From NCBI GenBank assembly GCA_963556255.1, contig OY744605.1, positions 2,564,687-2,628,686 on the forward strand: DNA of 64,000 nt, read 5' to 3'. A program made the position numbers and the translations under genes. Below the pieces are notes generated by a model. The model saw nothing but the letters and a program-made list of their open reading frames with translations, made no database searches and was not told the origin of the DNA. Source of the stretch: Allolobophora icterica (Eukaryota > Annelida > Clitellata > Crassiclitellata > Lumbricidae). Positions 1 through 64,000 of this stretch are shown here, piece after piece; positions within the stretch are counted from its first letter, which is position 1; each line of letters opens with the position of its first letter.

Positions 1-410
1 GTCAAATGATTCTTGTTCTCATACGCACGTCTCCACCAAATCACTGCATTTCTTCAAACTACAACATGACCAAAACCACAGCAGCTTACTTTGGAAATGG
101 TCTCATCGTCACACAGTATCCACCAATTCTCTACTGTGCACATGCACAATGTAGAAATATAGTGTCATTTGTCTATGCACCTAACCAAATCTAATGAATT
201 CCATACCGCGGTTATCATAAAGTGCAAGACGTCAATCATTGGTCACTTCCAGTGAAACAGTGTTTATAACTGCATCTGTTAGAGAAACACGGTCAAAATG
301 CCGTAGATAAGAGAAACAAGACGTCAGGGTTTCCCCAAGTGCTGCCAATGACCAAACATATACCATGTCTTGGTCAAGGGCAATTGTAAGTGCCCTCAGT
401 GCTAGACTAT
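1..410. other. No gene seen
   Basis: No supportable gene. A stretch around 50-140 resembles 1495-1640 (both contain a shared block beginning ACAACATGACCAAA), so this is probably dispersed repeat sequence. Confidence 0.5.
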
Positions 411-811
411 ACCACCTGTCATCGTTCGTTGTTGTCGATGCGACACGAGCTCTAAACAGCGCGTCGATTACAACACCTTATGTGAACATTAGCAACTAAC
501 CCCCCCCCCCATCTGGCCGACTTATACAAGAGGCTCAGAAGTCACTCAGAACATATTATGCCAAAATAATTTTTGTCGACCTGAACGGCCTTTGTGCCAT
601 AAGATGTCGTTAAATTCTGGATCCGTCACTCGAACTGTAAATTAATTTATTATATAAACCAGCATCATGCATGGTCCACAACAAAAGTCACTACAAGCTA
701 GAAACTGAAATAAGAAGTTATTATATTATCTAAGAACGGATGAGATCCAATCTGGATTAATTAGATTAAATTAATCTAATTAATCCAGAATCTGTTGCTG
801 TTATCATAATG
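411..811. repeat. Direct repeat, left copy
   Basis: About 400 bp that recurs at 2032-2461 in the same orientation. Shared landmarks are a poly-C run followed by ATCTGGCCGACTT, the block AACGGCCTTTGTGCCATAAG and a 39-nt palindrome at 751-789 (TCTGGATTAATTAG and its reverse complement). The copies lie about 1.62 kb apart. They could be the ends of a decayed element or two dispersed copies of one repeat; no coding content is seen between them. Confidence 0.75.
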
Positions 812-1029
812 CACTATATAAAGTTTTGAAATACCATACAAAACAATTTGGCATACCGTATCTCAAGACATTTGTCTTAAACGGCATCTGGTTCAGCTGT
901 ATTGGATCACCGTATCGTTCAAACACGATAAGGAGCCTCCAGTTACACTCTGAGCGGAGAAATGTCACATAGTGTCTCCCATAGTAAGAGATTGGAGCAG
1001 CCAGCTTGTGACTCACAACCTGCTTCATC

Positions 1030-1245
1030 TGGAGGACAAAATCAAACAGCTGCCAATGGAAAAACAAACAAAAATTGGTGGTAATAATAATTATTAGGCC
1101 ACATGTGTGGAAGTCTGCCCCTCGGGACTTTCTGAGATAAGTACAAAAGTCATGAGGGGCAGACTTCCACACATTGTGGCCCAATTATTACCACCGATTT
1201 TTGTTTGTTTTTTCCGATAGCAACTGTTTGATTTCTCTGTGTCCT
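1030..1245. repeat. Long imperfect inverted repeat (foldback/MITE-like)
   Basis: The left arm (about 1030-1125) and right arm (about 1150-1245) are reverse complements over some 80-90 bp with small gaps. The best part of the stem is TGTGTGGAAGTCTGCCCCTC against its complement at 1155-1175; outer parts pair the AACAAACAAAAAT side with ATTTTTGTTTGTT. The structure suggests a foldback-type non-autonomous DNA transposon. Confidence 0.7.
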
Positions 1246-1790
1246 GTGACTTTTCTACATATCTCAGCAATATTTGCTTATCTATAAATTTTCGTTGTCC
1301 GTTCCCTTTACCAAAATATAATTATTATTATTAGCCGTTTATCAAGGACGACTAAGGATCAATGGCGAGTGAAGTACGGGTGTCTTGAATGGTACTGATG
1401 AGAGCGAGATGGTCGAATCAGTCGGGTTCTCATACAAATTCTCTACTATACCATACTTACCTTATCTTCCATACAACTCCTCTTACCTTAACCGAAATTC
1501 TTCAAGCATAACTACAACATGACCAAACCCAGCAGCTTACCTTCGATATTGTTTCGTCATTGCAAAGAAACCAAGTGTCTTCTGTGCAGAGTACTGAGAC
1601 GATGTGTTGATCGTGGCAACAGACAATGCCTCTTAGTTCGAGACTTCCAATCGAAGTATTTTCGGTACTTTTACGGTGAAACATCTGCCAATGAAAAAAC
1701 AAACAAAACTTGGTTCTGACTATAATGTGGATTTAAATTAGTATTAACCATTAAATACCAAAAATTCATTTATTTACAGAATAATAATCA

Positions 1791-2034
1791 GTGCTTTTTC
1801 TAGAAACAAGATTCCGAAACTGAGCAATAGGTTCGGGAGCTGAACAATTATGGAGGGACTAATATCTTGAGAAAAACGGGCTTGGGAGGGGTCTCAATAA
1901 ACACTGAAAACAGTTCAAAACACTGAAATTAAATTAAAATAACTAAATTATTGCTTTTATTATTAAAATAAAAAAATTATTTTTTAGTAGCTAAAAAAAG
2001 GTGCAAGAAAGCCATTCCGGCTGAAAAAAGCACC
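1791..2034 (-). mobile_element. hAT-like MITE, copy 1 (TIR CAGTGCTTTTT)
   Basis: Begins CAGTGCTTTTTCTAG and ends near GCTGAAAAAAGCAC. It is the reverse-complement relative of 15289-15545: both contain the block with ACCCCTCCCA/TGGGAGGGGT, a long A/T-rich core and a CATTCCGGC segment near one end. The right end abuts the second direct-repeat copy and looks clipped by a few bases. Confidence 0.6.
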
Positions 2035-2461
2035 ACCTGTTATCGTTCGTCGTCGATGCCACACGAGCTCTAAACAGCACGTAGATTACAACACAGGATG
2101 TGAACATTAGCATCTAAACCTCCCATTTGGAATGGTAGAACAGCCGCCCCCCCCCCATCTGGCCGACTTTTACAAGAGGCTCAGAAGTCACTCAGAACAT
2201 CATATGCCAAAATAATTTTTGTCGCCCTGAACGGCCTTTGTGCCATAAGATGTCGTTAAGTTCTGGATCCGTCACTCGAACTGTAAATTAATTTATTATA
2301 ATATACATCACCATCATGCATGGTCCACAACAAAAGTTACTACAAGCTAGAAACTGAAATAAGAAGTTATTATATTATCTAAGAACGGATGAGATCCAGT
2401 CTGGATTAATTAGATTAAATTACTCTAATTAATCCAGAATCTGTTGATGTTATCATAATAT
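2032..2461. repeat. Direct repeat, right copy
   Basis: Second copy of the repeat at 411-811, with about 30 extra bases before the poly-C run. Its palindrome at 2400-2438 carries one changed position relative to the perfect palindrome at 751-789. Confidence 0.75.
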
Positions 2462-2639
2462 CCTAGAGAAATTTCTAATATCAAACACAAGAACAGAACC
2501 AGCCATCAGTTGCTGCTGCTAAATTTCTGTTATCTTGCATATCGCTGGTTAAGACAATGGTCTTGAAAGGAATTGACCCAAGACAGATGGTTGAAGAATT
2601 TGGTTCGCATATAACAGCAACACTGGCTGGTATCGACCT

Positions 2640-2965
2640 TTGGCACACTTCACTCGCCACTGATGCTTAGTCGTTAGATAATGGTGCTTGATAAATGGTT
2701 AATAATAATGAAATGGAGCTTGATAAATGGTTAATAATAATTATATTAATATCATTATTATTAACAATTTTTCAAGCGCTGAAATTATATGTCATTATTA
2801 TTAACCACTTATTAAGTGCCATTATCTAACGACTAAACGTCAATGGCGAGTGAAGTACTTGCTCAAGGGCCCTGCCCGGTAACCACTTCGGGGAAGGCTC
2901 GAACCCATAGTCTCGACATTACAAGGCGAGCGTTAGACTTGCATAGACAGTGGCTCCGATTAGTT
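2640..2965 (-). mobile_element. tRNA-derived SINE with (AAT)-rich tail
   Basis: Read on the minus strand, 2965-2876 has a tRNA-like head with a B-box-like GGGTTCGAGCC, followed by a body (GTACTTCACTCGCCATTGA) and AATAAT-rich tail sequence. A related body fragment occurs at 1320-1375. It is not a functional tRNA: there is no clean acceptor stem. Confidence 0.5.
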
Positions 2966-4373
2966 TCTCTTGAAGTGGCACTATAACAGGTGAGGCTCAG
3001 GCGTCGTTTGCTCGACCTGTTGTGTCGGTAAAACTAAGACTGAGGAGTCTGTTCGGCGAAAAAGGTTTTCCAATCGATAACACTGTTTTGTGGAGTCACT
3101 TGCGAGTTTTCACTCGCCTGTCTTTTCTGCGGTCCGGATTTGTGTTTATATGACTTACTCATAATTTCAACGCTGCTAACACATCCGAATATAAGTGAAT
3201 TTTCGAACTCACTATTATTTATACTTAACAGTCACGGAGAGGCACAGGCACTTGCTAAATTTAACGTTTTAACTTTTAAGCAATGTGTACACGTCAAATT
3301 CGGTCAAAACACTGAGCTAACTATATAGCTAAATAGATAAGTGCATCAAAATGATGTGATGTCACGGATTCACGGTCATGTAAGTAGAGAGATTGGCGCA
3401 TGCATTGCCCATAGATCTAAATTATGGACTTCGGGAGTGCGGGTGCATTTTAAGTACTCCTTTGGCGGGTCAGTAAGCAAGCAGAGTGTAAGTAAGCATT
3501 AGTAAATATAGTGAATGAAATCAGTATAATCACTAGTGCTTCCTTACATTTACACTTACTAATTTTACAGAAATTTGAAGTGAGATTTATACTTAATATG
3601 TTTTCGTTCCTTTGGGATCATTTCTGCTCGTATTTACCCATTCTGCTGTTGCCGTTGCTGTTGTTGTTGCTGTTGTTTGACTCTTCTTCCTCTAAATGAG
3701 AAAATCAATTTAGTTGCATTCACTCATACCGTGGTAGATAAACAAATACACAGACACATACATCGACACATCTATAAAGTATAAACACAAGTGTACATAG
3801 ATATATGTTATAACATGACTGTCTTATAAATGCAATAAATAATTTTTAATGCATACTTTTTGCTCATATAGCCTTCCATACTAGTTCATGTTATGTACAT
3901 TTTCCCCATCAGTTTTACTCTTGCCTATGCACCTAATACTGCTGACTTGATCGCATAGTGTGCAAACCTAATTTGATGACTCTGTTGTGCGAGGTCCTGG
4001 TAGACAACTGTTGCTCATTCCCAGGTTACTTGGCAAGCACTTTCCATCTAACTCACTTGTTAGGCAAATGTGCACAGTCTGTGCCAAGCATAGAAACCCA
4101 CAGACTCGCACTGGCAGATATAAAGACACTAAACTGTAAATTTGTTCTGAGAAATGTGATGTTCACCTGTGTGCATTGATCAATGACTGTTTTGAACTTT
4201 GACATTCTAACGCAGCTAAATAGATCAAGTTCAGTTCATAAAAACAAATATATCTCAGAGCCAGAAGTACTGCTGAATTAGATAATTATATACTTTGTTA
4301 TAATTAACTGTATGCATTGTTGTCGTTTACCAGCCTGTTGTAGTTGCCATACAGAAGTTACACACACACGGTA
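2966..4373. other. No gene seen
   Basis: A/T-rich DNA. The open frames of 60-75 codons here show no domain, splice context or repeat relationship that I can support. Confidence 0.4.
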
Positions 4374-4464
4374 CCAGCAACAGGCAAGTAAGACACCAAA
4401 GACAGACAGTTTTGAGCGTGCCTAAAAACTGTCTGTCTTTGGTGTCTTACTTGCCTGTTGCTGG
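4374..4464. repeat. Perfect 40-bp hairpin
   Basis: The left arm 4374-4413 and right arm 4425-4464 are exact reverse complements over 40 bp, separated by an 11-nt loop (GAGCGTGCCTA). It is followed at about 4485-4575 by a short degenerate tandem repeat containing AACTGGAAGGCAATTTGTAG. Perfect identity over 40 bp implies a recent origin or selection. Confidence 0.9.
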
Positions 4465-4775
4465 AATTTGAGCATGCCTAAAATTGGAAGGCAACTTGTA
4501 GGCCAGCTGGTCAACTGGAAGGCAATTTGTAGGCAAGCTGAAGTCAACTGGAAGGCAATTTGTAGGCAAGTGTCTGGCAGGCAGTAAACCATGCAAAGGG
4601 AACCAAAAAACCAATATGAATATTAATCTTATTTTGCACTAATAACAATACTTATTGGTCCTAAATAATGGAATATGACAATGGCCTGCATTTAATTCCA
4701 ATATCTGAAACTTATGATGAGCAGAGCTACTTATATCCTCTCCCGATCGTTACCTATATTGTATCGTGCCAGGTC

Positions 4776-4837
4776 TGTATGTATGTATGTATGTATGTAT
4801 GTATGTATGTATGTATGTATGTATGTATGTATGTATG
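4776..4837. repeat. (GTAT)n microsatellite
   Basis: About 15 uninterrupted tetranucleotide units. Confidence 0.95.
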
Positions 4838-4849
4838 AGGACACTTTAT

Positions 4850-5145
4850 ATAGCACAGTTTAAGTAACTCACAAGAGCACTGTAATCAACAACAGTCGGT
4901 TCACTCCTGCTGGGCAGACTCTGTGTACAATACAATACACTAGGACTGTATTTGATCTTGGCCTCCTTCCAGAATTCAGAAGTGCAATAAGGAACAAGCA
5001 ATAGAACATCGATGGTGCTGAGCAGTTTGAGTTAAGGACTTGCTCACGGTCTCTATACAGTGACTGCCTAAGTGAAGGCTCGAACCCGTACTGTCCGCAT
5101 TTACAAGCCCAGCGGTCTATCCATTCGACTACCGTGCTCAACAAC
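4850..5145 (-). mobile_element. tRNA-derived SINE
   Basis: On the minus strand the 5' end (about 5140-5055) folds like a tRNA head, with A-box-like GGTAGTCGAATGG and B-box GGGTTCGAGCC. A body follows that ends in short ATACA repeats; a related tail lies at about 43085-43165. It is a SINE rather than a tRNA gene because the acceptor stem does not close. Confidence 0.6.
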
Positions 5146-5310
5146 AGGCAGAACGAAGTAAGAAATGCAGAAAGTATGACAGAGCCTTAAGAGAACACAT
5201 CACAATGTGATCACTCATCAATGGCAAGCACAGAAACAACATTGAAGAAATTAATTTTTTTATTAAACAAAACGGGAACAATAAACTCGCAACTGTCTGT
5301 CAAGCAGAAT

Positions 5311-5676
5311 GTGTACGTACGCAAAATAAATTTCTAATTATGACGTCCACATTAGCCTATTTGTAACTCTGTATTGTCCTATATAGTCGTTCGATGGCAT
5401 TTTATTACATTATATAAAAGCCATGTGCAGTTATTATGTGCTGTGAACGAGACACCTATAATTTGTCTATATTGGCCCTCACTCATCCTTCAATATGGCC
5501 TAAAGTGCAGAGACAGTCGCTGCCTGGAGCTGTCGAGACGCTTTCTGCAGCTGGTCTTGGGGGGTGTGTCAAGCGTACGTACGCAGGGGGTGTGGAAGAA
5601 AGTATGCTTGCGAACAGGGGGGCGAGGGGGTCCAATTTTCCCGGATTTTTGCGTACGTAATATATGGATGGCCCTA
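5311..5676 (+). mobile_element. TTA-target MITE family, copy 1 (left end missing)
   Basis: Same sequence family as 30064-30509, 35680-36134, 39350-39803 and 50210-50664. It starts internally at GTGTACGTACGCAAAATAAA and ends with ATATATGGATGGCCCT. The outer left TIR and its target duplication are absent. Open frames inside it recur in the other copies only because the repeat itself is conserved. Confidence 0.85.
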
Positions 5677-5683
5677 TGCGGAC

Positions 5684-6375
5684 TTTTTGTCTCAGGACAA
5701 TTCGTCACGTACGATTCGTCACGAGGACGTTTCGTCCCTGGACGATTCGTCCCAGGACTAAGGATAAAACTCAACTAATGTTAAAACTCAACAAATCTAC
5801 CAAAGTGACAAACAACAAAAGATCGACTAAAACATTGATTGTCAACTACAGACTAAACGTTCGATTGTCATGGTAATTCCAGACTAAAAAAGACTAAAAC
5901 GATAGATTGTCATGGTAACAAATCTGAACAGTTTAGTTCTAGGTACACACTAAACAACAAAACAGACTAAAGCCGAATAAAACGATAGAGTCATCATCAA
6001 TAGAAGTTCCAGTACTTAAAAGTTCACTAGTTGTGAGAGAGATGGGCTATTGCACGAAGATATGTAAAAACATCTGTTCTGTTGTAACCCTGAACCGCAC
6101 GCCTAACTCTTGCAATCAAATTGCGGTACTTCTCTACAGAGACTTGTTCAACTCCAGTCACTCCTTGCATAAATGCCGCTTTCTGCTTCTGACAATCTTT
6201 CTCCAAACCTTCAAGTAGTAACCACAAAGTAGGATGGCTGCACATGAACCCCCTTGGGCATTCGAGGGTTAAAGATGGTCCATTTACACAACCTTTGTGA
6301 CGAACAGTCCGTGACGAATCGACCCAAGACGAAAAGTCCTCGTGACGAATCGTCCCAGGACGAATCGCTCTCTGA
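5684..6375 (-). pseudogene. Decayed MULE-type transposon with transposase C-terminus
   Basis: On the minus strand, 6280-6027 encodes a fragment reading HPTLWLLLEGLEKDCQ, then a basic stretch, then YNRTDVFTYLRAIAHLSHN and a stop. This resembles the C-terminal end of animal MULE (FLYWCH-associated) transposases, where a WKFIDCLKKEQ-like helix is followed by a DYLRGIAHNL-like end. The fragment lies between two inverted copies of a sequence built from the unit GACGATTCGTC (about 5693-5757 and 6297-6370), which may be the TIRs. Only the C-terminus is recognisable and the catalytic DDE region is not seen, so this is a relic. The assignment rests on remembered family sequence. Confidence 0.5.
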
Positions 6376-6379
6376 ACTT

Positions 6380-7130
6380 GCGGCACTGAACAATTTGGGA
6401 TGCATACATATTACGTGACCAATTTCTTTGCAGAACACAAAGCAAATTGCTGCATGGCTGTACAGCTTAGAAGAAACACAGTTGTTAACTATAACAAGGC
6501 ATGATTCAAACATCTTGGTAGCGAAAAAGAACTCACAAAAGATTTTCGACGACGATGTAATCAACCAGCGTATCAAAGCTTAAAGGGTGTGACGTCTCGC
6601 CGCAACTGCAACTCACCTGAAGATAAAACACTGCGACTGCAACAACCATAACTTCATTTGGCAGCCGCGGCCTTTCTGGTGCATCCGACCATCTCTTAGA
6701 ACAGTTAATTCTCCACATATTGTCAAGAAACTGCCAAGTTACACAAGTTTTAAAAGCACAGACAGTTTAGGCAACAGTTTTACCTTGTGTTAAGTTACAT
6801 TAGTTTAAATCGTAGTCAGCAACAGGCTCTTTAAGGCAATATATAAAATATCCAAATACATATATATCTACAATGCATTAGCTAGTTTACAACACTTCTA
6901 TAGCGCAAGTTCACTCCGTAATACGACAACGGCCAATTTAAAACAACCGATCCGTTCGCCTTCATTCCATACCACCATAAGAACCAATGTCAGAGTTTCC
7001 TAAAATGCTCTAATAAATGGCCAGGTGCTAGTAGAAGAATTTTCTTTTGGCTGCCTGATTGGCATATGTGTAACTTAAACATTGCGACAGTGGTAACTGT
7101 AGATGTAATTGTATTGGAATTCTAATCTGA
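6380..7130. other. No gene seen
   Basis: Some short frames on both strands, none with a recognisable domain. Possibly further decayed transposon sequence adjoining the MULE relic. Confidence 0.35.
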
Positions 7131-7260
7131 CATTTATATAGCACCACTTCTAAGAAAGGCTAACTCATCCGTGGCGCTCCCGATCCGAAGCAGTTAAATT
7201 GCTCTTGATATCCAGGTGGTGTCCAGTCACCACCACGTTAAAAGTGCTTCACTGTACAAC
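7131..7260 (-). mobile_element. LINE 3'-end fragment (CR1/L2-like)
   Basis: Contains the minus-strand form of the tail that recurs across the window (TTATATAGCACCACTTC followed by an AGGCTAACTCATC-like stretch). The same tail is seen near 8155, 27340, 33535 and 33885. Confidence 0.45.
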
Positions 7261-7296
7261 AAAGTTTTAAGTACTTTTAATAGTTATCACTTTTCA

Positions 7297-7398
7297 CTTG
7301 AAAATATTCATCGTCTAACCAATAATACAGATGTTCAGAATATTATAATAATATTCTGAACATCTGTACTAATTGGTTGGGCGATGAATATTTTCAAG
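7297..7398. repeat. Near-perfect palindrome / foldback
   Basis: Two arms of about 48 bp (CTTGAAAATATTCATCG at 7297 against its complement ending 7398) meet at an A/T-rich centre (TATTATAATAATA) with only a few mismatches. Confidence 0.85.
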
Positions 7399-7539
7399 TT
7401 AGTTTTATGCTAATTTCAGTTTTCAAATGCCTCCTTTTTAATACATCACTTTGTCTTTACAACATCAAAGTGCAGTACGACATTAAATACTTATTAGAAT
7501 GACAATAAATGTGATTTTAAACATGTTTTATTATCAAAA

Positions 7540-7690
7540 TGTAAGTTTGGTTTTTAGGGTGGCGCTTTGTGACGTCATTTTTGAGGAGGTGTTACTTTTT
7601 GTGACGACGTGTGACGAGAGTTGGATTAAAAAAAGCGGCCCAAATCGCGTGACGTCATTTATGGATGGCCCCTTTGTGAAAATTAAGCAT
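7540..7690. mobile_element. MITE fragment with GACGTCATTTATGGATGGCC end
   Basis: The right part reads GCGTGACGTCATTTATGG followed by ATGGCCCCTTT, an end type similar to but distinct from the GTACGTAATATATGGATGGCC family elsewhere in the window. The other end is not clear. Confidence 0.4.
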
Positions 7691-8034
7691 GGAGAAACCA
7701 TGAGTTGTAAAGTGTTAGAGTAGTTAAGCCTGCAGTTTCACAATGTTTCAATGTTAAGCGACTTCGAATTACAAAGTTTGTCCTCGTTACACAGCATATT
7801 TGTGTCTGCCACTATTTATATGTGTCGCTGTCTTTCTGTTTCTCTCTCTGTCTCTCTCTTTCTATGTCTGTCTTTGTTTGACTGTCCATTTGACCTGTGA
7901 ATTTAAACTAATATTTGCAGTGTATTCTTTGCAGTGTTTTTTGCTGTGTATGAAATTTAGATATGTGATATTGTGATGGCTAAGTCATAAACTGGGTTTT
8001 CATTCAGTTTTCTGCTGTCGACTACATAAAATTT

Positions 8035-8107
8035 ATGGCCCACCCTTGGGCTGTAGTCACAAAAGATATTTAATATCTTTTGTGACTACAACCCAAGGGT
8101 GGGCCAT
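8035..8107. repeat. 73-nt palindrome
   Basis: The arms ATGGCCCACCCTTGGG...CACAAAAGATATT and their reverse complement meet at a single central base (8071), with one mismatched pair. There is no loop, so it would extrude as a cruciform. Confidence 0.9.
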
Positions 8108-9790
8108 CAATAAACTGTTGTTGTTCTGTGTACTGATGATTTGTTACCGTAATCGCAAATTTATATAGCACCACTTCAAGAGAGATTCATCAGAGGCACT
8201 CCCAACCTAACACAATTAAACCACAATCAAACAAAATGGTCGTCAAGCGCTTGTGGAAATGAGGCAAAAAGAGTCTGGGGAGTTCATGTGGCTGGTTGTT
8301 AAGCAACTTATTCCAGAAGGATGGACTGACCACTGGAAAACTTCTATGCTGGGCAGTAGAAGTTCAGACCAGTGGAACAGCCATGTTGCCTTGCGCAGCA
8401 GAGCGAAAAACATGCTACCAGGGACAGAAGAGACTCAGATGCAAAAGGTCCTTGAGATAAGATAGAGATGCTTTCTAGACAGTTACACATAAACATCAAG
8501 ATCTTAAACTCATTGTACTTTGCATAGTCGGTCAATGAAGATCCTCCCACATGAAACTTGATATGTGACAAAATTTAGGTATACCACCAATCTGTTCAAC
8601 CGCGGTTTCAGTGTCGAAGTGTAGATATGCTGATAGCGTTTGCCCCGACCAGTTTGGGGAAATATTAAAGTTTCGACAGATTTCAGTGCTATTGGGATTT
8701 ATGTTTTTTTACATGTGTTATAATATTATCTAAGTTGGTAGAATTTTTGAACACCTTTTGTACACGTTAAGAGTACAGTATTAGGGTTTGAGTTTGCTGA
8801 ACTATATTAATTAGTAGTGTCTTTAATTACGATATAGAGCACTTTGTACCTGAAGGGTAAAAATTGTTGGCTGTACTTACTTTAAAGGAGAGATTTTGGT
8901 ATTTGAACACAACAAGCACATGTTAAAGTGTAATGTGTAACAAGGACACTAACTTGTTCAACTGTGACGTGTAACAAGCACACGTTAAAGTGTATTGTGT
9001 CTGACTGACAAGGTTTGGAGGGGATTTTGCATGTGTGAATATTTTATGAATGAACTGTAACAATGTTTTCCGTTATAAATAAATCTGCAGTTTTCTCATT
9101 GTTTTGTTGTTTATTCGTGATTGGACAAAATTTTTGCCTGGCATCCCACGGTCTATCCAGAAGACATATTGGATAGACCTGTGTGACCTTTATACATGAC
9201 ACCAGCTTATGTTATTGCAGATTCGCATAAAATATTATTGCTTTGCCCCTGTGAACTTAAAATCCTGGATCCACTTCTGGCATATTGGTTAGGTGACTTG
9301 ATTGATTTTTAAGCACGACAGTTTCCCAAATCACTTATCATTATATTTCAGGTTCACATAAAAATATCGTTGCTTTGCTCCTCATGCTTGTAATCTGGGA
9401 TCCCTTCTTCATGCCATGCAGTCATTTTTCCCAAAAGTCTTTTTTGGAATTTGTTTTGTAATCTAGACTCACGGAACTACACCGTCTAAGCAAGGGTAAT
9501 TGCAAAATTCAATTCACTTTCTGAATGTTGCCTTGTTATGACACCACTCCGTTATACTGTAGTTGTTGACCTGGCTCGCGAAGACAGTGACCAGTTCACA
9601 GATGCGAACAGGCATATAAGAGCGCTTTTGGTGAATAATATTTCGAGTGACACACAGAGAAGAAGAAAGGAGGTGATTGCAGGGGTCGTTGGGGTCAGAG
9701 GTCATGAGTCCTTGGTCTTGGATCATGTGGTCTTGGTCCTGGATTTTTGGTCTTCACTCTGACTGTTGTACCAGTCAGAGTGAAACTAAA
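8108..9790. other. No gene seen; short direct repeat
   Basis: 8155-8220 is a LINE-tail fragment. 9215-9275 and 9350-9410 are diverged direct repeats (both contain a CACATAAAA-like block, a TTGCTTTGC core and CTGGATCC/CTGGGATCCC). The frame at 9538-9762 shows no recognisable domain. Confidence 0.4.
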
Positions 9791-9794
9791 CTTG

Positions 9795-9905
9795 GTTAGT
9801 TACTGTTTTACAACACAGTGTCTTAAACATTATTTCTATCGCCCTCTCCTTTCTGAAGGCTTGAAACTGGCACTACCAGAGTACAGGCTGTGGCGGAGTC
9901 GAGAC
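9795..9905 (+). repeat. Short dispersed repeat with GGCACTACCAGAGTA
   Basis: Shares an ACACAGTGTC...ATCGCCCTC...GGCACTACCAGAGTACAGG...GTGGCGGAG layout with 29440-29530, 29545-29650 and 43700-43815. Length and orientation suggest a short SINE-like family. Confidence 0.6.
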
Positions 9906-10129
9906 TAAAGAGTTGGAACGGCTTTAAAAAGTATGATGGTTCAATCCGTAGTCGAAGAGAATGTGAGCCGAAAATGAGTCTCAGAGGTTGGACAGAAGTG
10001 AACTAAGTTCATTGCTAGTAATTTCAACAAGCATTACAACTTAACTGTTGCATTGCATGCACATGCTTTTAAGGAATATTTAAGAAGCCTGATTTATGAC
10101 AAGCGATTACTTGAAATGCAAGAATGAAA

Positions 10130-10560
10130 ACTGGTGATTTGCCCTGTCATTATGACGGGAGAGGTAGGCATAGATGGAGGGAGGGATGGAGGGAAGGACA
10201 GATAGGGCGGGAGGGAGGCATAGACAGACTTACTAAGCGTTGTTTGTGTGTCAAGCCGTCTGTATGTCTGGCTTTGCGTCTGTACATCTATCTCCCAGTG
10301 GTTGTGGGAGGGGCGAATTTCGGGCGCCCGTGTTATATTGCATCGGCTATAATCAGTCTTCCCCTTGTCCTCGCTCCCCTCCCCCTCAAGAGAGAGAGAG
10401 GGAGGCATAGACAGACTTATTAACTGCTGTTTGGGGGTCCAATTTCTGGTGTCCATGAGAGCGTTTATCGACACAGAACTGGGAAATTATATGTAGATTT
10501 CCGTGGTTTTCAGCAACGTCCCTTTCCCCCTCTTTCCCCCCTCCCCGTTCCCCCTCCAAT
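10130..10560. repeat. Purine/pyrimidine-rich low-complexity DNA with a direct repeat
   Basis: GAGGGAGGCATAGACAGACT occurs at about 10209 and again at about 10399. The rest is GGGA/CCCT-rich. The overlapping long frames on both strands are compositional. Confidence 0.6.
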
Positions 10561-10564
10561 GGTG

Positions 10565-10665
10565 ACACACACTGACAGATCTCCCCCTATTTCTTGGATG
10601 GAGCATTTGCTCCAAGGTTTCTATGGTGTAGACGCCTCTGGCCAACTGGTGTCTTTCGGTCCATG
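10565..10665 (-). mobile_element. MITE fragment with TAGACGCCCCT-type end
   Basis: Reverse-complement relative of the left half of 41350-41502: both carry the segment CACCATAGAAACCTTGG and the AAATGCTCCATCCAAG block. The other half is missing. Confidence 0.7.
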
Positions 10666-10739
10666 GTGTCACTACGCTGGTCTACGCTCTGATCTGCACT
10701 CGGGTTGACTTTAGTATGAATGCTGTGTACACTGGCCTG

Positions 10740-11180
10740 TCCTCCAATACGCACAATTTCAGTTTATTCTTAATGCTGCTGCCCGGCTTATAGACGATTT
10801 TGCTTACATCTTTGCCTTTATTCGTGACTCCCTGCACTGGCTTCCTGCCCAAACAGAGAATTCTGTTCTTAGCCCTCTCCCTCAGGCGCAACTGCCTCTC
10901 TTGGTCTGCTCCGTCTTGCCTAATGAATTTTTGCACCCCGGTTTCTTCCTTGCCCGAGAGGGCCTCCTTGCGATCCTCGGCCCGTGGTCTTATGGTTGTT
11001 CCGCATACAAACTTAGTTACTAACTCTTCCACTCAATTCAAGAGCTTTGCCTATGTGGGTCCTTCGACCTGGAAGTCTTCCCCAGTCTTTTCGCCGAAAG
11101 CTTATTGCCCTCTCTCTTCTTCAGTTTCATAGACGCTTGAAAACCTTTCTTTTTGCCAGTGCTGGCAGTGATAAGTAAGT
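10740..11180 (+). mobile_element. CR1/L2-like LINE, reverse transcriptase C-terminal relic
   Basis: Across several frames the + strand reads FILNAAARLID, then RDSLHWLPAQ, then a TSWKSSPVF-like segment. This is the usual order at the C-terminus of CR1/L2 reverse transcriptases (NAAARL, LHWLP, W-N-LP). Frameshifts show it is dead. Confidence 0.75.
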
Positions 11181-11324
11181 ATCTTCTTTCATGAACGCTA
11201 GCAAAAGAACAGCGCTTTACATACAATGTTACACAGAGGGAAAGAAAATAGAACAATGAAGTAATAATAATGTTAGATCAAAAATGAAATAATTGCGACA
11301 GAACCTCGTAATCTTAACCGTAAT

Positions 11325-11480
11325 CTCCAAACTTCTAAAGCGCCACTCGAAGGCCAAGCGCGGGTCACCAGCCTAACTGTACAGCATCCTACCCAGGAAG
11401 CCTTTCCGTTAAGAGAGTAAAATCTAGGATCGAGATGCGCTGCTGATTGAGTGGCGTTATATAAATTTTCGGTTACAATT
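11325..11480 (-). mobile_element. LINE 3'-end fragment
   Basis: Contains AAGCGCCACTCGAAGGCCAAGCG, closely related to 36220-36245 (AAGTGCTACTCGAAAGCCAAGCG), and ends in GTGGCGTTATATAAATTTTC, the L2/CR1-type tail. Confidence 0.5.
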
Positions 11481-11747
11481 ACAAGAGCAACTGATTATCA
11501 TTACTACGGTGAATATCAAAGGCTTTTAAAGCAGCCGTACCATCGACATATATTGAATATAGGTCGATGAGCCGTACGATGTCGCGAAAAAACCGGATAG
11601 ACTCAATGTTATATCGTTTGATGCATAATCCTTTCCATTCAACTAGCGAAGGACCTCATTTGCATACTTAGCCGCGCCTTAGTTAATTAATATGTAAATT
11701 ATCGGCCTATCAGCTTGTTTTCAACAGGAGTTGAGTTAAGTGACCAG

Positions 11748-12506
11748 CAGTGTTACCACTCCTTGGATTTTTTCACAAGATCTTGGGTTTTTCTAGCCGA
11801 ACTTGGGAAATGGGGTTTTTTCTTGGAGACCTTGGGTTTTTTGCTTCGGTTTTTACTTGTTTTATTGAAACCCTATTTTTCATTAATTAAATCAATTTTT
11901 GCAACAGTCTGGATGATCGAAGTCAATAAATAATGACGCAATATGTGTCTAAGCATGTGCTATACAAGTCTATTGCTGTATTAAAAATATAACTATAAAG
12001 ACTGAATGTGCTATACTAGTCTATTGCTATATTTAGAATATAACTCTAAAGACTAAAAGAGACTCAGACTGCACTTTTTCGGAAGTTTCCTGAAGTAAAC
12101 TGTTGTCCTTTTAAAAACTTAAGAAATAATATTTTGAGTTTCAGTCTTTAATCTTTATTCTTATTTAAAAATATAAAAAATGTGCGATTCGGACTCTGAT
12201 GAAAATAAAACATGTATAGAAACATTTTTAATTTGCTTTGATTATTAACTAGGCTAATAATTTTTAGTAATTAGCGATTGCCCATAAAATAGTAAAAATG
12301 CAAGATTGAAATAAAAGATAGAACGACAGTTTTATAACAGAAATGGTATAACTGCATTATATTATAATTAATATATATATATATATATATCATCTTATAG
12401 TTTGTGTGTTTATTTCCAAAAATCGGCAGAAAATCTACCTTGGGTTTTCTTGGGTTTTTCAACTCTCCGCACTTGGGTTTTTCATTTTTCTAGAGTGGTA
12501 ACACTG
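11748..12506. mobile_element. Non-autonomous hAT element, 759 bp
   Basis: Perfect 14-bp terminal inverted repeats (CAGTGTTACCACTC / GAGTGGTAACACTG) are flanked by an exact 8-bp target duplication GTGACCAG (11740-11747 and 12507-12514). Subterminal regions are rich in TTGGGTTTTT. No transposase frame is present. The 8-bp TSD and CAGTG terminus are diagnostic of the hAT superfamily. It lies about 150 bp upstream of the first HINT3 start codon. Confidence 0.95.
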
Positions 12507-12658
12507 GTGACCAGCCATTTGGTCAAAAACCATGGCATCGGGTGATAAATATGGCGTAAACATGTCAGAGGTCCATTCTCGGGGTCACAAAGTATTTGTG
12601 TGGTTTTAATCATGTCCAGGGATTGAAAATTATGATCGTTACCTAACAAGTATGAAAG

Positions 12659-15600
12659 ATGGCAGTAGCAAAGGACTGCGTATTTTGTACAATTGTCAGT
12701 GGACAAGAAGGCAGAACTCTTTACCAGGTAGGTGTTATCGAAAATTGTAATTTAGACATTTGTGTAGCGCATTTCAGTGGAAATTCCGCAGAAGCAAGTC
12801 ATGTATGCTATTTTGGACAGTGTTGAAGTTCGTAAAAAGGACTGAAAGAGTTTATTTAATGCACAGCTGCTAAAGATTTTTAATTATTTTTGTAGCGGTT
12901 GCACATGGTTAATTTCAAGTATTAAAAAGCAAGAATAAGAAAAATAAAGCCATAATCTTAAATGAGTTAGAGACAAGCTGTCAACATATGAACTAATGCA
13001 CTTTTGAATTTTGTAAGAGGCCATTATCAAATTTAACTTCTATGTTATTGAATTTTATGACATAGGCGTAGTGCATAAGAAGGAATAGATCTAACTTGAA
13101 AATCATTTTGACTCAAGTTTAAGAATTTCTTTTAGAAATGGTTCAAATGGCGTAATATTCTAAACTGTATGCATGAGCCACGTATGTTCTATTTGCCAGG
13201 ATGAAAAGGTGATTGCTTTCGAAGACATCCGACCTGCCGCCCAACATCACTACCTGATTTGCCCATGCGAACACATTCCCAATGCGAAGAGCCTTACAAG
13301 TCACGACGTACCATTGGGTATAATCTATTACTATTATTTTTTATATGGGAGTATTTGTCCCTTGAAAGAATAACTAAATTATTATTATTATAAGGTTCCG
13401 GAACGTTAAGATCTGACAGTGCAAGAGTGCTGTGGACAGATGTACCATTGCAGCTTTCTATTTGAATGTCTTCTATAGCAGGGGCGTAACTTGGTCTTAA
13501 AAGTGGGGGGTACCAATTTCTTCTCCGATTTCGCTTTTCGCATGGAGACCATCTCTGGGAAGGCACAATAATAAAATATTGATTGGCATTGTTTAAAAAG
13601 TCGGGGGTACGGTACCCCCAGTTAAAAAAGTGGGGGGTACGGGTACCCCTCGTACCCCCACAAATTACGCCTATGTTCTATAGCACTAGTGTCATAAAGC
13701 ACAAGGTATCAGGCAATGGTTGTTTCAAGTGAGGTTGTAATCGTAATCATAGACTATATTTGTAACAAGTGCTGTGTCATATCTGATAGGGTTATCCAGA
13801 GACACGAATAAGAACTATTGAATTGTAGTGGCAATGTGCTGGAGAAGATAACCAGATTGTAGTGGCAATGTGCTGGAGAAGATAACCAAATATTAATGAA
13901 GGTTTTTACAAAATGAAAGTTATATAAGGTCAACTGTGTGTCTTCGTCCAACTGTTTTGTGGATTTTTACACCAATTTCTGTTGTTGTTTTTCAGTGGAG
14001 CATATGCTTAATGTGGGGAAAATGATTCTTCAACGACAGCATGCAGATCTCAGCAAAGCGAGGTTAGAAGCTGCATCTCGAATGCAGTGTCCTAATTAGT
14101 ATCCAGGTCAACATTTCCTTTCGGGACCTCTGCCGTTGCTGAGTTCACATAATTAGATCTTTCTTCGAATGCTTGAAAGCCTAGTTCTTACCTTACTGCA
14201 CTGTCGGTCAAGAAATTAGAAGTTCAAAATCCTGCACCTCTGCAATATCACGGACTGATCTTCTGTATGTTGACCTGATTGTGTCTTGGCTTTGATGTGC
14301 CATCAGTTGATGCCTTGTGCATTAGACACCGGGGCTATAGAAGTTACACATTAATATCTGTGCTTGTCTTTCACTCTAAACTGAGAACACTTTGTTTCCA
14401 CAAATCATACACCAATCCATTTTCCCACAAATCCTACACAGATCCTTATTCCTCCTCTTTTGCCCTAATCTCTCTTGCCTCTCCAATTCTAAACGCAATT
14501 TACCTTAGACCTCTGTCTGCCTATGACAGTTAGGCAGCTATGGCTTCAATTGAGATCATGTGAGAAAGGCTAACTCTGTGTGCAACTGATGTGGACACGA
14601 TTTGGTGTCTGTGCCTTTTCGGCTGCCGGTCCCAGGTGCTGAAACAGTCTCTCTTCTGCAATCCGTTCTGCTGGCTCGGTTAAGTCCTTCAAGGCTAAAC
14701 TTAAGACTTGCCTGTTCACCGCGGCTTATTTCGCTTGATGTTATAGTTTTGTGTAGGCACCCATGTAACGGCTCCATAGAAATCGTCATCATTATTATTA
14801 TTAGTCCAGTTGCATCATCATTATAACAGGTAATTTATCCATGGCTTGTAATTTGCGTTGACTGTAATCGGTAACTGAGTGTGTTATTTTTCCAGATTTG
14901 GATTCCACTGGCCTCCATTCTGCTCCGTGAACCACCTTCATCTGCATGCCATCTCACCAGACGACAGGATGAGACTCCGTATCCGTCTGACAGGAGTGTT
15001 TTCACTTCATGTGCCTTGGTTTAAATCGGTAAACGGTTTACATGTTTCTACGTGTGCTTTCACGTGCTCTTATCTTTCTTCAAATTACATATAATTTGTT
15101 TAGTTACGTATAATAATAACTTAGTTACGTATAATAATAATTTAGTTATGTATAATATTAATTTAGTAAACGTATAATAATAATTTAGTTACATGTAATA
15201 TTAATTTAGTTACTCATAAGAATAACTTAGTTATGTACAATGATTTAGTTATGTATAATAATAATAATTTAGTTACTCATAGTCAGTGCCTTTTTCAGCT
15301 GGAACGTGTTGGACCGGCATTCCGGCACCTTTTCTCAACTACCAAAAAAATTATTTATTTATTTTAACAATAAAAACAGTAATTTAGCTATTTTAGTTTA
15401 ATTTCAGTGTTGTGAACTGTCTTCAGTGTTTCTTGAGACCCCTCCCAATCCCGTTTTTCTTGGGATTTTAACCCTTCCATAATTGTTCAGTTCCGGAACC
15501 TGTTGGTCAGTTCCGAAACCTTTTTTTATAGAAAAAAAAGCACTGCTTATAATAATAATAATAATTTAGTTATGTATAATAATAAATAAACGATAACAGT

Positions 15601-16256
15601 AGCTACAATAAATCAATGACAGCAACCAGTGTTTAATCTAGTCCCCCTCTTCTGGGGGGAAACAAGGTTTGTGGGGGCACCAACGAGCGTCCGAAGGGCA
15701 GTCGCAAAACAATGTCATATTAACAAAACTGCTCTAGTTTGATGACCTTTTTCTGAAATTTCATCTTACAAAACACTTGATGACTTTTTTTAGGAAGTCG
15801 TCTCACAGAAATTTGATGACTTTATTAGGAATTCGTCTTTTTTGGGAATTTCATCTTACTGGCCTCTGGGGGGGGGACATAAATCCTGGGGGAATTCCCC
15901 CCCGCCAAAAGGTGTCTAGATTAAACACTGGACAGCAACCCATTCATTCAATGATAAGAACAAAATGATTGAACGGCACAATTAACAAGAATGCATCAGA
16001 GCTAATAATATATGGAAATTAACGAATAACAACAATAATATATATTGATTATGGGTTTAAATTTCTGCAGGTTGATTGGTTAATTCGCCACCTCAGGGCA
16101 TCTGACAAATCGGTCAAGGCCAAGGCTGCTCCTCCTCAGACCAACAGTTCGTTGAACAATGGTCCTCCTGAGACCAATGGGTCTTTGAACAATAGTGTAC
16201 CTGCAGAAACCAATCCGTTGCATCAAGGTAGTGAAATTTCACGTGCAAGGCTGTAG
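12659..16256 (+). CDS. HINT3: HINT3-type histidine triad protein, copy a (five exons, 190 aa)
   Basis: Exons 12659-12727, 13200-13317, 13996-14062, 14896-15028 and 16071-16256 join in frame with GT-AG introns (intron phases 0, 1, 2, 0) to 190 residues, close to human HINT3 (182). Exon 1 carries the DCVFC cysteines, exon 2 the IRPAAQHHYLICP segment, and exon 4 the histidine triad HLHLHAIS, so catalytic residues are intact. HINT3 enzymes hydrolyse aminoacyl-adenylates and nucleoside phosphoramidates in cytosol and nucleus. The start is the ATG just before AVAKDCVFC. The acidic/Asn-rich C-terminal tail is poorly conserved, and its last codons and stop lie in an inserted MITE (16246-16435). Copy b follows 2.7 kb downstream with the same exon structure. 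Introns 2 and 4 hold MITEs and a minisatellite. The GTAGTG at 16229 could act as a donor to a further exon, which is the main uncertainty. Confidence 0.9.
13479..13675. mobile_element. hAT-like MITE (TIR CAGGGGCGTAACTT)
   Basis: 197 bp with TIRs CAGGGGCGTAACTT / AAATTACGCCTATG and an exact 8-bp target duplication TTCTATAG (13471-13478, 13676-13683). The subterminal GTGGGGGGTAC repeats match 41506-41827 and a fragment at 53133-53225. It lies in intron 2 of HINT3 copy a. Confidence 0.9.
14100..14815 (+). mobile_element. CR1/L2-like LINE 3' fragments in HINT3a intron 3
   Basis: 14608-14745 encodes FSAAGPRCWNSLSSAIRS followed by SVKSFKAKLKTCLF, the canonical C-terminal motif of CR1/L2 reverse transcriptases. 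14255-14350 shares GTTGATGCCTTGTGCATTAG with 53400-53445, the 3' tail of the same family. Stops and frameshifts mark it as a relic. Confidence 0.75.
15096..15282. repeat. Minisatellite, about 22-bp unit (TTTAGTTACGTATAATAATAA)
   Basis: About eight degenerate units in intron 4 of HINT3a, resuming briefly after the MITE at 15289-15545. Confidence 0.85.
15289..15545 (+). mobile_element. hAT-like MITE, copy 2 (TIR CAGTGC)
   Basis: Starts CAGTGCCTTTTTCAGC and ends AAAAAAAAGCACTG; reverse-complement relative of 1791-2034. The flanks CTCATAGT and CTTATAAT look like an 8-bp target duplication with two changes. It is inserted in the minisatellite. Confidence 0.75.
15627..15930. mobile_element. 9-bp-TSD MITE family, copy A (304 bp)
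   Basis: Perfect 15-bp TIRs CAGTGTTTAATCTAG / CTAGATTAAACACTG, flanked by an exact 9-bp duplication GACAGCAAC (15618-15626, 15931-15939). Subterminal CCCCC/GGGGG tracts pair with each other. The middle has repeated TTTGATGACTTT motifs. It has no coding capacity. It lies in HINT3a intron 4. Confidence 0.95.
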
Positions 16257-16435
16257 CAAGAATTTTTGTTTTAGGGGGGGTGTTTACTCGTCCTTGGGCA
16301 AGCCGACGAGCAACTGAGTCAATTGACTAAGGGTTTGTCGTACACCGTGTGTTAGTAAATGTATTATTTCATTTTTACATTATTTAATTTTGGGGAGTGT
16401 TTAAACACCCAAAACACCCCCTAGCTACGGCCTTG
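16246..16435. mobile_element. MITE overlapping the HINT3a stop codon (190 bp)
   Basis: TIRs CAAGGCTGTAGCAAG / CTAGCTACGGCCTTG (13 of 15 paired) lie inside an 8-bp target duplication TTCACGTG (16238-16245) / TTCATGTG (16436-16443), one base apart. The 8-bp duplication fits a hAT-type element. The TAG stop of HINT3a (16254-16256) is part of the left TIR. Confidence 0.85.
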
Positions 16436-16649
16436 TTCATGTGGCTTTCACGCTGCAGTGTCGATAAGTCCTGAATGAAGATTACAAGGATACTTTTTCC
16501 TGATCAAAACTATTGAAATACACAGATTTAAATTTGTTCTAACAGATTTTTGTTCATCACTGTTAATGTAAGTTCTGTAGGGCTTTTGCAAGACATATGG
16601 AAGATGTGATATGGTGGCCAAATGCATGAGAATCATAATCGTAAAGGCA

Positions 16650-16765
16650 GGGGTGTCACTTGGGACGAGAGATTGGAAGGCAGAGGAGTAGATGGTTCAG
16701 GTTAAGCTTCTTTAAGAGGTGAAACTTTAATTTAGAGTGGAAAGAGGAGTGGTCAGTAGCGGAGC
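16650..16765 (-). mobile_element. LINE 3'-end fragment
   Basis: Minus-strand relative of 33940-34015; both encode on the minus strand a FHSKLK-like segment typical of the CR1/L2 reverse transcriptase end. The remaining stretch to 17345 shows nothing supportable. Confidence 0.4.
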
Positions 16766-17347
16766 GTGAGGCAGGTGGTGGTGGGTGAGCGGCGATATTG
16801 ATGAAGCAATGGAAAATTTGTTAAATCAGGAGGGAAATCTTTGAAGAGTTGAGATGCGATGTAGTTAAATGAATCAGTTGGAGAACAATTAGAAAGCATT
16901 TCTTGGGGTCATTTCTGACCATCTGTACTTTGGTGATTAAGCTGTTCTCTCTGGTGTGGCTTTTTACGTGGCAAGATTTATGTTTGTAATGTGACTGTCT
17001 GGTTAAATCAAAGACTTGCATCGGAATATTCATGCTTAGTACAGTGTTACTAAACCAAGTTATATTTTGCTTAGGTTCTATTCCAGGAGCAGTTTTGAAT
17101 ATTGACATCTAGACTTCAAACTGTTTAATTGTGATATTGGTGTTCCAGTGCAGTTGTTGGATGACATTTTCTTAGGCTACTATTCTTAGACTTCTGTTTT
17201 TATGCTACTGTTCTGTATGCCCTCACTCTGTGATATTAGGCAATATTAATAAATCTGTCTGTGGTGTGTCTTAAATTAGCAGAAATGATTTGACATTTGG
17301 TTCAGAACTTAAATTAATAAATTTGTCATGAAAACATTTTCAGTTTC

Positions 17348-17585
17348 TTGTGCTTGTTGATTTCTGTAATTGTAGTTTGGTCTAGTGGTTATAGTAGGTT
17401 TGACTTTGGACCTGAATATCGAGGTTCGAATCAGGTTACACACCTAACAGCAAAATTTCACTTAATTAGGACATATGAAGGCGATATGACATTATTCCCA
17501 TATAGTCTTCTTGCACCATTGCTGTTGACAGTGGGGTCGCTAGGGTTGGTGTCACCCAGTGCGGGGAGTCATGTGTCACCCCATT
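17348..17585 (+). mobile_element. tRNA-derived SINE
   Basis: The head has an A-box-like TGGTCTAGTGGTTATAG and a B-box GGTTCGAATC. A body follows, ending near a GGGTCGCTAGGG...TGTCACCCC segment that looks like a separate small repeat. The acceptor stem is not closed, so a tRNA gene is unlikely. Confidence 0.5.
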
Positions 17586-17699
17586 GACCTCCTCCCTTAG
17601 TCCCTTGCCAGATAATATAGTTTCCTTAGTAATGTTTTTTGCACCAGAGTTACTGGTATGTACATCAATGAATGTAATGGTATAAATAGTAGTGAGTCA

Positions 17700-18640
17700 G
17701 TACTAGTGACCTAAACAAGTTCCTCTACTGTACATTCCATACTCGATTACTGCAATTCCCTTTTCTACAACAGCGACTCTTCTCAAATAAAACGCCTGCA
17801 AATAGTCGAGTATGCCCTCGCCCGCGCAGTCACCAGAACTTCCTAACACCGTCACATAACCTATGTTCTGAGATTGCTTCATTGGCTAAGAGTCCCCCAG
17901 CATATCAATTACAAAATTGTACCTCTTACCTGCAACGCTCTTAAAACAGTGTTTAATCTAGACGTCTTTTAATTCCCCCCAGGATTGAAGTTTCCCCCCA
18001 GAACTCAGCAATATTGTAAGGCAGAGACCTTTTTGGGGGGAAATTCCCCCCGAGAAACCTTGTTTCCCACCCCCCCCCCAGAACAGGGGACTAGATTACA
18101 CACTGCTCTTAAAACCTCTTAACCTTCCTACATTCGCCAAATATATCCAACCGTCCGGGTCTACTCGCTCATCATCATATCTTTTTCTATCTCAGCCTCC
18201 AGTCTCGGCCTCCAGTCTCATCCTCTAGCTCTGAAATTCTGCAACCACTCGATCCTTAGACTATGCTGCACCGGCTCTTTGGAATGATCTGCCAAAAGAT
18301 CTCCGCCAGTCTGCTAATCCTCCTATCTCGCCTGGTGACTTCATCTCTCCTCCGCTTGCACTGTCCACCGCTGCTTTCCACTCACGACTGAAAGCCGAAC
18401 TCCAAGCTATCCTATCCTGATTCCAATTCTGCGAACCACACAACCACCATCATCACCGATTACCACTGTACAACAACACCATGATGTCTCCTCGGCTTGA
18501 CCTCCCCGGACTCTGACCTGGCACCGGAACGGACAAGGCGGACATGACTATTGCGGACTTAACTTGATATAGCACCGGTATTAGCTGGTCTCCCCGACGT
18601 GGCCGCTGTTGTGTGGCGCGAGAAATTTCGGAGATTTAGG
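17700..18640 (+). mobile_element. CR1/L2-like LINE 3' end, interrupted by a MITE
   Basis: The frames read RLLHWLRVPQHINYK before 17938, and APALWNDLPK-like and AFHSRLKAELQ-like segments after 18250, the order seen in CR1/L2 reverse transcriptase C-termini. The 3' region (18420-18640) matches 51780-51965 (blocks CCACCATCATC, CACCGGAA, TATTGCGGACTT). The element was split by the MITE at 17947-18105. Confidence 0.8.
17947..18105. mobile_element. 9-bp-TSD MITE family, copy B (159 bp)
   Basis: TIRs CAGTGTTTAATCTAG / CTAGATTACACACTG (one mismatch) flanked by an exact 9-bp duplication CTCTTAAAA (17938-17946, 18106-18114). It is almost only the two C/G-tract arms. It lies inside the LINE relic, so it is younger than that LINE. 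Confidence 0.95.
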
Positions 18641-18966
18641 CCTACATTTGCATTCCCACTGATAGTGTTCGTTCAGTGTAGGCCTGCTAGATTTGTGGCT
18701 AAGTTCGCTAGAAGCCAAGTGGAGCAGAAATATCTCTGCCTTGGCGGCTATCTGAGCCCCGACCTCTGGGTTTATGTCCAGCACGCTAGCAAGTGCTATA
18801 CTAGCCTAGATTCAGCTCAGTAACACAGTATAAATAGTAAGTAGAAAATTAGTCAATTTCCTGTGCATTATTTATAAACAACGGCGCACAGTTCTCTGTT
18901 CTCAAAATTGGCACGAAGGTGTTTTCGTTGTTTTTCCAGCACCGTAAAGTTACAGAAGTTTTAAAT

Positions 18967-21900
18967 ATGTCTACAACGGACTGTGTGTTTTGTAAAATTG
19001 CACAGGGAAAGGACGAGAAAACAACTCTTCTGTATCAGGTTTATGCAGATTTTATTTTGCGTTGACAGTAAGCAGAAAGTGGAATTCTTAAATTTACATG
19101 CATGCGCATATTCTTCTCCGTAGGCCAAAGATACTGTAAATATTTTTTACAGTTGTGCGTCGTAATCATGCATTTGTATGGCTCCTTTACAGCGGAAAAT
19201 CCTTTTAAACACCTCATTTTGTATCGTGATTTTAATCGTCTCGTACTAACTACTAAGAACCTTAAAAGTCATCATCATCAGCATCGTCATCAGTAATTGA
19301 TCAGGTGTAGGTATAAAAACATTTGATATTGCGCCTTTTGTGTTTAGTACCTTTCATTATAATTTTATGACATTTTAATTGTTACTGATTAATTGAGGCA
19401 TCTTATATGAATGCAGGTGCCATGTACAGATGAAAAAGATTAGATAATTAGTGAATCTCAAAACACAATAAACTGCATTGCTTGGTTGGAATAGCTCCGT
19501 AGTGCCAAGATGTTTGACTTAATTACCAGGCGATTCAGAATGTTCTGTTTCTTTTTTCTACTGCTTATTAGGATGAAAAAGTGGTTGTCTTTCGTGATAT
19601 TCGACCGGCCGCTGAGCACCATTACCTGATTTGTCCGCGAGAGCACATACCAAATGCAAAGAGCCTTACAAGTCTTCACATACCCTTTGGTACAGTTATC
19701 TATTATACCGTTTGGTACAAGGCTTCTCTAATATCTTTTGGTACTGTAAATAGATGAGTTATTTCTAATTACTTTTTGGTACATTTATCTATGGTACCCT
19801 TTGGTGCATTGTCCATTATTATTATAATAATAATAATCTATTAATTCAAACTGACAAACGCAGTAAGATTACATTGAAACATGACAGTACCATCAAATCT
19901 TAATTAAACACATGGTTTGGCAGCCATGCAAGGCACCGCCCTAGAGCGGGTTAGGGGTATCGAACCACGAATCTAATGCCATCCAGGCAATGAGTGTTAC
20001 CATTACTCTATTTGTACATTTGTCCATTTAATTATAATGCCATTTATCTAATTTGTAAAAGAAGAGTGAAATTAAATTAATTGTTTGTACCATGTGCAGA
20101 GATGTTCAACGTCCTGGACTGCTCGTAATCCAGTAATTACAATTAGCGACAGATCCAGGTGTTGAAAAATACGGGGTTTACGCTTACGACTGTAAATATG
20201 GAAGTAGTTGATGTGCCACTTTTGTCAATAGCAGCAACAGAGTTTTGTGGAGATTTGTCAATCGAGAGGTTGGGGGTTCAAATCCCCACCAGAGCAGAAA
20301 TTTGGTTCGAGATTTCTGCTCCACATGCACCCCTAGCCAACTCAGGTTTAATGAGTACACTGACCATACAATGTCAGTGGGAAGATGAGATGGCGAGGAA
20401 GAGGACTGGCCACGCACCCTCATATGCTGAGGCTAAGAAAATGAAGTTGTTAACACTTCATACCATTGGACGCCTGTGGGCTAGCTTTCAGGGACTGCTC
20501 TTCTTCTTGTGTAATATTTTAAGGATTTCTGACAGAAATTCTGTGTTTTTTCCAGTGGAAAATTTGGTGGATATTGGAAAACAAGTTCTGCAGGAACAGA
20601 AGGCTGATCTGAGTAAAGCGAGGTAAGCAGCCACTGAAGTGTTGGTTTGTTTTACATCGTTTCGAACGCAGCGGGGTAGAGTTGATGGCAGGGATTTGTT
20701 TTTCTGCAACTCATGACAGAAATTACAGAAGAAATTCTTTTGCCAATTGCCTTGTGCACAATTGATAAGAAAATGAAACTGTCAACACAATCCCATACTT
20801 ATCAACATTATTATCATTATAATTTTTATAATTTTTTTTATTATTAACAGAAATTTAAGTTTGCTGGACCTGCAATGTTGTATTGTATCGTAACATTGGT
20901 GGGGCATGGATTGCAAATTTCATTTCTGCTTTAGAACATGTCATTATTATACAGCTCCATTCTAATTAGGTAGTCTTTATTCTAATTAGGTATTCTTCAT
21001 TCTAATTGGGTATTCTTCATTCTAATTAGGTAGTCTTCATTCTAACTAGGTATTCTTCATTCTAATGAGGTATTCTTCATTCTAATTTGGCATTCTTCAT
21101 TCTAATTAGGTTTTCTTCATTCTAATAAGTATTCTTCATTCTGAGTAGGTATTCTTCATTCTAAGTAGGTACTCTTCATTCTAACTAAGTATTCAACAAA
21201 TAGGATTGCACAGAAATATTGATCGTTTCAGATTTGGCTTTCACTGGCCGCCATTCTGCCTGATAAGCCACCTGCATCTGCATGCAATTTCACCTGCAGA
21301 TGGAATAAAAACCATGTACTGGTTGACCGGAGCCTTCTCTCCCGGAATGCCGTGGTTCAAATCGGTAAGGCTATACTTCCTACCTCTTCCTTAAATACTG
21401 TTGTTAGCTGTACTGTAATGTGTTGTTCAGTGTAATGTATTGTTCGAGCACTGGTCCCTTTCTTTCTTGTACTGACGCTATATAAATCTTCAATTACAGT
21501 TACACTGGTCCCTCGCTGTTGTACGTAAGGATGAGAACACCACGAACTGTTGTGCACTCGTCTTTCCCTTTCGGAACAGTAACATTCCTTGTGTTCCAGC
21601 GGAATTGTTGGAACAGAGGGAACTGTGTGTATGTTCCTGTGAACGTGTGGTTCCTTCTATATCTGCTACATTGTCTCCTTATGTTGTATTGTGCCTGTGT
21701 AGTTCCCTTTGACAACTGTATTTACAGCGTTTTCGAGTGGAACTTCAGGTGCTACATAAACAGTGCAAATACATATGTACTTGTGTTTTTTAAATTACTT
21801 AATTGCTTACTTATGTACTTGCGTACTTTTGTACTTGTGTACTTACTTATGTACTTATGTACTTGCTTATTTATTTATTTAATTACTTGTTTACTTATTT

Positions 21901-22185
21901 ATTTACTTACTTTTTTTCTTATGAGGTTGTATATGACAGGAGCAAACATGACAGGCACCAGTCTGAAAAAAGGTCAACCTTTTCATACAATATATTTAGT
22001 TCGTGGGGTTTTGTTTGCAGGCCGATTGGGTGATTGAGCGGCTGAGGACATCAGGGACAGCTGGCGAGGCCAGTGCTACTGCAGAGACGACCTATACCAC
22101 CGGGGCCAGTGCCGGCACAGACGAGGTCTCTGCATCCAAGAGCGAAACAGCAGCTGCTGAGGCTGCGGGAACCACGTCATCGTGA
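18967..22185 (+). CDS. HINT3: HINT3-type histidine triad protein, copy b (five exons, 184 aa)
   Basis: Exons 18967-19038, 19572-19689, 20556-20622, 21232-21364 and 22021-22185 give a 184-residue protein; exons 2, 3 and 4 have exactly the same lengths (118, 67, 133) and phases as in copy a. Exon 1 encodes TDCVFCKIAQG, exon 2 IRPAAEHHYLICPREH, exon 4 the triad HLHLHAIS followed by the TGAFSPGMPWFKS segment. All expected catalytic histidines and the N-terminal cysteines are present, so an active phosphoramidase/nucleotide hydrolase is expected. The C-terminal tail after ADWVIERLR is Ala/Thr/Ser/Glu-rich and unlike copy a. A polyadenylation signal ATTAAA lies at 22261. Intron 3 carries a SINE and a 20-bp minisatellite. 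The two copies arose by tandem duplication and have diverged substantially. Confidence 0.94.
20225..20510 (+). mobile_element. tRNA-derived SINE (family of 30738)
   Basis: Shares TCAATCGAGAGGTTGGGGGT, the B-box GGTTCAAATC and the tail (GACTGCTCTTCTTC) with 30738-31006; a 3' half occurs at 33105-33262. The A-box region is eroded. It lies in HINT3b intron 3. Confidence 0.8.
20950..21195. repeat. 20-bp minisatellite (ATTCTAATTAGGTATTCTTC)
   Basis: About twelve units with single-base variation in HINT3b intron 3, ending 36 bp before exon 4. Confidence 0.95.
21780..21925. repeat. Degenerate (TACTTRT)/(TTTACTTA) tract
   Basis: Simple-sequence DNA in HINT3b intron 4. The open frames through it are repeats of Leu/Tyr/Cys codons and not genes. 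Confidence 0.85.
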
Positions 22186-22260
22186 CAAAGTCCGGTTGTG
22201 GTTAAGGAACTGTCCGTTCGTTTTGGTTGATCGTGACACACGTTAGACGTTGCCTCACCG

Positions 22261-22266
22261 ATTAAA
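22261..22266 (+). promoter_or_regulatory. Polyadenylation signal of HINT3b
   Basis: ATTAAA 75 bp after the stop codon of HINT3 copy b; the commonest variant of AATAAA. Confidence 0.6.
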
Positions 22267-22559
22267 GTTTATTTAATTTCGGAATGTTGTTTATTGTTCC
22301 CGGCTTCATGTGTGTCATCATTTGCATTCGAAAAGGAAGCCCTGAAGATGTGCTGAAAGGATTTGTGTTTTTATGCTTCATCGCTTGATATTCAATTCAA
22401 TTCATTTTAATATTAGTGTTCATTGGCTTTGTTAGTGTGGCAGAAGAGTTGTGTCTTCAAAGTATTTTTGTGTGATGCTTTAAAGGATTGTAATTCTGCT
22501 TGCTATCTGACAAGGCATACAAGTACAGAGTACTAATGTTGTGCTCCCTTTCCATGAAG

Positions 22560-22890
22560 CAATACAAGTGTAGTATTGGTCGGGTAGCTCCTTCATACTC
22601 TCAAGATTTTCTGTAGCTCGGTCTCTTCACTCCCTGATCCCTCCGCTTGGCTACCAGAAGCCTTCTGGTTGTTCCTGGCATGCGCGGCGCTACAGCTTAG
22701 TCTAGAAATTTTGCCTGTGTAGGCCCCACAAGTTGGAACTGTCTTCCAGAGGAATTACGGCTTGAGCTCCTCGGTCTTTCTCTTCCTCTGATCCAGAAAC
22801 GCCTGAATACCATTTTATTTGTTAGTGCTATAACTGACCTGGGTGAGGAGTGCCTCTGAATCGCTGTTATAAATGTTTGATTACAATTAA
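22560..22890 (+). mobile_element. CR1/L2-like LINE 3' end
   Basis: One frame reads VGPTSWNCLPEELR, a reverse transcriptase C-terminal W-N-LP motif, followed by QKRLNTILFVS and the tail GAGTGCCTCTGAATCGC then TATAAATGTTTGATTACAATT. It is frameshifted. Confidence 0.7.
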
Positions 22891-24449
22891 AATTTTAATT
22901 GCTGTTGTTGTTAGAGTTGTGATTTCTGATCAATAGTGCCTAGTGATCAAACGTTGAGGACATACTCGGGTAAGTGCAATGATCAAATTGTTTAAGACTT
23001 TATTTGTGCACTTCCCAAATGCAGGATGTGTGCTCGGTGAAGAAGAAACCATTTGTAATGAACTTGTGATATTTGCATTTGATATTGAAAGTCTGGCTCT
23101 GTCTTCCAGATTGTTGTTCATTGTCTATTAATTTTGTATTGTTTGTTTCCATTGTTTATGTATCACTGTATTTAAATTTCTGTGCAGGCTAATTAATTTA
23201 CTGTTTATTTTGCCTTTTCTTGCCACACGACAGGATACGTTACGTGTACTTGTAACATTCTAACACATGATAGAGTTATGTTGCTTGCGGTACAGACTAT
23301 CCAGTCACTTTATTTCCTGCTCTTTACATTTGTTCTGTAAGAGTTTGGAATCAAGTCTTTTCAATCTTGATTTTCTGGCATTAAGTCAGGTGTACCTCTG
23401 ATGGGTCTCTGTTGAAGTGTTGTGTAAATTTGTGATCACAGTTACAATTGCTCTTATAATTACTTCAATGCTGTTGAACTTCCCTTGCTGTGGTTGGCTG
23501 TTATGTTTTGACCACTTATGCCAGATAAGCACTTTGTATGTGTAGAGGTGATCATGGTTGCTAGTGCAGAACTAAACTGCTTCTGTTTGAGCACAGATGT
23601 TTGTGGTAATAGTTTTTGCTTCAATTCCCGATTAGTGATTGTTTGTGATAATAGTTTTGCATATTAATATTTTCTGTTGAGCAATATTGTCAGATGCATA
23701 CCCTCAATGAATTTAAATGTTGTGCGCATGCGTTAAGAACTTTCCAAAAATTTGGTGATTGCACGTTTACCCTTAAGAACACTTAAATTTCTGTGGAAAA
23801 TAGTCTGCTCGTTTTTCATTGGTTGAAGATAGAAGTTGTTCAGTGTTAACTAAATGTTTTGAGGAAGATTTAGCATTATGGGTAGAAATGAATGAAGGTC
23901 TACAGATAAAGATACTATAAGAAGCTGGCAACCCCATTACAGATCAGCAGTAAATTAGAGGTTTTTGCAATACAGCTTCCAAATTCTGAGGTTACTATTT
24001 AACACTTTAACAGCGAGAGTTTAATAGAAGCGACTGGGAAACCAATACAGCTTGTTGTTAAATGTTATATCCTGCCATTTTAAATTGACAGTTGATCTGA
24101 AGGTAAATTCGGCTTGGTGTTGTACTTTGAAGCATTTATCACGCTAAATTACACTGCCTGTAAATTATTTTGGTTGTAAATATAAAGCTTACAGAATCAT
24201 TCTTTAATAAAAGCAAAAACAGTATTTTTTAGATGGTTCTGACAATTAAAGTGGAATCAGGAAATGACATTAGTAGAAAGTTTACATTTTACCTATAAAT
24301 TCATTGCCTACTTTGACTTGATATAAAATTAAAACTGTTCCTAAAAGTGGATTATCTCTGTGTTTTGGCAACAGTTCACAACACACTGCCCAGCTCTGCG
24401 AACAAATGTCTATCTTGGAGACATTGAATGTTGGATTTCTCCTCTTGTT
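22891..24449. other. Convergent intergenic region
   Basis: Between the 3' ends of HINT3b (+) and the GAREM-like gene (-). 23385-23455 resembles a LINE tail; otherwise A/T-rich with no supportable feature. It presumably holds the GAREM 3' UTR. Confidence 0.4.
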
Positions 24450-27400
24450 TTATATGAAGAGAAGTCGTTTTGGTCTCCAGCCCTGCACAAAGTCCAGAAC
24501 CTTCTTCCGTTCTAGCGAGTTCATATTCGGAAAGCCCTCCTTCAGCAGGTGGCTGTTCATCTCGCACAGGAGCTTCCCATCGACCTGCTCCTTGGAAAAA
24601 CTGACCGCGATCTGATCCTTCATTCCGATGTATCGGAGACTCATGGCCACTTCTTCTACGCTGAGCGACGACAAGTCTTCTGGAGGTATCCACAGCACGT
24701 CGATCGCTTTCCAGTAAGCACGTTCCCTGTTTTCGTTCCGCATCGTCGATTGCCTGCTTGCGATGCCTGAGTCGCTGAACGCAGCGGAGTCATATCCGTG
24801 GTAAGAAGCAATCGCTGCAGGGTTGAGTCATCTCATTTGAAGGCTGGTGGAAGAAATTCGACGGAGGAACCTGGACGAATAGTCGTCCTCTTTGTCGATC
24901 TCTACGTCTTCACAGTCCGGTATTGTTTCGAGGTTAACATCGATTTCATCTCGTGGAAAATCTTGGTTTGGGAAATCTGGTGTCGATAAGGAGCGCTGTC
25001 TTTTTCGACCGGTATTGTCAGAGGAAACGTTTCTCTGATAAAGGCGTTCTCTGCTATTGTCCGTATCTTTTTCGCTGTTCTTACGGTGAAGTTGTTTCCT
25101 GTACAGCTCTGCCACCGAGTCATCCAAGAACGACTGTAAACGTTCCGAATCACACTTGCGGTTAAAGGGAATTCGATCCATGATATACCTCCGGTGGCTG
25201 CTGTATAAATTCTGACCCAGTTTCTTCTTACAGTTTCCTGTGCTGCCAAATGAATCACTGAAACTGATTCGCTCTCTGCCCTTTTCTAAAACTGAACCAG
25301 TGTCTCGTAGTTCCACGGGAGTTAGGTATCCATCTGGGTCGTATGCAAACGGAGATACCGCTATGGGCGTTTCTTGACGATGTCTGATGGTAGGTGCTGG
25401 TGAGGATGGAGCTGAGGGAGAGGGTTCGTTGGAAATTTCCTTCGGGCAGTGAATTCTCTCGTAAAGTTTTTCGGGGTCAGACGAGTTGCTTTCAACTTCT
25501 GACGATGATTCCTGAAATCCATGGTTGAGTTCTTCCACATTCTTAATCTCCTCCGCGTCGATCTGGGAAGGGAGCGGTGGCAGTTTTCGATCCGTCATCC
25601 TTCCAGAACTGTTACGTGTGATGTTCTGCATGTGGTCGTGTTCGGATTTCGAGCGAGGAAGATCCTTGGACGGGCGTAGCGTGTGTACCAGAGCTATTGC
25701 TTTGTTGTTCAGCTGATGTCTCTCCAGCGATTTCGTGAACCTTGCCGGCAGTTGATTAATTGCAAAGCGCCGTCTTTCATTCTCTGACGAATTCTGGAAT
25801 GGCACTGCTGCATCTTGAGCTCTCTGTGTTGAATTTGTAACTATGGTGTTATCTTGCACGAATATGTCAGACCGTGGTGTATTGTCAACAGATATTGTGT
25901 CTTGACACCACTCTGATGAATTTTTGGCTACTCTTGGTCGTAGAGCAGCAGGAATAGCTGTTGTACTTTGTGGAGTATGTGAAGTACGCTGTCTTCTGTG
26001 GAAGCCTGTTGGAATTTTTGTTCCCCTTTGGGGTATTGTGGGAACAGCTACTCCACTTTGCAGTCTTGGAGTTGTACTTTGTCGAGAAGTTGGATCGGTC
26101 GCACTTTCTGAATCGAACGACTCTGGTTGAATTCTTTTATCAAAACTTCTTTTACAGAATGTACCGCTCCTGATGATATCTGCAGAATCCCTACAAAGTA
26201 TATCTGCGATTTCGTGCGGTCTAATGCCTTCTATAACTGGCTGTATTTCCAGTTCATATGCGTCAGAATACTGCTGGCAAAAGTCAATGGCCTTTAGGGC
26301 GGAAGCATCTCCTTCCCAGTTGTTCGCTAGTAGAAATTCCACCTCCGAGTCGTCAGGGAACTCCACAAACGCCAGTCGATCCTCTCTGGTGATCTGACAG
26401 GCTATAATACTTTGTTCGCTGTACGTCTGTCCAAGCGCCATAAGACCCGTGAAACTCGGCTTCGATTGAGTTTCGTTGGGAGGCGGAGTCCCGTAGACCA
26501 GATGAACCGCCTGCGGAAAGTCCTTTCGATTGACGAGGTCCTTCATCTGGTAGACGAAAGATGGCTGTGATGTCGTCGTCGGACCTTCGTCGCAGTTGGA
26601 TTGGCTCCTTCCGATGCAGCTGAACTGACCATAGGTCTCCAAGGGTAGGAGGACGTCCATCCCGGTGGTCAATCCTCTGCACTGCAGATACATTTTCTCG
26701 CTTTGAGGAGTGTCCGTTTTCTTTCTGAACGGTGGGCAGGGACAACCGCGTAGCGTTTTCAAGAACTTTTCTTGTGGTTCGACGAATATGGGTCCGCAGT
26801 TAAGTACTTCACCTGGGGGTATCTGGACATCGAGAAAGGAATCTCGTTTTGAAGTCGTAGTCATCGAAGGGGATTGATTTGGCCACAGTCCGGTTACGCA
26901 CGAGTGAACAAGGAACCTGTTTGATTTCGAGGCGACCACCTGTTCGATGCTTGTGAGTGGAACGATGAGGGATTGAGGCTTTCCGTCTCCAGATAGAATA
27001 CGAAACCATCCTGCGGAAGAAAAGAATTTCGGTGACCTAACCATTTGGATTCAAACCATGGCATTACTATACGCATGTAGCCCGACTATCAGCAAAGGCG
27101 CCGCCCTAGAAAATGGATAGAATGCATATATTGCATATAGAATCTTGTAGGGTGAAGGTTTTTCTTTAGATACAGTCTCTGACAGATCCCCTCTTCTGGT
27201 ACCTTCCTCTCTCGACCACTTCTAGAATCTTTGGTTTATCCAACAGGGATTGCTTGGTTCAACAAACTTAGCCTGAAAGTGGGGATTCGTGGCTGACTAG
27301 AGTTTGGCACTCCATCGGATATAATTGTAATTTATAATCTAACATTTAGAAAGCGTCATTTCAAGAAAAACTCATAAGGCGCTCAAGAAGAAGGGATCCA

Positions 27401-28427
27401 GAGGTGTGCACAGAGGCGGCACAAGATTAATTTAAACGGACAGAAATTCTCAATTCTCCTTCAACAGTTCTTCTGTTCAGCTGCGGACTTTGGTCGACCG
27501 TGTCTTCAGAATTCAGACGAACCGTCGACTGACAGATTGAATGTCGCGTAGACTGCAGCAAGAAGGAGAATGCATGTATTGTTCAGTAGAGAACACGGTT
27601 TATTCCGATATCTGTCATAACAACTGTCGGAGAGTATCGCCCGTGAAGTGTCGTATTGAAAGTAGCAATGCCCAACTGCCAAGTACCAGCTGCAGTTTAT
27701 TGGCATCTGCGGGGGTGTCTGTCGCAGAAAATCGGTACAAGATCCATCGGGTCGAGGAGGGAGAGAGTGTACGGGTGTGAATGCCGAATGTTATGAAACT
27801 TTTATACTGGACTGCGCATTGCAAAACGAGATAATCGTACCAGATGTAGTTCTAGACGTTTATTGGTATATCTCCCAGTGTACCAGATTCTTATGCGGGC
27901 TGTAGGCCTACTCGCTGATTACCAGACAGGGCAGACAGAGGAGCAGCTCGTCTCGGGTCATGACCTATAGATATCTGCATATACGACCTCAGATTATTGC
28001 GTGATGCAAGCCTTTTGCATTCAATTTATTTCCATAAGATTTAAACATACAATCGGTATGACTATGGCTGCGGGAAGGCCTAAGTAGGCCTACCTATGAG
28101 CTAACTAGGTAACAGATGGTTTGAGATGCGTGTACCTGGGTAGTTGAGAGGTATGACGTAGTTGATTCCGTTGTTTTTGAGCGTCTTCTCTCTGTCGTCC
28201 CAACGGAGGCTGGTACCAGACACTTTGATGCAGTTTCTGACCGAATACAGAAGGTAGGAAACCGGAGGACTGGATGAACATCCTTCCTGACCTTGAGCCC
28301 CATCCTGTCCAGTCGGACCTGGTCTGGACTCGTCTTCATCTGCCGGAAACCTTGCGAGGATCGGAAAGCCACGCGGTTGGCTACAGAGCGTCCTGACATT
28401 CACCGGAGTATTCGTCCACCGGATCAT
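24450..28427 (-). CDS. GAREM: GAREM-like adaptor (CABIT + SAM), single in-frame TGA
   Basis: Exon 1 (28427 or earlier to 28136) joins exon 2 (27010 down) by a GT-AG intron of 1125 bp in phase 1, restoring the CABIT sequence YVIPLNYPG-WFRILSGDG. The CABIT region extends through VEFLLANNWEG; then a long Ser/Pro/Gln-rich tail with PPLPSQ. From M at 28427 there are 824 codons to TGA at 24828-24830. The same frame then stays open for 125 more codons, ending TAA at 24450, and encodes a SAM domain (DLSSLSVEEVAMSLRYIGM ... VDGKLLCEMN ... FVQGWRPK) strongly resembling the C-terminal SAM of vertebrate GAREM1/2. GAREM links receptor tyrosine kinases to GRB2/ERK signalling. The total of 949 sense codons compares with about 875 residues in vertebrates. 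The stop context is AGA UGA CUC. The start is chosen because MIRWTNTPV aligns with the vertebrate N-terminus; an ATG at 28646 would add 73 residues. Readthrough, a nonsense allele or a sequencing error would all fit. Confidence 0.86.
24828..24830 (-). other. In-frame TGA between CABIT body and SAM domain
   Basis: TGA followed by C, the leakiest stop tetranucleotide in animals, with coding-like sequence on both sides (SSTSLQMR before; SYHGYDSAAFSDSGIASRQS shortly after). No good splice pair removes it: the only frame-keeping option, donor GTCGAA near 24858 with acceptor CTGCAG near 24811, would be a 48-bp intron with a weak donor. Confidence 0.75.
27340..27420 (-). mobile_element. LINE-tail fragment in GAREM intron
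   Basis: Related to the TTATATAGCACCACTTCAAGAGA tail found in many places here, in decayed form (AACATTTAGAAAGCGTCATTTCAAG). Confidence 0.35.
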
Positions 28428-28649
28428 ATCGCATTCTCGGTGTTCTCTGGGTCGGTGACTACCGCGGCGTGACACACAAATGGCGATCAGCGAATAGTCT
28501 TGTGACGGCACCAGTAGGCCTAGTGTCCCGCTTACTCCAAACGATGGTCTCCCGGATTTACGGTAAATCCAGATGTGCGCACACGCTAAAAACAATCTGT
28601 AATTTTGTGCTATTCGAGCGATGAAAATAACCGACCGGTCTCGCACCTT

Positions 28650-29435
28650 CGTTATTGTCAGTGCTTCCTCTATTCAAATTCTCTTCTGTCATTGTCTGTT
28701 TAGAATTCCGCGCGTGCATTTGTAACCTACAGTGGGCGTTGAACGCTGACGTAGTCCGTAAGCCTTACCTTTCTGCTCAAACTGCTGCCCTCCTTTTCAT
28801 TTAGGACCGTTTGTGTAACGATTATATGCGTCAATCCCAAACCCTGACTTCTTGTGTGTCTCTTGTATAAACACACAACGGTGCCGTCTATAGGGAGCTG
28901 TTTTAAGAGCCATGGCACCCCCGCAGTCTCTACTGTCGCATGTGCGTGACTGTCGCGAAGAGGGTCGTCTGTATAACGAAAAAAGTCGTCTGCGGCCTAT
29001 AGGTGAGCGGTGGAAGATGCGCTTGACTGGTGATGCGTGAAGGAGTGTGAAGGTCGCTACGACTGGTGTCTGCTTTGAGCGAAAAGGACTGTGTGGTGAC
29101 GGTACAGGGGAAATCCCTTGAACCGTGTTATGGGACAAAGTGGGCATCCGTCCGAGACACATCTGACAAACCGTCGTAAATTAAATTCTGAAAGATCGTC
29201 TCATTGTTACGCGGGTTTTCTCCTCGTGTCGCGGTTGATACGTGAAGGATGATTGGTATGTCGAGAGGTCTGATTGTTTGCGTAGCTTCGGTCTGTTGCG
29301 AGAAACGATGACTTTAGTCAGAGGATGGGACGTTGAGTGATGTGATGTCGTGCGACCGTCCGAAGATGTTTAGCGGATATTACGAGGCCTATAGGGGGCC
29401 TACGAGAACAAACGGATCTCCGGTAGATTGGTTAG
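28650..29435. other. Upstream region of the GAREM-like gene; no gene seen
   Basis: G/C-richer DNA that may contain the promoter and 5' UTR of the minus-strand GAREM-like gene. No TATA box or other element can be assigned with confidence. Confidence 0.35.
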
Positions 29436-29439
29436 TTAC

Positions 29440-29650
29440 TGAATAAGGACGCTGTGTCATCATTGATGCCGTCCTCCTCCTATCTCCAGGCTTTTGACTA
29501 GCACTACCAGAGTATGGATTGAGGCAGTTAACTACTCGATTGATTAGTTAGTTTACGACGCTGTGTCATAATGAAGATAATTAGCATCGCCCTCCTCCTT
29601 TATCGAGACACGGGACTGGCGCTGCCAGAGTACGAGCAGTGGCGGACTTA
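29440..29650 (+). repeat. Two copies of the GGCACTACCAGAGTA repeat
   Basis: 29440-29530 and 29545-29650 both have GACGCTGTGTCAT, ATCGCCCTCCTCC and a G-CACTACCAGAGTA/GCGCTGCCAGAGTA block, like 9795-9905 and 43700-43815. The tandem pair is head to tail. Confidence 0.65.
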
Positions 29651-30063
29651 ACAGATCCTTGCAATGTTTTCTGTCCGTCATTTTCAGGGCTTGTCATTCG
29701 CAGCCAGGTTCTGCTTTTGTTTCCGTAGATCGTTTTCTTTTGACTAAACCAGGTAAACCTTCATCGCTCAACAAAGAGCTACTATATATACCTGGCGCGT
29801 ATACCTCACTAACAATACACACTGACTCTGGAATGCAATGTCATGTAATGTGACGCATCAAGTGGACTATGATTGATTGCTAACGCCGAACAATACAAGC
29901 TTTTCAGTTCATATAGAACGACCGCAAAAATGACCTACTTTGATACTACCCCCACTCCCTTGCCCCGCTTAAAAGGAGTAGACCTATAGAGACCTAGATG
30001 AGGCTACCCTGCGGATCGTGAAGTGCCAAATGTGCTACGTGGTAGGTACTAGGTACTCTGTTA

Positions 30064-30509
30064 GGGGCCATCCATATATTACGTACGCAAAAATCCGGGA
30101 AAATTGGACCCCTCCCCCCTGTTCGCAAGCGTACTTTCTTCCACACACCCCCCGCGTACGTACACTTGACGCAACCCCCCGAAGACCAGCTGCAGAAAGT
30201 GTCTCGAAAGTCTGCACTTTAGGCCAGATTGAAGGATGAGTGAGGGCCAATATAGACAAATTATAGGTGTCGTTCACAGCACAGAATAACTGCACATGGC
30301 TTTTATATAATGTAATAAAATGCCATCGGACGACTGACTATAGGACAATACAGAGTTATAAATAGGCTAATGTGGACGTGATAATTAGAAATTTATTTTG
30401 CGTACGTACACTTTTGTCCCCCCCTCCACCCCGTTCGCACCCGTACGCAAAATCGCCAAAATCCGACCCCCCTCCCCCCTCAGTGCGTACGTAATATGTT
30501 GACGGCCCC
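30064..30509 (-). mobile_element. TTA-target MITE family, copy 2 (446 bp)
   Basis: TIRs GGGGCCATCCATATATTACG and its counterpart ending GTTGACGGCCCC, flanked by TTA on both sides (30061-30063, 30510-30512). Body runs in reverse relative to 35680-36134. TTA target sites suggest PIF/Harbinger. No transposase is present. Confidence 0.9.
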
Positions 30510-30737
30510 TTAATTACTGCTGCGTCCAGGAAAGGGACTCGGATTCTTTAACAGCGAGGGAACACAGTAGGCCTATAGTCGTCCCCCCATTTTTAATGAA
30601 ACCTTTGATTGCTATTTTGTTAATTAATTGCCAAGTGGAAACTTGACCATTGAGACCAGGCAGCTGACACGTCAACACCAACAACTAATAAAAATTAATT
30701 AATTTTTTTATTACTATTCTCTTTATATTGTTTCGCA

Positions 30738-31006
30738 CTCAATAGTGTAGTGGTTAGCGTGCTGGACTGTCAATCGAGAGGTTGGGGGTTCAAATCTCCA
30801 CCAGGGCGGAATTTGTTTAAAGATTTCTGCTCCATCTGCACCTCTAGCCAACTCAGTTATGATGAGTACACTGTCAGTGGGAAGATGAGATGGCGAGGGA
30901 GAGGCCTGGTCACCCACCCTCATATGCCAAGGCTAAGAAAATGAAGTCGCTAACACTTCATTCCTATGGCTACCTCAGGGCTAGCTTAAGGAACTGCTCT
31001 TCTTAC
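30738..31006 (+). mobile_element. tRNA-derived SINE, best copy
   Basis: A-box TAGTGGTTAGCGTGCTGG and B-box GGTTCAAATC at tRNA-like spacing, followed by a body (GGAAGATGAGATGGCGAGGG) and the tail GAACTGCTCTTCTT. The promoter boxes look intact. Two further copies are at 20225-20510 and 33105-33262. Confidence 0.85.
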
Positions 31007-32905
31007 GTTATTTTGCACTGTACTAGGCCTACGAATAAAAATCAATTAACTTTAGATTTGAATTAGTTTGCACGTGAATTAGTTTGCATGATGAATAGAA
31101 TTATTATATCTAATGCCGTTACAAAGTGCCCCTTGCTTTTTAAACTCCTTTTCGTCCACAAAAAAGGGGCCAACAAATTTTTTGACCCAGATGAAAAGTG
31201 TTCCCCATCTGTCAGACAAGATCGCCGCCTCTGCTGGTGGCTAGCATATTACGGCGCTTTAGAACTTCCCGGATTAGATATACACAAGAAATTAAATATT
31301 TGTTTCCAATGTAAACTTTGAACACCTGGGCTAAGCATAGGCAGCACCTTTGTAAGTTACTTGTAAGGGCTCTGTCAGGTGTGAAGGTAGCGGAATACAG
31401 GTGTTTAAAATTAAAAGATGCTAAATCAGGTGTCCAAGTACAAACATAAAATCAAGTAACCATAACAAGAGGATTTGTTACAATACGTTTATTTATAAAA
31501 CAAATGAAAAAAAATTCCGTGCAACGTGCCAAGAGGTCTCCTTCGACCACAGCGCCAAATGTGCATGACGGAGGACGTTTCGACAACATCATGGGAGAGC
31601 CAGAACTTTGAGCTCCACCAGTCATATCCAACTCTCACCGAAATGCACAAGTGACGCAGAGATCCGAGGAAAGCTCCTGGACTGGCAAGATCCCACAGCA
31701 CGTGCTACACTTGTAAACAAAATCACTGGTAAACAAAATCACTTGTAAACAAAGCAAAAACAACAACGTACCGGTATACAGTTTGATAAAAAATCATGGA
31801 ACAACTTAAAGTATTTCGCAAAGGCATGGAAAACATGGCAAGGCTAGCGGACGGAAAATTAAATAACCGGCATTTATTTGCCTTTCGGAAATATTTTGAA
31901 CGAGTTACACTCAATACTTTCTTGGCTCCGTTAGAAATTTTCATTTTGATTACAGCAAGTGTTTGGTTTAAAAACAGCCATCATCATTTTTGAAAAGCTC
32001 CCCAAACCGAGGTAAAACTACTAAGAAAGAAATTCTTGATCAGCCTGCTGACTTGCAATACAAAACTGCCAGCAGTACAAAATTTCCACATTAAAGATAT
32101 TTTCAAATTGAAAAGGTATCGGCTCAAAAGCACACATTTTGCGCATCCCATAAATGTGGACTACAGTGCGTAAAACTTGTCATAAACACGTCGTTGACGT
32201 AAATGATTATCCAGTAACACCTGAACAGGTCCTAAGGTAAAATTCATTCAGTCGGAAATTTAATATAATTTAATATAACATAATTTAATATAATTTAAAA
32301 TAGAGTTGAGCAATGTATTGTTACAACCTTAATAGTTCTCAGGCCGGGATACCAATGGATCATAATCAGTACCAACAACTATGTTTAAGAAAACATTTAC
32401 AACATAACGAAATGAACTGTTCTCAGCCCCTTGTCAACCGATTTAAATGCAATTTTCAATGTGATCCTTACTCATATCGACACTGATCTGTAACATTATG
32501 TTCTATCTAAATTACATTACAATACATTTTTGCTTTAATAACAATAATAATAAATTTACATGCAATGCTATTTTTGTCATGTGTTCAGGCACTTATAAAA
32601 TTATATACAATAAATAAAGTTTTCCCATAATAATAATTAATTTGCATAGAAAATGCCATAAAATTTTTCTTTGTGCAGGCATTGCTTTTAACAAACTGTA
32701 AATTTGTACAGCAACTTTCGACGATAGGCACTAATTTTTTTACCAAGCTATTTAAATTTATAAAAAAATACTTCGAAATATAAATAATATGAAACATGAC
32801 GACAAGAATATAGCGGCAACAAGTTCTACTGAAAAGTCGACAATATAAACAAGTGTATTAAGCACTGATGCAGGATCTTGATGCAGAGTTCTCATGAGGA
32901 ATGTT
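31007..32905. other. 3' flank of the SELENOW/MIEN1-type gene
   Basis: 31125-31240 contains a repeat piece (CAAGATCGCCGCC core) also at 43520-43545 and 51165-51185. The rest is A/T-rich. The 3' UTR of the minus-strand selenoprotein gene should lie below 32906 and should contain a SECIS element; I could not identify one by eye. An AATAAA on the minus strand is not clearly assignable. Confidence 0.35.
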
Positions 32906-35900
32906 TTACTGCACGACACATTTGGACTTCTCGACTTCCTCCACGAGTTCTGGTTCTCCGCCACGTGAAACGCATTCCACAACCTTTAGTATCTGGAAAA
33001 AACAAACAAAGCTCTTTTCATATCGGATTTCGACCTGGTTTATCAAATGTTCGCAACAGCTTACTCAGAAGTGCTGTGTCATGTCCAGAGATGCAAACTC
33101 AGCTATACACTGACTGTACACTGCCAGTGGGAAGATGAGATGATGAGGGAGAGGACTCGCCACCTGCTCTCATATACCAAGGCTAAGAAAATGAAGTCAC
33201 TAACACTTCATACCCATGGCTGCCTCTCAGGCTAGCTCAAAGGACTGCTCTTCTTCTTATCCAACACTGAATTATGATTTTTTATCATGATTTTACTTGA
33301 AGTGACCATCGACTTATGTTTTGGACATTATGATAATGGCACTTAGAAATAATTCAATTAGATATCTACAGCGTTTGCAATAATACCACAGATTTGCAAA
33401 CGGAATATCAATACAGCATGAATATGCGCAGTTGCGAGTTACTTACAGGGCGCTAAACGAGTGCTCTGATACATACACTTTAGAATCACAGGGAAAACAG
33501 AATTTCACAAAACACTACAGTAATTGTAATTCAAAATTTATACAACACCACTTCAAGAGACACTAAACTGAGGTGCTCTCATTAGTACCTGATTAAAAAA
33601 TATTTAAGAATATTACTAAAGAAATCACACAATCTATAGAAAAAACTACCCGTAGAGAATATTAATCATAATCATAATCTTGAAATTCTTGAAGTGCTAT
33701 TTAAAAACTAAGGACATGGCAATAGCTTATTCACGAGTGCTGGGTCATGTCAGACAGGTTGTCCAGATATAACAAGTGAAGAACAGAGTGTGGCTGCCGT
33801 GTGACCGGGGCAAGGGGAGGTAGAGGAGCTGTTAAGGTGAGTTTCCGTTGGGAACGATAAATGGTAATGGTAATTGCAAATTTATATAGCACCACACTAA
33901 GAGAGACTCATCAGTGGTGCTAGAGACACTAATCAAAGATTGGAAGCAGAGGACGGGATGGACCTGGTCAGGAATTCTTGAAGAGGCAAGACTTCAGTTT
34001 GGAGTGGAAAGATCAAACTCCAGAATTTGTGAAAAATGTCGTAGTAGTGTAGAACTTTAGAAAGGAACACAATTTCCATTAAAGAACATGAGAAAAGAAT
34101 TTTGGCTAAACGTATCTATTCACAGTGTTAGGTAGGTGAACACCTATAACAAAGAACACAACACCAGATCTTCATACTCACTGCTTCAGTACTTGGAAAG
34201 CCTCCAGACTTGAGCTTACTGAAAACCAGCTTATCGTTGACCGTTATCTCAAAGGAAGCTGTCAACAAATACCGCAAAAGTAAACAACTATGAAAGTTAA
34301 CAACTATTAAAGTAAACAATTACAAAAGTAAACAACTATGAAAATAACCAACTAAGAATGTTGCAGAATAAACGAATTAAAGGAAAATGTCAGCTGCATA
34401 TAAACTGGTATGTTATCTATCTATTGACTCCTCGGATATTTTCTGGTCTATGATGGTGGTTATCCACTTAAAATTTACCAGGAAACTAATAACTTACAGC
34501 AAATTATAATTCGTCTGGTAAAAAAACGCTAGCAAAAAACTTCAAAATGATATTCTGTTTACAGTGCAGTCTCTCTAGTAGTAATACACAAAAATTATTA
34601 TAGACCACCAGAACTATACCACAGGCCACTGAATTCCCTTTAATACCAAGGACAGTTTCACTCCAGGGTATCTTTAACTCACATCTGCTGTATTATCCCA
34701 TTTCTAATGGGGTAATAGCCTTAAAGGGAGCCACATTCAGGTTAGAAAAAATGTCATATTTAACGCTTTAACAAGGATGCAACTTGTCGGTAATTAGTGT
34801 TACTGCATAAAATACATACACAGAAAGGAGAATAATAACAATAAAATTAAACTGCTACCTAATTACGTGTAAACCGCAAGTTTCTATCAATAACAGTAAT
34901 TGTAAAGGTGCAAGTCTTTTATTATAATAATAATAAAAATAAAATAATAATAATAATATAATGCCATCCGTCAAAGGGAATCCATTGGTTGGTTCTATGT
35001 GTGTGCGTGGGCCACCACTGGGGACTCTTTTCTAATTTACTGTAACTGTTATGACAACCGATGTAATAGACGAGTTCTAATTCCATTTAACTTCATATAG
35101 GACAGCACAGAGTGTCTCTGGTTAGTCTTGCTTTTTGATTGGAGCTATATAAATGCTCAATTACAATAAATACGTGTAATAATGTAACAGAATAACAGCA
35201 TGGAACATACTCTTTCTTCCAGTTACTCCAGTTATGTCGACCGCTGGGACTCGAGCGAGAATTTTATCCCGCAAGTCGGTGAAGCGGTTCCCGTAACCTC
35301 ATGCTCCGCTAAAACAACAAATTGTAATTGCATTTATACAATTTATATAGTATCATCAGCAGACTGCTACTTCTAGGATGCTTTACACTGTCAACTAGCA
35401 TGGTGGCTCAGTGGTAAGTTCGGCGCCTTGTGACCGGAGGGTTGCTGGTTCGAATCCCACTCTAGCCGCTGCGTACGGACCTTGGGCAAGTCCTTCACTC
35501 GCAATTGCTCGTGGCGCTTCGGCGTGAAAATTCCGGCACAGTATCAAATGCTGTAGTCGGGAGCGCCTCTGAGTAGTAGTTGACTTCGAGAGGCGCTATA
35601 GAAATATCCGGAATAAATAAAATAAATGCTAAAAGTTAGTAACCACGTTAGCTCTATAAACACTTTTACAAAGCGTTTAGGGGCCGTCCATATATTACGT
35701 ACGCAAAGAGGGGGGGAGGGGGGTAAGATTTTGGCGATTTTGCGTACGGGTGCGTACGGGGGGGAGGGGGGTGGCCGAAATGTGTACGTACGCAAAATAA
35801 ATTTCGAATTATGACGTCCACATTAGCCTATTTATAACTCTGTATTGTCCTATAGTCGTCCGATGGCATTTTATTACATTATATAAAAGCCATGTGAAGT

Positions 35901-38016
35901 TATTCTGTGCTGTGGACGAGACACCAATAATTTGTCTATATTGGCCCTCACTCATCCTTCAATCTGGCCTAAAGTGCAGAGAGACACTTTCTGCGGCTGG
36001 TCTTCTCGGGGGGGGGGTGTGCGTCAAGCGTACGTACGCAGGGGGGGGTGCGGAAGAAAGTACGCTTGCGTACAGGGGGGGGGAGGGGGTCCAATTTTCC
36101 CGAATTTTTGCGTACGTAATATATGGACGGCCCCTTAAGTTAAATGCCACCAACTCAAGTCAGGGTTATACACAGTACGAGTTCAATTCTGTAATTTTAA
36201 TCGTAAATTCAAAATTTATAAAGTGCTACTCGAAAGCCAAGCGCAGGGCACCAGCTTGTTCACAAGTGCTGCGTCATGTCATAGGGGTTCGTCCAGAGAT
36301 GTTGAGTGGTTCCTCTAACTAGAGTACTGCATCTGGCTGGACTCTTGTACAGAGACCGTATCGCACCTGCTCTTCGCTCTCTACACTGGCTTCCTGACTG
36401 TGAGCATGTCTGCTTCAAGCTGGCGCTCCTTATGTACAGAGCACGTGCAGATCATCTGCCATCATACCTATCTTCCACGGTCACACTCTGCAACTATGTA
36501 AAAGGTTGCTCCTCTCTTCGATCAGCATCTGCTGGAAAGTATGTTGTTCCTGGTACACGTCTTGCCTTTGGCCGGCATTCATCCTCAGTTGCCGGTCTCT
36601 CCATCTGGAACTCTCTACCTGCTCACGACATTGTTCGCAATTCTCTTACTGAGAGACGCCTTTCGCTCTAAACTGAAAACTTGCCTCTTCCAGTCAACCT
36701 ATGGCTCTTATTGGTTGCCCGGCTTCATTATACACTTCTGAATTTCGTAAGGAGTGCATTATCAAATTACAGTTGTATTGTATTGTATGAAATTACAGTT
36801 GTATTGTATTGTATACTGGAGGTCCAAGGCCGGTTGCCAGACAGACCAGAAAGAGAACACCCCCTGCTATTTCACTTCACTTCCCATTGAAGAAACCTAC
36901 CCAACATGGTTGTTCCCACCTATGCCACCCTGTCCTGGGAGCCATGGTAGGTGTGACCTGTCTGTTCTTCTGGGCAGGGTGCTCAATGTGCCGTTTGCTC
37001 TCATGGCTACCAATGCAACATGGTCCAGCGACATGGAATGGGCTCCCTCTGGACCTGTGCTTGCTCCCCAGAACTCTTTCCAACGCTCTTTATACTAGCC
37101 TAAAAACGGTCTTTTTTGGCCATGCTGGAGTCAGGAGCACCTCTGGGTAGCTCCCCTTGAAGAGGAGCTATATAAATGTATGAATGAATGAATGAAAGAT
37201 ACAGATTTTCCAACACATTTCTCTGCTGTCCATAAGTTTTCCTTATTGCCCCCCTGTTCCGATCCTTTACACAGCCATGTTCATGGCACTTTTAAGGGGT
37301 TCCTAAAATGAGCTCAGTACAAATCCAGATACATATATATATACATCTTGGTTCAAATTACCTTACACTGAAAAAAATATTTTGCCAACACATTGCTCTT
37401 GTACCCACAGACATTGCATTAGGTGGTTCACACTATTTCCACACATTTCTTCATACATTTACATACATCCCAAACATACTTCCGCCCCAAGCACTTTCCT
37501 CACTGCAGCCGGGTACGTATAGACTCCCCCGAAACCCAAATCCCCGAAACTGAGTTTCAACCGGATCCCCGAAATCTACCTGCAAAGTGAAAGCAAAGTT
37601 ATTTACGCAAATCTAACTCCAGGATATTTCCGAATAGCATACTCAGGACATGGGCCGATTAGTCCGTAATAGTTCACGCGCAGTTTGTGCGCGTTATTAG
37701 TTCTCTGGATTTCGCATTTGGTTGAAAATTTGTTTTTCCCGGAAATTGTGTCAATATTGCATTTCATCGCATTCGGGGAATCGGGTTTCGGCGATTGGGG
37801 CATATCGTCTGCAGTCAATCCTAAAGTTGTGCCTGCTTGTAAAAATCGAATCCTACTTAAGACTTTTTAAATCCAGGCCTGGACTTGAAATTACCATGGA
37901 AAGTTAATCGATATTTCGGTTCATGGGAAATGTCGCATAATAATATAATTCAGAATTAAACACTCGACTAATTACCAGTATTCCACGTGAACTTTGACGC
38001 CCTTGCCTTCCGCCAT
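32906..38016 (-). CDS. MIEN1: SELENOW/MIEN1-type selenoprotein (four exons, 100 aa)
   Basis: Exons 38016-37976, 35308-35211, 34258-34182 and 32992-32906 (minus) join by GT-AG introns in phases 2, 1 and 0 to exactly 101 codons. Exon 1 starts ATG and encodes MAEGKGVKVHVEY plus TG; exon 2 completes Cys14 and reads GGA GCA TGA GGT, giving CGAU with Sec at position 17; then FTDLRDKILARVP. Exon 3 carries SFEITVNDKLVFSKLKSGGF, the Rdx-fold strand pair most like MIEN1. Exon 4 ends KSKCVVQ, a CaaX-type prenylation signal as in MIEN1 (CVIL). CGAUGY is the classic SELENOW redox motif. The product should be a thioredoxin-like, membrane-tethered redox protein. Every other residue block aligns without gaps, so the TGA is unlikely to be a random nonsense change. 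No SECIS was found by eye. Intron 1 is filled with LINE and MITE insertions. Confidence 0.88.
33105..33262 (+). mobile_element. SINE 3' half (family of 30738)
   Basis: CAGTGGGAAGATGAGATG through GACTGCTCTTCTTC, without the tRNA-like head. It lies in intron 3 of the selenoprotein gene. Confidence 0.8.
33520..34015 (-). mobile_element. LINE-tail fragments
   Basis: 33525-33575 and 33870-34015 both start with AATTTATA-AGCACCAC and continue with AGAGA-ACT; the second encodes a minus-strand FHSKLK-type segment. CR1/L2-like 3' ends in reverse orientation. Confidence 0.5.
34320..35200. other. Intron 2 of the selenoprotein gene
   Basis: A/T-rich, with a short (TAA)-rich patch at 34923-34962 and a LINE-like tail at 35105-35165 (GGAGCTATATAAATGCTCAATTACAAT). 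No gene. Confidence 0.5.
35299..35301 (-). other. Predicted selenocysteine codon (TGA)
   Basis: Fourth position of the CxxU motif (Cys14-Gly-Ala-Sec17). In vertebrate MIEN1 the same position is Cys (CEPC); in SELENOW it is Sec (CGAU). It sits 8 nt after the exon 2 acceptor. Confidence 0.85.
35397..35630 (+). mobile_element. tRNA-derived SINE
   Basis: Head with A-box GGTGGCTCAGTGGTAAG and B-box GGTTCGAATCCC, then CTTGGGCAAGTCCTTCACT (a conserved SINE central motif) and an L2-like tail AGAGGCGCTATAGAAAT with AAATAAA repeats. Good internal promoter boxes. Confidence 0.85.
35680..36134 (+). mobile_element. TTA-target MITE family, copy 3 (455 bp)
   Basis: TIRs GGGGCCGTCCATATATTACG / CGTAATATATGGACGGCCCC, perfect over at least 20 bp, flanked by TTA (35677-35679, 36135-36137). 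GTACGTACGC motifs recur subterminally. Best-preserved ends of the five copies. Confidence 0.95.
36210..36760 (+). mobile_element. CR1/L2-like LINE, reverse transcriptase C-terminus
   Basis: One frame of about 110 codons reads LHWLPDCEHVCFKLALLMYR, YLSSTVTLCNY, then FGRHSSSVAGLSIWNSLPAH, the LHWLP ... R-FS-AGP--WN-LP order typical of CR1/L2. The frame breaks near 36670 just before SKLKTCLF. A recent but dead copy. Confidence 0.88.
36800..37195 (+). mobile_element. LINE 3' end with (TGAA)n tail
   Basis: Contains a GPATWNGLPLDLCLL segment, SLKTVFFGHA, then GGAGCTATATAAATGTATGAATGAATGAATG. Same family type as the preceding copy; tail microsatellite marks the 3' end. Confidence 0.7.
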
Positions 38017-38129
38017 GTCTTTGCTTTAGAACGATTTTGACCAAATTTGCAAGTCACTCGCAACTTCCTCGAAAGCAATGCCACTGACAGGTAAGTTTAG
38101 ATGATGGGACTTAGTACAATCACAGATAT

Positions 38130-38640
38130 TAAGTTAAGTGCAATAGTGTTAGAAAAAGACACACGCATTAGGTAGCATCCGTTTAAGTTCCTACACACAG
38201 GTTTCCGAGCATTGGGATTTATGTAAATGTAGGCCTAACTTAAATATTTACAAGGTCCACAAATTTTGAACTATTGGAAAATATAATCTATGTTGATTTC
38301 AAATGCCGAACGCAATTTTGTAAAAGAGCGGCGCTTTATCTGAGACTAATAATTATTAGTCCCAAGCTTTATCACAAACAATGGGGACGCCTTCGATGAG
38401 TTGATGACCTATTCCTAGATCTCTTGGACTGCTGACACCCATTAGAATTTCTCTAAAGAATACGCTTTCTGTGATAAAAGCGCCATAGAAGTCATGACAC
38501 AGCACTTCTAATTCCTTACCTCGCCCGGTGAGATTTACCGTTTATCGGTTCTTGCGTGTGCCTGTCACTGCCCAGATTCACAGACATGTACGAAGTAGAC
38601 TGTTCTTGACTTCCGGGCGAGCCATCGTCGAAGACGATCT
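38130..38640. other. Upstream of the selenoprotein gene; no gene seen
   Basis: Presumably includes the promoter of the minus-strand gene starting at 38016. No element can be assigned. Confidence 0.35.
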
Positions 38641-38689
38641 TTTCATGTAAGAGAAAATTAATTAACGTAGGCCTACACACTATTCCTTC

Positions 38690-39315
38690 TTAGAGCAATC
38701 CGACGCTCTGTCTCCTCCTCCGTTTTTACCACTATCATCCACGCCTTCATCTGCTCCAGAATCGACTACTGTAATTCTGTTTTGATTGGGCTGCCAAAAG
38801 TCCGTCTTTCCCCCCTCCAGACTGTTGTAAATGCTGCAGCCAGATTAATAGCCCGACTTCCTCGCTGGTCTCATATTTCCTCTTTCATGTTCGATCATCT
38901 TCATTGGCTTCCCCTTACTGCTCGGATTCAGCTGAAGGTTCTCACTTTAGTCCTTCGGTCCTGTACAGGCTTAGCACCCAAGTACCTCTGTGACATTGTT
39001 CGTCTGCCAATTTCAGCTACTTCCCTCCGTCCATTGCGATCGCTTAATCGACATGATCTTCTTGTACCACGAGCCAGGACCTCTATGTCCAAAACTCGAG
39101 CCTTTTCTTGCATTGGTCCTGCTCTATGGAATCAACTTCCTCCATTGACACGTGCCTCTTTATTAGCTGGTGGCCCAAGTGCCTCGTTCCTCTGTCTTAA
39201 AACCTCTTTCTATTCACTGGGTCTTTCGCACTGGGAGCGCCTCTGATTAACGAATACTGTGAGAGGCGCTTTATAAATGTTTAGATACAATACAATACAA
39301 TACAATACAATACAA
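38690..39315 (+). mobile_element. CR1/L2-like LINE 3' end with (ATACA)n tail
   Basis: The longest intact reverse transcriptase end here: SRIDYCNSVLIGLP, NAAARLIARLPRWSHIS, DHLHWLPLTARIQLKVL, FSCIGPALWNQLPP, then a stop at 39246, GAGAGGCGCTTTATAAATG and an ATACA repeat tail. The frame from 38782 is open for 154 codons. The 5' part of the element is absent. Confidence 0.92.
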
Positions 39316-39349
39316 GCTATATTCTTAATAAGACATATCTATTGAGTTA

Positions 39350-39803
39350 GGGGCCGTCCACATATTACGTACGCAATGAGGGGGGTCGGATTTTGGCGAT
39401 TTTGCGTACGGGTGCGAACGGGGGGGGGGGGGTGGACAAAAGTGTACGTACGCAAAATAAATTTCTAATTATGACGTCCACATTAGCCTATTTATAACTC
39501 TCTATTGTCCTATAGTCAGTCGTTCGATGGCATTTTATTACATTATATAAAAGCCATGTGCAGTTATTCTGTGCTGTGAACGAGATACCTATAATTTATC
39601 TATATTGGCCCTCACTCATCCTTCAATCTGGCCTAAAGTGCAGACAGTCGCTCCCGAGACACTTTCTGCAGCTGGTCTTCGGGGGGGGGCGAGCGTCAAG
39701 TGTACGTACGCAGGGGGGGGGTGGAAGAAAGTACGCTTGCGAACAGTGGGGGAGGGGGTCCAATTTCCCCGGAATTTTGCGTACGTAATATATGGATGGC
39801 CCC
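39350..39803 (+). mobile_element. TTA-target MITE family, copy 4 (454 bp)
   Basis: TIRs GGGGCCGTCCACATATTACG / CGTAATATATGGATGGCCCC with TTA on both sides (39347-39349, 39804-39806). Inserted just after the LINE tail. Confidence 0.95.
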
Positions 39804-39852
39804 TTACTGATAAAACGCTATAAAAGTGCTGTCTGATATATACATCCCATAC

Positions 39853-40145
39853 AGGGCCACCAACAGAACTTCCGGGCCCCTAGGCAGAGCAGTGACGGGC
39901 CTCTAAGTGGGTGTGTTCTATAGCCAAAAGTGATAAGTAAGGTAATATTCAGATGCTTGAAGTTTAAACTTATTGTAGTTAAGTGTCAGTAATAGGCCTA
40001 TAATAGGCCTATTTCAAAACGCATAAATCATAAACTTTGTAGCCTATAACTGATTATAATATTTCTCATAAGTTGATTGAGGGGCCCGTCCCTAAAAATC
40101 GCCGGGCCCCTGGGCATTTGGGCCAGAAGAACTGTGCAAGAGCCC
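39853..40145 (+). repeat. Dispersed repeat with GGGCCCCTAGGCAG
   Basis: Inverted relative of 45430-45745: both contain CCGGGCCCCTAGGCAG, an A/T-rich core with TTATAATATC/GATATTATAA and a GGGGCCCG-CCCTAAAAATC-type end. Probably a DNA transposon; ends not defined. Confidence 0.65.
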
Positions 40146-40399
40146 AGCTATACAAAGACATACGTGTACAATGTACATATGCAAGTATTAATGTGGCAAA
40201 ACGAATAATATTAAATGCAAGGGGTTGATTTCATGAGAACCTAAAACGCAAAGTTGAAAGAAGCTGTTATCCACAACGGTAACCTAGCTTCCACTCAGCA
40301 CATGTAGGCCTACTCACTTTGCACTTAGGCCTATAGCTGGTAATAAAATTGGTGTTATTTACACAATGTGTCCGGGTCAGGTGTCGTACAATTGATTAG

Positions 40400-41180
40400 T
40401 AAACTCCAAATTTATTCAATCAATCCTTTTATTGAAGCCATTTTTGAAGAAAAAGGAAATACAACATAAAAGCTTTTACATTGGCAACAAGAGGAGACCA
40501 AAAAGGGATCATGATCCCGCTTAGCAGGGCCATCTAGTTAACATTTTATCGTAATGCAAGTAAATGCATGGCTGCACAATCGATACTCTGAAAAGTAACC
40601 TCGATCAAATTATATGACCAAAAGGTAAAAAAGAAACAATAATACAAATCTTAATTAAGAACTTAACTATCAGTACACATGGATTCCAACTTAGGTAAAA
40701 TAATAAGATCAATTTTTATTAGTTAATAAAGGTGCGTAACGACGGTAACGACTGTTTAAAGCTCAGCAGGTGAGAAACCTGACAAATACACACAGGAAGC
40801 ATATTCCAAGCATATTCGAGCCAGTTATAAATACGGAGAATAAATTCTCAGTTTTAGTCAACCAACTCGAAGACACGCCATCCTAATGTGAATAATAAGT
40901 TGACAGCTAGAGCGCTCTACTTAAGTTGAAGTCAATGGCATGGGGTCAGAGCACTTGTCCAAAAGTAGGTTGCATTCCAAAAATATACAAGGCTTTTTAG
41001 TGCATCACGTGGTTTTTTGATTCGAGCGTAAGATGCTCTTGTGTTGTCATGGAGTCATCTGAGATAAAAAAATGTTGTAGCTCATTTCAGCGGACTTTTT
41101 AAACTATGTATTTCAGAATGAATTATAACCGTAAACAGTATACGCCTATTATATTTAGTTCTTCTCGGCTCAATTGCGGC
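40400..41180. other. No gene seen; possible LINE 3' UTR on minus strand
   Basis: The minus strand has AATAAAAGGATTGATTGAAT near 40420-40440, resembling a LINE polyadenylation end. Nothing else is supportable. Confidence 0.3.
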
Positions 41181-41182
41181 TT

Positions 41183-41280
41183 CATCCATCCATCCATCCA
41201 TCCATCCATCCATCCATCCATCCATCCATCCATCCATCCATCCATCCATCCATCCATCCATCCATCCATCCATCCATCCA
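41183..41280. repeat. (CATC)n microsatellite
   Basis: About 24 pure units, continuing as degenerate CCATCC/CATGCATG to 41349 and again at 41833-41865 after two nested MITEs. The long Met-Asp-Gly-Trp or Ser-Ile-His-Pro frames across it are translation of the repeat. Confidence 0.97.
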
Positions 41281-41349
41281 TATGCCCACACCCGTCCATC
41301 CATGCATGCGTCCATTCATCCATGCATGCATCCATGCGTCCGTCCATCC

Positions 41350-41502
41350 AGGGGCGTCTACACCATAGAAACCTTGGAGCAAATGCTCCATCCAAGAAAT
41401 GGGGGATCTGTCAGTGTGTGTGCCACTAGTTTAGGGGGGGGAGGAAGGGGAAGAAGGGGAAAGGGGAAGTTGCTCCAATGACTTAGGGGGATAGACGCCC
41501 CT
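41350..41502. mobile_element. MITE with TIR AGGGGCGTCTA (153 bp)
   Basis: TIRs AGGGGCGTCTA / TAGACGCCCCT are perfect over 11 bp. The left half matches 10565-10665 in reverse. It sits in the CATC microsatellite. Confidence 0.8.
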
Positions 41503-41505
41503 GCA

Positions 41506-41827
41506 CAGTGGCGTAACTTTAGTCTAAAAAGTGGGGGTACCAATACTTTGGTCTAAAAAGTGGGGGTACCAATTTCTTCACCACTTTCACTTTTCGCATG
41601 GTGGCCATTTTGAACATATTCCCTGTTAGTATTCTCATTAATTTTGGCTCTCGGTTTACCTGTGCATCTAAGTACTTTCGCACTTTGGCGGAGACTGCAT
41701 TCTCTGAGAAGGCACAATAACAAAAATATTGATTGACATTGTTTAAAAAGTGGGGGGTACAGTACCCCCCAGTCCAAAAAGTGGGGGGTACGGGTACCCC
41801 TCGTACCCCCCACAAATTACGCCTATG
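41506..41827. mobile_element. hAT-like MITE (TIR CAGTGGCGTAACTTT, 322 bp)
   Basis: TIRs CAGTGGCGTAACTTT and AAATTACGCCTATG, with an exact 8-bp target duplication CCCCTGCA (41498-41505, 41828-41835). The GTGGGGGTACC subterminal block is duplicated on the left. Same family as 13479-13675. The duplication includes the last bases of the neighbouring MITE, so this one inserted later. Confidence 0.92.
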
Positions 41828-42005
41828 CCCCTGCATCCACCCATCCATCCATCCATCCATCCACTTACCAATTATATAATCAACCAATCAATTCGTTCGT
41901 TCGTTCGTTCATTCATTCATTATACTGGAGTAGCTGACCGGGTTTCCTGAGATTCGAACATCTATGTTCATGTCCATACATATAGGCACTTTAGGACCTA
42001 TTTGC

Positions 42006-44628
42006 CTACGCAAATATAACAATTAACGAAAAGACAACAATAATCGAAATAGCGAATACAGTTTCCTTTAAGGTCAGCGCTTGCAGCACAGCTGAAAAGA
42101 ACGGACCAGAGATGACTCTTCGAAGTTCGAGACAAGCCAAAATGAAGGCGATCACATCCGAAGCCATGAAGCCAACGTCTCTCGTAAACTGATGCCACTC
42201 ACCGTTGCTCCACAGCACATTCTGCACAAACTGATCGTAGCCACTCGCTGCGATATGAAACAATGCAACTGCAGCAATGGTCACCAGATGGCTTGGTTGA
42301 GGTGGTCTAGTATTATCACACATTGGCAGAACAAGACCAGTCGAGATGGCTTCCGTAAGACTGAAGATGGCCTGGTGGAAGATCTGTTTATAATAGTCGT
42401 CATTCCAGGCGTTTAGGTAGGACCACCACGTGTAGTAGTGTGGATAGAGGGATGCTAAGAGGATGATTGTCGGCCGAAGACTGAGCTTTCCATCACGAGC
42501 GAGAGTAAGTAGATACTTGGTGGATTCGTAGAGGAAGATCACAAAAGCGACGGTAATGGACCAGATGAGAAATGACTGCCATGTCACGTTGAAATAGAAG
42601 TGCTTGTAACCCGGTGCTTTTTCTCCACGCTGGTAGGTACCTGTTGCAAGGTAAAGCAATTAGATTGATTTCCATTGTGGTTATGAACGATATGCATAGT
42701 CTTGTCATGTGCGTTTGTGAAGAGTTGCTTCCATTAGGCCTATAAAACGGCAATTACAGTTTGAAGAGTGCTCGTATAGGACCTTTACAGAAACACTTGT
42801 TATATGCTATGGGTTTCTAGAGTATGGTCAATATAAAAGGCAAACATACGTAGGCCCCTATTATAGGCCCTAGATAGAATTCGCCATTTATAGGTTTAGT
42901 CCCTATGCCGTTCGTTTCATGAGAGGCAATTGATCGGTAGAAGAAGAGAAGCGTATAATTATAATCACCAGTTAACATTATACAATCTCTGCGTGTGGAA
43001 GGAGGTCAATCGGCCTACGCGGATCATGAGCAACCTCGTGAAGCCTTGCGACTTAAGTCGTCCAATATAGTGTCTTCGGCATACAATACAATACAATACA
43101 ACTGGAATTTGATAATGCCCTCCTTACAGAGTTCAGAAGTGCACATTGAAGCCAAGCAACCATTAAGAGCCATAGGCAAACTGGAAGAGGAAAGTTTTCA
43201 GTTTAGAACGAAAGACGGCATAGGGCATTCATGCATAAAGAACCTCTTACTTGCTAACTGTTCATGTAGGCACGGACGGCGATCATGGGGGGGGGGTCGA
43301 GGGGGACAAGACCCCCACCTTTAACAGTGGGGGACACGTCATGCATCGGACCCCCCACAATTTGAAGAAACACCAAAAAGTCATAAAAATTTTTCGCTGA
43401 GCGCGAAATTTTTTTAAAACTTTTTTTGACCAGATCAGTTCACGGCGATAAATTTGTTGTACCTCTTTTTCACCAGATCAGTTCAAAACTCTTTTTTGAC
43501 CAGATCAGTTCCCCCCTCACCTTTCAAACAAGATCGCCGCCACTGCATGTATAGGCAAGCCAGAAGAGTCAGCAAAGACTACCAATCCAGCACCCCTCAC
43601 TGTATTTGCTATAGCTGGCATAAATTGTTCTAGACATTGAGTGTTATAGTTGCGTCTGTGAGAACTGTATACTGAATAAATGAAAATTGATTGATTGATT
43701 GATTGTGTAGCAGTTTCCAGTGTTTAACGACATCTTATGGCTGCCGGAGCCGTTGACATCGCCCTCCAACTTAATCCAGGCTTTGGACTGGCACTACCAG
43801 AGTACGAGCACTGGCCAGTGTTTAATCTAGACGTCTTTGGGGGGGGGGTAAATGTCCCCCCCCAGGATTGATGTTTCCCCCCCCCCAGAGGCCGGCAATA
43901 TTATAATGTAGAGAAGTTTTTGGGAGGCAATTTCCCCCCCAGGATACATGGTTTCCCCCCCAGAGAGACGGATCCCTAAAAAAAAGGTCATCAACTTTTT
44001 TGAGAGAGTAATTTAAAGGAAAATTGGGACGAATGACTAAAAAAAAAAAAAAAGGTCATCAACTTTTTTCGAAGATGAAAGTTGTAAAAAGTCTGGATGA
44101 AAGTTGGAAAAGTCTGAAAAATTGGTTGGTCCCCCCAGAAACCTGGTTTCCCCTCCCAGAAGAGGGGGACTAGATTAAACACTGAGCACTGGCGGAGTGA
44201 GCTTGAACTTGCTTGAACTTGAGCTGCCTCACATTAAATTCAGAATTAGACAATGCACAGAAGCATGCGCATAGGCTAATTAAGCTAACTAGGCTAATCA
44301 GGCTAAGTGTTGTTTCAGATTAACCAACCTTTGAAGATGGTGTCCCAACACGAACAAGAACACAACTCTTTGTCCACTGCTGGTTTATCTGAATTCCACC
44401 ATCTATAAGAACAGTTTTTGATGTTTCGTATAATAAAGAGTAATAATAATCATATATCTATTGCCATCTAACGCTTCAACTCAATCGCTTTCACAGCACT
44501 TTTGACACTTTGCACGTCATCAAGGAAGACTATATCGATCGCCATGCCAGAATAATGATATCCCTAATTTTTGAAATCACGAGGTATTACTTGTACCTCA
44601 GGTAAAACATAATAACAAAAACAACAGC

Positions 44629-44710
<82 letters not shown>

Positions 44711-44982
44711 TAGAAATAACCGCAACTCGGAAGAAATCGAAATACGCGGAGCTGTTGACGAAATACAGTTTCACACCAATCGCAATAGAAACGATGGGAC
44801 CCATGGACCACGAAGGCTCGGCGGTTTTGAAAGAACTCGGACGACGGTTGACGAGAATAACGGAAGACCCTCGAGAAACCTTCTTCCTGTTACAAAAACT
44901 ATCCATCACAATCCAGAGGTTCAATGCTATCGCGTGCCTAGGCACGATGAGGAACTAGAATGCTGATTTTAATATAATAATG

Positions 44983-45015
<33 letters not shown>

Positions 45016-45306
45016 TAATAATAATAATATTAGATAATAATAATAATAATAATTACAACAATAACCATAACGATAACAATATATAATAATTACAGTAACA
45101 ATAGTAATAACAATAGCAACAATAACGAAAGAACAAACGATAGAATGAATGAATGAATGAACGAGTTGACCACTTTAAGTAGAATGAAATTGTATTTATA
45201 ATCCAAATGTCAAAGGATAAGCAGCTTAGTTCGAGAATCTAATTATTTGTATACCTGTAGGCGATGCTGAATTGCAGTATGGGTAGAAGAACTGGAATCA
45301 GGATTC
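42006..45306 (-). CDS. Multi-pass membrane protein, 3' three exons (5' end not found)
   Basis: Three exons on the minus strand splice in frame: 45306-45255 (hydrophobic ILIPVLLPILQFSIAY), 44402-44329 (RWWNSDKPAVDKELC then SCSCWDTIFK) and 42640-42006 (GTYQRGEKAPGYKHFYFNVT, five or six hydrophobic segments, TAG at 42006). Junction phases agree (GT-AG, phases 2 and 1). Hydrophobic spans in the last exon lie near FLIWSITVAFVIFLY, TIILLASLYPHYYTWW, FHQAIFSLTEAISTGLVL, LVTIAAVALFHIAASGY, SDVIAFILACLEL and the extreme C-terminus FAISIIVVFSLIVIFA. The layout resembles an uncharacterised animal membrane-protein family that I cannot name; no catalytic motif is seen. Upstream exons beyond 45306 must exist because the first exon here starts with a split codon. 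Intron 2 holds a SINE-like repeat and a MITE. Confidence 0.68.
43270..43560. repeat. Dispersed repeat with ACCAGATCAGTTC motifs
   Basis: TTTTTGACCAGATCAGTTC occurs three times in slightly different forms; the 3' part CAAGATCGCCGCCACTGCAT is shared with 51165-51187 and 31215-31240. A DNA-transposon fragment is likely. Confidence 0.6.
43700..43815 (+). repeat. GGCACTACCAGAGTA repeat split by MITE copy C
   Basis: Shares the family layout (ATCGCCCTCCAAC, GGACTGGCACTACCAGAGTA) and continues at 44194 (GGAGTGAG) after the MITE. Confidence 0.7.
43816..44184. mobile_element. 9-bp-TSD MITE family, copy C (369 bp)
   Basis: Perfect 15-bp TIRs CAGTGTTTAATCTAG / CTAGATTAAACACTG and an exact 9-bp duplication AGCACTGGC (43807-43815, 44185-44193). 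Long C and G tracts on both sides; the centre has repeated AAAGGTCATCAACTTTTT. Confidence 0.97.
44629..44710. repeat. (TAA)n microsatellite
   Basis: About 27 units. The poly-Ile/poly-Leu frames across it are artefacts. Flanks a LINE relic. Confidence 0.97.
44711..45125 (+). pseudogene. Non-LTR retrotransposon ORF end between (TAA)n tracts
   Basis: A + strand frame (about 44714-44956) reads KKSKYAELLTKYSFTPIAIETMGP, LGRRLTRITED and FLLQKLSITIQRFNAIACLGT before a stop. This matches the usual C-terminal end of a group of non-LTR reverse transcriptase proteins (YSFxPxAxETxGxxG ... LSxxIQRxNAxxxxGT). A second (TAA)n tract at about 44980-45040 looks like its 3' tail. The 5' part is replaced by a microsatellite, so only the end survives. 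Confidence 0.75.
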
Positions 45307-45429
45307 CTAAATGTAATTAACACGACTTCGTTAGTATGTTAAACGGTTTCGTTATCACATTAACAATTCTGCAAATGTGTTATCGTATCCCAGCAACATA
45401 TACAGTTTAGGATCAACGCTATAACCACC

Positions 45430-45745
45430 AGGCCCGCCGAGAGGGGAACAGCTCTAGAGGGGGAAATGCCCAGGGGACCGGTGATTTTTAGGGGCCCCGG
45501 GCCGGGCCCGCAATCAACTTATGAAAGATATTATAATCAGTTATACAAAGTAATTATGAATTATTTCTTAAATTAGCAACTGAATAAAATCAGTTGTGTA
45601 TACAATTATAATTATAATCGTACCCGTACTTTTATTACTTCAATTATTTAAAAAAAAATTCTCATAAAGCCTAAAGATAATTTAGAGGCCCGTGGCTGCC
45701 CTGCCTAGGGGCCCGGATTTCTGTCGGTGGGCCCGATACCAACCT
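45430..45745 (-). repeat. Dispersed repeat, inverted relative of 39853-40145
   Basis: GCCTAGGGGCCCGG near the right end and GGGCCGGGCCCGCAATCAACTTATG near the left match the reverse complement of the other copy. Confidence 0.6.
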
Positions 45746-46460
45746 TTGGTTGGTTTTGCTCCATCCTACCGTAGAGACATATGTATTTCAGTGCCTTCCT
45801 TACCTGGTCGCAGATCTCTTCTTATACGTTACATTTCTCTGATGCTGGTAACCGAATCTTGTAGGGGCCAACTTCCAATGGTAAATACGTAAATACGAAC
45901 AGACCTCTGAACTGAAGCTCGTGAATAATCTGGTTCTCAGCGCTAAACTTTGAGCAACGCTTTAGAGATTTTTTCAAGGCCACGATTATAAGTAGGCGGC
46001 TGTACGGAGGAATCCAGGGTCGTTTCCAACCCCCTCAGTTGTGCTAGTGTGATATAGCATTATCTGACTCTTGAGTCTCTGACAAAGAGAAGACATTTCC
46101 ATGGTGTATCATGTATGCATTTTTGAATTTTCTCAACAGGGGAATTGATCTTGATTCGAGTCTGACTTGCAAAACTGCTAGCGTTGAAATCAGCTGCTTT
46201 CAATTTTCGTTGACATCAATGTTCAACACCCAGTCTTTTTTCTACAATTCCCACACCACACTGGAGGAATCTAAACACTTATTTCTGAGACAAGAAACTA
46301 TCTATAGAATTACGAGGACTACCTACCAACTGCAACGGCGAAGGAGTGATGAGTCCACATTTTACAGGTCACAGCGTTTTCCGCTATAGGCCCTATCCTA
46401 CAAGAGCACAAGCAGAAAGAATTTCCTTTTACGCAGCTCCGCTTACCAGATCGAATTTAT
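45746..46460. other. No gene seen
   Basis: May contain the missing 5' exons of the minus-strand membrane-protein gene, but none could be assigned with matching phase. Confidence 0.3.
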
Positions 46461-46467
46461 ATGCAAT

Positions 46468-46645
46468 GCGGGGTGCAGCTACTCAAACGGTAGAGCGCAA
46501 TGCCTCGTGTTCCAACGATTGCGATTTCGAATCAGCTGAGTGCGCACATTCAAGCATCACTATCCCTGGCAGTTTACGCTTGGCTGATTTACATTTATTA
46601 TTCTCCAAGATCCAATTTCACTCCTTTAGGAGACACTGGGCGATG
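46468..46645 (+). mobile_element. tRNA-derived SINE (probable)
   Basis: AGCTACTCAAACGGTAGAGCGC resembles an A-box and D-arm; GATTTCGAATC resembles a B-box at the right distance. The body is unique in this window. Confidence 0.45.
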
Positions 46646-46838
46646 GCGTGAGAAAACTTTCTTTCATACAAATCTACACATGGGGTGGTTAGATAAGCAA
46701 TAATATATTAGAATAAATTAGCAATCACGTGCTGGCTAAGTAGGATAAAGATAGAGATACATATTCATATTGGCAACCAGCAGAGCTGTAGTCGAGGGTA
46801 TAACCGAGTATACGTACAGCGTGTACTCATCTCTAGAG

Positions 46839-47743
46839 CAGTGGTTCCCAAACTATGGTCCGCGGACCAGTGCCGGTCCGCGAGCCCTCAGTTGCCGGTC
46901 CGCGAAGTGAGTCAAGAAACTGCATGGACAAAAAAGATGTTAGACGTTTTCTCGATTGGGTCTCGCTACGAACTATCTTCAAAAAATACGATTGTCTCGC
47001 AATCAAAACCATATTTTTCATATAAATTAAAAAGATTTGTTCTGGGAGAAAATGTAGGCCTATTTCAGCTATTGTAGACAATAACTGCCGAAGAAATAGT
47101 TATTCGACAAATTGCTGACAGGTCATATAGAAGTTGTTCGACTTTACTAGAAATTTTGATCGTCACATTTGCGGTTTTTGACCGGCAATTAGAAACCAGA
47201 CGTATCTCTTGTCTTTAATAACCTGGTCAATGCTTCCCTCAGTAGAAAATAAACACGTCTGCTTTTAGATTCGATATTGTAAGTATAGGCCTAACATATT
47301 AAAAATTTGAAAATGTTAACAATTGAAAATACCACACCACACTCCGGAGACGACGACGGCGTTCTCCAAGCTTAAACATTATGTCTGTTATATAGTTTAT
47401 TAGAGCCTGAGGGATTTTTCGTACCTCGGTCCTTAAAAAATTTAAAGTAATAAATATATTAATAAACAGCACTAGCAGGTATAGCGTTTTATATCAATTT
47501 TTTTTAATGCAAGTTTTTGATTTATATCAGATCAGTACAAAGTATTCAGTTGATAATTAGTACAGAATTATATACCCGCGCTACTATTAAAAAATAATTC
47601 AACTTTTTTGACCCAATTTATAGATAAAAAAATAATTAATAAATTGGGTACCGGTCCTGCTGCAATGGAAAATTCCTGCCGGTCCGTCAAACTGAAAGTA
47701 AATTCCTGCCGGTCCGTCACACGGAGAAGTTTGGGAACCGCTG
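46839..47743. mobile_element. Non-autonomous hAT element, 905 bp
   Basis: TIRs CAGTGGTTCCCAAACT / AGTTTGGGAACCGCTG (15 of 16) and an exact palindromic 8-bp target duplication CTCTAGAG (46831-46838, 47744-47751). These are the widespread hAT termini. Subterminal GCCGGTCCG repeats occur at both ends. Short internal frames show no recognisable transposase. Confidence 0.96.
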
Positions 47744-47774
47744 CTCTAGAGAGTAGAGACCATAATATGGTATA

Positions 47775-47985
47775 TTATACTCACCTCACAAAATATTTGT
47801 ACTCACTTTTAATATGCTTTGGAAAACTAACCATTAGCGTATACTCACCTCCAATTTGTTTCGGAAAACTAACCATTAGCATATACTCACCTCCAATTTG
47901 TTTCGGAAAACTAACCATTAGCGTATAGTATACTCACCTCCAATTTGTTTCGGAAAACTAACCGGTAGCGTGTACTCACCTCTAA
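47775..47985. repeat. 42-bp minisatellite (GGAAAACTAACCATTAGCGT unit)
   Basis: Four to five units with period 42 (47821, 47863, 47905, then 47 to 47952). A related GCGTGTACTCA piece lies left of the hAT element at 46819, so the hAT probably inserted inside this array. Confidence 0.9.
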
Positions 47986-48628
47986 TTTTACCACTAGGCT
48001 ACAGCCCTGTTGACAACTCGACAATAGAAAGAAGCACAAGCAGTTGATTAAAACTATATGAATTGACTGACTGCATTGAACTGTTAATATTTAATTGAAT
48101 ACATGTACTTTATATAAAACCATACTATGGATGTCTCTTTCTTTACACAGCTATTTGACATTGCCTATCGACCTTCAAGCACAGTATCAAGTGAACGTTT
48201 AGCAGAAAATTGTGTTTACATACGTGTCAGCCATAGCACTAAGGCCTCTATACACGGTTGACGGGCGTCACATATACTGGGTGCTTGTCACCGGAATAAA
48301 GGACACTTAATTAATAGCAAGAATAATTATAATTAAGTCTTACGGGGATTATACCCATATTAACGAACCGGTTTAGATAGAAAATTGTGTTTACATACGT
48401 GTCAGCCATAGCATGCTAGTGTCGTCTGCCTAGGTAATTAGTTAAGCACGACGTCATTGAATTTGAATTGCTGACGTCTGATTGGCGAGAGTGAGGTCAG
48501 GTGGTAACGGTACGCGCGAGGCGCTAGTTAATATCGAGGCTATAATAAGACCAAGTCAAGGTCGAATTATAAATAAGCTGAACCTCTATTCAGATTCAGC
48601 GCATGTTTAAGGAGAATTACTATCAAAG

Positions 48629-49018
48629 ATGTTAATAAGTGAGGCGTTTGAGAAACCTATATTGTTAGTAAGTATGATGTCCGCAGAATTCATAAATGAG
48701 TCGATTGATCAAGATTTGGGTTACGAGGGTGATTGCCTGAAAAGCTTTACTAAAGGAAGACAGGCTGAAGCCAAAGAGGAAAAGATAAGACAGAGTGAAC
48801 TGGAAATGAAAAGACGTGAAATGGAGCGAGAGGATAAATGTAGGTTAGAACAAGTTGAACTGAAACGGTTGGAAATGGAGCGTGAAGAGAAGATAAGAGT
48901 GGATGAACAAAAGAAGCTCAAACTTGAACTTGAGCATAAAAGGCTTGCAGGAGAATGTGAACATACATGTAAAAGGCTTGTAGAAGAACGTGAGCTTGAA
49001 CATAAAAGGCTGACATAA
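48629..49018 (+). CDS. Charged coiled-coil open frame, unknown
   Basis: 129 codons from ATG. After about 45 mixed residues the rest is a Glu/Lys/Arg-rich coiled coil with repeated motifs of the type RLEMEREEK and LELEHKRL. This composition is common in gag-like N-termini of invertebrate LTR retrotransposons and in many structural proteins. No downstream zinc knuckle, protease or polymerase is seen, and no splice context was found. It may be a retroelement remnant or an isolated exon. Confidence 0.3.
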   Translation: MLISEAFEKPILLVSMMSAEFINESIDQDLGYEGDCLKSFTKGRQAEAKEEKIRQSELEMKRREMEREDKCRLEQVELKRLEMEREEKIRVDEQKKLKLELEHKRLAGECEHTCKRLVEERELEHKRLT

Positions 49019-49139
49019 AGAACGTGAGGCGGACCTTAAATTAAGACTCTCGTGAGTCTCGTCTTTTCTCCTATGCGTTCTTTTAAGCAATCCTCAAATC
49101 TTCAACTCTTGAACATAAGAATTTCTGTCCTAATGTTCC

Positions 49140-49200
49140 TTATGTCGTCTGTCTGTCTCTCTGTCCGTCTGTATGTCTGTGGGGTGTTCGTCTGTCTGAC
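49140..49200. repeat. GTCTGTCTGTCC-rich tract
   Basis: Degenerate CTGT repeats. Confidence 0.7.
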
Positions 49201-49348
49201 TGTTCGTATGGTCGCTTGTTTCCACTGAATCGTGGGTTGCATTCGTCAATCCATATCCCAGCTCGGAAACAAAGTCCAGTCCCTCCGTACTCCATGAGCC
49301 TCTGCATGGTTTCGAGTGCGACTGCCACATAAATATTATTACTATTTG

Positions 49349-49506
49349 CATGGGCGTCCGCAGGAATTTTTCTAGGGGGCAAAGTTTTTCTTGAAGGGGA
49401 AGGAATGACGTTTTTGCATGGAATAGCTATTCATGAACACAGAATAACGAGAATTTTCAAAATCCAAGCGGGCAAATGCCCTCTTGCCCCTCTACGGACG
49501 CCCATG
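49349..49506. mobile_element. hAT-like MITE (TIR CATGGGCGTCCG, 158 bp)
   Basis: TIRs CATGGGCGTCCG / CGGACGCCCATG are perfect over 12 bp; flanks ACTATTTG (49341-49348) and ACTATTAG (49507-49514) form an 8-bp duplication with one change. Confidence 0.88.
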
Positions 49507-49679
49507 ACTATTAGCCATTTTCTTAGCCTCGGCATATGAGGCTGTGTGGCTAGTCTTCTCGCATCGCTATATCATTTTTTTCCCCGACAGCGTACGGCCA
49601 GTGTACTCATTATAGCCAAATCGAATAGGGACGTAAGTAGAAGACATCTCGAAACATATAACTGCCCTATAGCGGGGAG

Positions 49680-50205
49680 ATAAACGACAGCACCACGCCT
49701 CTGGAATGATCTCCCCCCTGAATTCCGCAGTTTCTCAGTGCCTCCATCATCATTGCAACCCGTACTTCATCCTCCTCCTCTTGTTCCTCTATCTATCACC
49801 CTCCGGGCTTTCCACTCAAAACTGAAGTCTCACCTTTTCAAATACTCCTACCCTGACTCATCTGATACTCCGCCTTCCAATTATTCTCGCCGTAAACGAC
49901 ACCCGCCTTGACAGCTGCTCTGCCTCTCCTGATCTGGTACCCTGGAAATCGTACTTGGACCTCTTTTGGACTACTCTCTGGAAACCCCCTTTGATTTGGT
50001 TTGGCCTCCTGGAAATCGGACTTGGACCTCTTTTGGACTACTCTCTGGAAACCTCCTCTGATTTGGTTTGGCATTCTGGAAACCGGACTCGGACCTCTTT
50101 TGGAATACTCTCTGGAAACCCCCTCTGATCTGACTTAGCGCTCTTGAATAGGCTGGTGTTCTGCGCTTGGCGTTCGAGTGGCGCTTTAGAAGTTTGGAGA
50201 TTACG
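49680..50205 (+). mobile_element. CR1/L2-like LINE end with 66-bp tandem repeat
   Basis: 49690-49860 reads APRLWNDLPPEFRSFSVPPS, then AFHSKLKSHLFKYSYPDS, the reverse transcriptase C-terminus. Downstream, 49942-50140 contains three copies of a 66-bp unit (CTTGGACCTCTTTTGGACTA core; starts 49942, 50008, 50074), then the tail GAGTGGCGCTTTAGAAG. Confidence 0.85.
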
Positions 50206-50209
50206 ATTA

Positions 50210-50664
50210 GGAGCCATCCACATATTACGCACGCAATGAGGGGAGATGGGGGTCGGATTTAGGCGATTTTCGTACGGGTGCGGACGGGGGTTAGGGGGGA
50301 GACGTACGCAAAATAAATTTCTAATTATGGCGTCCACATTAGCCTATTTATAACTCTGTATTGTCTTATAGTCGTCTGATGGCATTTTATTACATTATAT
50401 AAAAGCCATGTGCAGTTATTCTGTGCTGTGAACGAGACACCTATAATTTGTCTATATTGGCCCTCACTCATCCTTCAATCTGGCCTAAAGTGCAGACAGT
50501 CGGGCTCGCTGGAGCTGTCGAGACACTTTCTGCAGCTGGTCTTCGGGAGGGGGGGGGTGCGTCAAGCGTACATACGCAGGGGGTGTGGAAGCAAGTACGC
50601 TTGCGAACAGGGGGAGGGGTCCAATTTTCCCGGATTTTTGCGTACGTAATATATGGATGGCCCC
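50210..50664 (+). mobile_element. TTA-target MITE family, copy 5 (455 bp)
   Basis: TIRs GGAGCCATCCACATATTACG / CGTAATATATGGATGGCCCC. TTA flanks both ends; the identity of the flanks extends to nine bases (TTACGATTA at 50201-50209 and 50665-50673). Confidence 0.95.
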
Positions 50665-50862
50665 TTACGATTACGATAATTGTTACTAGCGTCTATTCTT
50701 GGTATTGGCGACGTCACAGCGAAAATATGACGTCACTGGTTGCAGAATCAATGTGACAGCCGGACTTTCTTAGTTTATGTATGAAGCCTTCATTGCAACA
50801 ATCATTAAAGTCCATTTTTATAGTATCGAGTTTAACCATGGACGCTTGTATTATAATGGCGC

Positions 50863-51254
50863 CATAGGCGTAGCTCATGGAGGCAAGAGAAGGCATTTGC
50901 CTCCTCTTGGTTTTGTGGATTTTAAAATTCTCCATGGGTTATAGCCCTGCGTCCTCAAGTACACCCCAGCAGAGGTGGATATTGCCTCCTCTTGATTTGA
51001 AGAAGAAAGTAAGTCTCGAATGTGTTAATGACTAAAAAAGGTCAACTTTTTTCGTAACATAAATGGAAAATTTGTTCTTAAATTCTCAGAGCGAAATTCT
51101 GAAATTCTCAGAAGTTTTCTGCGGCCGCCTTTCGGTCGCTGAAAAATTTCCCCCCTCACCTCTGAAACAAGATCGCCGCCACTGCATACAAGTTTTGACA
51201 AGCATACAAGTTTTGAGTTGCCTCCTCTTGAAGTGAAGTCTGGCTACGCCCCTG
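50863..51254. mobile_element. hAT-like MITE (TIR CATAGGCGTAGCT, 392 bp)
   Basis: TIRs CATAGGCGTAGCT / GGCTACGCCCCTG and an exact 8-bp target duplication AATGGCGC (50855-50862, 51255-51262). TTGCCTCCTCTTG occurs near both ends. The centre contains the CAAGATCGCCGCCACTGCAT block seen at 43525. Confidence 0.93.
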
Positions 51255-51367
51255 AATGGCGCATGGTTTAACTCTGTCCTAGCTGTCTACAGCTCTGGTA
51301 ATACATAACGCTATAAGGCATGTATTTCCAAGTCTGCTTTTCTGAAAACACACGTCACTTCAGAGTT

Positions 51368-51371
51368 GTCC

Positions 51372-51428
<57 letters not shown>
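51368..51428. repeat. (CTGT)n microsatellite
   Basis: About 14 pure units. Confidence 0.97.
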
Positions 51429-51429
51429 A

Positions 51430-51975
51430 TCTCTCTCTCCTGTCTGGTTTCGCAAGCGCCTGAAAACATTTCTCTTTGTCAGTGAAGACACTGACCCGGG
51501 TCGGGAGCGCCTCTGATTTTGAGTGGCGCTATATAAATTCTAGATTACAATAATATTACAATTACAGTGAGAAGAAAATATATAGCGTTCTTATAAAAAC
51601 AACTGAACTCCAGGACTTCGGCGTTTCTTATGCAACCGCTCCCTAGTGTAGGCTGCACCCGCTCTTTGGAGAGAACTCCAAAAGATGCCCGCCAGTTTTC
51701 TCATCATCCTATTTGGCCTGTTCATTTCACCTCTACTCCGCTGCTTTCCACTCACCATTGAAACCGAACTCTTCAAGCTATCTATCCTAATTGAATTCCT
51801 GCGCCACCACACGACCACCATCATCGCCGATTACCATTAATTACCTCCCCGGATTCCGACTTGACACCGGAAGGGACAAAACAACCTAGCTATTGCGGAC
51901 TTGATTTGATATACGTGTAAAGCTGATCTCCATAACGCTACTTTTGTGTGGCGCTGAGAAATTTTTCGAAGATTG
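51430..51975 (+). mobile_element. CR1/L2-like LINE 3' ends (two fragments)
   Basis: 51445-51550 reads RLKTFLFVSEDTD then GGGAGCGCCTCTGA and GTGGCGCTATATAAATTCTAGATTACAAT. 51620-51975 is a second fragment matching 18250-18640 including the CCACCATCATCGCCGATTACCA block. Confidence 0.8.
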
Positions 51976-52215
51976 ACATTTACATTCCATGATAGGGGTT
52001 ACTTTTGGTAGGCTAGGAATATTACTCCATAGCAACACAGCTCGTGGCGTCTTTCTGTAGTATAGCGTGCAAGATTTCTTTAAAATAAAAATAAAGGTTA
52101 GTAAATTGCATGTTAAAATATTTCTTCCTAATTATGACATAAGGAGACATTATATTTAATTCTGTGTTGATTAGCAGGTGTTTTGGGTAGTTTATTGTTC
52201 GTTGAAGTAAGAAAT

Positions 52216-54266
52216 CCGCCCGGCTCCGGTGTCATGCGAAATACTATCGGGTAACAAAAACGATCCGGCCACGCCCACTTCTGTTGCCAGGATGCAATTT
52301 CGCATTACTTACGTGCGAAATCTAATCCGTTGACAAATACGATCCGGATGGCTAGGCGAACATCGTTAACAATAGTTCTGTTTATGAAGCGTATTACTCG
52401 CTGATGTAAAGAAATATTGTAATTCATGTCTGCAAGTGAGATCGTGGGCTAGTTACATTACGATTATGCAAGTAAATTTAGGATGAAATGTGATTCTAAG
52501 GGGCGAAGCGGTATTAAGTTCGTTAGCAGGAACGTATTCTATTTTTAGAATGGAAATTCCGCGTTCGAAGTGAACTTATTGATGTAGCTCAGTTATATTT
52601 TACTAAGAAATTTGTACAAGGTTTTTAAAGAAGTGTCCTTGTCGATATCGAACTTGCAGAATAACTATGGTAGGCCTACATAATGGCATTCCTGAGGCCG
52701 AACGATGACAACTGACGCAGGATCAATTCCCAATTATTATCTGTTAATGAATGAAGCGGACCCTATAGGGCCTCATTAATCAGTTGGCTTACGTGTGTTA
52801 GGCCTACTACGTGTGCGACTGTGTGGTCACGGGCATATAGAAGTAAGAAAACTACTTGGTTAGTGTACGTTGTAATAACTTTGCAAGTAATGTAGCACTT
52901 CCAATCACGTGTTGCTGTTTTTGCCAAATGCCTTGAAGCTCAGTCACATTTTGGTTTTGTTAGCCTACTTGTTGAAGATGTCATTGTCACTGAACGGTAA
53001 CACCTGTTAAAAGGAGGCCTGTCAAGTTGAGTTGAAGATATTATTTTGTTTTTTTTCTCGCTTAATAGTTGAGTGGGTCAAAAGATCGCATAGAGTGACA
53101 CACTGCACTCATGATCAAAATCAATGTAATCAGAGGCGTAACATTGGTCTAAAAGTGGGGGGTACCTATTTCTTACATACACGAAGCAAGGAGGAGACTG
53201 CGATCTATGGGAAGGCTCAATAATAAAATATTGGTTGGGCATACTTTTTTAACTTTCCCCTGTGTCTGTTTGCTCTGCTCAGTCGCTCGTAACATTTCGT
53301 TCTCAACCTAAAACTTGCCTCTTTCAAATTGCTAATACACCATACAGTCTCTCTGTCATACAGACTGATCTTCTGCATATGGACTTGATTACTATTTGGT
53401 TTTGGTCTGCTATCAGTTGATGCCTTGTGCATTAGACACCGGCGTAACAGAATTAAGTTAGGCCTACTAGTTATAATTACATTACGATTACAATTACAAT
53501 TACTTTAGGCAATGGCAATGTACCACACTTAACTTTTGTTTTACATTGGTTTACTCACAAGAACGGTCAGTCCCACCAGATTTTTGTTATCTACTAGTCG
53601 GCTCAAGAAAGACCCAACATCAGTAGCCTACAGTTGTAATTCAGTATGAAAATTAAAATGTAAAATTTCAGAAGGCTTGGTAAGCAAATGGTTTAAAAGG
53701 CATCAGAAGAGAACCGCCCTTAAGTTTATCGGCCATCCTTTGTTAAGACACGCGTACAGTTACGTTCAGAGGTATAGGATTGTGTATAGGCATACGGCGC
53801 TACACTTGAGTCTAGACTTTAGCTATTTTTAGTTCAACCAATCACGGAAAAGAATTCATAGTTATACTAAAATGCTGACAACTTGACTGATTTATGTTGC
53901 TGTTTATTTCCACCCTAGCGCCATCTAGCCTAAATATAAATTTTCTTCTGTAATTGGTTTTCTTATTTGGGATTTGTTATATAGACTGTCCGCATGTTGT
54001 TTGGCCGCATGACACGACGTGATAGGCCCTATTATAAGGACTTCCCAGTCTATTGTGTTAAGGTTCTTGTTGAGAGGTCTAGTGGTGGTGGAAAGTAGGT
54101 CATCGGTGGAATACCGCATTGAGCAAATAACCCGGATCGTATCTGTCAATGAAAAGGAGGCTCCGGGCGTCTACGTTGCTACGTGACATCATAGGTCACG
54201 GGAACCAATGACACAAGATTTCGGATCGTTTTTGTTGCCGGATAATATTTCGCAGTACACGGGCGG
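52216..54266. mobile_element. 2.05-kb element bounded by inverted repeats (candidate DNA transposon)
   Basis: The left end 52216-52268 and the reverse complement of 54222-54266 share CCGCCCG, TGCGAAATA-TATC-GG and AACAAAAACGATCCGG. Arms of about 45 bp. No TSD or transposase is seen. Inside are a fragment of the GTGGGGGGTAC MITE family (53133-53225) and a LINE tail (53260-53460). Confidence 0.6.
53133..53460. mobile_element. MITE and LINE-tail fragments
   Basis: 53133-53225 starts AGGCGTAACATTGGTCT (family of 13479 and 41506). 53260-53460 shares GTTGATGCCTTGTGCATTAG and an FRSQPKTCLF-like segment with 14255-14350. Confidence 0.65.
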
Positions 54267-54319
54267 TACTAAACTGTTGAATGGGGCTTATTTCTGATGA
54301 TTAACGAAATCACCAGAGA

Positions 54320-54775
54320 TTGGTCGCCAAGTTAGCTGCATAACAAACAAATACAAACATAAATTTGTATGATATATTTTTTCACCAAACATGGTAGCAC
54401 AGAAACAAACGATACAGCATTCTTTAGACAGTAGACCTGCCTGTACTATATATATACTAATTAAACATTGGTCGCCAAGTTAGCTGCATAACAAACAAAT
54501 ACAAACATAAATTTGTATGATATATTTTTTCACCAAACATGGTAGCACAGAAACAAACGATACAGCATTCTTTAGACAGTAGACCTGCCTGTACTATATA
54601 TATACTAATTAAACATTGGTAGCCAAGTTAGCTGCATAACAAACAAATAGAAACATAAATTTGTATAATATATTTTTTCACCAAACATGGTAGCACAGAA
54701 ACAAACGAAACAGCATTCTTTGCACAGTAGACCTGCCTGTAGGCCTACTATATAGCCTATATACTAATTAAACAT
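54320..54775. repeat. 148-bp satellite, three units
   Basis: Units start at 54320, 54468 and 54616 (period 148). The first two are nearly identical; the third has several changes and a short insertion containing TAGGCCTAC. A fourth, partial piece is at 55515-55562. Confidence 0.95.
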
Positions 54776-54879
54776 ATTACATAGTCCACACTCAAAAAAT
54801 AAGCTTTTAACTCAGTGCATAAAATGCAAATAGGGCCTATAAATTCAGCAATTAGAAAAATTGTAAACAGTAAAATCAA

Positions 54880-55375
54880 CACCAATTTTGAACATAATAG
54901 TAACATACTTTCCCTCTATGTTGCACCCCTGAAATACCATTTCGCACCCCTTGGGGTGTCGGCACTCCAGGTTGGAAACTCCTGGCATACATGATGCATC
55001 CCAAAAATAGCTCCCCAATCCAACATCCATGGCTGGACCCACTCAATCTATCTATAATGCCATTCACACATACAGCAAGAATTATTGGCGAGAGGACACC
55101 GTGCACCCTGCCTAACTCCACAGACTAGACTGATCATATCAGACACGTTATCCCATCTGACATAGGCTGCACTCATACTGTACCAACTTATGAGGGTGCA
55201 TAAAAAATCACGAGGAACTTATCTATCCATTAACTTGCTAAACAAAGCATAGTGATTGACTTTATCAAAAGCTTTAGACATGTCTAATGTACACAGGTTT
55301 ACATTAGAGCCATGGTTAGAAAAGTAATCAACTACTGATCTTACAACAAGCAATGCATGAGAAGAGCCCAAAGTT
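54880..55375 (-). pseudogene. Non-LTR reverse transcriptase fragment
   Basis: The minus strand encodes TLDMSKAFDKVNHYALFSKL, an in-frame stop, then RDFLCTLISWYSMSAAYVRW and VCGVRQGARCP; a shifted frame gives VLSPIILAVCVNGIIDRLSG and GCIMYAR. These are reverse transcriptase motifs (D-S-AFD, RQG--LSP, and a spoiled YADD). Stops and frameshifts show that it is dead. Confidence 0.9.
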
Positions 55376-55599
55376 CCCAAACCATTTTAAAACCAAACTG
55401 CAGGTCTGAAGTCAGCAATTAGGTACCATACAGTTCCAGCAGACATAATTATATAACCCGATATAATGATTTTTATAGCACCATCATCATAATACACATT
55501 GGAACCTACTCGGAGATTAGTAGCCAAGTTAGCTGCATAACAAACAAATACAAACATAAATTTTCGGCTGTCCGAGTAGATTTTCAGGTCCTCGATCGA

Positions 55600-56130
55600 G
55601 CGATCTCGCTTCCGTACCACTTACTTTTCTGCCAACGCAACCACGCCACAGTCTGTTAAAAGACTGTTATAAACTAATTGGTTAAAACAGTATTAAATAT
55701 ATATATTTCTCATATTCTTTAATTGAAAAAAACCCAAAAGCGAACCGCACATTGGTGAACAAGTAATACGAGAAAATATAAAACATAGAAGTAATAAGAA
55801 GATAATAACATTTTGAAAAAAGAGATTTATTAATGGCAGTATTAAATACTGAGTCGAAAGGCGCATCTGTTTGTCGTTGCTGTCTGAGGAAGAGCAGACC
55901 GCGATTTTCTCGTCTAATAAAACCTGATTTTTTTATAACGCCCCACTACAGTGCCCAAGACAATAAATCGACGGTCGCTTTAAGTGAAGTCGTAATAAAT
56001 AAATCACAATGCATCGAAGAAGTCATATTGCAACTCAGTAGATTAAATAAACCAGAGCCAGGCAATGGTGGGTAAAGACACTGAAAAAATTGAGAGAACG
56101 AACTAAACTACATGGGTATACCGGAAGTCA
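55600..56130. other. No gene supported
   Basis: The frame 55833-56075 (80 codons) contains a CRCCLRKSR segment, but no known domain and no splice context were found. Confidence 0.3.
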
Positions 56131-56393
56131 AAGCTTTGGACCAGCCACCGAGAAAGACCGTGACCCTGTAACACTGTTCGGATGCGAGGCACAGCATCAG
56201 TCGCAGTGTCCATTGATGGAGTGTAATAACTGTTTTCATGAGGAATGAGCATGAAACAGTGACTGATTTTCAATCAACCATAAAAATTAACTCTAGTTAA
56301 TATGCAGGGACGGAGTCGACTGGCGATGCCCGCCCCAGGAAAGATCTTGATTTTACTGATTTGTGATTTACACACCAGCGTTATAGAAATTGT

Positions 56394-56452
<59 letters not shown>
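56394..56452. repeat. (AAT)n microsatellite
   Basis: Sits in the same relative place as shorter tracts at 58530-58571 and 62028-62065. Confidence 0.95.
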
Positions 56453-56456
<4 letters not shown>

Positions 56457-56904
56457 TAATAATGATAATAAAAATAGCCATTCCAGAACAATTCCCCCTA
56501 ATTTTTTAACTACCGAGAAATAATATGATATATCAGGGAAATAATAATAATAATAATGTGCTTTAATAAAATAACATACAATTAAATGATGTAACTTACT
56601 CAACGAAATATAATAATTATATAATAATATTTAAAAAAATAATAATGGCCATTTTCTCTTGATTCTGACCTTTGACATTGAAATAACCTTGGATTATGTC
56701 AGCTTTTTCTTACATTTTCTCCTCGAATCTAGCCCTTATTGGCCAGAGCAAACAGGCAGTGGCGTACGGAGCTGAAATGCCGCCCGGGGCGAAGGCCCAA
56801 ACTGCCGCCCTTGGTCACTTAATTTTCGATCTAGATGCAGTCTGCAGCATTATTGAACATATTTAAGGTATTAATTTTTAAAATACTGCTTCCAGGAATA
56901 GAGA

Positions 56905-57090
56905 TCTGCACCCCCCTCAGACCAAGGGGAACGCTATTTCACGTCGGTAAGAATGCTGGAAGATGATATGATGGGTCTGCCTTGGACAACCGCTATGCGT
57001 CTGATCCGCGAAGAATGGGAGAGCAAATCCGATGAGGAAAAGGAAAGCTTTGAGAGAGCAGCAAGGAACAGCAAGCGACAAAAAGTTTAG
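56905..57090 (+). pseudogene. HMG-box-like terminal exon, type A, copy 1
   Basis: 61 residues to TAG at 57088: QGERYFTSVRMLEDDMM, then AMRLIREEWESKSDEEKESF and a basic end KRQKV. The W-x(n)-S-DEEK-x-F-x-x-A pattern is that of HMG-box helix 2/3. The likely acceptor (AG at 56894-56895) would bring an in-frame TAG two codons later, so this exon may be dead or use another acceptor. Family not recognised. Confidence 0.5.
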
Positions 57091-58025
57091 GTACAAAACT
57101 GTAAACAGTACTTTGTTAAAAAAATTCTATCCATTACATTCACAAACATCCGTTTACATTTAAACACTCATTCGATTCAGTGCATAAATTGACATAAAAT
57201 AAAAACATTGACTTTTATGTTTGCTTTTTACAAATAAAATCATATGGAAAATTGTACTTTGTTTTTGTCTGCATGGATAGCTGCGAACCATGGGCATATT
57301 CAGGGGAGTTACGGGTTCAACTTCCAAATAACTTGCAAAATACAAAAAACACTTTCAAAACGGAGCACACACTCTGTGACCATGTCCAATGGAACTCTCC
57401 GAAATTGGAAACCCCAAAATCGTCTCTTGGCTAAGCCTCTGTGAAGAACATTCAAGAACTTCCCAATCCTAACGTCTAGACAAACACTATCGCAGATGAA
57501 GAATACGACGAGATTATGCTCTCAAAACCCTCCTTGTTTCATAATAGGCCTATAACATAACCAAGCGATGACCCCAAAGGAGGTGCCAGCACACCTCTTA
57601 CAGACGACAATATCTACTGGTAACCTATCCCCTTACGAGGTAGTTACTGGTTACATAGTAGCATAAACAGTTATCACCCGCTTTAGGTTAAAGTGTTATT
57701 TCAAAAGAGTTATTTACAAACAAATATCACCCACATATATGTATAGCAAAAAAGGCCTACGCCCAAAACCAGCATAAACCCTAGAAGAGAAAACACGTGA
57801 CTGTAACTGGTTCAAAATTAAGAAGTTATCCTCAAACTAAAGACGCACCAAAGGCTATTGTTATCAAGATGAAGCACCAGTATACACTGACTAAGCAGCA
57901 GTCAATGATGCTGAGCAACTGTACATGAAAGACTTAAAATTAATTAATTAATTTAATTAATTAAGATTAATTTATTAAGATTCATACTCGGTAACCATCA
58001 CAGGAAGGAGTTCAAGCCTGAGAAA

Positions 58026-58274
58026 CTATGAAAGTGAGCACTCAGACCAATCTGCTACAGTGTCAGACTTAGCTTTGTGACCTTCACTGTAGTGTAACCA
58101 ATTAATTAACTCTGAGAAATTACCATATATGCAAACCATGCCAAAGTAAGGGTACAGCTGGGAAAATAAAATTTTAAGACCGTGACCCTGTAACACTGTT
58201 TGGATGCGAGGCACAGCATCAGTCGCAATGTCCATTGATCGAGTGTAATAATTATTTTCATGAGGATTGAGCAT
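58026..58274 (-). CDS. Conserved 82-codon frame in the array, unknown
   Basis: Encodes HENNYYTRSMDIATDAV and LYPYFGMVCIYGNFSELIN. The same frame is kept at 61522-61770 with three amino-acid changes visible, and a partial relative lies at 56160-56260. A minus-strand acceptor-like GAAAATCAG precedes it. It could be an exon of a gene within the array, or simply young duplicated sequence. I do not recognise the family. Confidence 0.3.
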   Translation of the reverse strand: MLNPHENNYYTRSMDIATDAVPRIQTVLQGHGLKILFSQLYPYFGMVCIYGNFSELINWLHYSEGHKAKSDTVADWSECSLS

Positions 58275-58529
58275 GAAACATAGCGACTGATTTTCAATTA
58301 TTCTTATTATAAACCATAAAAATTAACTCTAGTTAATATGCTGGGACGGAGTCGACTGACGATGCCCACCCACGAATGATCTTGGTTTTCCTGATTTGTG
58401 ATTTACACACCGGCGTCATAGATATTGTGTAATACTACAAATAATAAATAAAAATAACAACAATAATAGCCATTCCAGAACAATGCCCCTAATTTTTGAA
58501 CTCCCGAGGGATAATATGTATATCGGGGA

Positions 58530-58572
<43 letters not shown>

Positions 58573-58750
58573 TGATTTAATAAAATGCTAGATTCAATTA
58601 AATGATGTAACTTACTCTACGAAATATAATTATTATAATAATATTAAAAAAAATAATAATGGCCATTTTCTCTTGATTTTGATCTTTGACCTTGAAATAA
58701 CTTTGGATTGTGTTAGCTGACCAAACCACCGTGTTTACACCCTTCTACAG

Positions 58751-58934
58751 GCGAGCAGCAGACTCCACAGACGAAGGGGAAAGGTATTTCACATCAAAAC
58801 GGATGATGGACGCTGACATGATGAAACTCGAGTTCACAGATGCATGTCGTCGGATGCATGAAGAATGGCAGATGAAGTCAGATGAAGAAAAAGCAGAATA
58901 CGAGAGAGAGGCAAAGAAGCGTAGAAAAGTGTAA
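58751..58934 (+). CDS. HMG-box-like terminal exon, type B, copy 1
   Basis: After a good acceptor (CCTTCTACAG) 60 residues run to TAA at 58932: RAADSTDEGERYFTSKRMMD, KLEFTDACRRMHEEWQMKSD, then EEKAEYEREAKKRRKV. The final basic cluster could be a nuclear localisation signal. It is the only type-B exon here with an open frame and intact splice site. Upstream exons are not found in the window, so which gene it belongs to is unknown. Confidence 0.55.
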
Positions 58935-59611
58935 GGAAAAAACTGTAAGCCAGTAGTACCTTGTACTAAAAAACTCAGCATTTTGTTCATAAACGTTGTT
59001 TATATTGACCCTACTGTTACTTTTATTCACAATACATTGATAAAGTTAAAGAGTTATTCTGTTCGGTATATAAATTACCATAAACTGACTTACATTTGCT
59101 TTTTAATAATATGTTATGGAGACTTGTACTTTGTTTTTGTCTGCAAGGAGAGCTACGAACCACGGGCATATTTAGGGGAGTTATGGGTTCAACTTCCCCA
59201 AATAAATTGCAAAATACAAAAACACTTAACTTTCAAAACTGAGCACATACTCTGTGACCATATCCAATGGAACTCCTCGAAATAGGAAACCCCTAAAATA
59301 GGCCTATAACTTAACCAAGCGATGACACGGAAGTAGTTACTGGTTGCCTAGTAGCATGACAGTTATCACTCGCTTGAGGTTAACATGTTATTTCAAAACT
59401 TATTTACAAACAAATATCACCCACATATATGTATAGCAAAAAAGGCCTACGCCCAAAACCAGCAAAAACCCTAGAAGATAAAACACGTGACTGTAACTGG
59501 TTCAAAATTAAGAAGTTATCCTTAAACTAAAGACGCACCAAAGGCTACAAGACAAATGAACGAGACAGAAACGGCGGCTTATGATGTGGCAGCAAAGCGT
59601 CGTCTAATGGT

Positions 59612-59922
59612 GTAAGCGTTTAAGCACAGTATAAATAATTACACAGTACGTCGACTCCCGGCCGATGCAGCAGTGATCGACCGCTATTTTGAAACTCAGT
59701 CGCTTACACGCCGATACACCGGAACCCATCACATCAAATATTTTTTAAACGTTACAACATTGAGGACTTCATTAGAATTAACAATATTATTTTTAACGTT
59801 AATTTCAGCTTAAATCTATAATTCAAAAGCTCAGTTTCAAAATGGCGTCACCCCAAAAACTAGTCAACAGGCAGCGATGGGAGTCGACGTACTCTGTAAT
59901 TATTTATACTGTGGTTTAAGCA
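59612..59922. mobile_element. Inverted-repeat element in the array, copy 1
   Basis: GTTTAAGCACAGTATAAATA at the left pairs with TATTTATACTGTGGTTTAAG at the right (arms of about 45 bp, including TACGTCGACTCCC). Copy 2 is at 63108-63418. It is part of the duplicated unit, so it inserted before the duplication. Confidence 0.8.
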
Positions 59923-60254
59923 ACGTTGAAGTTTTGTGACGCCCGAGGGATCATGTTTACCTCGGGCAAAAAATAATGTGCTTTAATAAAATGACAGATA
60001 CAATTAAATGATGTAACTTACTGTACGAAATATAATAATTATAATATTAATAATATTTAAAAAAATAATAATGGCCATTTTCTCTTGATTTTGACCTTTG
60101 ACCTTGAAATAACCTTGGATTATGTTAGCTTTTTTGTACAATGTCTTCTCGAATGTAGCCCTTATCGGCCAGAGAAAAAGGTAAAAGAATAATCCAAATA
60201 TAACAATATTTGAATGAGCTATTTTCTTTATTTTGACCTTTTTCACCTTGAAAT

Positions 60255-60302
60255 AACCATCCATCCATCCATCCGTCCGTCCGTCCGTCCGTTCATTCGT
60301 TC
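60255..60302. repeat. (CATC)n(CGTC)n microsatellite, copy 1
   Basis: Identical tract at 63751-63798 in the next unit. Confidence 0.95.
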
Positions 60303-60387
60303 AGACAGACTTCAGCGATATAAAATATCTGAACATATTTAAGGTGTTAATATTTTAAACTACTGCCTCCAGGTATAAATTAAACGA

Positions 60388-60570
60388 CCTGCACCCGCAG
60401 ATGAAGGTGAACGCTATTTCACGTCGGTAAGAATGCTGGAAGATGATATGATGGCTCTGCCTTGGACAACCGCTATGCGTCTGATCCATGAAGAATGGGT
60501 GAGCAAGACCGATGAGGAAAAGGAAAGCTTCGAGAGAGCAGCAAGGAACAGCAAGCGACAAAAAGTTTAG
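60388..60570 (+). pseudogene. HMG-box-like terminal exon, type A, copy 2
   Basis: Reads PAPADEGERYFTSVRMLEDD to TAG at 60568; two visible changes from copy 1 in the helix (EEWVSKTDEEK). The nearest acceptor (AG at 60371-60372) is followed by an in-frame TAA, as in the third copy, so splicing from it would terminate at once. Confidence 0.5.
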
Positions 60571-61521
60571 GTACAAAAAACTGTAAACAGTACTTTGTTA
60601 AAAAAATTCTATGCATTACATTCACAAACATCCGTTTACATTTAAACATTCATTCGATTCAGTGCATAAATTGACATAAAATAAAAACATTGACTTTTAT
60701 GTTTGCTTTTTACAAATAAAAGCATACGGAAAATTGTACTTTGTTTTTGTCTGCATGGATAGCTGCGAACCATGGGCATATTTAGGGGAGTTACGGGTTC
60801 AACCTCCAAATAACTTGCAAAATACAAAAAACACTTTCAAAACTGAGCACACACTCTGTGACCATGTCCAATGGAACTCTCCGAAATTGGAAACCCTAAA
60901 ATCGTCTCTTGGCTAAGCCTCTGTGAAGAACATTCAAGAACTTCCCAATCCTAACGTCTAGACAAACACTATCGCAGATGAAGAATACGAAGACATTATG
61001 CTCTCAAAACCCTCCTTGTTTCATAATAGGCCTATAACATAACCAAGCGATGACCCCAAAGGAGGTGCCAGCACACCTCTTACAGACGACAATATCTACT
61101 GGTAACCTATCCCCTTACGAGGTAGTTACTGGTTAAATTGCCTAGTAGCATAAACAGTTATCACCCGCTTTAGGTTAAAATGTTATTTCAAAAGAGTTAT
61201 TTACAAACAAATATCACCCACATATAAATGTATAGCAAAAAAAGGCCTACGCCCAAAACCAGCATAAACCCTAGAAGAGAAAACACGTGACTGTAACTGG
61301 TTCAAACTTAAGAAGTTATCCTCAAACTAAAGACGCACCAAAGGCTATTGTTATCAAGATGAAGCACCAGTATACACTGACTAAGCAGCAGTCAATGATG
61401 CTGAGCAACTGTACATGCAAGACTTAAAATTAAGATTAATTAATTAATTAAATTAATTAAGATTAATTTATTAAGATTCATACTCGGTAACCATCACAGG
61501 AAGGAATTCGAGCCTGAGAAA

Positions 61522-61770
61522 CTATGAAAGTGAGCACTCAGACCAATCTGCTACAGTGTCAGACTTAGCTTTGTGACCTTCACTGTAGTGTAACCAATTA
61601 CTTAACTCTGAGAAATTACCATATATGCAAACCATGCCAAAGTAAGGGTACAGCTGGGAAAATAAAATTTTAAGACCGTGACTCTGTAACACTGTTTGGA
61701 TGCGACGCACAGCATCAGTCGCAATGTCCATTGATCGAGTGTAATAATTATTTTCATGAGGATTGAGCAT
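61522..61770 (-). CDS. Conserved 82-codon frame in the array, copy 2
   Basis: Second copy of 58026-58274; changes seen include Pro to Arg and Gly to Ser in the AVPRIQTVLQGHG stretch and Ile to Ser near the end. Confidence 0.3.
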   Translation of the reverse strand: MLNPHENNYYTRSMDIATDAVRRIQTVLQSHGLKILFSQLYPYFGMVCIYGNFSELSNWLHYSEGHKAKSDTVADWSECSLS

Positions 61771-62024
61771 GAAACATAGCGACTGATTTTCAATTATTCT
61801 TATTATAAACCATAAAAATTAACTCGTTAATATGCTGGGACGGAGTCGACTGACGATGCCCACCCACGAATGATCTTGGTTTTCCTGATTTGTGATTTAC
61901 ACACCGGCGTCATAGATTATTGTGTAATACTACAAATAATAAATAAAAATAACAATAATAATAGCCATTCCAGAACAATGCCCCTAATTTTTGAACTCCC
62001 GAGGGATAATATGTATATCGGGGA

Positions 62025-62056
<32 letters not shown>

Positions 62057-62243
62057 TAATAATAATGTGATTTAATAAAATGCTAGATTCAATTAAATGA
62101 TGTAACTTACTCTACGAAATATAATTATTATAATAATATTTAAAAAAAAATAATGGCCATTTTCTCTTGATTTTGATCTTTGACCTTGAAATAACTTTGG
62201 ATTGTGTTAGCTGACCAAACCACCGTTTTACACCCTTCTACAG

Positions 62244-62427
62244 GCGAGCAGCAGACTCCACAGACGAAGGGGAAAGGTATTTCACATCAAAACGGATGAT
62301 GGACGCTGACATGATGAAACTCGAGTTCACAGATGCATGTCGTCGGATGCATGAAGAATGGTAGATGAAGTCAGATGAAGAAAAAGCAGAATACGAGAGA
62401 GAGGCAAAGAAGCGTAGAAAAGTGTAA
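62244..62427 (+). pseudogene. HMG-box-like terminal exon, type B, copy 2 (nonsense)
   Basis: Identical to copy 1 except that CAG (Gln40) has become TAG at 62362-62364, cutting off the last 21 residues including the basic cluster. The original stop TAA remains at 62425-62427. Confidence 0.9.
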
Positions 62428-63107
62428 GGCAAAATCTGTAAGCCAGTAGTACCTTGTACTAAAAAAACTCAGCATTTTGTTCATAAACGTTGTTTATATT
62501 GACCCTACTGTTACTTTTATTCACAATACATTGATAAAGTTAAAGAGTTATTCTGTTCGGTATATAAATTACCATAAACTGACTTTTACATTTGCTTTTT
62601 AATAATATGTTATGGAGACTTGTACTTTGTTTTTGTCTGCAAGGAGAGCTACGAACCACGGGCATATTTAGGGGAGTTATGGGTTCAACTTCCCCAAATA
62701 AATTGCAAAATACAAAAACACTTAACTTTCAAAACTGAGCACATACTCTGTGACCATATCCAATGGAACTCCTCGAAATAGGAAACCCCTAAAATAGGCC
62801 TATAACTTAACCAAGCGATGACACGGAAGTAGTTACTGGTTGCCTAGTAGCATGACAGTTATCACTCGCTTGAGGTTAACATGTTATTTCAAAAGTTATT
62901 TACAAACAAATATCACCCACATATATGTATAGCAAAAAAGGCCTACGCCCAAAACCAGCAAAAAACCTAGAAGATAAAACACGTGACTGTAACTGGTTCA
63001 AAATTAAGAAGTTATCCTTAAACTAAAGACGCACCAAAGGCTACAAGACAAATGAACGAGACAGAAACGGCGGCTTATGATGTGGCAGCAAAGCGTCGTC
63101 TAATGGT

Positions 63108-63418
63108 GTAAGCGTTTAAGCACAGTATAAATAATTACACAGTACGTCGACTCCCGGCCGATGCAGCAGTGATCGACCGCTATTTTGAAACTCAGTCGCT
63201 TACACGCCGATACACCGGAACCCATCACATCAAATATTTTTTAAACGTTACAACATTGAGGACTTCATTAGAATTAACAATATTATTTTTAACGTTAATT
63301 TCAGCTTAAATCTATAATTCAAAAGCTCAGTTTCAAAATGGCGTCACCCCAAAAACTAGTCAACAGGCAGCGATGGGAGTCGACGTACTCTGTAATTATT
63401 TATACTGTGGTTTAAGCA
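63108..63418. mobile_element. Inverted-repeat element in the array, copy 2
   Basis: Second copy of 59612-59922. Confidence 0.8.
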
Positions 63419-63868
63419 ACGTTGAAGTTTTGTGACGCCCGAGGGATCATGTTTACCTCGGGCAAAAAATAATGTGCTTTAATAAAATGACAGATACAAT
63501 TAAATGATGTAACTTACTGTACGAAATATAATAATTATAATATTAATAATATTTAAAAAAATAATAATGGCCATTTTCTCTTGATTTTGACCTTTGACCT
63601 TGAAATAACCTTGGATTATGTTAGCTTTTTTGTACAATGTCTTCTCGAATGTAGCCCTTATCGGCCAGAGAAAAAGGTAAAAGAATAATCCAAATATAAC
63701 AATATTTGAATGAGCTATTTTCTTTATTTTGACCTTTTTCACCTTGAAATAACCATCCATCCATCCATCCGTCCGTCCGTCCGTCCGTTCATTCGTTCAG
63801 ACAGACTTCAGCGATATAAAATATCTGAACATATTTAAGGTGTTAATATTTTAAACTACTGCCTCCAG

Positions 63869-64000
63869 GTATAAATTAAACGACCTGCACCCGCAGATGA
63901 AGGTGAACGCTATTTCACGTCGGTAAGAATGCTGGAAGATGATATGATGGCTCTGCCTTGGACAACCGCTATGCGTCTGATCCGCGAAGAATGGGAGAGC
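63869..64000 (+). pseudogene. HMG-box-like terminal exon, type A, copy 3 (cut by window end)
   Basis: Same as copy 2 at its start, but the helix reads LIREEWES as in copy 1. Continues beyond the window. Confidence 0.5.

Follow-up and report, generated by a model that had tools for sequence, protein, structure and literature searches.

A predicted selenocysteine-encoding, CaaX-tailed member of the SELENOW2/MIEN1 family in Allolobophora icterica

Gene structure and family membership

The window, by which we mean the whole 64,000-nucleotide (64 kb) stretch of Allolobophora icterica DNA analysed here, carries on its minus strand a gene of four coding exons. The features of the coding region are as follows.

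37976–38016, minus strand: coding exon 1, starting with ATG and encoding MAEGKGVKVHVEY plus the TG of the active-site Cys codon, with a GT donor
35211–35308, minus strand: coding exon 2, with the redox motif CGAU, a TTTTAG acceptor and a GTATGT donor
35299–35301, minus strand: in-frame TGA, codon 17 of the spliced CDS, predicted to encode selenocysteine (Sec) as residue 17
34182–34258, minus strand: coding exon 3 (six-frame genome match, E 1.9e-8)
32906–32992, minus strand: coding exon 4, ending in CVVQ and a TAA stop codon (six-frame genome match, E 6.1e-9)
32909–32920, minus strand: CaaX box codons Cys-Val-Val-Gln, a farnesylation site as predicted from the motif

This structure of four minus-strand exons with matching phases, giving 100 residues with TGA at position 17 and a CVVQ end, had been proposed in a preliminary description and was borne out on the sequence. 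AAGAC lies directly 5' of the ATG. The three introns are all GT–AG, in phases 2, 1 and 0, with the donors GTAATT, GTATGT and GTGAGT and with AG at the end of all three acceptors. The CDS of 303 nt encodes 100 residues, and its sole internal stop is the TGA at codon 17 (written as U): MAEGKGVKVHVEYCGAUGYGNRFTDLRDKILARVPAVDITGVTGRKTSFEITVNDKLVFSKLKSGGFPSTEAILKVVECVSRGGEPELVEEVEKSKCVVQ. The GC content at codon positions 1, 2 and 3 is 0.58, 0.40 and 0.51, respectively, and that of the introns is 0.41. As judged from its sequence, the locus is a genuine, intact gene.

The spliced product was scored against profile and structure libraries. It matches Pfam Rdx (PF10262) over residues 8–77 with 68 bits (cut-off 22.6), which makes it a member of the Rdx family, and the NCBIfam SelT/SelW/SelH model with 70.5 bits (cut-off 34.2). 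Among solved structures the best match is human MIEN1 (PDB entry 2ljk; 59.7 bits, spanning residues 3–96), followed by mouse SELENOW (PDB entry 2npb) with 36.2 bits. These scores are not attributable to chance. The second active-site position, which is Cys in the Cys form of MIEN1, is TGA in the window gene; the GEGTP stretch of SELENOW1 is absent and the CaaX box that SELENOW1 lacks is present. An in-frame TGA at the CxxU position, here codon 17, is the mark of the selenoprotein form of SELENOW2.

The 1.118 Gb genome was searched in six frames with the window protein, with scores for the best candidates only, and five matches were returned: exon 2 (E 1.4e-13, with one TGA inside), exon 4 and exon 3 of the window locus, and two weak rows (E 0.113 and 0.836). 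Exon 1 gave no separate row in this search, and no processed copy of the gene was found among its best candidates. Searching the genome in six frames with the Pfam Rdx profile yielded 0 matches at E 0.001, which is consistent with a gene made of short exons.

Several other features of the window were recorded. The same-strand neighbour downstream is a 740-residue open frame (24828–27050, minus strand) with a partial CABIT domain (28.8 bits; cut-off 24), which we take to be GAREM-like. A repeat rich in C/G and containing TACGTACGC motifs is present in at least three copies between 29000 and 39500 (30063–30513, 35676–36135 and 39378–39500), one of them in intron 1. Two 111-nt repeats with 87% identity lie at 30866–30976 and 33116–33226 (the latter in intron 3); the former is about 65 nt from a tRNA-like stretch (30743–30800; 25.3 bits, below gathering), and the pair is perhaps SINE-like. 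Two full-length, sub-threshold matches to the twister-P1 ribozyme were found on the minus strand, at 29585–29654 (27.2 bits) and 43757–43827 (25.4 bits; gathering 67.2). These two are identical at 53 of 81 columns and perhaps belong to a repeat family with a twister-like ribozyme.

Relatives, paralogue and phylogeny

A first protein search with the window protein identified one relative, P0002. A second search, using an alignment of the window protein and P0002, identified 39; as P0002 has W at the Sec column, this query may favour W-bearing relatives. At that column W is present in 34 of the 39 relatives and C in one, and the motif is absent from four. The W is probably a TGA read as Trp by gene callers, and the 34 are called Sec-type below on that reading. 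P0013 continues beyond its CDIM tail with W and additional residues, consistent with a TGA stop codon that was read through. A scan of viral contigs gave 14 pattern matches, none of them a relative.

A CaaX end is found in 15 of the 34 Sec-type relatives, with M as the last residue in nine, L in two, and S, C, A and Q in one each. It is also found in the Cys relative, Schistocerca americana 'migration and invasion enhancer 1' (P0033), which shares 40% identity with the window protein and ends in CIIL, but has Cys in place of Sec (CGGC). P0011, which matches the window protein over 97% of the length, ends in SSCLVS. Sixteen short Sec-type relatives without CaaX (P0002–P0010, P0012, P0014–P0017, P0019 and P0020) form one clade, most of them with Lys/Ala-rich ends; P0013, P0022 and P0023, also Sec-type and without a terminal CaaX, fall outside it. 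In an alignment of 20 rows, chosen mostly for having a CaaX tail, the CaaX Cys is kept and the stretch preceding it varies.

The same genome has a separate SELENOW1 gene, on contig C12, with TGA present and no CaaX. It was located from a genome search with rat SELENOW, in which a single row was returned that is weak alone (E 0.226; 59% over 29 residues) and owes its identification as SELENOW1 to the neighbouring exons. The predicted exon 1 encodes MAKVKIHVIY and then has TG before a GT donor, and the predicted exon 2 reads T-GGA-GCC-TGA-GGG-TAC-GAC-TCC-AAG (CGAUGYDSK). A later exon encodes GEGTPTRTGYLEVQIVGGKILHSKK and the last exon NGDGFVDTKAKTDKIVQGIREALAAAKS followed by the stop codon; the protein ends in ALAAAKS. 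For the part of SELENOW1 between DSK and GEGTP, one exon could not be located. The first intron of both paralogues is predicted to fall after the second base of the active-site Cys codon, and both proteins have CGAU and belong to the Rdx family, whereas SELENOW1 has GEGTP...TG and GDGxVDT stretches and no CaaX.

A search with mouse SELENOW agreed with the earlier statement that SELENOW lacks a CaaX box: none of 72 SELENOW1-type hits ends in one (those with names are mostly from mammals, and several are partial or odd predictions). The tree that the preliminary description had called for was built from 41 rows, including four of the 72 SELENOW1 hits and leaving out P0035 and P0038–P0040 (short, motif absent). 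The window protein and all other rows are split from the four SELENOW1 rows with support of 100/100, which places the window protein on the MIEN1/SELENOW2 side. It adjoins P0011 and P0013 with weak support (87/71). Human MIEN1, on a long branch (1.22), groups with P0030 and P0031 (99/99), two CVIM-ending relatives with W at the Sec column. The inner order of the tree is unsure because the sequences are short and some branches are long.

The proposal of a Sec-type, probably prenylated MIEN1 relative thus holds in so far as the locus appears to be an intact, Sec-encoding member of SELENOW2/MIEN1 with a candidate SECIS element (below). The special closeness to the ancestor of MIEN1 that had been suggested is not upheld: CaaX ends occur in 15 of the 34 W-type relatives, two of which stand beside human MIEN1. 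We also reject the reading of the gene as a SELENOW/MIEN1 hybrid or intermediate, since the genome has its own SELENOW1 and the combination of a predicted Sec with CaaX is common among the relatives.

The family has been described under several names. A 2012 survey of vertebrate selenoproteomes (PMC3316567) reports the selenoprotein SelW2 from bony fishes, frog and elephant shark and describes mammalian Rdx12 (MIEN1) as a remote homologue of it with Cys. As the origin of Rdx12 it suggests a duplication with a prompt Sec-to-Cys change, before the amphibian split. SelW2 is named in planarian, Schistosoma and Trichoplax (PMC3828610) and in Ciona (PMC2874816), and a survey of six invertebrates found one to three SelW genes per species (PMC3473315). 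Like the window protein, SELENOW2 is a small Rdx protein with Sec in CxxU and is distinct from SELENOW1; the available parts of these accounts (PMC3316567, PMC3828610, PMC2874816) make no mention of a CaaX box, which the window gene has. Human MIEN1 (Rdx12, C17orf37) shares the C-terminal CaaX and the thioredoxin-like Rdx fold, for which a redox-active CxxC is reported (PMC3527542), but has Cys for Sec, CVIL rather than CVVQ and a longer N-terminus. No description of Sec together with prenylation, CaaX or farnesylation in one protein was found in the portion of the freely readable literature that was searched.

These comparisons bear on whether the CVVQ end is used. Sec could be incorporated while CVVQ stays unprenylated, leaving a soluble protein like SELENOW; prenylation is a motif prediction, and the 16 relatives of one clade have a predicted Sec and no CaaX. 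However, CaaX recurs in 15 of the 34 Sec-type relatives and in the single Cys relative, its Cys is kept next to a variable stretch in the 20 mostly tail-selected rows, and the CVIL end of human MIEN1 is reported to be geranylgeranylated (PMC6738349). We consider a soluble product rather unlikely.

Candidate SECIS element and selenium machinery

Two features were identified 3' of the coding region.

31575–31634, minus strand: candidate SECIS element (full-length alignment to RF00031, positions 1–64)
31488–31493, minus strand: AATAAA, the probable poly(A) signal, about 80 nt 3' of the candidate SECIS

The candidate SECIS lies about 1.27 kb 3' of the stop codon. Its AUGAC core is at 31625–31621, with AAA after 11 nt and UGAU at 31591–31588; the order after the core is UGGUGGAGCUC, AAAG, UUCUG, GCUCUCCCA and UGAU. 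A second AATAAA, at 31878, is 5' of the element, and some transcripts could end there, before the candidate SECIS.

A covariance search for a SECIS in the 3' UTR, which the preliminary description had proposed, returned a full-length match at 31634–31575 to Rfam SECIS_1 (RF00031), but at 15.7 bits for a gathering threshold of 35. With 151 bases and 4,227 families searched, the E-value is 1.4; by our own scaling, about 0.002 hits would be expected for a single family on a single strand of the 1,426-nt UTR. The match was reported by the 151-base scan alone: SECIS_1 was absent from a 3.6-kb scan (to E 10) and a 64-kb scan (to E 1), and Rfam at gathering thresholds found nothing in the whole window.

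In a strict pattern scan the candidate was the sole strict match in the 1,426-nt UTR, and a strict match at −10 kcal/mol or better turned up in five of 1000 dinucleotide-shuffled UTRs. Strict matches at −8 or better in the 64-kb window number two on the minus strand (the candidate, −10.4, and one at 36728, −10.8) and one on the plus strand (−8.5); the pattern is not unique in the window, because the match at 36728, in intron 1, has a similar energy. Looser pattern matches at 31984, 31987 and 29204 were rejected, as their folds are weaker. With the core kept unpaired, the strand around the candidate folds as a single long imperfect stem-loop. The stability of the 106-nt fold is not above that of shuffled versions (z −0.35), of which 71 in 200 fold equally well. 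An alignment of the candidate SECIS elements was too poor to model.

Other selenoprotein genes of the genome served as controls. SELENOW1 has its own RF00031 match 841 nt 3' of the stop codon, at 18.9 bits and thus below gathering; the strict scan of the SELENOW1 region found a match elsewhere (L017:5185, −9.3) and not at this site, which becomes visible to the pattern scan only when loosened (−7.4). For two deiodinase genes with in-frame TGA (SCT-U-P and SRT-U-P), RF00031 was not among the 44 matches with E up to 10 in their regions, a scan in which a match of about 19 bits would, by our own scaling, exceed the reporting limit. The strict scan gave a match for one of the two, about 3.5 kb 3' of the stop codon. 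These controls are mixed, and a low RF00031 score is weak evidence both ways.

A genome-wide RF00031 search, covering the best 150 of 18,036 candidates, gave two matches, of 30.0 and 28.4 bits, both below the cut-off. The genome-wide SECIS_1 matches are at L014 1501–1565 and L015 1501–1564, both on the minus strand, and no adjacent selenoprotein gene was established at either locus.

Taken on its sequence features, the 31634–31575 element is likely to be a SECIS. A variant of this reading is that UGA is a true Sec codon served by another element, downstream or non-canonical; the sub-gathering score and the strict matches elsewhere in the 64 kb speak for it. Against it, 31634–31575 is the only strict match in the UTR, is equalled in few shuffled UTRs, and fits in core, spacing and place before AATAAA. 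We regard the use of another element as improbable.

The tRNA-Sec family has nine matches in the genome, five of them above the cut-off and the top one at 76.9 bits; this one is a tRNA-Sec with anticodon TCA according to both ARAGORN and Rfam. With this tRNA and the two TGA-containing deiodinases, the genome qualifies as Sec-decoding.

That the locus is a recently dead pseudogene, in which a nonsense mutation turned a codon of a former MIEN1 gene (e.g. Cys TGY or Trp TGG) into TGA, is very improbable and was rejected. The TGA falls exactly at the Sec column of the family, between Cys-Gly-Ala and Gly-Tyr as in the SELENOW1 of the same genome, and 34 of the 39 relatives have W (probably TGA) in that column. 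Splice sites, frame and C-terminus are all intact, no second lesion was seen, and a SECIS candidate is present.

COX1 sequences were also noted in the assembly. The in-frame codons of COX1 on contig C328 include AGA four times, AGG once and TGA eleven times. The vertebrate mitochondrial code interrupts this frame, whereas codes 5, 9, 13, 14 and 4 leave it open; judged at conserved positions, the residues at its AGA, ATA and AAA codons presumably fit code 5 (invertebrate), and the gene looks annelid-like. A second COX1, at C257:6513–7808, is a 721-residue open frame that is stop-free under the standard code, and this contig perhaps derives from bacteria, either symbiotic or contaminating. At C8:61145195–61147845, in a 70-Mb contig, both strands carry pieces of COX1, which are probably inverted nuclear copies of mitochondrial DNA.

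Proposed mechanism and significance

The reading that we hold with high confidence, on the evidence of the DNA and its comparisons, is that the window locus is a SELENOW2/MIEN1 gene, the sole copy found, whose product would acquire Sec through UGA and a SECIS and be farnesylated at CVVQ. The mRNA would be spliced from the four coding exons, and the UGA in exon 2 would be decoded as selenocysteine, aided by the candidate SECIS. The product would have the thioredoxin-like Rdx fold, a CxxU redox centre and, presumably, a redox role. Farnesylation of CVVQ is predicted because Q at the last CaaX position is a farnesyltransferase-type end, and the farnesyl anchor would hold the selenol redox centre against the cytosolic side of a membrane. 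Nonsense-mediated decay under selenium shortage is known for other selenoprotein mRNAs; two exon junctions lie 3' of the UGA, and the window mRNA should therefore be prone to such decay when selenium is short.

On sequence criteria, the window gene is an additional, ordinary member of the published SELENOW2/Rdx12 (MIEN1) family. The modestly new point is that this family seems commonly to combine Sec with a CaaX anchor. Whether Sec and a prenyl anchor in one polypeptide are the ancestral and still the usual state of MIEN1 across animals, and perhaps in other eukaryotes, we judge to be evenly balanced. If so, there would be a class of lipid-anchored selenoproteins, and the Cys-MIEN1 proteins of vertebrates and insects would be later Sec-to-Cys derivatives. 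A shift from farnesyl-type to geranylgeranyl-type ends may have accompanied that derivation: farnesyl-type ends (M, S, Q, A or C) are found in 13 of the 15 Sec-type CaaX relatives and in the window gene, and the geranylgeranyl-type end (L) in the Cys forms of human and Schistocerca (two cases only) as well as in two Sec-type relatives.

In mammals MIEN1 has been studied mainly as a Cys-containing, cancer-linked protein; the present comparison suggests that most members of the group to which it belongs contain Sec and that many end in CaaX. Should Sec and prenylation indeed coincide, such proteins would carry a selenol redox site and be held at a membrane through a lipid, and their Sec form could reveal the redox reaction that MIEN1 catalyses.
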